A stretch of 42,464 nucleotides of DNA from a virus. A program made the translations under genes and the position numbers. Location of the stretch: positions 1-42,464 of IMG/VR virus record IMGVR_UViG_3300002835_000386; one strand, 5' to 3'. Each line of letters starts with the position of its first letter. Within the stretch, counting starts at the first letter, position 1. The notes beneath the pieces are model-generated. The model saw only the letters and a program-made list of their open reading frames with translations, was not told the DNA's origin and ran no database searches. This document shows, piece by piece, positions 1 through 42,464 of this stretch.

Positions 1-576
1 GAATTTGGCTTCATTGATGAAATTGTGAAAGTTGGCGAAAAAAACATAGATATGTTACCGTTGCAAAATAGCCTAAACAAGTTCTTGAATGTACCAGCCG
101 CATTATTAAACAATACAAAAAAAGAAGATGAAATGGGTAGTTCTATTTTAGAAAAAATCAAAAGCCTTCTTAATAGCATAGACGAAACTCCCACCGTGGA
201 AAATGTTATTGAGGAGGAAAAAGTAATGGAGGAGGAGCCAAAAAACGACGAGGTGGAAGTTGCTATTTCCATGCTCAAAGAAAAAGGCTACTTTGTATTA
301 TCACCCGATGAAATGGAGACAATGCACTCGAAGCAAAAAGAGGAAATGGAATCAATGTACAAGAAAACCGAAGAACAAAAGAACTCGATTACTGAAATTG
401 AATCGGTTCTTGAAACATTGGGCAATGAATTAGTCGCACTTAGGGCGCAAGTTAAAAAAGGCGTTGGACTTCCTTCGGGCGGTTCGGCGCACGAAAAGGT
501 TCAGGAAACAAAAGCGAAATCGAGTTACTTTGATTCTTTCGCTTCATTAGTTCAAACTAAAATCTCACAAAGATAA
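1..576 (+). CDS. Protease-scaffold protein, C-terminal part (5'-truncated copy)
   Basis: This is the C-terminal 190 or so residues of the 460-aa protein encoded in full at 40877-42259, duplicated only because the window ends overlap. It holds the end of the ClpP-like domain, a Glu-rich linker and a charged, coiled-coil-like tail typical of capsid scaffolds. The in-frame ATG at 25 is internal and need not be a start, though a shorter scaffold made from an internal start is possible. The stop overlaps the ATG of the next gene. Confidence 0.9.
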   Translation, partial: EFGFIDEIVKVGEKNIDMLPLQNSLNKFLNVPAALLNNTKKEDEMGSSILEKIKSLLNSIDETPTVENVIEEEKVMEEEPKNDEVEVAISMLKEKGYFVLSPDEMETMHSKQKEEMESMYKKTEEQKNSITEIESVLETLGNELVALRAQVKKGVGLPSGGSAHEKVQETKAKSSYFDSFASLVQTKISQR

Positions 577-781
577 TGGCAACAGCAAACGTTAATGGTT
601 TTCTCGATTCAAACACATACATCGGGCAAAACAGCTTAAATCGCACCAACCCGTATGCAAATGCAAATGGAGTAAACGCGGAGCAATTATACGGTATCGA
701 TACCTTTGAGGATCGCATTCCCGTATCATTCACTTATGGCACTTCCTCAGCTGGAAAGCGTTTGAACTTTGCACCGTTGAC
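1..781. repeat. Terminal overlap, left copy (direct repeat of 41684-42464)
   Basis: The first 781 bases match the last 781 of the window. The only difference I find is G at 87 against A at 41770, a synonymous Leu codon change. The copy breaks inside the protease-scaffold gene and ends inside the next gene, so it does not respect gene boundaries. That suits a circular assembly written with overlapping ends better than a biological terminal repeat, although true terminal redundancy cannot be excluded. Confidence 0.95.
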
Positions 782-1040
782 AGGTGTAACAAGTGCAAGT
801 GATTTTTACAAGGTTACCGTAATGGATGAATCAGGAAATGAGGCATACGCCAACTGGCAATCCTCAGCACCAACCGCTATTTTACAAATCAATACCTCAG
901 CGTTAAACGCGGGTAATGATTGGAAAGTATTATTTGCCGTGGCAACAACCGCAGGCGCAAAAACAGAGTTTTCATTTGGCATTGAGGATGCTTTTGTTTT
1001 AACAAATACGTCTGCAACCATTTCTTATCCAAACCTTTAA
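576..1040 (+). CDS. Putative capsid decoration / head protein
   Basis: A 154-aa protein, polar and rich in Ala, Thr and Asn, with no transmembrane segment or signal peptide. Its ATG overlaps the stop of the protease-scaffold gene, so translation is probably coupled. It lies between the scaffold and the major capsid gene, the place held by the head-stabilising protein in lambda-like phages (gpD between Nu3 and E). I do not recognise the sequence family, so the decoration role rests on position and size. A minor head protein is the alternative. Confidence 0.55.
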   Translation: MATANVNGFLDSNTYIGQNSLNRTNPYANANGVNAEQLYGIDTFEDRIPVSFTYGTSSAGKRLNFAPLTGVTSASDFYKVTVMDESGNEAYANWQSSAPTAILQINTSALNAGNDWKVLFAVATTAGAKTEFSFGIEDAFVLTNTSATISYPNL

Positions 1041-1052
1041 AATTAAAAACAA

Positions 1053-2036
1053 ATGGCATTAGTTGAAATAAGCCAATTAGACGTGTCCTTTAGAGGTACG
1101 GAGGCAAATAACATTTTTTTAGAACCAGTCTTTTTTGACGATGATTTACGCGGACAATTCCGTGTACTTGGAAACGTCGCGAATAAAAAGAAGATGGTTT
1201 TCGTACAACAGTTGGAAAACATTGTGCGCAAGTATTCAGGCTGCGGATTTAATCCAATTGGTGCAGTTGACATTTACCAGCGTACTATCGACGTTGAAAA
1301 AATGAAAGTGGATCTTGAAATGTGTTGGGACGAGTTCGAGGATACCGTTTTTGAAGAGTTATTGAAAACAGGTACAAGGCTTCCAGATGTTTCAGGAACT
1401 TTGATTGAAAATATTCTTTTGACCCGTACTCAGCAAGCCATAAGAAATGACATTACCCGTCTTTCTTACTTCGGTGACCAGTCTTCAAACAATCCTAACT
1501 TTGATTCATTAGACGGTTTTTGGACGGTTTACTATCCTCAATTAGTTGCACAAGACTTAGTGCCACGTTGCAACACTGGTTCAGGCTCTGACCTTGGCGC
1601 AGGTGACGGCTTCGCAATCCTTCGCGCGGTGTATGACCAGGCTCCTTTGCAGTTGAAAGGTTTACCTGCTAACCAAAAGGTGTTCAATGTTACGCAAAGC
1701 GTTTATTCTCAATTAAGGGAAGACATTGAAAACGGCGGCGGTGGTGACTACGGTTTACTTCAGTTGATTAACGGGGTTGAGCAATTCACCTTCCGCGGGG
1801 TAACCGTTATACCTCAATTCCGTTGGGACGATATTGCAACAGGACTTGGAACAACCAAACCGCATTACGTGGAATATACCACGCCGCAAAACAAGGTACT
1901 TGCGACGGACGTGTTAAGCCCTGAAACGGCTTTAGAACTTTGGTACGACCAGAAGGACGAAAAGGTGTACATTAAAGCGCGCTTCAAAATGGGCGTTAAT
2001 TATATTCACCCATCTTTAATCAGCTTAGGCTACTAA
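1053..2036 (+). CDS. Major capsid protein
   Basis: A 327-aa protein just downstream of the protease-scaffold and decoration-like genes. Size, lack of secretion signals, mixed alpha/beta composition and position fit an HK97-fold coat protein. The segment around residues 127-150 (TRTQQAIRNDITRLSYFGD) resembles what I recall of coat proteins from Bacteroidota phages. No long N-terminal delta domain is evident, which fits a separate scaffold supplied by the upstream gene. The assignment is based on context and general resemblance rather than a diagnostic motif. Confidence 0.75.
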   Translation: MALVEISQLDVSFRGTEANNIFLEPVFFDDDLRGQFRVLGNVANKKKMVFVQQLENIVRKYSGCGFNPIGAVDIYQRTIDVEKMKVDLEMCWDEFEDTVFEELLKTGTRLPDVSGTLIENILLTRTQQAIRNDITRLSYFGDQSSNNPNFDSLDGFWTVYYPQLVAQDLVPRCNTGSGSDLGAGDGFAILRAVYDQAPLQLKGLPANQKVFNVTQSVYSQLREDIENGGGGDYGLLQLINGVEQFTFRGVTVIPQFRWDDIATGLGTTKPHYVEYTTPQNKVLATDVLSPETALELWYDQKDEKVYIKARFKMGVNYIHPSLISLGY

Positions 2037-2045
2037 TCAAAACGA

Positions 2046-2594
2046 ATGAGCGCAATAACAGGCGGTTGGCTTAATCAATGTACAGACGGAACGTGCGCTG
2101 GTGGTATTGGCAAATTTTATGTTGCCAATGCTAATCAGGTGACAAGCATTACCAACAACGCATCGGGAGCAACCACGGCAATAACAATGACTTCAACGGC
2201 TGCCGTGTTTTACGAGATTGAATTCAGGGATAACTCAGGTGCGTTCACGGAAACGGTGACGCAAGACCCAGACACTTTATCAGTAGCCATTGAGCAAAGT
2301 TTAACGGGAATCATTAATTGCCGCGATCAGGAATTACGCAACCTTATTCAAGACATGGCAAATCAGGCTTGCGGCTTGGTTTGTGTTCACGTGGAAAACA
2401 CGGGTAACTATTGGATTTGGGGCGTTGAACTTGTTGGCGGTAAGAAAAGGGTTGCAAGGTTAACAAGCGCCGAAGGTTTATCGGGTGCATTGTTTACCGA
2501 TTCAAATCAAGAGACGCTTACCATTACTTGTAGAACAACGAACAAAGCAAGGTACATCGTAAACGGCGAAACAGTGATGAACGCCTTAGATTAA
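2046..2594 (+). CDS. Possible major tail tube protein
   Basis: A 182-aa protein between the capsid and portal genes. The C-terminal third has the pattern YWIWGVE, then LSGALFTDSNQETLTI and a short final strand. It resembles the 'YW-G...SG...D-N...TLT' arrangement I remember from tail tube proteins of Bacteroidota phages. Four Cys lie near residues 12-17 and 93-115. If it is the tube protein, its placement in the head cluster instead of next to the tail chaperone is unusual. An adaptor or minor head protein is the alternative. Confidence 0.42.
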   Translation: MSAITGGWLNQCTDGTCAGGIGKFYVANANQVTSITNNASGATTAITMTSTAAVFYEIEFRDNSGAFTETVTQDPDTLSVAIEQSLTGIINCRDQELRNLIQDMANQACGLVCVHVENTGNYWIWGVELVGGKKRVARLTSAEGLSGALFTDSNQETLTITCRTTNKARYIVNGETVMNALD

Positions 2595-2600
2595 TAAAGT

Positions 2601-2837
2601 ATGATAGTTAGAGAAAAAAGCAAACAAATGCTTTACGTGGGTGCAGACCTTTCGGGCAAAGCTGGCATCATTCGAAAAACTATCGGCGAACTTTCGCAAA
2701 ACGAATTGAGGGCTTGGTATAAATCAAGCCCTCAGGACGTTGGGCAACACGTCATTTATACCCCTGAGAAAAAAAGCTATGAGCCAACAATTAAAGAAAA
2801 TACAGGCAGTCCCGAATCGGAACAATCGAGTAAGTAA
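2601..2837 (+). CDS. Small hypothetical protein upstream of portal
   Basis: A 78-aa charged protein of unknown function, with no membrane segment and a polar, acidic C-terminus. It starts seven bases after the preceding gene, and its 3' end overlaps the portal start by about 59 bases in another frame. That compact arrangement is typical of translationally coupled phage genes. The position suggests a head or connector accessory role, but nothing in the sequence identifies one. Confidence 0.6.
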   Translation: MIVREKSKQMLYVGADLSGKAGIIRKTIGELSQNELRAWYKSSPQDVGQHVIYTPEKKSYEPTIKENTGSPESEQSSK

Positions 2838-4188
2838 ACAGAATCAAAGCCCTTTACTTGCTTCGGTTACCTTAGATACCTCCAATACCATGCTTGTAAA
2901 GGAGGACATTTTTAACGAGCCGTCACGGGAAAGGCTTGATTTTACAGGGGCAAAATGGGTGCGGTTCTTTACGCAAAAAGATGACTTTTTAAAGAGCCTT
3001 ATAGCCATTGTTAACAATTCGCCGACGTTAAGAAGGATAATAGAAGATAAAACAAATATGGTCGTTGGTGACGGCTTCATTCCCATGATGGGTAAAGCAA
3101 ATACATTGCTTACCACGTCAATGAAGGGTGAAGTTATCACCGACGATTCTTTAAGCGAAATAGAAGATGTTATTTCACAGGTTAATTTACATGGTCAAAA
3201 TCTTCAGGAGGTTTTGGCTCAACTTGCGTTTGACTATGATGCTTTTGGGAATAGCTTTTGCGAAATTGTTAAAGGTAAAGTAGGCAGCGAACCATTTACT
3301 TATATTTACCATGTTCCAGTGTACAACGTTGGCATTCGAAAAGCCGAAGCCGATCAGCTTATAAAATCGGTTGGCATTTACGATAACTGGGAAGAGGTGC
3401 CACTTACTACCGACGGCGTATTTTACGAAAGCGAAGGATTCAGGGAAGTACCGATTTATCCTGACTTTAAGAAATTTGAAGACGGAACGCAAAGAAGCGT
3501 TATTCATGTGAAGCAATACGCGGCAGGCTATTTTTACTTTGGTTTACCTGAGTGGATTGGCGCGAAAATGTGGGCTGAGATTGAATATCGCATTCAAAGA
3601 TTTAATACAAGTAAGTTTGAAAATGGTTTCATGCCTTCTGGGGTGATGCAATTCTTCGGCTCGATTACGCCCGACCAAGCAAAGAAATTGGTTGAAGGAA
3701 TTGAAAGCAAGTTCACGGGAATGGGGAATAATCATAAGTTATTTGTACAGGTTCTTAGGGACGAAAAATTAAAAGCAAATTGGATTCCCACCTCAAAGGA
3801 AAGCGAGGGCGAATTTTTAAACTTGCAAAACTTGGCAGCCTCGGCGATTGTCGTGGCTAACAGGTGGAGCAAGTCACTTGCAGGCTTCGCCACGGAGGGG
3901 CAACTTGGAAGCAATCAACAGATACGTCAGGAAATGGAATATTTGCAAAGTACGGTGATTAAACCGCGCCAAAACTTGATGTTATCTAAAATAATAAATC
4001 CTTATTTAGCCGAAATTGGGCTTTATAACCCAGCCTTTAAAGATGTTCAATTCTCAATATCAAACACTTTACCCGTGTCATTCATGGGTGAAATAAAGGT
4101 TGAGGATAATTTGACGCAAGACGAAAAAAGGGAAATATTAGGTTATTCACCAATCGAAACAAATGAGCCAATTAATACAACCGTCTGA
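2779..4188 (+). CDS. Portal protein
   Basis: A 469-aa protein forming the dodecameric ring at the capsid vertex through which DNA is packaged. Early residues contain the NSPTLRRIIEDKTNMVVGDG stretch, followed by an Asp-Tyr-Asp-Ala-Phe-Gly segment and YFGLPEWIGA, a hallmark of HK97/PBSX-type portals. The C-terminal half is rich in Gln and Glu, consistent with the stem and crown. I chose the ATG at 2779. The reading frame also opens at a TTG at 2740, deeper inside the previous gene. The next gene starts inside its 3' end. Confidence 0.85.
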   Translation: MSQQLKKIQAVPNRNNRVSKQNQSPLLASVTLDTSNTMLVKEDIFNEPSRERLDFTGAKWVRFFTQKDDFLKSLIAIVNNSPTLRRIIEDKTNMVVGDGFIPMMGKANTLLTTSMKGEVITDDSLSEIEDVISQVNLHGQNLQEVLAQLAFDYDAFGNSFCEIVKGKVGSEPFTYIYHVPVYNVGIRKAEADQLIKSVGIYDNWEEVPLTTDGVFYESEGFREVPIYPDFKKFEDGTQRSVIHVKQYAAGYFYFGLPEWIGAKMWAEIEYRIQRFNTSKFENGFMPSGVMQFFGSITPDQAKKLVEGIESKFTGMGNNHKLFVQVLRDEKLKANWIPTSKESEGEFLNLQNLAASAIVVANRWSKSLAGFATEGQLGSNQQIRQEMEYLQSTVIKPRQNLMLSKIINPYLAEIGLYNPAFKDVQFSISNTLPVSFMGEIKVEDNLTQDEKREILGYSPIETNEPINTTV

Positions 4189-4702
4189 GGTTATAAGCGG
4201 CGGAGTTGCAAGACCAACGCCTGCAGACATAAGACTTGATAAAAGCCTTATAAGCCCTCACATTCAAGATGCGGAGTTTCAATGGATTGTCCCAGCTATT
4301 GGCGTATCTTTTTACGATGCCTTGGTTGCTGACAAAGGAAGTTCAACCGCATTCACGTCAACGGCTTATCAAGCGTTATGGAATGATCATTTAAAATCCT
4401 TTTGTGCTAACGCCGTGTTATACGAAGCAGCTCCGTACATGGTTATGCAACTTGGTACAAATGGGCTTTATACGCTTGATAACGAGTATGGGCAAAACGT
4501 GGGGGTTGACGGCTTGAAATTTTATCAAGACACGATGCTTCAAAGGTTAGGGGTAAAGAAGAAAAGGATTAAGGATTATTTGTGCACTTGCGCAAGTAAT
4601 TTAATAGGCTTTATTCCGAGTGCCATTGGTTGCCCTGAGGCAACTTGTAATGAGGATGAAGAAATATTTGACATTTATAACACGATGGGAATAGTACTAT
4701 GA
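4163..4702 (+). CDS. Head-tail connector-like protein
   Basis: A 179-aa protein whose ATG lies 26 bases inside the portal gene. The N-terminus (LIQPSEVISGG, then an IQDAE...VPAIG segment) resembles the DUF6712-type adaptor proteins that follow portals in Bacteroidota phages, as I remember them. A Cys-rich C-terminal patch (CTC at about 139-141, then further Cys) may bind metal or form disulfides. The position just after the portal supports a connector or adaptor role. Its stop overlaps the start of the first fibre gene. Confidence 0.6.
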   Translation: MSQLIQPSEVISGGVARPTPADIRLDKSLISPHIQDAEFQWIVPAIGVSFYDALVADKGSSTAFTSTAYQALWNDHLKSFCANAVLYEAAPYMVMQLGTNGLYTLDNEYGQNVGVDGLKFYQDTMLQRLGVKKKRIKDYLCTCASNLIGFIPSAIGCPEATCNEDEEIFDIYNTMGIVL

Positions 4703-7700
4703 GTGAAGAAATAAAGCCAAAAAAGGAACGTAAGTTTTTAAAGGCATTAGGAAAAATCGGAGAGGTTTTGATTCAAGAACTTTTTTTCAAAGTAGGGAGC
4801 AATTTGATTCGAAAGATTGGAGGCAAAAAAACTTTGCCTTCAATTCTTTTTATATTCCTTTCCCTCACCCTTTTCGCCCAATTCCCAAACACATTGAACA
4901 AACAACGTCTTGGTTTCCAGACCACGGGCGACGGGCTTGTTTGGCGTGGTGCATTGTCCGACACGGCTTCCATTCAACCGGTAAACAATCAAAACGCATG
5001 GGTTATTCTTGATACGGTAAATTTAAAAATGTACTCATTTGATTTTACCTCCAACGTTTGGAACTTGGTAGGCGGTGCATTAGCCATGCCTTTCGATTCT
5101 ATCACCTTTAACACTGCAAAGAATGGCACAGTAGGCGTGGGTGAAGTTGAATACAATGATACACAAGGCTCTCTTATACAAGGATTAAAGGGAGGTAATG
5201 TTACCAATGTCATTGGTCAACAATTACACCAAAGAGTGAATAATCGCACTGGAGCAACACTTAATAAAGGTGATGTCGTTTATTTATCAGGAAGTCAGGG
5301 TAATCGAATAACAGTGGCAAAAGGTTTAGCTGTTACGGATGCTTTTTCGGCTAATACTTTTGGTGTAGTTGCTGAAAGTATTGCGGACAATCAAAGCGGA
5401 TTTATTATTACTGAAGGCTTAATAACAGGCTTAAATACTTCAGCCTTAACAGAAGATAGCGCGGTTTATTTGTCTCCAACGGTTGCAGGTGCATTGACTT
5501 CAACAAAGCCTCAAGCACCACAGCATACAGTGTATATTGGCGTGTGCGTAAAGAGTAATAACGGTTCGGGGGAATTGTTCGTTAAAATAAGAAATGGGCA
5601 GGAACTTGACGAGCTTCATGATGTTCGAATAAGTAGCCCAGTAACAGGTGCTACTTTGTTTTATTCAGGTGGATTATGGCGCGACACAACGGCAGCCCTT
5701 TTGGTTAGTGACACGGCTTCCATGCTTTCCAATTATGCAACAAAAGCATACGCGGATACAACGGGAAGGTTATACGCAAGACAGGACTATACGACAGGCG
5801 TAACGTCTTCAACTTTGACATGGACACAAAGTGACACTTTGATTCCTGGGGGAGTTAATGTTGTTCAAGTGTATCGTAATGGACAAATATTATTGCCTTC
5901 GCAATACACAATACCAACGTCAACAAGCGTGGTAATTGCAGCTTCATCATTTAAAGTCAATGATAATTACACGGTTATTTTTCCGCGTGGTGGCGGTGCA
6001 GGAAGTGGTGGAGGATCGGGCAGTTTAACATCAATTTCTGCAGGTACAGGAATAACAGTTAGCCCAAATCCAATAACAACGACTGGAGTAGTTTCGGCTG
6101 ACCTCAGTGTTTTAATGGAATTGACAGATACATCATTATTGAACCTTACATCAAGATTCAACACAAAGCAAAATACCTTGGTATCTGGAACAAATATCAA
6201 GACGGTAAATTCAAATAGCTTATTAGGCTCAGGAAATATAAGCGTTGGAACATTGGTTGCGGCTGATACCGTTTCGTTATCCAACAGAATAAATACAAAG
6301 TTAAATTCAACTGACACATCTTCGTTATCTAATCGAATCAATCTTAAATTAAACGCTTTAGACACGGCTTCCCTTTCCAATAGGATAGACGCAAAAGGTA
6401 CGGGTACTGTTACAAGTGTTGCCACGGGCTACGGTTTAACAGGTGGAACAATTACAACAACGGGTACTTTGTTACTTGATTCAGCCGTTGTATTTTCGCG
6501 AATAAGGGATTCCATTGTTGACGTTGCCATTGGGAATGATACCATAAAGATTTTAAAACAGGAATACGCACCAGCCACAACAAGCGTTTTAACTTGGACA
6601 ATTACGTCAAAGTTTCCGATTCAATCAAAGGCATTTATTTTGGTTTTCAGAAATGGTCAGCTTCTTATTAATGACCAATATAATTTAACTGATACTAATA
6701 AAATTACCATTGTTTCCAATTCCTTTAAATCAGGGGCTAATTACACGGTGGTCACGGTTTCTGGCATTGGTTCGGTTGGGACGGGGGTGTTTCCAAACCC
6801 CGTTTACCCTGAGGCAGGGATAGCGGTATCAACAGGCAGCGCGTGGGCTTCAAGCATTGCAAATAATTCAAGCAATTGGAACGTCGCATTCAATGACAAA
6901 ATAAACAATGCTGAGTTCTCAGGAACAAATACAAAGACGTTGACTTTGACCCAATATGACGGGGGAACATTTACGCCAACGTTTACCGACTTGCAAGGGG
7001 TGACAGGCGTAACGGCAGGAACAGGTTTAACAGGTGGAACGATAACAACCACGGGCACGGTGGCGGTTGATTTTACCACGGTTGCACCTTTAGCGAATCC
7101 CACGTTTACGGGCACGGTTTCGGGGATAACGAAAAGCATGGTTGGATTAGGCAATGTGGATAATACTTCAGATGCAAATAAGCCCGTATCAACGGCAACG
7201 CAAACGGCGTTAAATGGTAAAGAAAATACTATTACAGCAGGAACGACAGGACAATATTTTAGAGGAGATAAGACATTTCAAACCTTAGATAAAAGTGCGG
7301 TTGGCTTAGGAAATGTAGATAATACTTCGGATGCTAATAAGCCCGTATCAACAGCAACACAAACGGCGTTGAATGGTAAACAAAACACATTAACCAACCC
7401 AGTCATGGGCACGGGAACAACAAATACTTTGCCATTATTTACAGGGTCTTCAACTTTAGGAAGTTCAGTAATTCAAGAAAGTGGAAGTAACATTGGAATA
7501 GGTAAAACTCCTTCGGCAAAATTAGATGTTAATGGAGATTTACATACAAATGGAACTTCTTATAATTTTAATAATGTAAATAACAGAAATGGATATTTAT
7601 ACTTTGACCATTCTGGAGTGCAAGTTTGGAAATTTGGATTATTTAATGACAATAACAGTACCCTAAGTTTAGGTAATGGAGGTAATTTTAATAGAATATT

Positions 7701-8565
7701 TAATATAGCAAACAATGGGAACATTGGCATAAACGATACAACGCCTTCATTTGCCCTTGATATTAATGGTAGTTTTTCATCAAATGGATTATTTAGATTT
7801 GGAGGCAATACAAATTATATAGAGCATAATTTTGATAATGGTGGATTTTATAGCGAAATATATGGTACAACATCTAATAATAGGCATATAAGATTTCAAG
7901 GTTTAAATGACGCACAAACAAAATATACATCAATAAATTTATATGCAGGGTTATCTACTATAATGTTTAAAACAGATGAATTTAACAAAATGGAATTAAC
8001 TAATAATTTATTAGTTATTAATGAAGATTCTCAGGATACAGATTTTCGCGTTGAAAGTGACGGTAACGCTAACATGGTTTTCGTGGATGCGTCAGCCAAC
8101 CACGTAGGCATTGGCACAAATGCGCCTGATAAAACGCTTCATGTAAACGGTGAGGTAAAAATTGCAACGGTAACTGCAACGCCTTCAAGTTTACTTGGTA
8201 AAGATGGAAACAACGTCGTTGGCACGGTTACATTAGGAAATACTTTAAATTTAACAAGCGGGACATTAAATGTTAATAATAAAATTACAGATATAAATAC
8301 ATCTACATATAGTATTACATCGACCGATTATTATATTGATAATAAAAATAGTTCATCAACTACTATTATTTTACCATTAGCAGGATTAAATATATTTAGA
8401 GAATTAAAATTTAAAAATTCATCTACGGGTTCTTTAATAGCAAATGGAAATATTATTCCTTTAAGTGGAAGCGGAACGACAACGACAATATTACCAGCAA
8501 CTAATGCTAAATGGTGTACATTAGTAAGTGATGGTACTGATTGGCGAATAATGCAAGCAAACTAA
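4699..8565 (+). CDS. Large tail fibre / adhesin-like protein with internal signal peptide
   Basis: A 1288-aa, Thr/Ser/Gly/Asn-rich fibre. Residues 1-45 are basic and helical. Residues about 46-60 form a hydrophobic segment ending LTLFA|QFPN, like a Bacteroidota signal peptide. Then comes a TTGDGLVWRG motif shared with the next gene. Internal repeats include two RNGQ domains (about residues 365-430 and 620-690), LSNRIN/D-type coiled repeats, two copies of a GLGNVDNTSDANKP unit and three GIG...LDVNG units typical of fibre shafts. There is no S74 chaperone at the C-terminus. It probably mediates host recognition. The N-terminal extension before the signal-like segment is odd, and translation could instead begin internally. 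Confidence 0.8.
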   Translation: MSEEIKPKKERKFLKALGKIGEVLIQELFFKVGSNLIRKIGGKKTLPSILFIFLSLTLFAQFPNTLNKQRLGFQTTGDGLVWRGALSDTASIQPVNNQNAWVILDTVNLKMYSFDFTSNVWNLVGGALAMPFDSITFNTAKNGTVGVGEVEYNDTQGSLIQGLKGGNVTNVIGQQLHQRVNNRTGATLNKGDVVYLSGSQGNRITVAKGLAVTDAFSANTFGVVAESIADNQSGFIITEGLITGLNTSALTEDSAVYLSPTVAGALTSTKPQAPQHTVYIGVCVKSNNGSGELFVKIRNGQELDELHDVRISSPVTGATLFYSGGLWRDTTAALLVSDTASMLSNYATKAYADTTGRLYARQDYTTGVTSSTLTWTQSDTLIPGGVNVVQVYRNGQILLPSQYTIPTSTSVVIAASSFKVNDNYTVIFPRGGGAGSGGGSGSLTSISAGTGITVSPNPITTTGVVSADLSVLMELTDTSLLNLTSRFNTKQNTLVSGTNIKTVNSNSLLGSGNISVGTLVAADTVSLSNRINTKLNSTDTSSLSNRINLKLNALDTASLSNRIDAKGTGTVTSVATGYGLTGGTITTTGTLLLDSAVVFSRIRDSIVDVAIGNDTIKILKQEYAPATTSVLTWTITSKFPIQSKAFILVFRNGQLLINDQYNLTDTNKITIVSNSFKSGANYTVVTVSGIGSVGTGVFPNPVYPEAGIAVSTGSAWASSIANNSSNWNVAFNDKINNAEFSGTNTKTLTLTQYDGGTFTPTFTDLQGVTGVTAGTGLTGGTITTTGTVAVDFTTVAPLANPTFTGTVSGITKSMVGLGNVDNTSDANKPVSTATQTALNGKENTITAGTTGQYFRGDKTFQTLDKSAVGLGNVDNTSDANKPVSTATQTALNGKQNTLTNPVMGTGTTNTLPLFTGSSTLGSSVIQESGSNIGIGKTPSAKLDVNGDLHTNGTSYNFNNVNNRNGYLYFDHSGVQVWKFGLFNDNNSTLSLGNGGNFNRIFNIANNGNIGINDTTPSFALDINGSFSSNGLFRFGGNTNYIEHNFDNGGFYSEIYGTTSNNRHIRFQGLNDAQTKYTSINLYAGLSTIMFKTDEFNKMELTNNLLVINEDSQDTDFRVESDGNANMVFVDASANHVGIGTNAPDKTLHVNGEVKIATVTATPSSLLGKDGNNVVGTVTLGNTLNLTSGTLNVNNKITDINTSTYSITSTDYYIDNKNSSSTTIILPLAGLNIFRELKFKNSSTGSLIANGNIIPLSGSGTTTTILPATNAKWCTLVSDGTDWRIMQAN
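7139..7228 (+). repeat. Tail-fibre shaft repeat, copy 1
   Basis: A roughly 90-bp unit encoding the motif GLGNVDNTSDANKP and the following STATQTALNGK. It is repeated at 7299-7388 with scattered, mostly synonymous differences. This motif recurs in many phage fibres and probably builds a trimeric shaft. Confidence 0.85.
7299..7388 (+). repeat. Tail-fibre shaft repeat, copy 2
   Basis: The second copy of the roughly 90-bp GLGNVDNTSDANKP unit, separated from copy 1 by about 70 bases. The protein is almost identical, but several third codon positions differ, so the duplication is not recent. Confidence 0.85.
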
Positions 8566-8577
8566 AAAAACATAAAC

Positions 8578-10020
8578 ATGAAACAACTCCTTTTCCTCCT
8601 CCTTTTCCCTTGCCTTGCCCTTGCACAATATCAAGGCAATGGAAACCAAAAGATAACATTGGGCGAACAAACGACTGCCGATGGGTTGATTTGGCGAGGT
8701 GTGGCTGCTGATACAACATTGACGGCAAAGAGCGACACAGCGGCTTATTTTGTGCTTGATACGGCTAATTTAAATTTGTATACCTACAAGGCTTCTGCAA
8801 CTGGGCGAAAGTGGCGGCAACTTGGAGCGGATACTGCGGCTATTGCCTATGTTAATACTTATGGAACGCAAACGGTAAACGGGGCAAAGACATTTACAAG
8901 CGCACTCACGGCAACAAGGTTTAATCTTAATCCAACGGCAAACACGGCAACGGGAAATGGTATGTTTTTACCAGCAGCAAATACACTTGGATTTTCAACT
9001 AATGGATTAAACAGAGTTACAATAAATTCAAATGGCAGTTTTGGCATTGGAATAACTCCTGGAACTTTTGAAGGGTTAACTTTTCCTGACCCATTTTTTG
9101 ATGTTGCTGGAAATATGCAATTAAAAGGTACAGCAGCAAATGGATTTTCTAATTTATCAATGGGAGGATTAACACACAGAAAAGCAGGTATATTTACTTC
9201 AATAGATGGTGAATCTCCTTATTTAAGTTTTTACGTTGCATCAAGTTATAATAATTCAAATGTATCATTATTAATGTATGCAGATTCTTTGCAACGTTTA
9301 GGTATTGGAACTACAAGTCCAAGTTCACGTTTAGTTGTTAAAGGTGTTGATGGTACAAGTTCTTATTCATCATTAAATGTTACTAACTCATCAAATGCTT
9401 CATTACTATTTGTTAGAAATGATGGAAATATTGGCATTGGAACTACGAGTCCAGCTAATACATTAAGTATTTATGGAACCAATCCTTCAACAGTTTATCA
9501 AACAAGTGGAACAGGTACAGGCATTAATAACGGATTTTACGTGGGTCATACAGCTAATGTAAGTTATTTGTATAATTATAATAATTTTCCAATTGTTTTG
9601 GCAACAAACAATTCGACAAGAATGACTATTGCAAGCGGAGGTGCAGTTACTATTAATGATTTAGCTGGCACAGCAAGTAGGGCAGTAAATGCAGCGGCTG
9701 ATGGCACATTAAGTGCTGCATCATCTATTTTAATTAAAGAAAATGTTGAAAATATAAATTATGGTCTATCAGATGTTTTAAAATTAAATCCTGTTATTTT
9801 TAATTATATTGATAGAAATAAATGGGGTGAAGGTAAGGATTTGGGTTTTGTGGCGGAAGATGTTATGAATGTTATTCCAGAAGCAACAGGAGTAATGAAT
9901 AATTCAGATATATATTTTGATTTACAAAAATTAATCCCAGTTCTAACCAAAGCCATCCAGGAGCAACAAGCCCTTATAAAAGCCCTTGAACAAAGAATTA
10001 TTAACCTTGAAAATAAATAA
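8578..10020 (+). CDS. Tail fibre with signal peptide and C-terminal S74 self-cleaving chaperone
   Basis: A 480-aa protein. Residues 1-16 are a clear signal peptide (MKQLLFLLLFPCLALA, then Gln). A TTADGLIWRG motif shared with the upstream fibre follows. The middle carries several GIGTTSP-type shaft repeats. From about residue 383 the C-terminus is an S74 intramolecular chaperone: SILIKEN supplies the Ser-Lys pair for self-cleavage, followed by LGFVAEDV and a coiled coil ending at the C-terminus. In known family members the chaperone trimerises the fibre and cuts itself off. An export signal on such a protein is unexpected. Confidence 0.85.
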   Translation: MKQLLFLLLFPCLALAQYQGNGNQKITLGEQTTADGLIWRGVAADTTLTAKSDTAAYFVLDTANLNLYTYKASATGRKWRQLGADTAAIAYVNTYGTQTVNGAKTFTSALTATRFNLNPTANTATGNGMFLPAANTLGFSTNGLNRVTINSNGSFGIGITPGTFEGLTFPDPFFDVAGNMQLKGTAANGFSNLSMGGLTHRKAGIFTSIDGESPYLSFYVASSYNNSNVSLLMYADSLQRLGIGTTSPSSRLVVKGVDGTSSYSSLNVTNSSNASLLFVRNDGNIGIGTTSPANTLSIYGTNPSTVYQTSGTGTGINNGFYVGHTANVSYLYNYNNFPIVLATNNSTRMTIASGGAVTINDLAGTASRAVNAAADGTLSAASSILIKENVENINYGLSDVLKLNPVIFNYIDRNKWGEGKDLGFVAEDVMNVIPEATGVMNNSDIYFDLQKLIPVLTKAIQEQQALIKALEQRIINLENK

Positions 10021-10021
10021 A

Positions 10022-10618
10022 ATGAGATACCTATTTTTATTTCTTCCCTTGTTTTCTTTTGCGCAAGACGTCGTAAAAGACACCGTTTACATTCAAAAGC
10101 AAGGAAACATTTATTACATTATTCAGCAAACGACTTTGTCTGATAGTACAGTCACAGGCTCAAAGCAAATATTAGGCGATAGTGCAACCGCCATTCAAAG
10201 CCTTGTTACCGATGCGGAAAGGCAAAGCAACACGTTAGCTATTCATGCAAAGCCTATTATCACAAAAGGCAAAGCGGTGCAAAGAATTAATTACTACAAT
10301 GATTTGCACGTTCAAATTAGTGGAAAGCCTGTGTATTTTACAACGGCACAAAGAGACACTGCAAAGTTTTTGGGAGATTGGAAATTGAATTTTAACGGTG
10401 AAATTATTGATGGAGTAATTGAATTAAACAACAACAAGCGTTTAATTTTTAATCCTGATAATGGCAAAGTATATACAATTTCAACAAACCTGTTACTCTC
10501 GACATTCACAAATCAAATCACCTTTTCATTTAATGGTGTGCGCTATGATTTATACAAGTTTGGTAATGGCAGATTTGCCACAGTTGAGAATGATGTTAGG
10601 CTGATAAAAAAGGAATGA
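10022..10618 (+). CDS. Secreted or envelope protein of unknown function in fibre-lysis cluster
   Basis: About 198 aa from the ATG at 10022, one base after the fibre stop. An in-frame upstream start lies inside the fibre gene and is less likely. Residues 1-14 are a signal peptide (MRYLFLFLPLFSFA) followed by QDVV, the same Ala|Gln junction as in both upstream fibres. The rest is beta-rich with no Cys, so it is not a lipoprotein. I do not recognise the family. The position suggests a virion-surface or periplasmic role during adsorption or lysis. Confidence 0.7.
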   Translation: MRYLFLFLPLFSFAQDVVKDTVYIQKQGNIYYIIQQTTLSDSTVTGSKQILGDSATAIQSLVTDAERQSNTLAIHAKPIITKGKAVQRINYYNDLHVQISGKPVYFTTAQRDTAKFLGDWKLNFNGEIIDGVIELNNNKRLIFNPDNGKVYTISTNLLLSTFTNQITFSFNGVRYDLYKFGNGRFATVENDVRLIKKE

Positions 10619-11019
10619 TGAAAACAACCTTAATCAACTTTTTGCACCTTGGATGGGAGAAAATAACGTATGCCATTTGTTGCGGCTGGATATTTTCCTT
10701 CTTCATACCAATAAAGGGATTCTTGATTTTTACCGTTTTCGTAGTTTTTGCCGACATGGCAACTGGGATTCTGGCAGCAAGGAAAGAGCAGCAAAAGATA
10801 AATAGCAAAGGGCTTTACCGAACAATGGAAAAGATAGTCGTTTATTTTTGTGGTATCCTTATTTTCGAGGGTGCAAGAAATACCTTTAGCCTTCCCAACA
10901 TAACGTATATGGCAGCGTTCTTAATTGCGACGGTGGAGCTTTATTCTATTTCGGAAAATATTAAACGCATTACTGGTGTAAACCTTGGCGTTTTAATCAC
11001 AAGATTTTTTAATCGTTAA
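10615..11019 (+). CDS. Holin (phage holin 4_1-like)
   Basis: A 134-aa membrane protein with about three to four hydrophobic segments, around residues 17-50, 75-90 and 95-115, and a basic C-terminus (ITRFFNR). The layout, including a DMATGILAARK loop, resembles the TcdE/holin 4_1 family that opens the inner membrane at lysis. It overlaps the previous gene by four bases and sits just upstream of the amidase, forming a lysis cassette with it. Confidence 0.8.
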   Translation: MMKTTLINFLHLGWEKITYAICCGWIFSFFIPIKGFLIFTVFVVFADMATGILAARKEQQKINSKGLYRTMEKIVVYFCGILIFEGARNTFSLPNITYMAAFLIATVELYSISENIKRITGVNLGVLITRFFNR

Positions 11020-11029
11020 AATAAATAAT

Positions 11030-11323
11030 ATGCAGACTAATTTAAAAGAAGCCTTAAAATCGGCTGATACAGTTAAGTCACCTTTGGGCGACATCGCTTG
11101 TTACAGTTTTAATTTTGCGGAATTAACTCAAGAAATTTCAGTTCATCTTGAAAACAACAAAATTAAGTTCACGTGGCGCGAATATATCCAACTTGCCCAA
11201 ATCATTTGGGATAAGATAAAGGAGACATCGAAAGAATGTGCTGGAAAGGAAATTGAGGTAAAATTGCCTGCAAAGTTATCATTGATTAGTGCTGCTTTTG
11301 CATTGATTGGATTTAAGTTATAG
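11030..11323 (+). CDS. Small hypothetical protein in lysis cassette
   Basis: A 97-aa protein with no clear family. The first two thirds are charged (residues 40-75 contain FTWREYIQLAQIIWDKIKE). The C-terminal 20 residues (PAKLSLISAAFALIGFKL) are hydrophobic and could associate with the membrane. Its place between holin and amidase allows a lysis-accessory role such as an antiholin, but no defining motif is visible. Confidence 0.6.
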   Translation: MQTNLKEALKSADTVKSPLGDIACYSFNFAELTQEISVHLENNKIKFTWREYIQLAQIIWDKIKETSKECAGKEIEVKLPAKLSLISAAFALIGFKL

Positions 11324-11356
11324 GCGCAGCAAGATTCGCTACCTTATGCGTTTTAC

Positions 11357-11384
11357 AGGGCGGTGCATTGACTTGCATCGCCCT
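11357..11384 (+). other. Strong hairpin upstream of amidase
   Basis: An 11-bp stem (AGGGCGGTGCA with TGCATCGCCCT, one G-U pair) closes a six-base loop, 15 bases before the amidase ATG. No T-run follows, so it is not an ordinary intrinsic terminator. It could stabilise or process the mRNA or tune amidase translation. Confidence 0.6.
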
Positions 11385-11399
11385 TAAAAATATCAAAAT

Positions 11400-12062
11400 A
11401 TGAAAGCATCTAAATTTTGCATCTTCATCGACGCAGGTCATGGAGGCATTGACGCAAAGAAAAAGTTACCTTACAATTATACCACGTATCCTTCAAAGTG
11501 CGCTCAGCATAACAATGCAAAGTTCCATGGTTACGGGTGGTTCTTTGAGGGCGTGTTCAACCGTGACGTTGCGGCAAAGATTGAGCAGTATTTAATAGAC
11601 TGGGGGTTTCCCGTGGTTCGCGTTTACGATCCTGTCTTGGATGTATCTTTGACTAAGCGCGTGGCGAAAGCAAATATTAACGCGAAAAATTACGAAGATT
11701 CGTTATACCTCAGCATTCACGGCAATGCGGCGGCTTCGCCCAATGCAAGGGGATTCGAGGTGTTTACGAGCAAGGGGAAAACAAGGTCTGACATTTATGC
11801 GGAATTTCTTTTTAACGAGGTGCAGGAGGCATTTCCTAAATGGGTTTATCGCATGGACACCACAGACGGCGATAAGGACAAAGAGGAAAGCTTTTTTGTT
11901 ATTACCCAAACCAATATGCCAGCGGTACTCAGTGAAAATGGCTTCTTTACAAATTACCACGACGCTTTAATGATGTTTGACCCCGTGTTTCAAAACACGT
12001 TGGCTTTGTCTCACGCAAGGGCGGTCGTGGATTATGCGAAAACGCAGGGGGTAATATTTTAA
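11400..12062 (+). CDS. Endolysin: N-acetylmuramoyl-L-alanine amidase (Amidase_3)
   Basis: A 220-aa zinc amidase that cuts the amide bond between MurNAc and the stem peptide. The family residues are visible: DAGHGG at 11-16 (His14 zinc ligand), Glu50 in GWFFEG, SIHGNA with His107 as zinc ligand, and catalytic Glu179 in AVLSENGFF. There is no signal peptide, so release through the holin two genes upstream is expected. It is the last gene of the plus-strand block and faces the convergent minus-strand block. Confidence 0.92.
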   Translation: MKASKFCIFIDAGHGGIDAKKKLPYNYTTYPSKCAQHNNAKFHGYGWFFEGVFNRDVAAKIEQYLIDWGFPVVRVYDPVLDVSLTKRVAKANINAKNYEDSLYLSIHGNAAASPNARGFEVFTSKGKTRSDIYAEFLFNEVQEAFPKWVYRMDTTDGDKDKEESFFVITQTNMPAVLSENGFFTNYHDALMMFDPVFQNTLALSHARAVVDYAKTQGVIF

Positions 12063-12092
12063 ATAAAAAAGGGCTGGTTCAAATGCCAGCCC
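12061..12092 (-). terminator. Intrinsic terminator closing the minus-strand block
   Basis: A 7-bp GC-rich stem, GGGCTGG at 12071-12077 with CCAGCCC at 12086-12092. Read on the minus strand it is followed by TTTTTTATTT, the U-tract needed for termination. It lies between convergent genes. On the plus strand the stem has no T-run, so it may stop plus-strand transcripts only weakly. Confidence 0.85.
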
Positions 12093-12126
12093 CGATATAC
12101 ACATCAACAATTCAACAAATTAGTAA

Positions 12127-12411
12127 TCAATCAATTATAAGCTTTATAAGCCTTGCGGCTGATTCTTTTAAAGTCTCGGTTTCCTTCGAGTGGTAAAGTT
12201 GGTAACAAATGCTTACCATTCTTTCCTTATTCATTGACTGATAAGCGGGCATCGTCTCAGGAATCAAAGGATTCAAGTAAAAATTTATTACGGATTGTTT
12301 GCTATTTACCGTGTCGGCAAAGCGGACAGGCTTTGGACGGGCGTTAAAACATCTTTGCGCCTCCTTCCATTGTTCATTGGTTAAGCCGTCTGTTAATTCG
12401 TTATTTTTCAT
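12127..12411 (-). CDS. Small hypothetical protein
   Basis: A 94-aa charged protein, last gene of the minus-strand block. The N-terminus (ELTDGLTNEQWKEAQRCF) looks helical and has no membrane segment. I do not recognise the family. It overlaps the start of the next upstream gene by 11 bases, indicating coupled translation. Confidence 0.6.
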   Translation of the reverse strand: MKNNELTDGLTNEQWKEAQRCFNARPKPVRFADTVNSKQSVINFYLNPLIPETMPAYQSMNKERMVSICYQLYHSKETETLKESAARLIKLIID

Positions 12412-12628
12412 TTGTCTTTGTTTTGTTTAGTTCATCAATTAAAGCGTCTGCCCAATAAATAGCGTCCTTTGTAATTTGCACTTGATTATCACTACCAAAC
12501 TTTGCCAACAACCCTTGTAAAGCCATAGCTGCAAAGTATTCACGTTTTGTAAATCCTGTAGATGTATAATTATTATTATATTCCACTATATTAATTGGTT
12601 CATTTGGTTTTGTCTCTTTATTTTCCAT
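12401..12628 (-). CDS. Small conserved-type phage protein
   Basis: A 75-aa protein whose central segment FTKREYFAAMALQGLLA is a pattern I have seen in many small phage and prophage proteins of unknown function. The C-terminus (AIYWADALIDELNKTK) is helical and typical of the same group. It overlaps both neighbours in a tight minus-strand operon. No biochemical role can be assigned. Confidence 0.7.
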   Translation of the reverse strand: MENKETKPNEPINIVEYNNNYTSTGFTKREYFAAMALQGLLAKFGSDNQVQITKDAIYWADALIDELNKTKTNEK

Positions 12629-13100
12629 GCTTCATATAATTTTTAGCCATTAAAGCAAGAAAAAAAGCGTCGATTTCGTCTTGACTTATTTTGGCTGGTT
12701 TAAAATCTGGTTCAAATTTCAATCGCTCACTTGCGACAACTTTCATAAATATGTCTTTATTAAACTTTTTACCCTTTGCCTCAGGGCTAATATTATACGC
12801 TTCAATGTCATGTTCCTTTATCCATTCGTAAGCTATTCGCGAAGCGGCTTGGTTCATGCCAACATTTCGGGACAAACGGGAAAGGATTGCGCGGTTTGTT
12901 GAATTATTAAAAGTCAGATTCTGGAGGCTTGAATCTTCCACTATAACAATGGGGTTTTCGTATGCCACCCAGGTTATAACGTCTCCGATGAAATCAGCAA
13001 ACCTTTTATACTTTCTAAAAATCATGGTGCGGTCTGCAATAATGCAAACCGCCATGCCGCTTAATCTTAATGCTGGGTCAACGCCTATGAGTGTCCTCAT
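12618..13100 (-). CDS. RuvC-like Holliday junction resolvase
   Basis: A 160-aa RNase H-fold nuclease. Acidic residues sit where the RuvC family needs them: Asp8 in IGVDPALRLSG, Glu55 in VIVEDSS, and Asp141/Asp144 in DEIDAFFLA. The family resolves branched DNA, and phages use it to debranch DNA before packaging. It lies at the promoter-distal end of the minus block with small unknown genes on both sides. Confidence 0.85.
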   Translation of the reverse strand: MRTLIGVDPALRLSGMAVCIIADRTMIFRKYKRFADFIGDVITWVAYENPIVIVEDSSLQNLTFNNSTNRAILSRLSRNVGMNQAASRIAYEWIKEHDIEAYNISPEAKGKKFNKDIFMKVVASERLKFEPDFKPAKISQDEIDAFFLALMAKNYMKHGK

Positions 13101-13477
13101 TTGTTTTTAAACATTTTAATCATTTTTTGCAAACTATTAATTTCAGCTTCTTCGTAAGTTTCAAACAATTCAGGTACAAAACAATATGTACTTGTTTCAA
13201 TATTAAAAACTTGAGAAGCCCATTTAAAATTAAGCATATAAATTACGCCTTCCAATTTGTATTTTTCCCTAAAAAATCTAAATGCTTGTGAAAATGTCGG
13301 AGCTAAAGTAATTCCTAATTTTTTGTTAAGCATATAATTCATATCATTATCTATATCTATAGATAAATTTGTTCTTAATTTACCTGTAACATTGTAATAA
13401 TAGGTAAAACAAGGTTCATCAAATCCCAATTCCTTAAGTGCTAAAGCCATTTCATAATTTACAAATTCTTTTATCAT
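13097..13477 (-). CDS. Hypothetical protein
   Basis: A 126-aa protein with LKELGFDEPCF near the N-terminus and SQAFRFFREKYKLEG around residues 63-77. I associate this pattern with a common but uncharacterised family in phages and plasmids of Bacteroidota. It is soluble, with no signal or membrane segment. It overlaps the resolvase start by four bases. Confidence 0.7.
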   Translation of the reverse strand: MIKEFVNYEMALALKELGFDEPCFTYYYNVTGKLRTNLSIDIDNDMNYMLNKKLGITLAPTFSQAFRFFREKYKLEGVIYMLNFKWASQVFNIETSTYCFVPELFETYEEAEINSLQKMIKMFKNK

Positions 13478-13479
13478 GA

Positions 13480-14025
13480 TTATAAAGTTATTGTTTTAAA
13501 TGAAGATACAAAGTTTTTTGCCGTTCCCGTGGTTTCATTGTTTTCTTTTGCCTCAACCTTTACGCGTGGTTTCCTTTTACGCTTTGGCTTTGGCTCAGGT
13601 GCGTTGATTCCGTATGCCTCCACGCCCTTGTCAACAAAGTTGATTTCAAGAAGGTAACCGAAAACAATGATGGTTCCAACGAAAAGAAACATGGTGATAA
13701 ATTCGCCGCCTTCGTACTTTTCCTGCAACCCGAAAAAGATTTCAACCAATGCGACAAGCGTCGCGCCCAGTGCAATCTTTGGAGGGTAGGTACTTCGCCC
13801 TTTGGTGGGGTTCAGGAAGTCCATGAAAACAACGGCAAAGCGTCCGAGTTGAAGGATACTGGCAGCAATGATCGCAAGCCAAAAGTCAATGGGTAAAAAG
13901 ATAGCGGTAAGGTAGGCGTTAATGCCATAAGTTAAAACGATTGTTAAAAGCATAATTGTGGGAATGTTATCCGAAATTGATTCAAATGTCCATTTGAATT
14001 GTAAATTGTTGAAATTTTTTTCCAT
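13480..14025 (-). CDS. Multi-pass membrane protein of unknown function
   Basis: A 181-aa protein with about four hydrophobic segments, roughly residues 17-37, 40-60, 80-97 and 107-125, then a basic tail with KPKRKRKPRVK. The start at 14025 is preceded by an A-rich leader. An upstream in-frame start would extend into the terminator hairpin and is rejected. No family is recognised. A role in superinfection exclusion, membrane anchoring or lysis control is possible but only speculative. Confidence 0.65.
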   Translation of the reverse strand: MEKNFNNLQFKWTFESISDNIPTIMLLTIVLTYGINAYLTAIFLPIDFWLAIIAASILQLGRFAVVFMDFLNPTKGRSTYPPKIALGATLVALVEIFFGLQEKYEGGEFITMFLFVGTIIVFGYLLEINFVDKGVEAYGINAPEPKPKRKRKPRVKVEAKENNETTGTAKNFVSSFKTITL

Positions 14026-14050
14026 GATTAATTTGTTTTTTGTTGTGTGT

Positions 14051-14083
14051 AAAAAATAAGGGCAGCTGGGGGGGGCGCTGCCC
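14051..14083 (-). terminator. Intrinsic terminator
   Basis: GGGCAGC at 14060-14066 pairs with GCTGCCC at 14077-14083 around a loop holding eight G/C bases in a row. On the minus strand it is followed by TTATTTTTT. It lies between the 14098-14718 gene and the membrane-protein gene and ends the short unit started by the 14.78-kb promoter. Confidence 0.85.
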
Positions 14084-14097
14084 TGTGAAAACAATTA

Positions 14098-14718
14098 TTA
14101 AGCGTAAACAATTTCTTCGGTGAAAAATTTGCCGTCAACGTATTTTAAGCGGCGTGTTGGCAATTCGTTTTTATCTGCTTTCTTTGTTGCAGATGGACGG
14201 TAGCTTGTTTTTACAAGCGCATAAGCAATAACCCAAAGTTGCTTATCTGTGAATGTTGACTGGCTTGTTAAAATATTTAGAGCCAAAGATCCTTCAGGAA
14301 GGTAAGATTTGATTTCATTTACTTTTGTTGCAATTGCTTCTAATCTTGCCTCACTTACATAAGAGCCAACAGAACTAACATGATTTTTTGTTGGGTTAAT
14401 AAAATTGATTGAGTTAAAAACCTCTTTTGCAGATAGTGGCGCAGATGCCACTTCTTCCTGTACGTCAACTATTGGAGCGTACCAAGCATTTTCGATTTTT
14501 CTTCCCTTATAGCCATTGTAACATGTGTGGTTCAAGTGATAATAAATGCCATTTTTTACGATAACCATTGGAGCGTCTTGTAATTCAATGCCATTTTCTG
14601 CAAAAAATTTATTTGCAGTTTTTTTGAAGATAACTGGCTTGTCATTTTTTACAGTCATTAAAGACTTTAAAGAAGATCTTAATTCATTTTTTGGTGCTGA
14701 GTAATTTAAAGCTGTCAT
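14098..14718 (-). CDS. Hypothetical protein under its own promoter
   Basis: About 206 aa from the ATG at 14718. The longer reading frame begins within the promoter and is rejected. It is Lys/Ala-rich, soluble, and holds a GIYYHLNHTCYNGYKG segment near residues 60-75. No family is recognised. It stands alone between a strong promoter (14767-14794) and a terminator (14051-14083), so it is probably a highly expressed single-gene unit, which makes it a candidate early effector. Confidence 0.7.
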   Translation of the reverse strand: MTALNYSAPKNELRSSLKSLMTVKNDKPVIFKKTANKFFAENGIELQDAPMVIVKNGIYYHLNHTCYNGYKGRKIENAWYAPIVDVQEEVASAPLSAKEVFNSINFINPTKNHVSSVGSYVSEARLEAIATKVNEIKSYLPEGSLALNILTSQSTFTDKQLWVIAYALVKTSYRPSATKKADKNELPTRRLKYVDGKFFTEEIVYA

Positions 14719-14766
14719 TTTGTTTTGTTTTTGTTGTGTGAAATATCGTTTGTTTCTTTCGATATG

Positions 14767-14794
14767 TAAATATACAAAGTAATATTTAAACAAA
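14767..14794 (-). promoter_or_regulatory. Promoter C (minus strand)
   Basis: On the minus strand, a TTTG -33 box (14791-14794) is 16 bases from TATATTTA (14767-14774), a TAnnTTTG-like -7 box. Upstream lies the TATTTACAAAAATAAAT box (plus-strand reading) shared with promoters at 16.6 and 21.1 kb. An inverted repeat ATATCG/CGATAT (14743-14748 and 14760-14765) falls at the expected 5' end of the transcript. Confidence 0.7.
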
Positions 14795-14825
14795 AAAATA
14801 TTTACAAAAATAAATACAAAATAAT

Positions 14826-15668
14826 TTAAAATTCGTCTCTTTTGCCTTTCAATGGGTAATGGTTCTTTTTCAACTCCCAGAACTCAGCCATTAACGAGGC
14901 GCGAAACTTGTAATCCCTGTCCGTGTGATACCCTGATTTGTACACGCATTTACAAATGCTTTCGTACAACCTTATGCCTTTCAACTTGTAATTTGCCTTT
15001 TTACAGGCGGCGTACCTTCCAGAATTTAAAACGCCTGCCCAAAGCTTCATCCCTTCTTCCGTGGTACTTGCACTCATGAACTTGGCGCGAATGTATTTGT
15101 CACGTCCGCGAATGACCTCCCGTGTTTTGTAAGTTACGGACTTTTGATTTTTCAAAGCCTTCACGCCTCCAGCGTTGGCGTGCTTGCGCCAAAGTTCGGT
15201 TTCAACGCCTGAAGTCGTCGCCTCAATAATGAAAAATGAATAGATCATGGACACTGGGAAGTCGGTCAGGTGATGTACATTCATTAACATTGATTCGTAT
15301 GAATACGCAAGCCATATACGACGCATTTTAAATAAGTCAATTTTGTCAAGGTTTCTGAATCCTTTGCCTTCCAGATTTCGCCTTAATTCATGTATATTCA
15401 TTTTTCGTATTTCCCAGCCGTATGAACGTGAGCCATAAGCCAATTCGTTGACTTCGCCTTTTTCTTCCTTTGCAGGAAATGTAAGCGTGGTAATTTTGTG
15501 AACATACACGGTGTCCCTCTCAATGATGGGAACGAATGAGGTATATTGATATTGGGTATTGATCGGGGAATAAATCAACCCAACCACGAAGGCAACGCCA
15601 ACACCTGCGGCAACTTGGTACGGAAGGCGCTTGTTTTGAGGTACATAATCAATGATTTTGTCTTTCAT
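14826..15668 (-). CDS. Membrane-anchored glucosaminidase-like (GH73/lytic transglycosylase-type) protein
   Basis: A 280-aa protein with one N-terminal membrane anchor (about residues 18-33) and an extracytoplasmic C-terminal domain. Residues 138-170 (SMIYSFFIIEATTSG, then LWRKHANAGGVK) resemble the GH73 motif with catalytic Glu (here Glu149) and an 'N-FGIK'-like element. A late YKSGYHTD segment matches the family's 'YATD' region. It probably cuts the peptidoglycan glycan strand. It is separate from the holin-amidase cassette, and its role in lysis or entry is unclear. Confidence 0.55.
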   Translation of the reverse strand: MKDKIIDYVPQNKRLPYQVAAGVGVAFVVGLIYSPINTQYQYTSFVPIIERDTVYVHKITTLTFPAKEEKGEVNELAYGSRSYGWEIRKMNIHELRRNLEGKGFRNLDKIDLFKMRRIWLAYSYESMLMNVHHLTDFPVSMIYSFFIIEATTSGVETELWRKHANAGGVKALKNQKSVTYKTREVIRGRDKYIRAKFMSASTTEEGMKLWAGVLNSGRYAACKKANYKLKGIRLYESICKCVYKSGYHTDRDYKFRASLMAEFWELKKNHYPLKGKRDEF

Positions 15669-15862
15669 AAAAATGTCTTTTTAATTATTTTTTCTTCAAC
15701 AATTAATTTATCGTCTGCAACTTCAGGATTAACATCATACGTAAATTCAACCCATCTATAACCAACAATTTTTAATTTATTGTTGCCTTTTCCGTCTAAT
15801 CGCATACCAGCAATAATTGGAAATTTTTGTACTTCTTTTTGAAAATTGTTATATAATTTCAT
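15665..15862 (-). CDS. Small hypothetical protein
   Basis: A 65-aa basic protein with no recognised family. It has alternating polar and hydrophobic stretches and ends in a Lys-rich tail (EEKIIKKTFL). It overlaps the glucosaminidase-like gene by four bases, so the two are translated together. Confidence 0.6.
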   Translation of the reverse strand: MKLYNNFQKEVQKFPIIAGMRLDGKGNNKLKIVGYRWVEFTYDVNPEVADDKLIVEEKIIKKTFL

Positions 15863-15864
15863 GG

Positions 15865-16128
15865 TTATTGGATTACTGGTTCAGCGTAAAAATATCCACC
15901 GTCGTATTCCATGGTTTCGCTGCCTGGTTCTGCAATTACATTGCCGTCACAATCTCGAATAAGTCCACCGTAAACAAATTCGTCCTCAGGGAAATAATCC
16001 TCATTGCGCATCTTTTCGTAAAACTTTTCAACGGCTTCGCGCTTGGTAAAGGCTTCGATTTCGTAATTTAAATCTTGGTATCTTTTGGCGTTGCCAAAGT
16101 ACATAACTGCAAAAATTGTGGTTTCCAT
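15865..16128 (-). CDS. Small acidic hypothetical protein
   Basis: An 87-aa acidic, Tyr/Glu-rich protein. The N-terminal segment (FAVMYFGNAKRY), then EAFTKREAVEKFYEKM and a C-terminal beta region, suggest a small alpha/beta fold. There is no signal peptide, and I recognise no family. An AAAAAACCAATT leader precedes the ATG, the recurring start signal of this block. Confidence 0.65.
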   Translation of the reverse strand: METTIFAVMYFGNAKRYQDLNYEIEAFTKREAVEKFYEKMRNEDYFPEDEFVYGGLIRDCDGNVIAEPGSETMEYDGGYFYAEPVIQ

Positions 16129-16145
16129 AATTGGTTTTTTAATGA

Positions 16146-16577
16146 TTATAAAATACAGTTGTCAGCAAAAGAATAATAAGATTCTTTTGTTAAAATAATA
16201 TGGTCGATAACTTCTATTTGAAATAATAAAGCAGCCTTTTTTATTTGTTTAGTCAAATTAATGTCAGCATCCGAAGGTTTTAAATTTCCTGACGGATGAT
16301 TGTGGCACAAAATTATTTTACTTGACAATGTCTTTAAGGCGGTTGACATTATTATTCTAATATCTGCTATTGCTCCTGCTATTGCGCCGATTCCTATAAT
16401 TTGATGACAAAGAATGTTATTGGCATGATCTATATATATAGCAGCAAAAACTTCCTGATATTCCATTCTGTTTTCAAATTCTGGAATACTTTTACAGTAA
16501 TCAACAGACGTCTGACTATTTGATACTTTGCCAACTATTTTTTTAGAATACTGGACTTTTACTTCATTTACTTTCAT
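16146..16577 (-). CDS. RadC-like JAB/MPN domain protein
   Basis: A 143-aa metalloprotease-fold protein. The zinc motif is intact: HNHPSG at 92-97 followed by Asp103 in SDADINLT, with an upstream Glu (about 42) as the possible fourth element. RadC-like proteins are common on phages, plasmids and islands, usually near anti-restriction genes; the substrate is unknown. Here it is the first gene after promoter B, so it should be expressed early. Confidence 0.85.
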   Translation of the reverse strand: MKVNEVKVQYSKKIVGKVSNSQTSVDYCKSIPEFENRMEYQEVFAAIYIDHANNILCHQIIGIGAIAGAIADIRIIMSTALKTLSSKIILCHNHPSGNLKPSDADINLTKQIKKAALLFQIEVIDHIILTKESYYSFADNCIL

Positions 16578-16596
16578 AATTGGTTGTTTTGTTACG

Positions 16597-16624
16597 TAAA
16601 TTTAATATTAATTATTTGAATAAA
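16597..16624 (-). promoter_or_regulatory. Promoter B (minus strand)
   Basis: TTTA at 16621-16624 is 16 bases from TAAATTTA at 16597-16604 on the minus strand. It is nearly identical to promoter A for over 50 bases (16593-16645), including the TATTTACAAAAATAAAT upstream box. It lies 20 bases before the RadC-like gene. Confidence 0.7.
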
Positions 16625-16712
16625 AAAATATTTACAAAAATAAATAAAAAAAAATGTCCGCATCGAAGGACACGGACACAAAAGAACACTTTAACAACTT
16701 ACTACTTCACAT

Positions 16713-16862
16713 TTATTTCCTGTATTCTCCAAACTTTGAAATACTTATCTCGAAGTTTTTGACATCGATTTTTAATTCCTTAAATTGTTCCAAAGCCTTT
16801 TCCATGTTTTCCGCTTCAATGATCATTCGTTTGTCATTGTACTTTATTTCAAATTTACTCAT
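16713..16862 (-). CDS. Short hypothetical protein (49 aa)
   Basis: A 49-aa frame from an ATG at 16862 to TAA at 16713. It is an amphipathic, charged protein (begins MSKFEIKYNDKRM, ends SKFGEYRK). Its ATGA start overlaps the stop of the small membrane protein upstream, a strong sign that it is translated. No family is recognised. Confidence 0.6.
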   Translation of the reverse strand: MSKFEIKYNDKRMIIEAENMEKALEQFKELKIDVKNFEISISKFGEYRK

Positions 16863-16990
16863 GAGTACCATTTTTTTACAAGGTCAACAATAAAGTAAAT
16901 AGCAAACGCCAAGGTTACAATGCCTCCAGCGACAACGAAGATGTTGGCAAGGTCTTTAATCAATTTTTCTCTTTCCCTTTCAGTCATCAT
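16859..16990 (-). CDS. Small single-pass membrane protein (42-43 aa)
   Basis: A short protein with a charged N-terminus (MTEREREKLIKD) and one membrane span of about 20 residues (IFVVAGGIVTLAFAIYFIV), ending in KKWYS. It begins inside the 3' end of the upstream gene and overlaps the next gene by four bases. The start could be either of two adjacent ATGs. Tiny phage membrane proteins of this form often modulate lysis or exclusion, but no such role is shown here. Confidence 0.6.
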   Translation of the reverse strand: MMTEREREKLIKDLANIFVVAGGIVTLAFAIYFIVDLVKKWYS

Positions 16991-17240
16991 GATTTTTCTT
17001 TTCTTTTTGTTTTAAACGATATTCTTTTTGGTAGGCTTTTATCTTTTCAGCATTTTTAAGCCTAAATCTTTTGTGTTTGTCGTATAACAACTCTGGCTTT
17101 TCTCTTTTGTTTTCATGATACCTTTTTTTCTTGTTTTCCAAATTTTTTAAACGCTTTCTTTCTTTTTGATAGGGTGACATATTTAAATAATATGCCTTCA
17201 TATATTCCGATTTACGGGCTTTCTTTTCTTCGTCACTCAT
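16980..17240 (-). CDS. Tyr/Lys-rich small basic protein, family copy 1
   Basis: An 86-aa, very basic protein (MSDEEKKARKSEYMKAYYLN start). It shares a 'DEE-K/R...Y...YY...M-P-QK' pattern with the two genes upstream and with 25989-26213. It is probably helical and may bind nucleic acid, given its charge and regular Tyr spacing. It overlaps its upstream paralogue by eight bases. No characterised homologue is recalled. Confidence 0.7.
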   Translation of the reverse strand: MSDEEKKARKSEYMKAYYLNMSPYQKERKRLKNLENKKKRYHENKREKPELLYDKHKRFRLKNAEKIKAYQKEYRLKQKEKKNHDD

Positions 17241-17484
17241 ATTTACTTTTTAACTTTCGTTCACGATATTCTTTTGCTTTGATTAGTGATGCCTCAATGT
17301 TCGCGTAATAATATGCTCGGCTTTTGTCTTTCCTTATTTGCCTTTCTTCGTCCGTCAACTTCCAGTAATTGTCCTTGTTCCTGATGCGCGTTGCCTCCCT
17401 TCTTTTATCCTTTTGGAAGGCTGGCATTTTGCGGTAATATTCACGGTTGTATGTCCTTAATTTTTCCCTTTCTTCATCTGTCAT
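17233..17484 (-). CDS. Tyr/Lys-rich small basic protein, family copy 2
   Basis: An 83-aa protein of the same family. It starts MTDEEREKLRTYNREYYRKM, then PAFQKDKRR, with a second internal DEERQIRKDKSRAYYYAN unit. The protein therefore looks like two repeats of a roughly 40-residue element. It overlaps both neighbours, making a run of three tandem paralogues. Function unknown. Confidence 0.7.
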   Translation of the reverse strand: MTDEEREKLRTYNREYYRKMPAFQKDKRREATRIRNKDNYWKLTDEERQIRKDKSRAYYYANIEASLIKAKEYRERKLKSKYE

Positions 17485-17656
17485 GGCTTTTATTTTGTTT
17501 TCTTGCCTCTTTTCTTTTTATTGAAATTTTTTCAGCATTTCTATAATAATAAGCAAGGCTTTGTTCAGATTTTTTTTTCTTTTGATAAGGTAACATTCTT
17601 AAGCAATATTCTTTATATTTTAATCTTTTTATTGCTTCCCTTTCTTCGTCTGTCAT
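17474..17656 (-). CDS. Tyr/Lys-rich small basic protein, family copy 3
   Basis: A 60-aa protein, the shortest of the tandem paralogues. It keeps MTDEEREAIKRLKYKEYCLR and the following MLPYQKKKK block. Its ATG overlaps the stop of the dCTP deaminase gene. It sits directly downstream of nucleotide-metabolism genes in the same transcript. Function unknown. Confidence 0.65.
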   Translation of the reverse strand: MTDEEREAIKRLKYKEYCLRMLPYQKKKKSEQSLAYYYRNAEKISIKRKEARKQNKSHDR

Positions 17657-18192
17657 GGCTGCTTATTTAAATAATTCTTTGAGGCAACTGGATCTTTCCC
17701 CTGATTTGAATACTTTGCATCTTGTTTTTTATCATACGAAATATTTGGCATCTCCGAAATATCTTGATAAGTAAGCTGAGCGATTTTCATGTTTGGGTAA
17801 ATCTTCAACGGCTGAACCGTCAAAAGCTCAAGCGTCCAATGACCTTTGAATCCAACGTCGCCAAATCCTGCGGTAACGTGTACGAATAAACCGAGCCTTC
17901 CAAGCGAACTTTTGCCCTGGATAATTGGCACGTGCTTGATGGTCTCCGTGTATTCCACCGTGGAAGCAAGGTAAACAATGCCGGGCTGGAGAATCAATCC
18001 TTCATCGAAAATAATCATGGGTGCGGATGGGTTTTTCTTGCGCACATCCAATACGCGCTCCGTGTAAAGAACCAAGGTATTTGACAAAGTTAAATCGTAA
18101 CTATTGGTGCCAAGGTTCTCAGGGTTAAACGGCTCAATAACGATGTTACCTTCGGTGATTTCGTCAATGATGGTTTTGTCGGTTAAAATCAT
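17653..18192 (-). CDS. dcd: dCTP deaminase (dUTPase superfamily)
   Basis: A 179-aa trimeric enzyme converting dCTP to dUTP, feeding dTTP synthesis. The family motif GKSSLGRLGL (93-102), the following VHVTAGFGD and the catalytic Glu122 in HWTLEL are present, as is an N-terminal LGTNSYDLTL. Length is normal for bacterial Dcd. A bifunctional deaminase/dUTPase is possible and cannot be told from sequence alone. It overlaps the next gene upstream, a nucleotide pyrophosphohydrolase-like protein, by four bases. Confidence 0.88.
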   Translation of the reverse strand: MILTDKTIIDEITEGNIVIEPFNPENLGTNSYDLTLSNTLVLYTERVLDVRKKNPSAPMIIFDEGLILQPGIVYLASTVEYTETIKHVPIIQGKSSLGRLGLFVHVTAGFGDVGFKGHWTLELLTVQPLKIYPNMKIAQLTYQDISEMPNISYDKKQDAKYSNQGKDPVASKNYLNKQP

Positions 18193-18518
18193 TTGTCGTA
18201 TTTTTTCCTGTTATCAAATTCTTTTTTTGTAAAATAATATTCAGTCAGCATTTGCGCGTTGCATTGCAGGTGTGCCGCATGAAGGCAACCGCTTTCTGGG
18301 TCAATGTCCTCACCCAGGCGAATGGCTTCCAAGTGACGCAAGGCGGAGGCAATCACCTCGCTCCATGGCATACCCTTTTCCCAATTTCCAGCGGGATATT
18401 TATCAAGTCCCTTTGTCCAAACTTTGGCGCATTCACGGTGAGCCAACGGGGGAATGAGGTCGTATCTGATTTTTTCATCATTGAACCTTAAACCCCTTGT
18501 TTCGTTTTTCTCATTCAT
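18189..18518 (-). CDS. dATP/dGTP diphosphohydrolase-like protein (DUF5664-like)
   Basis: A 109-aa protein with GLRFNDEKIRYDLIPP near the N-terminus, KYPAGNWEKGMPWSEV mid-protein and SALRHLEAIRLGEDIDPESG with a following HAAHLQCNAQML. This order matches the DUF5664 (dATP/dGTP diphosphohydrolase N-terminal-type) family as I remember it. That family is related to helical MazG-type pyrophosphohydrolases with His/Glu/Asp metal ligands. It probably trims purine dNTPs. Its overlap with dcd suggests coordinated dNTP-pool control. Confidence 0.75.
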   Translation of the reverse strand: MNEKNETRGLRFNDEKIRYDLIPPLAHRECAKVWTKGLDKYPAGNWEKGMPWSEVIASALRHLEAIRLGEDIDPESGCLHAAHLQCNAQMLTEYYFTKKEFDNRKKYDK

Positions 18519-19110
18519 TTAAAAATCTTTTGTAGTACTCACTTATTTCTTTACAAGTCTGCTCAATTAAAACAATGGCTTTCAGTAAGTCATCCATTTC
18601 AAAGGTATGGTTTAATTCATAACTTTCGCCCGTAAAAGATAAGCCGTTTTTGGTCATCTTTGTTCCCAGCCAGTTGATTTGGCTTTCGGGGATCGTGTCC
18701 CCATTTACAAACATTGCCAGCGCGTAAACTTTCATTTGAAGGCTATTGTGCAACGTGTGCATTGTCCACGGTTTCCCTGAGGTTTTAAAGTCAATAACGC
18801 GGTTGTTTTCCCTGTCCCACGCATCAATGTAACCAACGACTTGAATGTCGTTTATACTCAGACTTATCGGTTTCTCAGCCTCAAGACCTTTGAAGCCTTG
18901 TATTTTGTCAATGTAAAAATCTGGAAAGGTCTCCATGATTATACCGTTTTTGATAAACGCCTCCGTATCCTCGGCAAAGCGTTTGCCAAAGTCCATGTAA
19001 ATGGATGGTTCTTCGGGAAGGTTTAAAAAGTAACGGTTGATATACTTTTGGCGGTCACTGTACCAAAGATTAATTTGGCTGACTGATATGTATTTTTTTG
19101 GAAGGAGCAT
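18511..19110 (-). CDS. PD-(D/E)XK nuclease, RecB/Cas4-like
   Basis: A 199-aa protein with the core VVGYIDAWDRENNRVIDFKT at 91-110. Asp96, Asp107 and Lys109 form the PD-(D/E)XK active site, and a downstream LQMKVYALA helix supplies the conserved Gln. The N-terminal SQINLWYSDRQKY segment is typical of RecB-like nucleases. The likely role is exonucleolytic DNA recombination, replication or host-DNA turnover. There is no fused helicase and no Cys cluster for an Fe-S centre, unlike many Cas4 proteins. Confidence 0.82.
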   Translation of the reverse strand: MLLPKKYISVSQINLWYSDRQKYINRYFLNLPEEPSIYMDFGKRFAEDTEAFIKNGIIMETFPDFYIDKIQGFKGLEAEKPISLSINDIQVVGYIDAWDRENNRVIDFKTSGKPWTMHTLHNSLQMKVYALAMFVNGDTIPESQINWLGTKMTKNGLSFTGESYELNHTFEMDDLLKAIVLIEQTCKEISEYYKRFLNE

Positions 19111-19112
19111 GG

Positions 19113-19439
19113 TTATTTATTTTCATTAGGTTTAAAAAATACTTCAGCACCTCTTATCCAACCGTCTTTATAGGCGTTCATAATTTCCTCAGCATACATT
19201 TTCTTTGCCTCATTCAAAGCATCGACAATGGCTTGGTATTCGCTTTCGTAAAACTCGGAAGCGTCTAATACCTTGTCATAAAAGTATTCAATCGACGTTT
19301 CTTTTTCTTCTTGGTTTTCCATTTGTACAGGATCTGCCTTTTTGAAAACGCGATACTCAGTACCGTTGTCTAATGTAATATAAACATCAACACTCTGTTG
19401 ATAAGTGTTATTTAATTCCTTTTCTTCTTGGTTTTCCAT
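19113..19439 (-). CDS. Hypothetical protein with partial duplication of neighbouring gene
   Basis: About 108 aa from the ATG at 19439. The longer frame would start inside the terminator hairpin. Residues around 12-33 (VYITLDNGTEYRVFKKAD) closely match VITLDNGTEARVYGKADD of the gene at 19511-19969. The rest is an acidic, helical region ending FFKPNENK. A MENQEEKE segment occurs twice, at residue 1 and again after the shared motif, suggesting an internal duplication. Function unknown. Confidence 0.65.
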   Translation of the reverse strand: MENQEEKELNNTYQQSVDVYITLDNGTEYRVFKKADPVQMENQEEKETSIEYFYDKVLDASEFYESEYQAIVDALNEAKKMYAEEIMNAYKDGWIRGAEVFFKPNENK

Positions 19440-19467
19440 CTTTCTTTTGTTTTTCGGCGCGGTAAAA

Positions 19468-19491
19468 CCCCAGCCATATTTCAGGCTGGGG
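19468..19491 (-). terminator. Probable intrinsic terminator
   Basis: An 8-bp perfect stem, CCCCAGCC with GGCTGGGG, and an eight-base loop. On the minus strand it is followed by only TTTT before ACC, so termination may be partial. It separates the 19511-19969 gene from the one at 19113. Confidence 0.55.
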
Positions 19492-19510
19492 AAAAAACGT
19501 ACCAAATTGA

Positions 19511-19969
19511 TTAAAAATATTTTCCTAATTGAATAAATATCGTGGCGGCGGCAGGTTGTGCATGGGCAGGCTCAAGTCCCGAAGCTTGCAACTGGTGAAA
19601 TATGTCGGCGTAAACCGAAGTCATAAGGGTTGCTTTCTCCGTTATTTCGTCGTGTGTCATTTTACCGTTGCTTTTAGGCGGTACATTTGCCGCCTGCTGC
19701 ACGTTTGCGCCTTCGGTGGGTGTTTGTACCTTTTCGGGTATTTCGTTCGCTGTGAGCATATCGAATGCGACTTTGTAACTTTTGCCGTCGTGGATAACGG
19801 TAACGGCATCGTCTTTTTTTAATGCCTTCAATTTTTCGTCGTCGGCTTTCCCGTAAACGCGCGCCTCTGTGCCATTGTCCAATGTAATGACGGCGTTAAT
19901 GGAAGGTCCGTATTGACCCTCAAACACTTTGCCCGCGGTATATTTAACCTTGCCTTTTAGAATATTCAT
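19511..19969 (-). CDS. Putative OB-fold-like DNA-replication/recombination accessory protein
   Basis: About 152 aa from the ATG at 19969. The N-terminal half (ILKGKVKYTAGKVFEGQYGP, then ITLDNGTEARVYGKADD) alternates beta strands in a way that suggests an OB-fold. I have seen similar proteins beside exonuclease genes in phages. A Pro/Asn-rich linker follows, then a C-terminal helical segment ending TIFIQLGKYF. It lies close to the RecB-like nuclease and may be its single-strand-binding partner. The identification is an inference. Confidence 0.5.
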   Translation of the reverse strand: MNILKGKVKYTAGKVFEGQYGPSINAVITLDNGTEARVYGKADDEKLKALKKDDAVTVIHDGKSYKVAFDMLTANEIPEKVQTPTEGANVQQAANVPPKSNGKMTHDEITEKATLMTSVYADIFHQLQASGLEPAHAQPAAATIFIQLGKYF

Positions 19970-20204
19970 TTCCTGCTTGAATTTGAAAATTTTGAGAATC
20001 GTACCACATTTGTTTTTTATGGTCACTTATTGCCTTCCAGTCTATTTCCTGATCGTAATTAACTATGTATCCTGCGAAAAAGTATTTTTCAAGTTCCCTC
20101 GCCCCTTTATCTCTCCACCATTTTTTTAATCTAAATGGTTCAACAACGTAGTCAGGGCAAACACTTAATGAGACTTTTAGTGCAAATTCTTGAATCGTAA
20201 TCAT
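19944..20204 (-). CDS. Small hypothetical protein
   Basis: An 86-aa Trp/Tyr-rich protein with a basic middle (FRLKKWWRDKGARELEK). The C-terminus overlaps the start of the OB-like gene by 26 bases. There is no signal or membrane segment and no known family. The FTKK/KWW-type basic patch could contact nucleic acid, but nothing confirms it. Confidence 0.6.
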   Translation of the reverse strand: MITIQEFALKVSLSVCPDYVVEPFRLKKWWRDKGARELEKYFFAGYIVNYDQEIDWKAISDHKKQMWYDSQNFQIQAGNEYSKRQG

Positions 20205-20542
20205 TTCGTTGGTATTTTTTCCATTTCCTTAATAGCATTTCCGCAATATTCAATAATGCTAATATTCAAATTAAACATTCTTGAATTTTTGTTATTTGCC
20301 GCGTGCTTTTCAAATTTGTGCATCATTTCAATAACCTCGTCTTTGTAAAATTGTATCGGCGTTACTTTGTAAGAATCAACTAATTTAAATGTATATCTCA
20401 GCGAATACATATACATATCTAAAGACATAAGCCAATCATTCTGGCTATCAATGCTTAACTTGTTGATTTCTTGTCTAAGTTTAATAACGGTTTCTTCGTA
20501 ATAATTTAGAAGATTGTTTGCTTGCTCTAATGAATTGTTCAT
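20201..20542 (-). CDS. Hypothetical helical protein
   Basis: A 113-aa, almost wholly helical protein (LEQANNLLNYYEETVIKLRQ near the start), probably a coiled coil or four-helix bundle. It overlaps the next gene by four bases. No family is recognised. It is preceded by an AAAAACAAACCAAAG leader, the block's recurring start signal. Confidence 0.6.
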   Translation of the reverse strand: MNNSLEQANNLLNYYEETVIKLRQEINKLSIDSQNDWLMSLDMYMYSLRYTFKLVDSYKVTPIQFYKDEVIEMMHKFEKHAANNKNSRMFNLNISIIEYCGNAIKEMEKIPTK

Positions 20543-20564
20543 CTTTGGTTTGTTTTTAAAGTGA

Positions 20565-20819
20565 TTAATTATTTATAATTACCCAGTCCATTTCATTCTC
20601 AGCCACAAGAGGCATGAGATTGTAACGGTTGATTTTTGGGTATAACTCAAGGTCAATGTCATGCGGCTCAAATGTCCAGCCGTGGATCTCGATGTTATCC
20701 TCAGGGGAATGAGGAGACGTTTGTCCGTACAAGCCGAAGCCGTGGGAGAAGATAACGTGTACAAAGTGACCTTTCTTTTTATCGAGGGTACATTTGCAGG
20801 TGTATTTTGTAACATTCAT
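20565..20819 (-). CDS. Hypothetical protein
   Basis: An 84-aa protein, beta-rich at first (TKYTCKCTLDKKKGHFVHVI), then Pro/His-rich (GQTSPHSPEDNIEIHGWTFE). It has two Cys and four or five His, so a metal site is possible. Another frame on the same strand is open for most of its length, but this one has the standard leader and better composition. No family is recognised. Confidence 0.6.
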   Translation of the reverse strand: MNVTKYTCKCTLDKKKGHFVHVIFSHGFGLYGQTSPHSPEDNIEIHGWTFEPHDIDLELYPKINRYNLMPLVAENEMDWVIINN

Positions 20820-20853
20820 TTGGTAAGTTTTTAAATGTGGAAAAATGGAGTGA

Positions 20854-21072
20854 TTAGCTCCATGATTCTTGAACTTTTTTAATATCCTGGTCTAACTTGT
20901 TTAGGTACTCATTTGCCATTCTTGCAACGATTGGCATTTTGTTTGCCTCCCATTCTTCGTCGGTGCAACCCTGAGATTTTACCGCGTGGTAAACAGTTTT
21001 TACAAAAGAAGCATCGCATACTAATTCGTGAACCTTGTCAAAGTGGTTTCTTAATTCAGTCATTGTCATCAT
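20854..21072 (-). CDS. Small hypothetical protein, first gene after promoter A
   Basis: A 72-aa charged, helical protein (start MMTMTELRNHFDKVHELV). It sits 30 bases downstream of promoter A, so it is probably among the first products of its transcript. The frame begins with ATG ATG ACA ATG, so three starts are possible. The leader AAAAACCAATTATC precedes it. Function unknown. Confidence 0.65.
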   Translation of the reverse strand: MMTMTELRNHFDKVHELVCDASFVKTVYHAVKSQGCTDEEWEANKMPIVARMANEYLNKLDQDIKKVQESWS

Positions 21073-21101
21073 GATAATTGGTTTTTGTTATTTTCAATAC
21101 G

Positions 21102-21129
21102 TAAATTTAAATATAATTATTTGAATAAA
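21102..21129 (-). promoter_or_regulatory. Promoter A (minus strand)
   Basis: TTTA at 21126-21129 is separated by 16 bases from TAAATTTA at 21102-21109 on the minus strand. The whole region 21098-21150 is nearly identical to 16593-16645 (promoter B) and shares its upstream box with promoter C. Confidence 0.7.
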
Positions 21130-21151
21130 AAAATATTTACAAAAATAAATT

Positions 21152-21185
21152 AAAAAAAAAGTGAGGCATAATTTCTATGCCCCAC
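21152..21185 (-). terminator. Intrinsic terminator
   Basis: GTGAGGCATA (21161-21170) pairs with TATGCCCCAC (21176-21185) with one mismatch and a five-base loop. Minus-strand transcripts then read a run of nine U. It ends the unit that finishes at 21210 and stands directly before promoter A. Confidence 0.85.
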
Positions 21186-21209
21186 CAAAACAAAACCAAA
21201 TTATGAAAC

Positions 21210-21944
21210 TTATCTTAGTAACACCTTGCGCCATACGGCTAACTTGTAAGCAATTGCGCGGGCGCGTGGCATATTTCCTTCTTCAATTTTTCGAAAATGG
21301 TTCTTTCTATCAATCATATTATCTGAATCTGGCTTTTCGTTCTTTGCCATTTCCTGCGCCTCAGCCCACAAGGCTTCCTTTTCCCCTTCGCCCCATTCAT
21401 TGATATATCCACGTTTCACGCATTCGTCGTACCAAAACACGGGTATTTCTTCCAATGGCTTTTGAAAGTTTTTCAGCTTATTATCAAAGTCCTTATCATA
21501 TTCCTCAGCCACTTTGCTTAGGCGTTTCATGCGATCTTCTTCTTCTTTCTTTGCTTGCAAATCGGAATCCATGGCAAAGTATATCTTTTGCCTCCAGGTG
21601 ATGTACGCGGTTATTATTCGCCCAATGGCATGAAGGTCAACTTTGCCATATAATTTGTGGTCATTAATATCAAGTTCTTGTTTCGCAAACTTTTCAAAAG
21701 CAAGTTTAATTTCATCGACGGCAAGCAACTTGTAATTTGAAATAAATTCGGTAACCTCTATCAAGTGTTCGGGCTTTGGTTCAATGCCATACACGGGGAG
21801 CAGTTGGCTTAAGGTTTGGGCAATCTTGGGGATGGCTTCCTTTGCCCCTGTTTTAAAAATCCTTAATTCGCGGTTCTGAATTACAAGCTGCACGTCTTGT
21901 ATTTTCTCTTCCACGCGATTTGCAATCATTGGTAAATTGTTCAT
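21210..21944 (-). CDS. Putative replication protein (helicase-loader-like)
   Basis: About 244 aa from the ATG at 21944. It is charged and mostly helical. The middle (EVTEFISNYKLLAVDEIKLA, and a following YGKVDLHAIGRIITAYITWR) resembles replication-accessory proteins of Bacteroidota prophages that accompany an initiator, from memory. No Walker motif is visible, so it is not an ATPase. It shares an operon with the winged-helix protein at 22994, which supports a role in helicase loading. Confidence is modest. Confidence 0.5.
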   Translation of the reverse strand: MNNLPMIANRVEEKIQDVQLVIQNRELRIFKTGAKEAIPKIAQTLSQLLPVYGIEPKPEHLIEVTEFISNYKLLAVDEIKLAFEKFAKQELDINDHKLYGKVDLHAIGRIITAYITWRQKIYFAMDSDLQAKKEEEDRMKRLSKVAEEYDKDFDNKLKNFQKPLEEIPVFWYDECVKRGYINEWGEGEKEALWAEAQEMAKNEKPDSDNMIDRKNHFRKIEEGNMPRARAIAYKLAVWRKVLLR

Positions 21945-21957
21945 AATGGTTTGGTTT

Positions 21958-22182
21958 TTATAAGTTATAAATTTCGCGTTCAACTTCTTGCCAGTAATCA
22001 GATAAATCAAAATCTTTATCTACTGATTTAATTTCTAAAATTTCAATTATTGCAAACAAAGCGCAATTCTTTGCTAACATAGAAACAATTATTTCCTGCC
22101 CTAATTCTCCGCCAATATTTAAAATAAGGAAATAGTACTGGTCAAAAAGTTCTTTTGCTTTTTCTTTTGGTGTTTTGTTCAT
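21958..22182 (-). CDS. TPKEKA-family small protein, minus-strand copy
   Basis: About 74 aa from the ATG at 22182 (longer upstream frames are unlikely). It starts NKTPKEKAKELFDQYYF and has LNIGGELGQEIIVSMLAKN. It is closely similar to the plus-strand protein at 30884-31111 (TPKEKADELF, then SIGGELGQEILVSILAKQ). It is a short helical protein of unknown role that recurs in Bacteroidota phages. Confidence 0.75.
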   Translation of the reverse strand: MNKTPKEKAKELFDQYYFLILNIGGELGQEIIVSMLAKNCALFAIIEILEIKSVDKDFDLSDYWQEVEREIYNL

Positions 22183-22226
22183 AATTATTGGTTTTAATTT
22201 AAAAGTAATTTTGGTTTGTTTCATTA

Positions 22227-22979
22227 TTAATCTCCACAAAAACAATCAATATTAGGTTCATCAAATAATTGTGGATTTAATGCTAAATGTTTTAAAGTAG
22301 TCATTGAAAAATCTGAATGAAATTTACTACCTATTTTTGCCTCCATATCAATCCACCATTGTAAGCGTTCGGGCATTAAATGTGCTTGTGCTACTTTCTT
22401 TTTTAATCCTTTAAGAAAGCAAAAGTCGCAATTTCCATGCTCGCTATGAATATTTAAATCAAAGTCTTGTTGTTTCCAAAAATTTAAAACATCTTGCTTT
22501 GTTATGTTAAAATCCCATAATGGAAATAAATATTCCCATCTATCTTTTTTTACCTTGTTTTTCATTTTATAGTATCGGTTAGGTTCATCCTTTCTTATTC
22601 CTACAGCCGCGTCCCACTCTACAAAACCTAAACTTTGTAAATACTTTGACATTGGTTTAATTTTTAAATCGCTCGTGCAAAACCTTGTCACCCTGTTAGG
22701 CAAATAATTTCTTTTTTCAATCAACTGTTCAAAAGGTTTGCCATCCCGTGAAGCCGTTTCATAATTTACAATCTTAAATTTTTCTTCTGGACAAAATTCA
22801 ATCCAAACTACATTTAAATTCCAAGCCAAATCGCACGCGTTTACAAAGTCCAATGTTTCAGGCATCTCTTTGCCCGTGTTGGCAAAAGTAAAAATCAATT
22901 CATCTTTTGGATAATTATCAATCATAATCTTTGCCATCATTGCCGAGGAACGCCCCCCCGAAAAACTTACTTGAATCAT
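22227..22979 (-). CDS. PP-loop ATP pyrophosphatase / PAPS reductase-like protein
   Basis: A 250-aa protein. The PP-loop SFSGGRSSA at 5-13 binds ATP or an adenylyl substrate, and NTGKEMPETLDF at 34-45 is typical of the PAPS reductase/DndC-type family. Cys101 (RFCTSDLK), Cys184 and Cys187 (CDFC), and Cys246 and Cys248 (CFC) could hold an Fe-S cluster or zinc. The real substrate is unknown: sulfur transfer to DNA or tRNA is one possibility, sulfate assimilation another. No dnd partner genes are nearby. Confidence 0.75.
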   Translation of the reverse strand: MIQVSFSGGRSSAMMAKIMIDNYPKDELIFTFANTGKEMPETLDFVNACDLAWNLNVVWIEFCPEEKFKIVNYETASRDGKPFEQLIEKRNYLPNRVTRFCTSDLKIKPMSKYLQSLGFVEWDAAVGIRKDEPNRYYKMKNKVKKDRWEYLFPLWDFNITKQDVLNFWKQQDFDLNIHSEHGNCDFCFLKGLKKKVAQAHLMPERLQWWIDMEAKIGSKFHSDFSMTTLKHLALNPQLFDEPNIDCFCGD

Positions 22980-22993
22980 GTTCTTTGTTTTTT

Positions 22994-23974
22994 TTAATCT
23001 TCAAACTTTGCCATTCTTTCGGCTAAAAGTTCTGCTAATCTATCATTATACGCCTTGTCCTTTGCGGCTGGGCTTGTCGTTTGATACGCGGTAAATATCT
23101 TTGAAGCTTGGGAGTAAAGGTTGGCTATTGTGAAATTTGCCCTCAGCCATTTGTCATTCAATGACCACGCGGCTTGGATAAACACCTTCAATGCCTCAAG
23201 GCTATTGCCCTGCTTATCTATTTTGTCAATGTATTGCATAAGGTTTTTCATTTGCCCTGCATCTTTTGGCATCATTATGTAATGTCCGTTCTGGTCGGTT
23301 GGATACGCGGCACCCGATAACGCTTCAAACGTTTGGCAAAACACGGTGAAGGCGGCGTAAGTGGGGGAGGGCTGGCGGTCGGCTCGGGGTTCATTTTCTT
23401 TTTCTTTTTTTCGCCTGCTTTTTTCTTTTTCTTTTTCAACAAGGGAAACTAAGGTAAACGGGTTTAGTTTTGCCTTTGGTTCACTTGTAACTTTTGTAAA
23501 ATCAATAAATTCATTTTCTTCGTTTGTCATAAATACATTAGTATTTATATCTATAATATTATCTATTGTACTATTATTCTTTGTATTATTATATGTCGGA
23601 TTTATTTCCGTGTTTCTTCGGATTTTTTTCCGAGGTAAGTCGGATTTATTTCCGAGGTTTGTTTTAGCACTGTTCCAAAGTTTGCCTTTTTCTGTTATCA
23701 TGATGCAATCTTTTTCACCGAATTTCTGCCAATCAATAACCCCTTTTAATTGTAATGACTTATAAAGCCTATAAATTGTGTCCGCTTTATCTGTTATAAT
23801 AGGCATTTCATCAATGGCTTTATTCCTACTTGCAAAGAACCACGTTTGCCCGTTGACGTGTATTTGTTCAGCCCAGGCTGGAAGGGAATAAATGAAACTA
23901 AACAAGGCGGCTTCGCTCAGGCTTAAATTCCATTCTATGCTATGTGTTTGGTCTATTGATATTGTGTATCTCAT
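22994..23974 (-). CDS. Putative replication initiator with winged-helix N-terminus
   Basis: A 326-aa protein. Residues 1-100 resemble a winged helix: LSLSEAALFSFIYSLPAW, then DKADTIYRLYKSLQLKGVID, then a wing and MITEKGKLW. A long polar, charged linker (about 130-200, rich in Lys and Glu) leads to a helical C-terminal domain. This plan matches phage replisome organisers and DnaD/DnaA-like initiators that recruit the host helicase. Iterons in or near this gene might mark an origin. I saw none clearly. Confidence 0.6.
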   Translation of the reverse strand: MRYTISIDQTHSIEWNLSLSEAALFSFIYSLPAWAEQIHVNGQTWFFASRNKAIDEMPIITDKADTIYRLYKSLQLKGVIDWQKFGEKDCIMITEKGKLWNSAKTNLGNKSDLPRKKIRRNTEINPTYNNTKNNSTIDNIIDINTNVFMTNEENEFIDFTKVTSEPKAKLNPFTLVSLVEKEKEKSRRKKEKENEPRADRQPSPTYAAFTVFCQTFEALSGAAYPTDQNGHYIMMPKDAGQMKNLMQYIDKIDKQGNSLEALKVFIQAAWSLNDKWLRANFTIANLYSQASKIFTAYQTTSPAAKDKAYNDRLAELLAERMAKFED

Positions 23975-23975
23975 T

Positions 23976-24458
23976 TTAATCTATTTTATTTAAATTAGCA
24001 AATTCACCATGATACTTAATTGCGGCTTCGTTGTATGCACGGGCGGCATCTATTATATTTTCAAAACTTCCAATATGAATATTTACGCCATTACTCATTA
24101 TTCTTGATTCATAAATTTTATGATTTTTGTGCCAACTAACACCCTTATATCCTGAATTATTGTTAATTTGTTTAATCCTATTCATACTATTTTGGGAATA
24201 AGTGCAAACTCTTAAATTACATTTCCTATTATCTAATGTGTTGCCATTTAAATGATCAACAACTAATCCTTTTGATGGATTCATAATAAATCTGTGCATT
24301 AATAATTGTGCAACAAATTTTTTATTTTCACGATGATTTCTAATGGCATAAAATTTACCAGATAGATTATTTGCATACCATTTCCATTGTATTAAATAAT
24401 CGTACATGTCATCATCTACCAATGCGACTTTCCCCTGTGTTAACTGAATTTCTTTCAT
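23976..24458 (-). CDS. HNH homing endonuclease with AP2 DNA-binding domain
   Basis: A 160-aa protein. Residues 67-83 form the HNH core (VDHLNGNTLDNRKCNLR, His69 and Asn residues). Residues 102-157 are an AP2-type domain (SGYKGVSWHKN, then IGSFENIIDAARAYNEAA). This is the usual free-standing phage homing endonuclease design. It is AT-rich and sits two bases upstream of the initiator gene in the direction of transcription. It may be a recent insertion. A structured leader precedes it. Confidence 0.88.
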   Translation of the reverse strand: MKEIQLTQGKVALVDDDMYDYLIQWKWYANNLSGKFYAIRNHRENKKFVAQLLMHRFIMNPSKGLVVDHLNGNTLDNRKCNLRVCTYSQNSMNRIKQINNNSGYKGVSWHKNHKIYESRIMSNGVNIHIGSFENIIDAARAYNEAAIKYHGEFANLNKID

Positions 24459-24461
24459 GAG

Positions 24462-24569
24462 TTATAAAAATGAGAACGCCCAACAGGTGCAGCTATTGGG
24501 CGTAAATGAAACAAAAAAATAGTTTGTTTCAATATCCTTTGAATGGGCTGCACTCCGTCCGAAGGATAT
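24462..24569 (-). promoter_or_regulatory. Three-hairpin structured leader with possible kissing loop
   Basis: Read on the minus strand, three perfect 8-bp hairpins follow one another: 24562-24569 with 24532-24539 (22-base loop), 24523-24530 with 24508-24515 (seven-base loop), and 24496-24503 with 24476-24483 (12-base loop). The first and last loops hold GTGCAGC (minus strand, 24547-24553) and GCTGCAC (24487-24493), which are fully complementary and could form a kissing interaction. It ends four bases before the HNH start codon. It may be a regulatory RNA structure, and I know no matching riboswitch class. Confidence 0.6.
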
Positions 24570-24570
24570 G

Positions 24571-24578
24571 TAAATATA
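24571..24578 (-). promoter_or_regulatory. Possible promoter D, -7 box
   Basis: TATATTTA on the minus strand, followed by CATATC exactly as in promoter C, with an 18-base identity between the two sites (24565-24582 and 14761-14778). No clear TTTG -33 box lies 16 bases upstream, so strength is uncertain. It would start the structured leader and the HNH transcript. Confidence 0.45.
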
Positions 24579-24585
24579 CAAAATA

Positions 24586-24759
24586 TTAATTACTTTCCCC
24601 TCTTTTTTTCCATGGCGGATTCCCCAGTGCGCTTTGCATTTCCATGTATTTTACCACGGCTGGTGGGGTTTGGTATGTCAAAACCTTGTCCAATGCTGCC
24701 TTAATATAATTTCCTATACCCCTTACCTTTTCTCCCGTTTTACGAACAAAAGCCCCCAC
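24586..24759 (-). CDS. Possible small ORF overlapping methyltransferase end (57 aa)
   Basis: A GTG-started frame. Its first 37 bases lie within the 3' end of the methyltransferase gene in another frame, and it continues through the otherwise empty 24586-24722. The product is basic and helical, with YIKAALDKVLTYQTPPAVVK and a C-terminal GNPPWKKRGESN. An AGGGAGG sequence lies 7 bases before GTG. Composition and overlap look gene-like, but the weak start and small size leave doubt. Confidence 0.42.
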   Translation of the reverse strand: MGAFVRKTGEKVRGIGNYIKAALDKVLTYQTPPAVVKYMEMQSALGNPPWKKRGESN

Positions 24760-25304
24760 GGCGTCACCTCCCTTGCTTCCCTCAGCAAGTCAAAACCGTG
24801 CCTTGCAAACATGGCAACCCATGCGTCTTTTTGTTTCAAGTTGATATGTCCCCATTCAATGTCGAACGCTGGATCGGCTGAGGCATAAGGCGTACTGGTG
24901 AAATAAAAATACTTATTACACACCTGAGAAAGGATAGGCATAACTTCTTCAATTTGTTCGTCCGTCATATGTTCAAATACTTCAGTCGAATAAATGGCAT
25001 CGTAACTCCCAATTAAAATTAATTCTCCATTAGCCAATATATAATTCATTGGCTTAATTCCCTTGCTTATTGCAAATTCCCTTTCATACGGGTTAATGTC
25101 ATACCCAACGTGTTTATACAAGCCCACGCGCTGGCAGGCGGATAAAAAGAATCCAAGTCCTGAGCCGAATTCGAAAACACTTTCGCAGCCAAGACTTTGC
25201 AAAACCCTTGCGCCGTTGGTATGCAAGTTTACGAGCGGTTCATAGTCCGTGGTGGTAAAACCAAGCTCAACGGATTTGTCGAAAAAGAATTTGTTATCAA
25301 TCAT
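24723..25304 (-). CDS. SAM-dependent methyltransferase
   Basis: About 193 aa from the ATG at 25304. The upstream frame runs into the tRNA-like element and is rejected. A class I Rossmann fold is indicated by FEFGSGLGF (44-52, SAM loop), Asp69 in VGYDINPY, and YSTEVFEHM at about 105-113. The pattern is that of small-molecule or sugar methyltransferases; it lacks the NPPY-type motif of adenine methylases. The substrate is unknown, and a glycan or a DNA-base modification is possible. Confidence 0.75.
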   Translation of the reverse strand: MIDNKFFFDKSVELGFTTTDYEPLVNLHTNGARVLQSLGCESVFEFGSGLGFFLSACQRVGLYKHVGYDINPYEREFAISKGIKPMNYILANGELILIGSYDAIYSTEVFEHMTDEQIEEVMPILSQVCNKYFYFTSTPYASADPAFDIEWGHINLKQKDAWVAMFARHGFDLLREAREVTPWGLLFVKREKR

Positions 25305-25319
25305 TTGCTTTTGTTTTTG

Positions 25320-25414
25320 TAACAAGGTCGGGAATCGAACCCGATTGTGCACCGCTCAACGTTGGGTAGCTTGCGTACACGGTTAGCCCTGGCGATACCT
25401 TTCGCCACCTTGCT
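25320..25414 (-). tRNA. tRNA-like element, atypical anticodon arm
   Basis: On the minus strand AGCAAGG at the 5' end pairs with CCTTGTT at the 3' end (7 bp), followed by an unpaired A and no encoded CCA. A perfect five-pair T-arm encloses TTCGATT (GGTTCGATTCC motif). TGGCG, GGTA and a three-pair D-stem follow the acceptor, and the start resembles bacterial tRNA-Leu. A 5-6-pair variable-type stem (TTGAGC/GCACAA) is possible. However, no normal 5-bp/7-base anticodon arm fits the roughly 27 bases available, so the anticodon is unresolved. It may be degenerate, unusual or a decoy. Confidence 0.45.
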
Positions 25415-25491
25415 TTGGTGCAAGTGAAGGAATCTAATCTTCGTCTTTTTGCCGTCGCAAAACATTTTAAACACTAAACTAACTTGCGTCA

Positions 25492-25499
25492 CAAAGATA
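25492..25499 (-). promoter_or_regulatory. Minus-strand promoter of divergent control region (-7 box)
   Basis: TATCTTTG on the minus strand, an exact match to the Bacteroidota TAnnTTTG box. The base run 16 bases upstream is TTTT, a weak -33 box. It would drive the tRNA-like element and methyltransferase. Confidence 0.6.
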
Positions 25500-25507
25500 T
25501 AAATAAT

Positions 25508-25540
25508 TTTGTTAAAAAATATTTTAAATTTGATAACAAA
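25508..25540. promoter_or_regulatory. Inverted repeat between divergent promoters (possible operator)
   Basis: TTTGTTA at 25508-25514 and TAACAAA at 25534-25540 form a perfect 7-bp inverted repeat with a 19-bp spacer. It lies inside the region between the two divergent -7 boxes and overlaps the plus-strand -33 box. That is a typical place for a dimeric repressor or activator. No candidate regulator gene is evident. Confidence 0.45.
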
Positions 25541-25556
25541 TAAATTATTATCTTTG
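25529..25556 (+). promoter_or_regulatory. Plus-strand promoter for ssb operon
   Basis: TTTG at 25529-25532, 16 bases, then TATCTTTG at 25549-25556, an exact -7 consensus. It lies 18 bases before the ssb ATG, so the leader is very short. The spacing is identical to that of the minus-strand promoters. Confidence 0.75.
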
Positions 25557-25573
25557 CAGAAAGAAAAAATACA

Positions 25574-25987
25574 ATGATAAAATTAATAGTTGCGGGTCGT
25601 ATTGGTCAGGATGCTGAAATTAAGTCCGTGGGAGATACAACCGTTTGCTCCTTCTCCGTGGCACACACGGAAAAGACGTTTGGTAATAATCCCACGGAAA
25701 AAACGGTTTGGGTCACTTGCTCAATGTGGGGTGAACGTGGTTCCAAACTTGCGCCACACTTGCTAAAAGGTACTTATGTCGTGGTTGAAGGAACAGGCGG
25801 AGTGAATGCGTATATGAAAAACGGAGAACCAACTGGTATCATTCGTTGCATGGTGAATAATATCGAATTTGGAGGCAAGGCAACGGCGGGGGAGAACACG
25901 TCTGGCGGGTATGTTAATCCATTGACAAACCCAGCTGTACAGGAATTAAAAAAAGAATTAAACGCTGACGAACCATTCCCATTTTAA
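25574..25987 (+). CDS. ssb: Single-stranded DNA-binding protein
   Basis: A 137-aa OB-fold SSB. The start (KLIVAGRIGQDAEIK) and the middle (TVWVTCSMWGERG, then LKGTYVVVEG) match the bacterial SSB family. The C-terminal tip DEPFPF equals the protein-binding acidic tail of bacterial SSBs, so it can probably recruit host replication and repair proteins. It is the first gene of the plus-strand block, right after its promoter. Confidence 0.93.
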   Translation: MIKLIVAGRIGQDAEIKSVGDTTVCSFSVAHTEKTFGNNPTEKTVWVTCSMWGERGSKLAPHLLKGTYVVVEGTGGVNAYMKNGEPTGIIRCMVNNIEFGGKATAGENTSGGYVNPLTNPAVQELKKELNADEPFPF

Positions 25988-25988
25988 T

Positions 25989-26213
25989 ATGACACCTGAG
26001 TATCAAAGGCAATATCGGGAAAATATGACCGAGTACCAAAAGCAAAAGTTAAGGGAATATTTTAGGCTTTATCACCAGAACCAATCACCTGAGAAAAAGG
26101 CTGAAAAAAGAATTAGGAATCAAGCATGGTATCAAGCGAATAAGGAGAGGGTGAACAAATACCAAATGGAAAGATATTACAGATTAAAAGAAAAGAAAAA
26201 TGAATGTGAATAA
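25989..26213 (+). CDS. Tyr/Lys-rich small basic protein, family copy 4
   Basis: A 74-aa basic protein (MTPEYQRQYRENMTEYQKQK start, then a NQAWYQANKERVNKYQMERY stretch). It shares the regular Tyr/Gln/Lys pattern of the tandem minus-strand trio at 16980-17656 but lies on the other strand next to ssb. Because it is cotranscribed with SSB, a nucleic-acid-associated function is plausible. The resemblance is compositional and motif-level; a computed alignment has not been done. Confidence 0.65.
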   Translation: MTPEYQRQYRENMTEYQKQKLREYFRLYHQNQSPEKKAEKRIRNQAWYQANKERVNKYQMERYYRLKEKKNECE

Positions 26214-26373
26214 ACAAACGCCCGCCGTGTTTTCGGTAAGCTATCGGGACGAAAAAATAAGAAAGAAGTTGTTAGACTTGCAATTTCAACTCTGGAAGGA
26301 AACGAATGTCAAACACTCGATGGAGGATGTATTAAGTATTTTATTGGACACATACCAAAAGCACAATAAATGA
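26200..26373 (+). CDS. Small ribbon-helix-helix-like protein (57 aa)
   Basis: A short frame overlapping the previous stop and, by four bases (ATGA), the following glycosyltransferase start. One beta-like strand (AVFSVSYRDEKIRKKLLDL) leads into two helices (KHSMEDVLSILLDTYQ). This layout is that of Arc/MetJ-type DNA binders. No paralogue is obvious. It could be the regulator of the divergent promoter upstream, but that is speculation. Confidence 0.6.
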   Translation: MNVNKQTPAVFSVSYRDEKIRKKLLDLQFQLWKETNVKHSMEDVLSILLDTYQKHNK

Positions 26374-27374
26374 GGTTAGGCATTGTAACCAATTTAACCA
26401 GTCCAACGACCGATTACTATCGTTCGGTTAATCCATTCATGCGGCTTCGTTCGCAGATGGTAAATCTAACCATTACTTACCTTAATCCTGAGACGGTAAA
26501 ATGGTACGATTTTTACGACGTTGATGTTATCCTTTTCCAGCGTCCCAACGGCGACGGAATGTTATCCATGATCGCGGAGGCGAAGAAGATGGGTAAAAAA
26601 ATCATTCTTGACCACGACGATTTATTACACGAGGTAAACGCGGCAAATCCAGCGTCGGCACACTTTGGGAAACCCCAGGTAAAAGAATCGGTTGAAAAGG
26701 CTTTCAAGTACGCGGATTATATAATTGTTTCAACGCCCTTTCTCAAAGAGTTTTATAAGCAATTCTTTGATGAAAGTAAAATAATGGTTATCCCAAACGC
26801 TATTGACTTTCAAGTAACGCCACTTTGCCCCGTGTCACCTGATAAGCTGGAGGCAAAGGTTAAACGCGTGTTGTGGCGTGGTTCAATGACACACATTGAG
26901 GACTTGAAAACGGTTGATACATTTTGGCATTATATCAGTGAACGCAAGGACACCGAGGTGGCATTTATTGGAATCCCTGAGTGGCTCGGAAAAACATTGT
27001 ATCCCAATGTAAAGGTGATACCGTGGAACAATTCCCTTTTCCAGTATTTCGAGCTTATCAAAAACAGTGCGGCTCATTACGCCGTGTTCCCTTTGACAAA
27101 CGACAATTTCAACCAAAGCAAATCGAATAACTTTGCGATGGAAATGTTGGTCACAGGTTGCATACCTTATGCACCAAAGGAAATAACGGAGTTCAATGTT
27201 CCAGGCGTTCGGTTGTACGAGGGTTCGGACGATTTGTATTATCAATTTGAAAAGGCATTGGCAAAAGACGGGAATTATTTTTATCATTTAACGCAAGGGA
27301 GGCAATGGCTTTTGAGTGAGCGAAATTTACTCACAGTCAACAACAAACGTAAACAAGTGTTAAAAGGAATATGA
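26370..27374 (+). CDS. Glycosyltransferase (GT-B/GT4-like)
   Basis: A 334-aa protein of two Rossmann-like halves. The N-terminal half has LDHDD (80-84) and a YADYIIVSTPFLKEFY segment with PNAID at 142-146, the usual inter-domain region. The C-terminal half has VFPLTND, then QSKSNNFAMEMLVTGCIPYA, where Lys251 and Glu258 are at the expected nucleotide-sugar site. Substrate unknown: it might glycosylate phage DNA, virion proteins or host surface glycans. It lies among DNA-modification-type genes and not in a host-like glycan cluster. Confidence 0.78.
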   Translation: MRLGIVTNLTSPTTDYYRSVNPFMRLRSQMVNLTITYLNPETVKWYDFYDVDVILFQRPNGDGMLSMIAEAKKMGKKIILDHDDLLHEVNAANPASAHFGKPQVKESVEKAFKYADYIIVSTPFLKEFYKQFFDESKIMVIPNAIDFQVTPLCPVSPDKLEAKVKRVLWRGSMTHIEDLKTVDTFWHYISERKDTEVAFIGIPEWLGKTLYPNVKVIPWNNSLFQYFELIKNSAAHYAVFPLTNDNFNQSKSNNFAMEMLVTGCIPYAPKEITEFNVPGVRLYEGSDDLYYQFEKALAKDGNYFYHLTQGRQWLLSERNLLTVNNKRKQVLKGI

Positions 27375-27628
27375 TGGCAACAGCAGGAGAAAATAATAAT
27401 TTATCGTTTGACCCAAACGAAAAAGAAAACACGGCAAAAGATTTATATGAATCAAGTGCCACGGTTAACAATAACGAATTGCAACCCTCAAGCGCTTACT
27501 GGGATCCAGAGGCAGGAAGACAATGGAAAGAAAGGGCGGCTGCAATCAATGCACAAAGGCGGTTGGAAAAGAAAATTGAAACAAAGGTTTATAAGCGATT
27601 AATTAAAGAGTTACTGAAGAAAATATGA
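27371..27628 (+). CDS. Small hypothetical protein
   Basis: An 85-aa polar protein. The N-terminal half is Asn/Glu-rich and probably disordered. The C-terminal half is basic and helical (QRRLEKKIETKVYKRLIKEL). Its ATG overlaps the glycosyltransferase stop and its own stop overlaps the next start. It begins ATG ATG, so either may be used. Function unknown. Confidence 0.6.
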   Translation: MMATAGENNNLSFDPNEKENTAKDLYESSATVNNNELQPSSAYWDPEAGRQWKERAAAINAQRRLEKKIETKVYKRLIKELLKKI

Positions 27629-27861
27629 AAACAGGTATTAATTTTTTAAAATTTGCTTTAGATAAAGACAATAAACGTCCTATGTTATTTAATACTGCTG
27701 AAATGCTGCAAATGGAAGCCATGGAAGAGTTTTCTATATGGCTTTTGGCTAATAATTGGGAATTTAATTATAAAACAAGAATATGGGAAAATTATGAGAA
27801 TCCTTTCCAATATTCATTTACCGATGTTTACCAACTCTTTTTAAAAAGCAGGGAGGCATGA
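27625..27861 (+). CDS. Small hypothetical protein
   Basis: A 78-aa, aromatic-rich protein (EEFSIWLLANNWEFNYKTRI in the centre). It is compact and soluble, and overlaps both neighbours by four bases. It resembles small accessory proteins that accompany phage methyltransferase genes, but I cannot name a family. Confidence 0.6.
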   Translation: MKTGINFLKFALDKDNKRPMLFNTAEMLQMEAMEEFSIWLLANNWEFNYKTRIWENYENPFQYSFTDVYQLFLKSREA

Positions 27862-28976
27862 TAATTGAAAAAAAGCAAATCGCCGATTTAATACCCGCGC
27901 CTTACAACCCACGGCAAAGCACGGCAAAGCAGGAAAAGCATTTGAAGGAAAGCCTTGAAAAGTTTGGCATGGTTGAACCGATCATCTTCAATAAGCAAAC
28001 GGGGTACATTGTCGGCGGTCATTTCCGTGTTCGGGAGTTGAAGAAACTTGGCATTAAGGAAATTGAATGCGTTATCGTGGATTTGAATGAGGCAGACGAA
28101 AAGGAGTTAAATATACGTTTGAACGCAAATACGGGAAGTTGGGACTGGGACACGTTAGCGAATGATTGGGACGTGGTGGACTTGGAGGCATGGGGCTTGG
28201 ATATACCGCAGTTTGACACGGTGGAAGAACTTGAAGCGGAAGAAGATGATTACGAAGTTCCTGAGGGAGGCATGGAAACGGACATTGTCATTGGTGACTT
28301 GTTTGAGATTGGTGAGCATCGGTTGCTTTGTGGGGATAGCACGGATAGCGACGCGGTTGCACGGTTAATGAACGGGGAAAAGGCGGACATGGTATTTACA
28401 GACCCGCCGTATGGAATTGATTGGAATACAGATTACACACGTTTTACAGGTGGATTAATACCGATTGAAAATAAATATAATAAAATACATGATGATGAAA
28501 AGGCATTTGACCCTTCATTCCTTTTAGCCACTCATGAAAATTGTTTATTTTTTGGGGCTAACTGTTTTAGTGATAAGTTACCAAAAGGAAATTGGATTGT
28601 ATGGGACAAAAGATTTGAAAACGGCAAAGCCTTTTTGGCTGATGCAGAAGTTGCTTGGTATAACGGAAGCGGAGCGGTTTATATAATTGCTGAAACGCAC
28701 CAAGGATTTGTAAGTAGTGATAAAAAAAGGTTTCACCCAACACAAAAGCCTATTAAACTTTTGGAAAAGATATTTGAAAAGATAAACGCTCCTAATTTTT
28801 TATTTGACCCTTATCTCGGCAGCGGCTCTACAATGGTAGCCGCGCACCAACTTAAACGCAAGTGTTATGGCATGGAACTGGAACCAAAGTATTGCGCCGT
28901 CATCATTGACAGGATGCGTAAACTTGATTCATCATTGATTATTAAGCGTAATGGCGTGGAATTAAAACAGGCATAA
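27858..28976 (+). CDS. ParB-like nuclease domain fused to DNA methyltransferase
   Basis: A 372-aa protein. Residues 1-75 are a ParB/Srx-type domain (LIPAPYNPRQ, then GYIVGGHFR at 49-57). Residues 140-372 are a DNA methyltransferase of the class with DPPY (182-185) before the SAM motif: TDPPYGIDWN, then HPTQKPI at 293-299 and FDPYLGSGS at 316-324. It should methylate adenine N6 or cytosine N4. The fusion is common in phages, and no partner restriction nuclease is seen, so it probably protects phage DNA from host enzymes. Confidence 0.9.
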   Translation: MIIEKKQIADLIPAPYNPRQSTAKQEKHLKESLEKFGMVEPIIFNKQTGYIVGGHFRVRELKKLGIKEIECVIVDLNEADEKELNIRLNANTGSWDWDTLANDWDVVDLEAWGLDIPQFDTVEELEAEEDDYEVPEGGMETDIVIGDLFEIGEHRLLCGDSTDSDAVARLMNGEKADMVFTDPPYGIDWNTDYTRFTGGLIPIENKYNKIHDDEKAFDPSFLLATHENCLFFGANCFSDKLPKGNWIVWDKRFENGKAFLADAEVAWYNGSGAVYIIAETHQGFVSSDKKRFHPTQKPIKLLEKIFEKINAPNFLFDPYLGSGSTMVAAHQLKRKCYGMELEPKYCAVIIDRMRKLDSSLIIKRNGVELKQA

Positions 28977-28986
28977 TACAGGCAAT

Positions 28987-29322
28987 ATGGCAAAAGGAGG
29001 TAAAATATCACCCGAAACCGAATTTAAGAAAGGACAATCGGGCAACCCCAACGGACGCCCTAAGAAGCTCCCAGCCCTTGACTTGATAATGGCAAATGTC
29101 ATGGGGCAGGAGAAGGACGGTATTACCGCAGCCGAGGCAATTATCATGAAGCTAAGGGAACAGGCGGCAAAGGGTGACATCAAGGCGGCACAGTTGCTTC
29201 TTGACCGTGCATACGGGAAGGCAAAGCAAAACATTGATATCACGACGCAGGGGGAAAAGGTCACGGTGCCAACGATTATATTTACAAAGGAAAATAATAA
29301 CAATGAAAAAAATAATGATTAG
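28987..29322 (+). CDS. DUF5681-like protein, terminase small subunit candidate
   Basis: A 111-aa basic protein with FKKGQSGNPNGRPKK at 13-27, the signature of DUF5681 as I remember it, then a helical region (ITAAEAIIMKLREQAAKGDI). It lies two genes upstream of TerL, as expected for a DNA-recognising small terminase subunit. The terminase role follows from position and fold type. The 3' end overlaps the next gene's start. Confidence 0.65.
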   Translation: MAKGGKISPETEFKKGQSGNPNGRPKKLPALDLIMANVMGQEKDGITAAEAIIMKLREQAAKGDIKAAQLLLDRAYGKAKQNIDITTQGEKVTVPTIIFTKENNNNEKNND

Positions 29323-29647
29323 TCAGCCAATGAATGGCTTAACAGAAGAACAAATTACTAACGCTCAAAACAAGTTTCTTGAATATGCCAAAAAAGAAAA
29401 CTTTGAGGTTGTAAATACATATTTTAAAAATGAATGGTATTCAAATGAATCTATGAGTTCAAGAGGGGTTATTCAAATACCTTTATGTTTTTTAGCAAAG
29501 TCACTTGAATATATGAGCAAATGCAGTACTGTTTATTTTGCTAAAGGCTGGGAAAATGCACGGGGTTGTAAGATTGAGCATGAAGTTGCCTTGCAATATG
29601 GCATGGAAATTATTTACGAGGAAAATGATTTGAACGAATTAGAATAA
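29303..29647 (+). CDS. DUF4406-like nucleoside deoxyribosyltransferase-fold protein
   Basis: About 114 aa from the ATG at 29303; a longer frame that begins in the previous gene is rejected. The N-terminus MKKIMISQPMNGLTEEQI matches the DUF4406 start, and VYFAKGWENARGCKIEH matches the family's C-terminal binding segment. The fold is related to nucleoside 2-deoxyribosyltransferases, so it may bind or modify a nucleotide. Its placement between the terminase genes is a guest insertion, since it has no packaging role known. Confidence 0.8.
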   Translation: MKKIMISQPMNGLTEEQITNAQNKFLEYAKKENFEVVNTYFKNEWYSNESMSSRGVIQIPLCFLAKSLEYMSKCSTVYFAKGWENARGCKIEHEVALQYGMEIIYEENDLNELE

Positions 29648-30877
29648 ATGGAGATAAAAGTTAGTGACAAATACCAAGCCCTTTGGCAACCGCGGACGCG
29701 TTACTTCCTCATCACTGGGGGGCGTGGTTCGGCAAAGTCCTTTACCGTGGGGCTTTGGGCTTGTAATATGTTATTGGCTTACAAGAATTGGAAGGTACTT
29801 TTTACGCGGTACACGTTATCAAGTGCCAATATTTCCGTTATCCCTGAGTTCAGGGAAAAGATTGACTTGTTGGGAGTGGGTGATGAGTTCAATATGACTA
29901 ACGCGCAAATTGGTCACAAGGTCACAAAGAGTGAAATAATCTTTTCAGGAATCAAAACAAGTTCAGGGAATCAAACGGCAAAGCTAAAGTCAATACCCGG
30001 GTTAAATGTTTTCATTGTCGATGAAGCGGAAGAGTTTGTGAGCGAAAAGGACTTCGATACAATCGACGAATCAATTCGTATGCCTGATACGCCAAACCTT
30101 GTTATCCTGGTGATGAACCCGCAGGACGTGGAACATTGGATTTGGAAGCGGTGGTTTGAAAAGTCGCATCGCATGGAGACGATTGACGGACACATGATAC
30201 CGATAAGCACGCATGAGGACATAACGCATATTCATACAACGTATTTGGATAATTACCATAACATAAGTAAGGATTATATTGCAAAGATTGAGGCGATAAA
30301 AAGCAAGTCACCTGAGGCATACGCTCACAGGTTTCTTGGTAAATGGCTGGATAAGAAACAGGGCGTTGTATTTCCAAACTGGGTGGAAGGCAAATTTGAT
30401 GAATCTTTGCCTTTTGCTTACGGGCTTGACTTCGGGTTTTACCCCGATCCTTTGGCATTGGTCAAAGTCGCGGTTGATACCACGGCAAACAAGATATACG
30501 TAAAGGAAATCATTTACGAACAAAGTCTTTCTTATGACATGGTTTTGACAAAGATTAGGAATAGCATTGAACTTGATGCCATGGTTGTTGCTGATACAAG
30601 CGAACCACGTTTGATTGACGCGCTTACCTCAAATGGTATTAATGTGCATAAGACGGAAAAGTACGCTGGCAGCGTGGTTGATGGGATTAAGAAAATGGCT
30701 GATTTTACGATTGTGGTTACTGAGGAATCGTATAATTTAAAGTATGAATTAAGGAATTACATTTGGAACGATAAAAAAAGTTCAACGCCAATGGACGCGG
30801 ATAACCACGGGATTGACGCGCTTCGCTACGGTTGCATGAGGCTATTGGAAGGTTCAGACGTATTGGCATTTAATTAA
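29648..30877 (+). CDS. terL: Terminase large subunit
   Basis: A 409-aa packaging motor. The ATPase half has Walker A GGRGSAKS at 24-31 and Walker B VFIVDEAEEF at 121-130. The nuclease half has YGLDFGFYPDP with Asp261, VVADTSEP with Asp316, and a C-terminal DADNHGIDALRYG with the remaining acidic residues. This arrangement is like the PBSX/Terminase_3 group. It starts at the base after the previous stop. Confidence 0.95.
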   Translation: MEIKVSDKYQALWQPRTRYFLITGGRGSAKSFTVGLWACNMLLAYKNWKVLFTRYTLSSANISVIPEFREKIDLLGVGDEFNMTNAQIGHKVTKSEIIFSGIKTSSGNQTAKLKSIPGLNVFIVDEAEEFVSEKDFDTIDESIRMPDTPNLVILVMNPQDVEHWIWKRWFEKSHRMETIDGHMIPISTHEDITHIHTTYLDNYHNISKDYIAKIEAIKSKSPEAYAHRFLGKWLDKKQGVVFPNWVEGKFDESLPFAYGLDFGFYPDPLALVKVAVDTTANKIYVKEIIYEQSLSYDMVLTKIRNSIELDAMVVADTSEPRLIDALTSNGINVHKTEKYAGSVVDGIKKMADFTIVVTEESYNLKYELRNYIWNDKKSSTPMDADNHGIDALRYGCMRLLEGSDVLAFN

Positions 30878-30883
30878 AAAGAT

Positions 30884-31111
30884 ATGACACCAAAGGAAAA
30901 AGCAGATGAATTATTCACCCATTACCACAACCTTATACAAAGCATCGGAGGCGAACTTGGTCAGGAGATACTTGTTTCAATCCTCGCAAAGCAAAGCGCC
31001 TTGTTTGCGGCACGAGAGGTCTTGAAAGAAAAGTGGAACATTGAAATACAAGGCAGCGAAGATGAATATTATTTTTGGGAAGAAGTTGAACACGAAATCG
31101 AAAGTATATGA
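30884..31111 (+). CDS. TPKEKA-family small protein, plus-strand copy 1
   Basis: A 75-aa helical protein (MTPKEKADELFTHYHNLI, then SIGGELGQEILVSILAKQ). It is a close paralogue of the minus-strand gene at 21958-22182. An acidic aromatic C-terminus (EYYFWEEVEHEIESI) matches its paralogue's DYWQEVEREIYNL. The next gene repeats the same start. Function unknown. Confidence 0.75.
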   Translation: MTPKEKADELFTHYHNLIQSIGGELGQEILVSILAKQSALFAAREVLKEKWNIEIQGSEDEYYFWEEVEHEIESI

Positions 31112-31350
31112 CACCAAAGGAAAAAGCAAGGGAATTGCATTTGATAATTTACGACACATTGCCTTATCGGCACGTGGTAACAGGTGAATACGACAGTTGG
31201 CTGGAGGCAAAGAAAATATGCTTGCTTTTGACCGAGATAATCATAAGCAATAACCAAACGATTTGCGGACAACTTGGCTCAGACGTGGATGAAAACACGG
31301 CGTACTGGTGCGAAGTTGAGCTGCATTTAAAAAACATAATAACGAAATGA
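31108..31350 (+). CDS. TPKEKA-family small protein, plus-strand copy 2
   Basis: An 80-aa divergent relative: the start MTPKEKARELHLIIYD is shared, as is the C-terminal acidic aromatic segment (AYWCEVELHLKNI), but the GGELGQE block is lost. It overlaps both neighbours by four bases, so the three small genes from 30884 to 31646 form a coupled set. Function unknown. Confidence 0.7.
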   Translation: MTPKEKARELHLIIYDTLPYRHVVTGEYDSWLEAKKICLLLTEIIISNNQTICGQLGSDVDENTAYWCEVELHLKNIITK

Positions 31351-31646
31351 CAAACAACGAAAAGGCGCATTACATCATTGACTTGATTAAGGTGATAACA
31401 CTTGAAATAGAGGAACACCCGATGCGAAGGAAACAATTACTTCTCCTTCGCTCCCACTTGGAAAAGGCTGTGCGGTTGACAGGTACGGGCAGGTACAGGG
31501 AATTAAAACGCCCTGAATCTTTGCCCCTTGTTAGCCATTCAAAAGTATTAACCCCAGAGGTTAATGAAAATGCAAAAGGCATTGAACCGAGCGCAATAAT
31601 TGCAGATAATATTCCCGAACCAACAAAGAAAAACAGGCGCAAATAA
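31347..31646 (+). CDS. Small hypothetical protein
   Basis: A 99-aa protein. The N-terminal half is helical and echoes the TPKEKA genes (NNEKAHYIIDLIKVITLEIE). The C-terminal half is basic and probably disordered, ending PTKKNRRK. It links the small-gene set to the tail module. Function unknown. Confidence 0.6.
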   Translation: MTNNEKAHYIIDLIKVITLEIEEHPMRRKQLLLLRSHLEKAVRLTGTGRYRELKRPESLPLVSHSKVLTPEVNENAKGIEPSAIIADNIPEPTKKNRRK

Positions 31647-32539
31647 TGGTACAATTTCATTTAAGCCACTCTGATACAAAGTATTTTTATCCTGAAACGG
31701 CAGCGGATATAACATTGGAACAATACGTTTATTTCCATAAGTTTATTTTGCCTCAATACCCAGAAGTTGAACTTGATGCCCTTGTTGCGCAAAAGCAAAT
31801 GAAGGCGGCGTATGATAAAATCAAGCCGTATGCAAAGAAGCTTGGCGTTGACTTGCTTAAATTGTGGGCGGACGTGGTGAAGGAATGTGAAATAATCCTT
31901 TTGACAAAAGATGTCAAAGATAATGTACGTCGTTTCCTTCCTGCATTGATTGACGAGTTTAATAAAAGTCAAAGTAAACTTGTTGAGTGCTTTGGTATCA
32001 TGGACGAAGTCTGGGAGGCAAATGTAAAATACCCGTACATGGCAAAGGTGGTAAATTATTTTACGGGCATTCCTTTAGATGCTTGTTATGGCAAAGTTGC
32101 CGAAAGCTTGGAATTGAAATACCTTACCTTCATGTTTACAAAGATCCTCAATGCGATAAGCGTACCCGAGGAATTGAAATACAAACAGATATACGACTTC
32201 AACGGCACCTTGTATTATTTACCTGATAAGTTAATGGCAAAATCCACGTTGCTTGAATTCGCGGAGGCAGCGCAATTTGACAAAGGAAGGAAAGCAATTG
32301 AAAACAACGACGCGCAAGGCTTGCTTCATGTTATCGCCGTGTTGCTCAGGAAAAAGGATGAGGCATATAGCGACGATGTTTTTCAAAGGAATTGCATTGA
32401 CTTTTTAAAATTGCCCTTACAAGTTGGCTTTGAAATTGGTTTTTTTTTGATGAAGTTAAGCGAGAGTTATCAAGTAGATTTGCAGACCTCTATGCTCAAA
32501 AAGGCGATGCAAAGTATGCCAACGCTTCACGACAACTGA
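31646..32539 (+). CDS. Tail assembly chaperone, short (G-like) product
   Basis: A 297-aa soluble helical protein. Position (before tape measure and tail genes), and a -1 frameshift site with a long open frame beyond it, identify it as the analogue of lambda gpG. Near the end the message has GGT TTT TTT TTG, a T-run of nine at 32440-32448 (slippery T TTT TTT). Unshifted ribosomes finish 30 codons later with MPTLHDN. The lambda pair acts in tape-measure folding and tube recruitment. Confidence 0.75.
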   Translation: MVQFHLSHSDTKYFYPETAADITLEQYVYFHKFILPQYPEVELDALVAQKQMKAAYDKIKPYAKKLGVDLLKLWADVVKECEIILLTKDVKDNVRRFLPALIDEFNKSQSKLVECFGIMDEVWEANVKYPYMAKVVNYFTGIPLDACYGKVAESLELKYLTFMFTKILNAISVPEELKYKQIYDFNGTLYYLPDKLMAKSTLLEFAEAAQFDKGRKAIENNDAQGLLHVIAVLLRKKDEAYSDDVFQRNCIDFLKLPLQVGFEIGFFLMKLSESYQVDLQTSMLKKAMQSMPTLHDN

Positions 32540-32721
32540 ATGATAAGTATGGTTGGTACTTGACAATTAAGAAAATAGCTGAGTGCGGATTGTTCAACTT
32601 GGCAGGGCTCACACCCTTACAATCAAGCGAAAGGGCAAATTTGTACGAGGTATTTCAATACCTTGCGAGCAAAGCGGCTGAGGATAACTTATATAATGAG
32701 ATACAAAAGCAAAAGAAATGA
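32440..32721 (+). CDS. Frameshift extension of tail assembly chaperone (T-like part of G-T)
   Basis: After a -1 slip on T TTT TTT the frame stays open for about 91 codons, from the T-run to a TGA at 32719-32721. It encodes DEVKRELSSRFADLYAQKGD, then KYGWYLTIKKIAECGLFNLA and a charged tail ending EIQKQKK. The stop overlaps the next gene's ATG by four bases (ATGA), as other real genes here do. The fusion would be about 358 aa, and the frame would fill the otherwise empty 32540-32717. Only a fraction of ribosomes should make it. Confidence 0.72.
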   Translation, partial: FFFDEVKRELSSRFADLYAQKGDAKYANASRQLNDKYGWYLTIKKIAECGLFNLAGLTPLQSSERANLYEVFQYLASKAAEDNLYNEIQKQKK

Positions 32722-33173
32722 CATTATTAGAAATAGCAGACTTATTCAAAAGTACCACGGACGCAACGCAAGGGTTAAACGGCTTTTCATTCGGCTGGGC
32801 TTCGGACAGGACGCGGTCACAGGATTACGATTCCGTGGGCGAAAACAGTACAAACTTATTCCCCAGGGTTTTCTTTGCCGTGCCAACGCTCACAAACAAC
32901 CCGATAACACGACGCGACGTGTATCAAATTACTTTGTTCTTTGACGATTTACTTGGATACAACGAGGACGGAACGGTTAACGAGGATACGCAAATAGAAA
33001 AGTGGTCAGCATTGACGGTGTTGGCTGAGAAATTCATGTTACAAATAAATACCAATAAGCAGGCTGGCAATATCTCCGAAGGCGTTCAAATGACATTGGA
33101 TAGTTTTTCATCGATACAAATGTTAATAAGTGTACAGGCGACGTTCAACTTAAACGTTATTTCATCATGTTAA
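32718..33173 (+). CDS. Putative tail-completion or minor tail protein
   Basis: A 151-aa protein, alpha/beta, with a mid-protein DVYQITLFFDDLLGYNEDG. No family is recognised. It follows the chaperone extension and precedes the gp10-like gene, so it probably takes part in tail assembly or the head-tail joint. It overlaps both neighbours. Confidence 0.5.
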   Translation: MTLLEIADLFKSTTDATQGLNGFSFGWASDRTRSQDYDSVGENSTNLFPRVFFAVPTLTNNPITRRDVYQITLFFDDLLGYNEDGTVNEDTQIEKWSALTVLAEKFMLQINTNKQAGNISEGVQMTLDSFSSIQMLISVQATFNLNVISSC

Positions 33174-33694
33174 TTGAGTTGCAAATTTTAGCGGATGACA
33201 TTGCGCAAATGGCAATTGAAGCCGTGGCAAATGAATGGAAGGCGCAAGGGCACAACTTGACAGGGGCAGCCATTAAGAACATGGAGACGGTTATACGCTT
33301 CCAAACAAATGAATTAATCATTGAAGGCTATGTTCCAGAGTATATGGCAATCAATAACAAAGGGGTACTTGCAACAAAGATTCCTTATTACCCAGGCAGC
33401 GGACGAAAGGAAAGCGAGTACATTAAAGGCTTAATGAGATATGCAAAACAAAGGTTTGGCGCATCGGATAAGGAATCTAAATCAATTGCCTTCGCTATTG
33501 CAAGTAAACATAAAAAGGAAGGGATGCCAACGATTAAAAGCCAAAAGCATTCAAAGACGGGAAAGCGGACGGGCTTCATCGAAGAAGCGTTGGATAAGAA
33601 GCAGGCTGAAATGTCAGACTTAATAAACAGGGCGATAACATACAGCATTGAAACCACGGTTGAAACATTTTACAAATCAATTTTAAACAGATGA
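33167..33694 (+). CDS. HK97 gp10-like / tail completion-type protein
   Basis: A 175-aa basic protein. The N-terminal EWKAQGHNLTGAAIKNMETV and the central basic region (about residues 85-140) look like the gp10-like neck/tail proteins that join head and tail, with low certainty. The C-terminal helix is rich in Ile/Glu. It begins inside the previous gene's 3' end. Confidence 0.45.
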   Translation: MLIELQILADDIAQMAIEAVANEWKAQGHNLTGAAIKNMETVIRFQTNELIIEGYVPEYMAINNKGVLATKIPYYPGSGRKESEYIKGLMRYAKQRFGASDKESKSIAFAIASKHKKEGMPTIKSQKHSKTGKRTGFIEEALDKKQAEMSDLINRAITYSIETTVETFYKSILNR

Positions 33695-34893
33695 GTTACA
33701 CGATAAACCCCGATACCATTTCAAGTAGCCTTTATCCCGTGGCGTTTCGTTCCATTGAACCGTCTGGGGTTATTCAGCAGCAAGTCAATGTTTATCTTGA
33801 TGGAACATTGGAAGGTTCTTTCTTGGCGGCTCAAACGGGAACAAGTGGAACTTCGGCGGTGTTTGACACAAATGTCCAATCGTTCTTGATTACTCAGCTT
33901 GCACCAAAGACAAACGCCAAAACAAGTTTCTTCGGAAACCTTTACGGGTTCAGTCTTACAAATAATACCGACGTTATTTCATCATTGTATTGCACGGCGT
34001 TTAATCAAACGATTAATTCATCGGGCTTTGTCGTCACCTCCACGGCAGCGCAAAGCAGCACCACGGCATACGTTTTGCCTTCATTGTTCGTCGATGGGGA
34101 ATACGACATGGGTGACTTTTATCAACCCTCGGCAAATCCTTTCTTATTTTTAACACAAAGGAATGATTTTATAAAATGTAATTCATCGGGAAATATATTC
34201 TTGAGTTACCTCGGGCGTGGTACCAACGCGGCTCAATTTGAATTTTATTTTAAGTCAGGATCTTCAGCCGTTACCATTGTTGACAATTTAAATTCCACGG
34301 CAAACAATGACTTATATTCTTTGTCCGCTGGCGTATCAAATATATTTGGAAGCAGTGCCATTTTTCATGCTGGCAATTTTCCAACTAACCCAGATTTATA
34401 CGATTATTACGATGTCTCCGTTGGTTCATACGACGGTGCATTCACGCGCCTAAGCGAAAGGCAACGCATTTACATTTATCCAAATTGCGATGATAACATT
34501 GAGCTTCATTGGTTCGGTAAGCATGGAGGCGCGGAAAGTTACCAATTCACAGGCTTAATGATTGATAAGCAAACGAGCAACGCGGACACGATTAACCTTG
34601 CGCAAAGGTGGAACATTGCAGCAAGTCCAAAGGCAAACACGTATGACAAAAATGTAATTAAGGTTAATCAAAGGTCAAACAAAAGTAAGACGGTCACTGT
34701 GGCGGTAAGTCATGAGGATGCATTGTACATTGCCACAATGTTTAATAGTCCTGAGGTTTACATTATTGAAAATGGGAAATACGTTAACGTTACCATTGCC
34801 AACGGGGAGATAAACACGGATAACAACAGGGCGACGGACATTGGTGTTACGTTTGAAATTATTTACCAAAATACGCCAGTGGCTCAGCTATGA
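33691..34893 (+). CDS. Tail structural protein (distal tail / baseplate candidate)
   Basis: A 400-aa beta-rich protein with no charge clusters, Ser/Thr-rich in the first half. The C-terminal region (VTVAVSHEDALYIATMFNSP, then ENGKYVNVTI) looks like a beta-sandwich of the sort found in distal tail proteins. It stands before the 811-aa protein and the tape measure. I do not recognise the family; major tail protein is an alternative. Confidence 0.5.
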   Translation: MSYTINPDTISSSLYPVAFRSIEPSGVIQQQVNVYLDGTLEGSFLAAQTGTSGTSAVFDTNVQSFLITQLAPKTNAKTSFFGNLYGFSLTNNTDVISSLYCTAFNQTINSSGFVVTSTAAQSSTTAYVLPSLFVDGEYDMGDFYQPSANPFLFLTQRNDFIKCNSSGNIFLSYLGRGTNAAQFEFYFKSGSSAVTIVDNLNSTANNDLYSLSAGVSNIFGSSAIFHAGNFPTNPDLYDYYDVSVGSYDGAFTRLSERQRIYIYPNCDDNIELHWFGKHGGAESYQFTGLMIDKQTSNADTINLAQRWNIAASPKANTYDKNVIKVNQRSNKSKTVTVAVSHEDALYIATMFNSPEVYIIENGKYVNVTIANGEINTDNNRATDIGVTFEIIYQNTPVAQL

Positions 34894-37325
34894 TAAAATT
34901 ATTTATAAATAATCAAGAGGTGGATTTAAACCAAAAGGATGTCAATGTAACTATTGATTATTCTATTGAGAACATTGAGCTTGGTAACATATCGGGAGCG
35001 CACTCGAAAAGGAATGTAACATTACCAGGCACAAAGACAAACATTGAAATCTTTGAAAACATTGAAACGCCAAATGTCATTGTAACCAATGCTTACAAGT
35101 TATTACCTGCACGGCTGGAGGCAAACGGCGTTCCAATTCTCACAGGAAAAGCACGTTTGGATTCAGGCGAATTGAATGCCATGAACCACGGATTCAAAGC
35201 GAATAATTACAAGGTTGCATTGATTGGAAATAATGCGGATTGGTTCGCAGACGTGGGTAACATCTTAGTCAGGTCATTGGGCTGGCAGGATATAACAGTA
35301 TCAACCGCGACGGTTAAAACGAATTACAATCCTTTGACTTCGGAACATTGTTTCATCTTGATGAAATGGAAAGCGTGGGAAAACGAAACGTACATTGTTG
35401 ACAATGAGTTGACGCCTGCTATTTTCATTTGGCAAATACTGGAAAAGGCATTTCAAAACAAAGGATACCAATTAAACAGCATCTTTAAAACCGATCCTTT
35501 CAGCCGTTTGATTATTCCAATGGGGCTTAATCTTGATGCTGATTATATAAAAGACTTTGTAAACTTACGGGCTTCAAATCCTTCGCCTTCGTCCTTCGTT
35601 TATTCCTCAGGTGATTATGGCACGGTTGATATTACATTTACAAATGAAACCACGTCACCCAACTTTGACACTGGGGGCAATTATTCAGGCGGCGTTTATA
35701 CCGTGCCAATAAATGCGTTGTATGAATTAATCGCTGAGTTAAACGTTACATTAACGGCTTCTATTGGTGACTTAAACCAATTTGCAGAACTTATTCTTTT
35801 CTTTGAAGTCAATGGAAATAACGTTTCAACGTATGATTTAACAAATGAAACATCGTTAAATGATTCTATTGCGCTTGAATTCCTGGGTGACTTAGTGGCA
35901 GGTGACTTGGTTAAAATGCGGCTAAGGTACGAGAACGTCACATTCAACTTAGTTATCGGTGGTTCATTCTCCGTGGTTGCACAAAAGGAGGGATTAGAGC
36001 AAGGCGAAACGGTAAACTTGGAATACATCATACCTAATTCATGGTATGTCAAAGATATTATTGCGGACTTAACAACCATTTTTAATTTAGCATGGGAGAC
36101 GGACGTATTAAGCAAACAAGTGTACGCATACCCAAAGGACAATTATACGGTAAGGTATCGAGCCAATGCAAGCGGAGCGATTACCCTTACAACGTTTGAC
36201 GGCTTTTTTAAGGACACAAATAAGTACGATTTAAATACCCGAGACATTGATGGAAGCGAATTAACCATTCTCGATAATTACAAATCAAGTCAAGTGCTGG
36301 CGTATGCCACGGATGACGATACCACGAACAAAGAGGAAGCAAGGCGAGGCGTTAACATTTACTCAGGCGGTTACAACTTTCCAGAGGATCGTTTTCCAAA
36401 TGGGATTGAATTCCTTTATACAAAGTTCTTCGCAAAAGCTATTCATATAAACGACGTGGCAATAACCACGGGTGGAACATACGGGGCGCAGATGCCTCTT
36501 GTTTTCGGTGACGATTATAATACCGTTCCCGATGCAGAACCCAATTATAACTTGGCACCTCGTTTGCTTTATTACGCAGGAAGGCGCAGCGGCTTAGACG
36601 GGTATGTTCGTTTGTATGATGAAGCAAGCTCGGCGGCTTCGGCTTTTGATTTTCCTGCCGCGTTCATGGTTAATTACAATGACCCGAGTGGCGGAGATTT
36701 TAACCTTTCCTTTTCCGACGAGGTCACGAATTATACAAATGTGATGCAAGGCGTTTTTAAAACGTTCCACCTTCAAACGTACAAACGCATTGAACTCGGT
36801 AAGCAATATACAACATTTGTCAAATGGGAAAACAAAGACATAACGCAACTGTCATTCAGGCGCAAGGGAATGATTGGAAGTTCCAATTTCATTATTCAGG
36901 AACTTGAATACAATCCCAAAAGCAATAGCCCAGCGCGCACGGTGATTTTATACGATGAAAAGCCAAATGTAAATGACTTAAGCAAAGTAAGCAATACGAT
37001 TACACTGGCAGGCGCACCGCCGCAAGGTGGCACGGTGACAGGATCTGGAAGCGGCTTGGTTGGGGCAAATGGAGCAACGGTAAACATTCAGTTATCTTAT
37101 ACGCCGTTCCTTAATTCAAATACCAATGTACTTGTATTACCCGTCAACTCAGGCATAACGCAGGTAAGCAACACGAATGCAAATGTACTTGTATTTCAGA
37201 ACGGGCAAAAGTTGATACCAACCATTCAGTATATTATTGGCGGCTCAACCATAGGAATAAACATTGATACTCATTACGATGGGGCAAATTATGAAGTTAT
37301 TGTAAACGGCGTAACAAAGGGATAA
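34890..37325 (+). CDS. Large tail / baseplate-hub-like protein
   Basis: An 811-aa protein, beta-rich with repeated alternation of strands. The start (MIKLFINNQEVDLNQKDVNV) and the ISGAHSKRNVTLPGT segment recur in Bacteroidota phages, as I remember, but no enzymatic motif is visible. Residues about 725-811 carry a NVLVFQNGQKLIPTIQYIIG module that resembles the two RNGQ domains of the large fibre. It overlaps both neighbours by four or one base. A hub or adhesin platform is likely. Confidence 0.55.
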   Translation: MIKLFINNQEVDLNQKDVNVTIDYSIENIELGNISGAHSKRNVTLPGTKTNIEIFENIETPNVIVTNAYKLLPARLEANGVPILTGKARLDSGELNAMNHGFKANNYKVALIGNNADWFADVGNILVRSLGWQDITVSTATVKTNYNPLTSEHCFILMKWKAWENETYIVDNELTPAIFIWQILEKAFQNKGYQLNSIFKTDPFSRLIIPMGLNLDADYIKDFVNLRASNPSPSSFVYSSGDYGTVDITFTNETTSPNFDTGGNYSGGVYTVPINALYELIAELNVTLTASIGDLNQFAELILFFEVNGNNVSTYDLTNETSLNDSIALEFLGDLVAGDLVKMRLRYENVTFNLVIGGSFSVVAQKEGLEQGETVNLEYIIPNSWYVKDIIADLTTIFNLAWETDVLSKQVYAYPKDNYTVRYRANASGAITLTTFDGFFKDTNKYDLNTRDIDGSELTILDNYKSSQVLAYATDDDTTNKEEARRGVNIYSGGYNFPEDRFPNGIEFLYTKFFAKAIHINDVAITTGGTYGAQMPLVFGDDYNTVPDAEPNYNLAPRLLYYAGRRSGLDGYVRLYDEASSAASAFDFPAAFMVNYNDPSGGDFNLSFSDEVTNYTNVMQGVFKTFHLQTYKRIELGKQYTTFVKWENKDITQLSFRRKGMIGSSNFIIQELEYNPKSNSPARTVILYDEKPNVNDLSKVSNTITLAGAPPQGGTVTGSGSGLVGANGATVNIQLSYTPFLNSNTNVLVLPVNSGITQVSNTNANVLVFQNGQKLIPTIQYIIGGSTIGINIDTHYDGANYEVIVNGVTKG

Positions 37326-40243
37326 TGTCAAAAGTAATAGGTTTTCAAATAGTAATAGACGGGCTCGGCAAAACGGTTGAAACGGCAACGGAATTAAAAA
37401 GAGCCATTGCCGACGTAAACGCGGAAATCAAGAAAACAACCGACGTTCAAGAAATCAAGAAACTTGAAGCGAAGTTGGTTGACTTGAAGGCGGCGCAAAT
37501 GGAGGTTAACAAAGTTGTTAAGGAGCAAATCAAAAGCCGCAACGAAGAAATAACCGCAACCGACAAAGCCAACGGCGCGTATCGCAAGTTAAGCAAAGAG
37601 TTGAATGACCAACGCAACCGATACAAAGATTTGGCGGCGGCTGAACAGGAATCAAGTCAGGAGGCAAAAGATTTATTGGTAAGTATCAACAACCTCGATA
37701 AAAAGTTAAAAGGCATTGATGCCACGGTTGGACAATTTCAAAGGAACGTCGGAGGTTATACCGAGGCATTGGGGCAATTTTTCCCGAAGCTTGGGGGAAC
37801 ATTAGGACAAGTGACGGGTACAATAGGAGGATTATCTCAGGGAATAAATGGATTAACTCAAACCACGGGAGCATTTAATAAATCGCTCGGCGCTATTGGA
37901 ATAGCATTAACTCTTTTTAGTGGCATATCTGAAATATTTCAAAGTATAAATGAATCGGTTGCTGAAACAAAAGAGTTATCTAATCAGGTTGCAGGATTTA
38001 CGGGGGCAACAGGAAACGTATTGACTGACTTTGTAAGCAAGTCAAAAGCAATATCAACCACATATAAAAAAGATGTAAATGAAATAACCGTCGCAGCCAA
38101 CACGGCAAGCAAAGCATTAGGCATTGGTTTCAATGAGGCATTGGACGCCATTGAGGCAGGATTTAGAAAGGGCGCAGATAGTAATGGGGAGTTCTTGGAC
38201 AACCTAAAAGAATATCCAGCGCAATTTGCGGCGGCTGGATTAAGCATTAAAGATTATTTAGCCATTTCAATCGAGGCGGCAAATCAAGGTATTTACTCAG
38301 ATAAGGGCTTAGACGTTGTTAAGGAATTTGGATTAAGAATTAGAGAACAAACAAAAACTTCCAAAGACGCATTGATAGGTGCATTTGGCGAAGAATTTAC
38401 AGGAGAGTTATTTGAAAATTTAAACAATGGCTCAATAACAACCGCCGAGGCTTTGTCCTTAGTAAGCGGAAAAATGGGAGACACTGAGGTTGCAGGCGAT
38501 AAATTACAGACGGTTATTGCAGATGTTTTTGGCGCGGCTGGCGAAGATGCTGGTTTGGCTTACATTCTTTCGTTGGAAAAGATTTTAAAAAATACTGACG
38601 ATGTAACAAAATCAACAAACCAATATCAAACACAACAGGAAATTCTTTACCAAACAAACTTAGACTTGGAAGCAAGTCAATCAGAATTAAATGAATCATT
38701 CACAAAGTTTGGTGGAGAATTTACAATTATATCCTCTAAAGCAAAGATATTTTTCAATAACTTATTAGGAGGTTTACTTGATTTTGCAAATGAGTTTCCT
38801 GCAACCTTAAAAGCCATGGGCGCAGGATTAACGACCTTTTTTACTACGGGAAGCATAAGCGGTGCATTGAAAGCGAATCGAGATGTATTTAGAGCCGAAA
38901 AACAAAAGATAGATAAGGAAGATAAGTTAGCTATTGAGAAAGCTGAAAAAGATCGGATTGCACTTGAAAAGCAGAACGCCGAAGAACAAAAGAAAAGATT
39001 AAAAGCTCAAAACAAAGAGTTAAGCACCACGGCAAATAAAGGAGGCATGGACGCGGCAAAAGAATATGCGGCTGGTTCCCTTGCAGCCCTCGAAGATGAA
39101 CGAAGCAAATTGCAAACCGCATTTTCCAACGCCGTGGTTGGCGCAGGGACACAGAAAGAACTGGCGGTAAAGTTGAACGCAATTAATAACCAAATTAAAT
39201 CAGCGGTTGAACAACAAAACCAAATCTTAGCAGATGCGGCGCGTGGTAACTTGCTTAACAACTTAAAAAACGCGGAACAACTTGCAACCTTGCCATTGAC
39301 GACAAAGCCGCCAGAATTATTAAAAAAAGAGGTTGAAGATATTCAAAAGGTATTTAAAGAGGTTACAAAAAACGCGGACGACTTTAGGGACGAACAAAAG
39401 AAAAAAGAGGAACAAGATTTAGAGGAACGGGCAAAGAGAATTGAAACTTATTTGCAAACCGCTTCTTTAGTCACCGACTTTTTTTCCACGGTACAGCAAG
39501 CGCGTTTTAAAAAGGATGCTGACCAATTAAATGAACAAATCGAGTTAACGGAAGAAAATATTGCAACGCTTGAAGCCAAAGCAGAAAAAGCAAGTGGCAT
39601 AAAAAAGAGGAGATTAGAAAAAGAAATTGTTCAGGAAAAGGCATTGTTGGAATCAAGAAACAAAGAAGCCGAAGCATTGCAATTAAAAGCGGCGAAGGCT
39701 GAAAAGAAAATAGCCATTCTTCAATCAATAATACAAGGGGCTTTGGCGGTAAATAGGGCTTTAGCCGTTCCACCTGGTCCGCCATTTACTATTGGTTCAG
39801 CCATTTCTGCAGGTGTTTTCGCAGGAATACAAACGGCGACGATTATTGCCCAGCCCCTTGCAGAAGGTGGAGTTGTCACGGGGCAGCGGGTGAATCAAAA
39901 GCAAAACATACCAACGCGGTCAAATGGTGACAATGTTCTTGCGTATGTTAAGCGTGGTGAGGTTGTATTGAACCAACGCCAACAAAGTTTATTAGGTGGT
40001 TCTCCCACATTCAGGAAACTTGGTATAAAAGGTTTCGCGGAAGGTGGCATGGTTCCACCGATAAGCCCACCGATACAAGGCTTAGGTTTACAGGGTAACA
40101 TGAACGAATTTTTGCAAGTCATGGAGGCAAAGACAGACGCGATAAACAACAGGATAGACAGGTTGCAGGCATACGTTGTGAGCGAAGACATTGCGCGCGA
40201 TCTTGCTGAGGGAAATAAATTGAAAATAAACGCCACTTTATAA
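37325..40243 (+). CDS. Tape measure protein
   Basis: A 972-aa protein and one of the longest genes in the window. Long charged coiled coils lie at about residues 20-140 and 540-790. A central Gly/Ala-rich hydrophobic region (about 140-215) is typical of membrane-inserting segments. The C-terminus carries a second hydrophobic patch (IQGALAVNRALAVPPGPP), then AYVKRGEVVLNQRQQSLLGG and GFAEGGMVPP, the usual tape-measure end. It sets tail length, by family knowledge. About 970 aa would imply a tail of order 150 nm by the usual length rule. Confidence 0.92.
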   Translation: MSKVIGFQIVIDGLGKTVETATELKRAIADVNAEIKKTTDVQEIKKLEAKLVDLKAAQMEVNKVVKEQIKSRNEEITATDKANGAYRKLSKELNDQRNRYKDLAAAEQESSQEAKDLLVSINNLDKKLKGIDATVGQFQRNVGGYTEALGQFFPKLGGTLGQVTGTIGGLSQGINGLTQTTGAFNKSLGAIGIALTLFSGISEIFQSINESVAETKELSNQVAGFTGATGNVLTDFVSKSKAISTTYKKDVNEITVAANTASKALGIGFNEALDAIEAGFRKGADSNGEFLDNLKEYPAQFAAAGLSIKDYLAISIEAANQGIYSDKGLDVVKEFGLRIREQTKTSKDALIGAFGEEFTGELFENLNNGSITTAEALSLVSGKMGDTEVAGDKLQTVIADVFGAAGEDAGLAYILSLEKILKNTDDVTKSTNQYQTQQEILYQTNLDLEASQSELNESFTKFGGEFTIISSKAKIFFNNLLGGLLDFANEFPATLKAMGAGLTTFFTTGSISGALKANRDVFRAEKQKIDKEDKLAIEKAEKDRIALEKQNAEEQKKRLKAQNKELSTTANKGGMDAAKEYAAGSLAALEDERSKLQTAFSNAVVGAGTQKELAVKLNAINNQIKSAVEQQNQILADAARGNLLNNLKNAEQLATLPLTTKPPELLKKEVEDIQKVFKEVTKNADDFRDEQKKKEEQDLEERAKRIETYLQTASLVTDFFSTVQQARFKKDADQLNEQIELTEENIATLEAKAEKASGIKKRRLEKEIVQEKALLESRNKEAEALQLKAAKAEKKIAILQSIIQGALAVNRALAVPPGPPFTIGSAISAGVFAGIQTATIIAQPLAEGGVVTGQRVNQKQNIPTRSNGDNVLAYVKRGEVVLNQRQQSLLGGSPTFRKLGIKGFAEGGMVPPISPPIQGLGLQGNMNEFLQVMEAKTDAINNRIDRLQAYVVSEDIARDLAEGNKLKINATL

Positions 40244-40507
40244 ATGTGTAATTGCATGAAGACAGATAGCATTTGGGGAGAGCTTGGTTCACGCATTCCA
40301 GAGGAATACAAGGCGCAAGTTATCGCCACGGTAAATAGGACATACAGGGTTTTAAGTATTGACCCGAACGACATGGATTATTTGTTCAATGTTTATAACA
40401 ATTTTGTAAACCATTACGAGCCTGAGCGGCGTAATTGTCCCGCGTGTCGGACAAAAGTCGTTGGTAAAATGAGGCAAATAGTACAATATTGGAACGAAAA
40501 TGGATGA
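40244..40507 (+). CDS. Small protein with Cys pair
   Basis: An 87-aa protein starting with MCNCMK, where two Cys are one residue apart, and ending with NCPACRTKVVGKMRQ. Four Cys could form a zinc site. It overlaps the following gene by eight bases. It lies between tape measure and protease-scaffold, a position that varies among phages. No family is recognised. Confidence 0.6.
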   Translation: MCNCMKTDSIWGELGSRIPEEYKAQVIATVNRTYRVLSIDPNDMDYLFNVYNNFVNHYEPERRNCPACRTKVVGKMRQIVQYWNENG

Positions 40508-40850
40508 ATTTCAAATGATTAACGAAGATTTATTGCAGGATTTTACTCATGAAATCTTGAATAAATACAGTGCATTTTGCCAAAAGGAAGGCATTGTACC
40601 CAGCTTCTTTCATCTTATTTCCTTCCTCGTTAAAACCGACGTGGTAAAGGAAAAGACGGTGGCGAAATATATGGTCATGCACCTTTACCCAAATAGCCTT
40701 TATTCAAATGATTCAAAAATGGATGCCATGATGGAAATAAGCATACGAACGGGTATTTCAAAGAAGCACGTTTATAACATGGTTCAGCATCCTGAAAGGT
40801 TTGGTTTTCAAATCAAGCAAAAAAGAAAAGATAAAAAGAAGACCGAGTAA
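40500..40850 (+). CDS. Hypothetical protein with possible helix-turn-helix
   Basis: A 116-aa protein. Residues 81-100 (MMEISIRTGISKKHVYNMVQ) read like a helix-turn-helix, and the C-terminus is very basic (IKQKRKDKKKTE). A DNA-binding role, perhaps in late-gene control or packaging, is possible. The rest is helical. It ends 26 bases before the protease-scaffold start. No family is recognised. Confidence 0.55.
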   Translation: MDEFQMINEDLLQDFTHEILNKYSAFCQKEGIVPSFFHLISFLVKTDVVKEKTVAKYMVMHLYPNSLYSNDSKMDAMMEISIRTGISKKHVYNMVQHPERFGFQIKQKRKDKKKTE

Positions 40851-40855
40851 TTTTG
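40848..40855 (+). promoter_or_regulatory. Possible internal promoter, -7 box upstream of protease-scaffold
   Basis: TAATTTTG matches TAnnTTTG and lies 21 bases before the protease-scaffold ATG. No TTTG -33 box is seen 16 bases upstream. It may add late expression of the head genes. Confidence 0.3.
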
Positions 40856-40876
40856 TAAATAAATTATTTTTATTTT

Positions 40877-42259
40877 ATGACATACGCCGATTATCCAGAT
40901 GCTGCAAAGAACAACGCACGACGCGCACTTGACCACAAAGAAAAGAATGGTTCAGATTGCGGCACGCTTGTTGGCTGGCAACGGGCAAATCAAATTGCCA
41001 ATGGTGAAGGCTTATCGGAAGAAACGGTTCAACGCACCTATTCATTTTTAAGCCGCGCGGAAACGTATGACCAAGGGAAATACTTTGATGAAGATGGTTC
41101 GGAGATTTGCGGCTCAGTAATGTACGACGCATGGGGTGGAAGTGCCATGAGGGATTGGGCTGAGGCAAAGTACAAGGCGATACAAAAGGACAAAGCAAAA
41201 AACATGGCAAAAGTAAGTATAGATATTTTAGGGGAAATTTCGGAATCGGTTAATTCTTACAACTCGGTAAGAACTAAAATTAACCAGGCGAACGGGCAGC
41301 CAATTAATTTGACAATATCATCGGGAGGTGGCAGCGTCACTGAAGGCATGGGTATTGCTGATTTAGTTGCTAATTACCCGGAAGAAACCACGGCAACAGG
41401 AATCGGCTTGGTAGCAAGCATTGCAACGGTTGTACTGTTGGCGGCTGACAATGTAAAGATGACTGAAAACGCCTTCATGATGATTCATCGCCCTTGGAGT
41501 TACACGATGGGTAACGCCGACGAGCTTGAGGCAACGGCTGAATTATTGGACAAGATGGAGGCAAAGTTACTTGACATTTACACGGCTTCGGTTATTAAAC
41601 GCAAAGGAGACCAAAAGAACCTAAGAGAAATTATTACGAATATGATGGCAGCCGAAACATGGCTGACCGCTCAGGAAGCATTAGAATTTGGCTTCATTGA
41701 TGAAATTGTGAAAGTTGGCGAAAAAAACATAGATATGTTACCGTTGCAAAATAGCCTAAACAAGTTCTTAAATGTACCAGCCGCATTATTAAACAATACA
41801 AAAAAAGAAGATGAAATGGGTAGTTCTATTTTAGAAAAAATCAAAAGCCTTCTTAATAGCATAGACGAAACTCCCACCGTGGAAAATGTTATTGAGGAGG
41901 AAAAAGTAATGGAGGAGGAGCCAAAAAACGACGAGGTGGAAGTTGCTATTTCCATGCTCAAAGAAAAAGGCTACTTTGTATTATCACCCGATGAAATGGA
42001 GACAATGCACTCGAAGCAAAAAGAGGAAATGGAATCAATGTACAAGAAAACCGAAGAACAAAAGAACTCGATTACTGAAATTGAATCGGTTCTTGAAACA
42101 TTGGGCAATGAATTAGTCGCACTTAGGGCGCAAGTTAAAAAAGGCGTTGGACTTCCTTCGGGCGGTTCGGCGCACGAAAAGGTTCAGGAAACAAAAGCGA
42201 AATCGAGTTACTTTGATTCTTTCGCTTCATTAGTTCAAACTAAAATCTCACAAAGATAA
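40877..42259 (+). CDS. ClpP-like capsid maturation protease fused to N-terminal domain and scaffold
   Basis: A 460-aa protein in three parts. Residues 1-100 form a domain (SDCGTLVGWQRANQIANGEG, then YDAWGGSAMRDWAE) known in many phage proteins but of unknown role. Residues 110-280 are a ClpP/S49-like protease: SGGGS at 149-153, catalytic Ser181 in GLVASIAT, His204 in MMIHRP, and an acidic residue (Glu260) near the third position. Residues 281-460 are Glu/Lys-rich, scaffold-like. It precedes the decoration and capsid genes, so it should cleave and assemble the procapsid. Confidence 0.88.
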   Translation: MTYADYPDAAKNNARRALDHKEKNGSDCGTLVGWQRANQIANGEGLSEETVQRTYSFLSRAETYDQGKYFDEDGSEICGSVMYDAWGGSAMRDWAEAKYKAIQKDKAKNMAKVSIDILGEISESVNSYNSVRTKINQANGQPINLTISSGGGSVTEGMGIADLVANYPEETTATGIGLVASIATVVLLAADNVKMTENAFMMIHRPWSYTMGNADELEATAELLDKMEAKLLDIYTASVIKRKGDQKNLREIITNMMAAETWLTAQEALEFGFIDEIVKVGEKNIDMLPLQNSLNKFLNVPAALLNNTKKEDEMGSSILEKIKSLLNSIDETPTVENVIEEEKVMEEEPKNDEVEVAISMLKEKGYFVLSPDEMETMHSKQKEEMESMYKKTEEQKNSITEIESVLETLGNELVALRAQVKKGVGLPSGGSAHEKVQETKAKSSYFDSFASLVQTKISQR

Positions 42260-42464
42260 TGGCAACAGCAAACGTTAATGGTTTTCTCGATTCAAACACA
42301 TACATCGGGCAAAACAGCTTAAATCGCACCAACCCGTATGCAAATGCAAATGGAGTAAACGCGGAGCAATTATACGGTATCGATACCTTTGAGGATCGCA
42401 TTCCCGTATCATTCACTTATGGCACTTCCTCAGCTGGAAAGCGTTTGAACTTTGCACCGTTGAC
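41684..42464. repeat. Terminal overlap, right copy
   Basis: The second copy of bases 1-781, joining the window ends into a circle. It carries A at 41770 where the left copy has G at 87, so at least two variants were present in the reads or one base is an error. Confidence 0.95.
42259..42464 (+). CDS. Decoration/head protein, 5' part only (3'-truncated copy)
   Basis: The first 68 or so codons of the gene fully contained at 576-1040, present because the ends overlap. Its ATG overlaps the protease-scaffold stop, just as at 576. Confidence 0.9.
   Translation, partial: MATANVNGFLDSNTYIGQNSLNRTNPYANANGVNAEQLYGIDTFEDRIPVSFTYGTSSAGKRLNFAPL

Follow-up and report, generated by a model that had tools for sequence, protein, structure and literature searches.

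The three-hairpin RNA upstream of the HNH endonuclease gene in the virus record IMGVR_UViG_3300002835_000386 is, on comparative sequence evidence, a conserved 5'-leader belonging to the replication operon of phages that infect Bacteroidota rather than an accessory of the HNH gene. In the window, that is, the whole analyzed stretch of 42,464 nucleotides to which all coordinates below refer, the leader is located on the minus strand between the methyltransferase gene and the HNH-AP2 gene. The three hairpins (24569-24476, minus strand) have a promoter of the Bacteroidota type on one side and a start codon on the other; read 5' to 3', the order is the TATATTTA promoter element, hairpin 1 (HP1), hairpin 2 (HP2), hairpin 3 (HP3), a U-rich stretch and the start codon of the HNH gene:

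24571-24578, minus strand: promoter -7 element TATATTTA of the Bacteroidota TAnnTTTG type; the predicted transcript start is at or adjoining HP1
24532-24569, minus strand: HP1, ATATCCTT/AAGGATAT, a perfect 8-bp stem (24569-24562 with 24539-24532)
24547-24553, minus strand: kissing element X, GTGCAGC, in the HP1 loop; its partner is 24487-24493
24507-24531, minus strand: HP2, TGAAACAAA/TTTGTTTCA, a perfect 9-bp stem (24531-24523 with 24515-24507)
24476-24503, minus strand: HP3, terminator-like, ACGCCCAA/TTGGGCGT, a perfect 8-bp stem (24503-24496 with 24483-24476)
24487-24493, minus strand: kissing element X', GCTGCAC, in the HP3 loop, a 7-bp Watson-Crick match to X
24459-24475, minus strand: U-rich tract plus the spacer that leads to the start codon, with position-specific T enrichment in the leaders
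23976-24458, minus strand: first gene, an HNH_3 + AP2 endonuclease of 160 aa; its start codon is 17 nt after HP3
22994-23974, minus strand: second gene, a mosaic replication-initiator-like protein of 326 aa, assigned by the PHROG matches of its homologs

An earlier reading, made from the sequence only, described three perfect 8-bp stems, which holds for the outer two, the middle stem having 9 bp. The 7-bp complementarity of the two loops that it pointed out, GTGCAGC with GCTGCAC, is an exact Watson-Crick match and covaries in relatives. The window leader has a minimum free energy of -37 kcal/mol (z = -5.6; none of 200 shuffles is equally stable), and HP3 was called terminator-like by a terminator scan (11 pairs, 6 of them G-C). 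This single-sequence folding statistic is outweighed by far by the comparative evidence. Relatives of the HNH gene in viral contigs have the same layout with different loops. Compensatory changes, the absence of which among homologs had been named as an argument against the element, are present: unguided RNAalifold analysis of 17 leaders returned exactly this kissing helix and nothing else, with double changes in 6 of the 7 pairs. When 27 sequences are aligned, each of the 7 pairs of the kissing helix shows double-sided changes, 98.9% of the cells are paired and one-sided (G-U) changes are absent; in HP1, 7 of the 9 pairs covary and 95.5% of the cells are paired. In this alignment, the only long, near-universal helices are HP1 and the kissing helix; HP3 appears weaker (77.5% paired) through misalignment, its variable length making it less cleanly aligned. 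The full structure of the 27 leaders scores above each of the 500 shuffles and every slid control (covariation score 0.547 vs 0.197 shuffled and at most 0.164 slid). A stem at the HP2 position is found in all 70 leaders of the family described below (best-stem score of at least 4), with altered yet still pairing arms such as TGAGGAA/TTTCTCA. The RNA element is close to certain and does not represent a chance arrangement.

The stem cells contain 56 G-U combinations vs 8 A-C, which implies selection on the sense-strand RNA, read in the direction of the gene; the HP3 cells of the 70 leaders contain 19 G-U and no A-C. The same asymmetry argues against a role at the DNA level, in which the inverted repeats would serve as a replication origin, a recombination joint or a homing site in double- or single-stranded DNA. 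Such a role would fit the adjoining initiator gene and the exchangeable gene cassettes flanked by leaders, but the leader is co-directional with the start codon at a nearly fixed distance, and the kissing sequence does not follow the swapped N-terminal type of the initiator. We consider a DNA-level element very improbable.

The family was delineated with a covariance model, R1, which was built without the kissing pairs and run over whole phage records and over 80 loci retrieved via the downstream initiator protein. This search yielded 70 distinct leaders, some of which had been part of the R1 training set. All 70 contain a kissing helix of 6-10 uninterrupted Watson-Crick pairs, with 24 different kissing sequences, and loops crossed between leaders with different X form at least 6 pairs in 2.5% of cases. 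The order of the elements (promoter, HP1, HP2, HP3, start codon) is fixed, and HP3 lies 12-19 nt from the start codon in 64 of the 70 leaders. A TAnnTTT[G/A]-like promoter motif is located 0-6 nt 5' of HP1 in every leader, which agrees with the earlier reading as a leader RNA and places the element at the predicted 5' end of the transcript. With nearly no single-stranded 5' tail left by this arrangement, the 5'-terminal kissing fold could guard the replication mRNAs against 5'-end-dependent decay, HP3 being merely the last part of the fold. Such protection would leave the conserved U tract and the fixed spacing to the AUG unexplained, and one strong hairpin would suffice for it; we regard it as quite improbable. 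Of the 73 leader-bearing loci, 32 have two or more leaders, whose loops always differ. The 14 loop combinations found within genomes are all distinct, with none shared, which is statistically indistinguishable from chance (p = 0.22), and orthogonality of the loop codes within a genome is therefore not claimed. Three loci taken as leaderless (L003, L005 and L006) do possess a leader, one small gene further upstream.

Outside the phages, 395 host genomes from the phylum of a Bacteroidetes MAG gave one weak match only; neither this match nor the locus L352 has a kissing pair, and both are taken as chance. Matches of an unbiased scan with the HP1 pattern were mostly due to chance, the true members belonging nearly all to the same phage group; an early, loose descriptor yielded many false pairs and was superseded. 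The leader has no match in Rfam 15, either at the gathering threshold or at E-values up to 5, consistent with the sequence-only reading, in which no known riboswitch family with this layout was recognized. A metabolite riboswitch, for which the location in a 5' UTR beside a terminator-like hairpin would be suitable, is barely credible given that the 27-sequence alignment has no invariant unpaired core, the loop residues being among the most variable parts, and that neither Rfam nor the searched host genomes contain the element.

The genes that follow the 70 leaders encode, directly, a replication initiator in about 20 cases, an HNH-AP2 protein in 11, and a protein from a group of 289-424 aa, several of them methylase-like, in 16; the remainder are small or other genes. 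In the HNH cases, the initiator mostly begins within a few nucleotides after the HNH gene. The HNH protein of the window matches Pfam HNH_3 (8e-9), AP2 (4e-7, below the AP2 cutoff) and a PHROG of HNH endonucleases (4e-41). The homologs of the window's initiator-like protein match the PHROG families of replication initiation proteins, O-like proteins or DnaD-like loaders; the window's own copy matches only two PHROGs, both of unknown function. This protein (22994-23974, minus strand) and its homologs are mosaic, several unrelated N-terminal domains being attached to a nearly constant C-terminal half. The tie to the HNH gene drawn in the initial interpretation is too narrow, and an HNH-specific element is rejected, as only 11 of the 70 leaders precede the HNH family and as cultured phages show the architecture directly at the replication operon. 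The proposed role as a homing target likewise finds no support because leaders occur both with and without HNH genes.

The three-hairpin layout is present upstream of the initiator in the cultured Flavobacterium phage FCL-2 (CATCCAC/GTGGATG) and in the cultured Parabacteroides phage PD691P4 (CTACCACC/GGTGGTAG), in both cases within largely unrelated sequence. A generic descriptor had a single match in each of FCL-2, PD691P4, elemoF and the window, always at the replication operon, in a scan in which control descriptors also matched a few times; no match was found in B124-14 and F116, and a single weak match in PT33, away from replication genes, is taken as chance. Over all loci, descriptor matches scoring at least 22 numbered 89 for the inverted arrangement, the majority of them members of the R1 family, vs 1 direct and 5 reversed controls. 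The loops of the elemoF relatives are GTGGAGG, CCACTAC, GGAGAGAG and GTGAGATG; the complement of each is found in the HP3 loop, the kissing pair having changed compensatorily. For elemoF, FCL-2 and two elemoF relatives, the replication protein has matches in PHROG replication-initiation families; the only matches of the PD691P4 protein are to PHROGs of unknown function, namely the two that the window copy also matches. Scans for relatives with the FCL-2 and PD691P4 initiators added almost no new loci. The sequence TAAGATATT between HP1 and HP2 is common to the FCL-2 (L479) and PD691P4 (L480) leaders, the rest of which is mostly different, and hints at their common descent. Among 86 regions upstream of HNH genes, 32 have a kissing-type layout, against a shuffle expectation of 0.2, and the main family accounts for most of these 32. 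Looser analogs are located upstream of HNH genes in further phages of Bacteroidota (L111, L117, L142, L149, L157 and L214). In these analogs, pairing takes place between a segment close to the 5' end and the loop of the hairpin adjoining the start codon, and hairpin 1 is small or absent in some of them.

Between HP3 and the start codon, at positions -16 to -7, T accounts for 0.66-0.94 in 65 leaders, vs 0.12-0.38 in 233 other genes from the same contigs, which are A-rich at these positions; ordinary initiation regions of Bacteroidetes, including F. johnsoniae, are A-enriched at -14 to -11 (PMC6847099). The succession typical of an intrinsic terminator, a stable hairpin followed by a U-rich tract, is thus represented by HP3 in the window and by the T enrichment in the 65 leaders. 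A U tract that comes right after a stable hairpin and replaces the usual initiation context points to termination, and attenuation is accordingly the favored interpretation: we put at about even the chance that the leader is a transcription attenuator in which HP3 is the terminator, tuned by the HP1 loop through kissing. Under this scheme, the RNA would start at HP1, as set by the TAnnTTTG-type promoter motif, and HP3 with the U-rich tract would form an intrinsic terminator immediately 5' of the start codon, so that a fraction of the transcripts would stop at the U tract, giving RNAs of roughly 110 nt. HP1 would be folded before the HP3 loop emerges, and its loop could capture that of HP3 ahead of the synthesis of the HP3 3' arm; kissing would then delay closure of the terminator, and the polymerase would continue past it into the replication genes. 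That kissing favors read-through is inferred from this order of folding. Kissing and the HP3 stem are not mutually exclusive, in contrast to the situation in classical attenuators, and this compatibility means that the sequence is consistent with either anti-termination or pro-termination. The U tract of the window (TTCTCATTTTTAT) is interrupted, and the window terminator may be weak; the tract might also serve for S1 binding instead of termination.

Translational control is the main rival of attenuation, although we consider it somewhat unlikely. In this case, the kissing complex would fold the 5' UTR such that the U-rich stretch before the AUG is exposed or shielded, acting as a switch or an enhancer by analogy with ColIb-P9 repZ. 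The end of HP3, 12-19 nt from the AUG in 64 of the 70 leaders, coincides with the edge of the ribosome footprint, and, in F. johnsoniae, structure within the region from -20 to +20 tunes translation (PMC6847099). However, the ribosome-binding site and the AUG are unpaired in every conserved structure, and the U tract displaces the A-rich sequence that favors initiation, which is unexpected for an enhancer. A translation switch and 5'-end protection, both suggested in the sequence-only reading, are possible.

Several systems resemble the phage leader in part. The put RNAs of phage HK022 are located upstream of distant terminators and act on the polymerase. Like these and nut-like antitermination RNAs, the leader described here consists of phage early leader hairpins that could promote read-through, but the terminator-like hairpin is itself one of the kissing partners. 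Kissing between RNA I and RNA II of ColE1 involves loops of about 7 nt and is intermolecular, with an antisense RNA. The phage leader shares the loops of about 7 nt that are paired over their full length and vary between replicons, whereas its pairing is intramolecular. In ColIb-P9 (IncI-alpha), translation of repZ depends on a pseudoknot in its leader, and the antisense Inc RNA prevents this pairing (PMC8383071). The phage leader similarly has a conserved long-range loop pairing just before the translation start, ahead of an initiator gene that it would control; unlike the repZ leader, it comprises two full hairpin loops that kiss, followed by a U-rich tract, and no antisense promoter was found. 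As far as the TAnnTTTG type is concerned, opposite-strand promoters are not in excess, being present within 100 nt in 1.4% of the leaders vs 8.6% of control stretches. The pT181 attenuator employs an antisense RNA (RNAI) and an anti-terminator that ties up the 5' portion of the terminator stem (PMC4878617). A hairpin loop recognized by kissing and an intrinsic terminator before the downstream gene are common to pT181 (PMC4878617) and, putatively, the phage leader; in the latter, unlike pT181, the kissing partner is in cis and there is no conserved alternative pairing, the consensus fold of the 17 leaders containing no alternative helix that would act as an anti-terminator exclusive with the HP3 stem. 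A literature search for kissing leaders in phages, in which subscription journals were thinly covered, found nothing on point, and this cis leader, which heads a replication gene and has a new architecture, is apparently undescribed.

A more speculative extension of the attenuation scheme is that the released leader RNAs compete in trans for the same loops, so that expression would drop as phage copies build up. Such competition would explain the private loop sequence of each leader. The leader would then be a protein-free copy-number sensor of phage replication in which kissing in cis permits read-through and released leaders compete in trans, a possibility that we consider unlikely. If it is true, the private loop code would insulate each replication operon from its neighbor and from co-infecting phages, analogously to plasmid incompatibility groups, without an antisense RNA. 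More generally, a covarying structured RNA heads the replication operon in several groups of Bacteroidota phages, cultured ones included, which makes the control of DNA replication in these phages directly testable. The leaders are possible regulatory parts for Bacteroidota, a phylum with few of these, and exemplify loop-loop pairing that is maintained while the sequence turns over fast.

Several other features of the window are of note. Upstream of the methyltransferase gene, there are two tandem tRNA-like stretches (25329-25488, minus strand): 25418-25488 has an Rfam tRNA score of 38.4 bits, and the adjacent 25329-25416 has, by eye, a T-arm and an acceptor-like end. Neither was called by ARAGORN; a related tRNA-like pair is found at L286:494-689, and these stretches are possibly unusual or degenerate phage tRNAs. 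Positions 1-781 and 41684-42464 are direct repeats (781 bases, one mismatch), so that the record probably represents a complete genome of about 41.7 kb that is either circularly closed or terminally redundant. An AT-rich repeat of 78 nt is present in three copies (14750-14827, 16580-16657 and 21085-21162), with a promoter-like sequence on the minus strand, and the 28-nt stretch that holds the leader promoter is 89% identical to the promoter-like site at 14761-14788.
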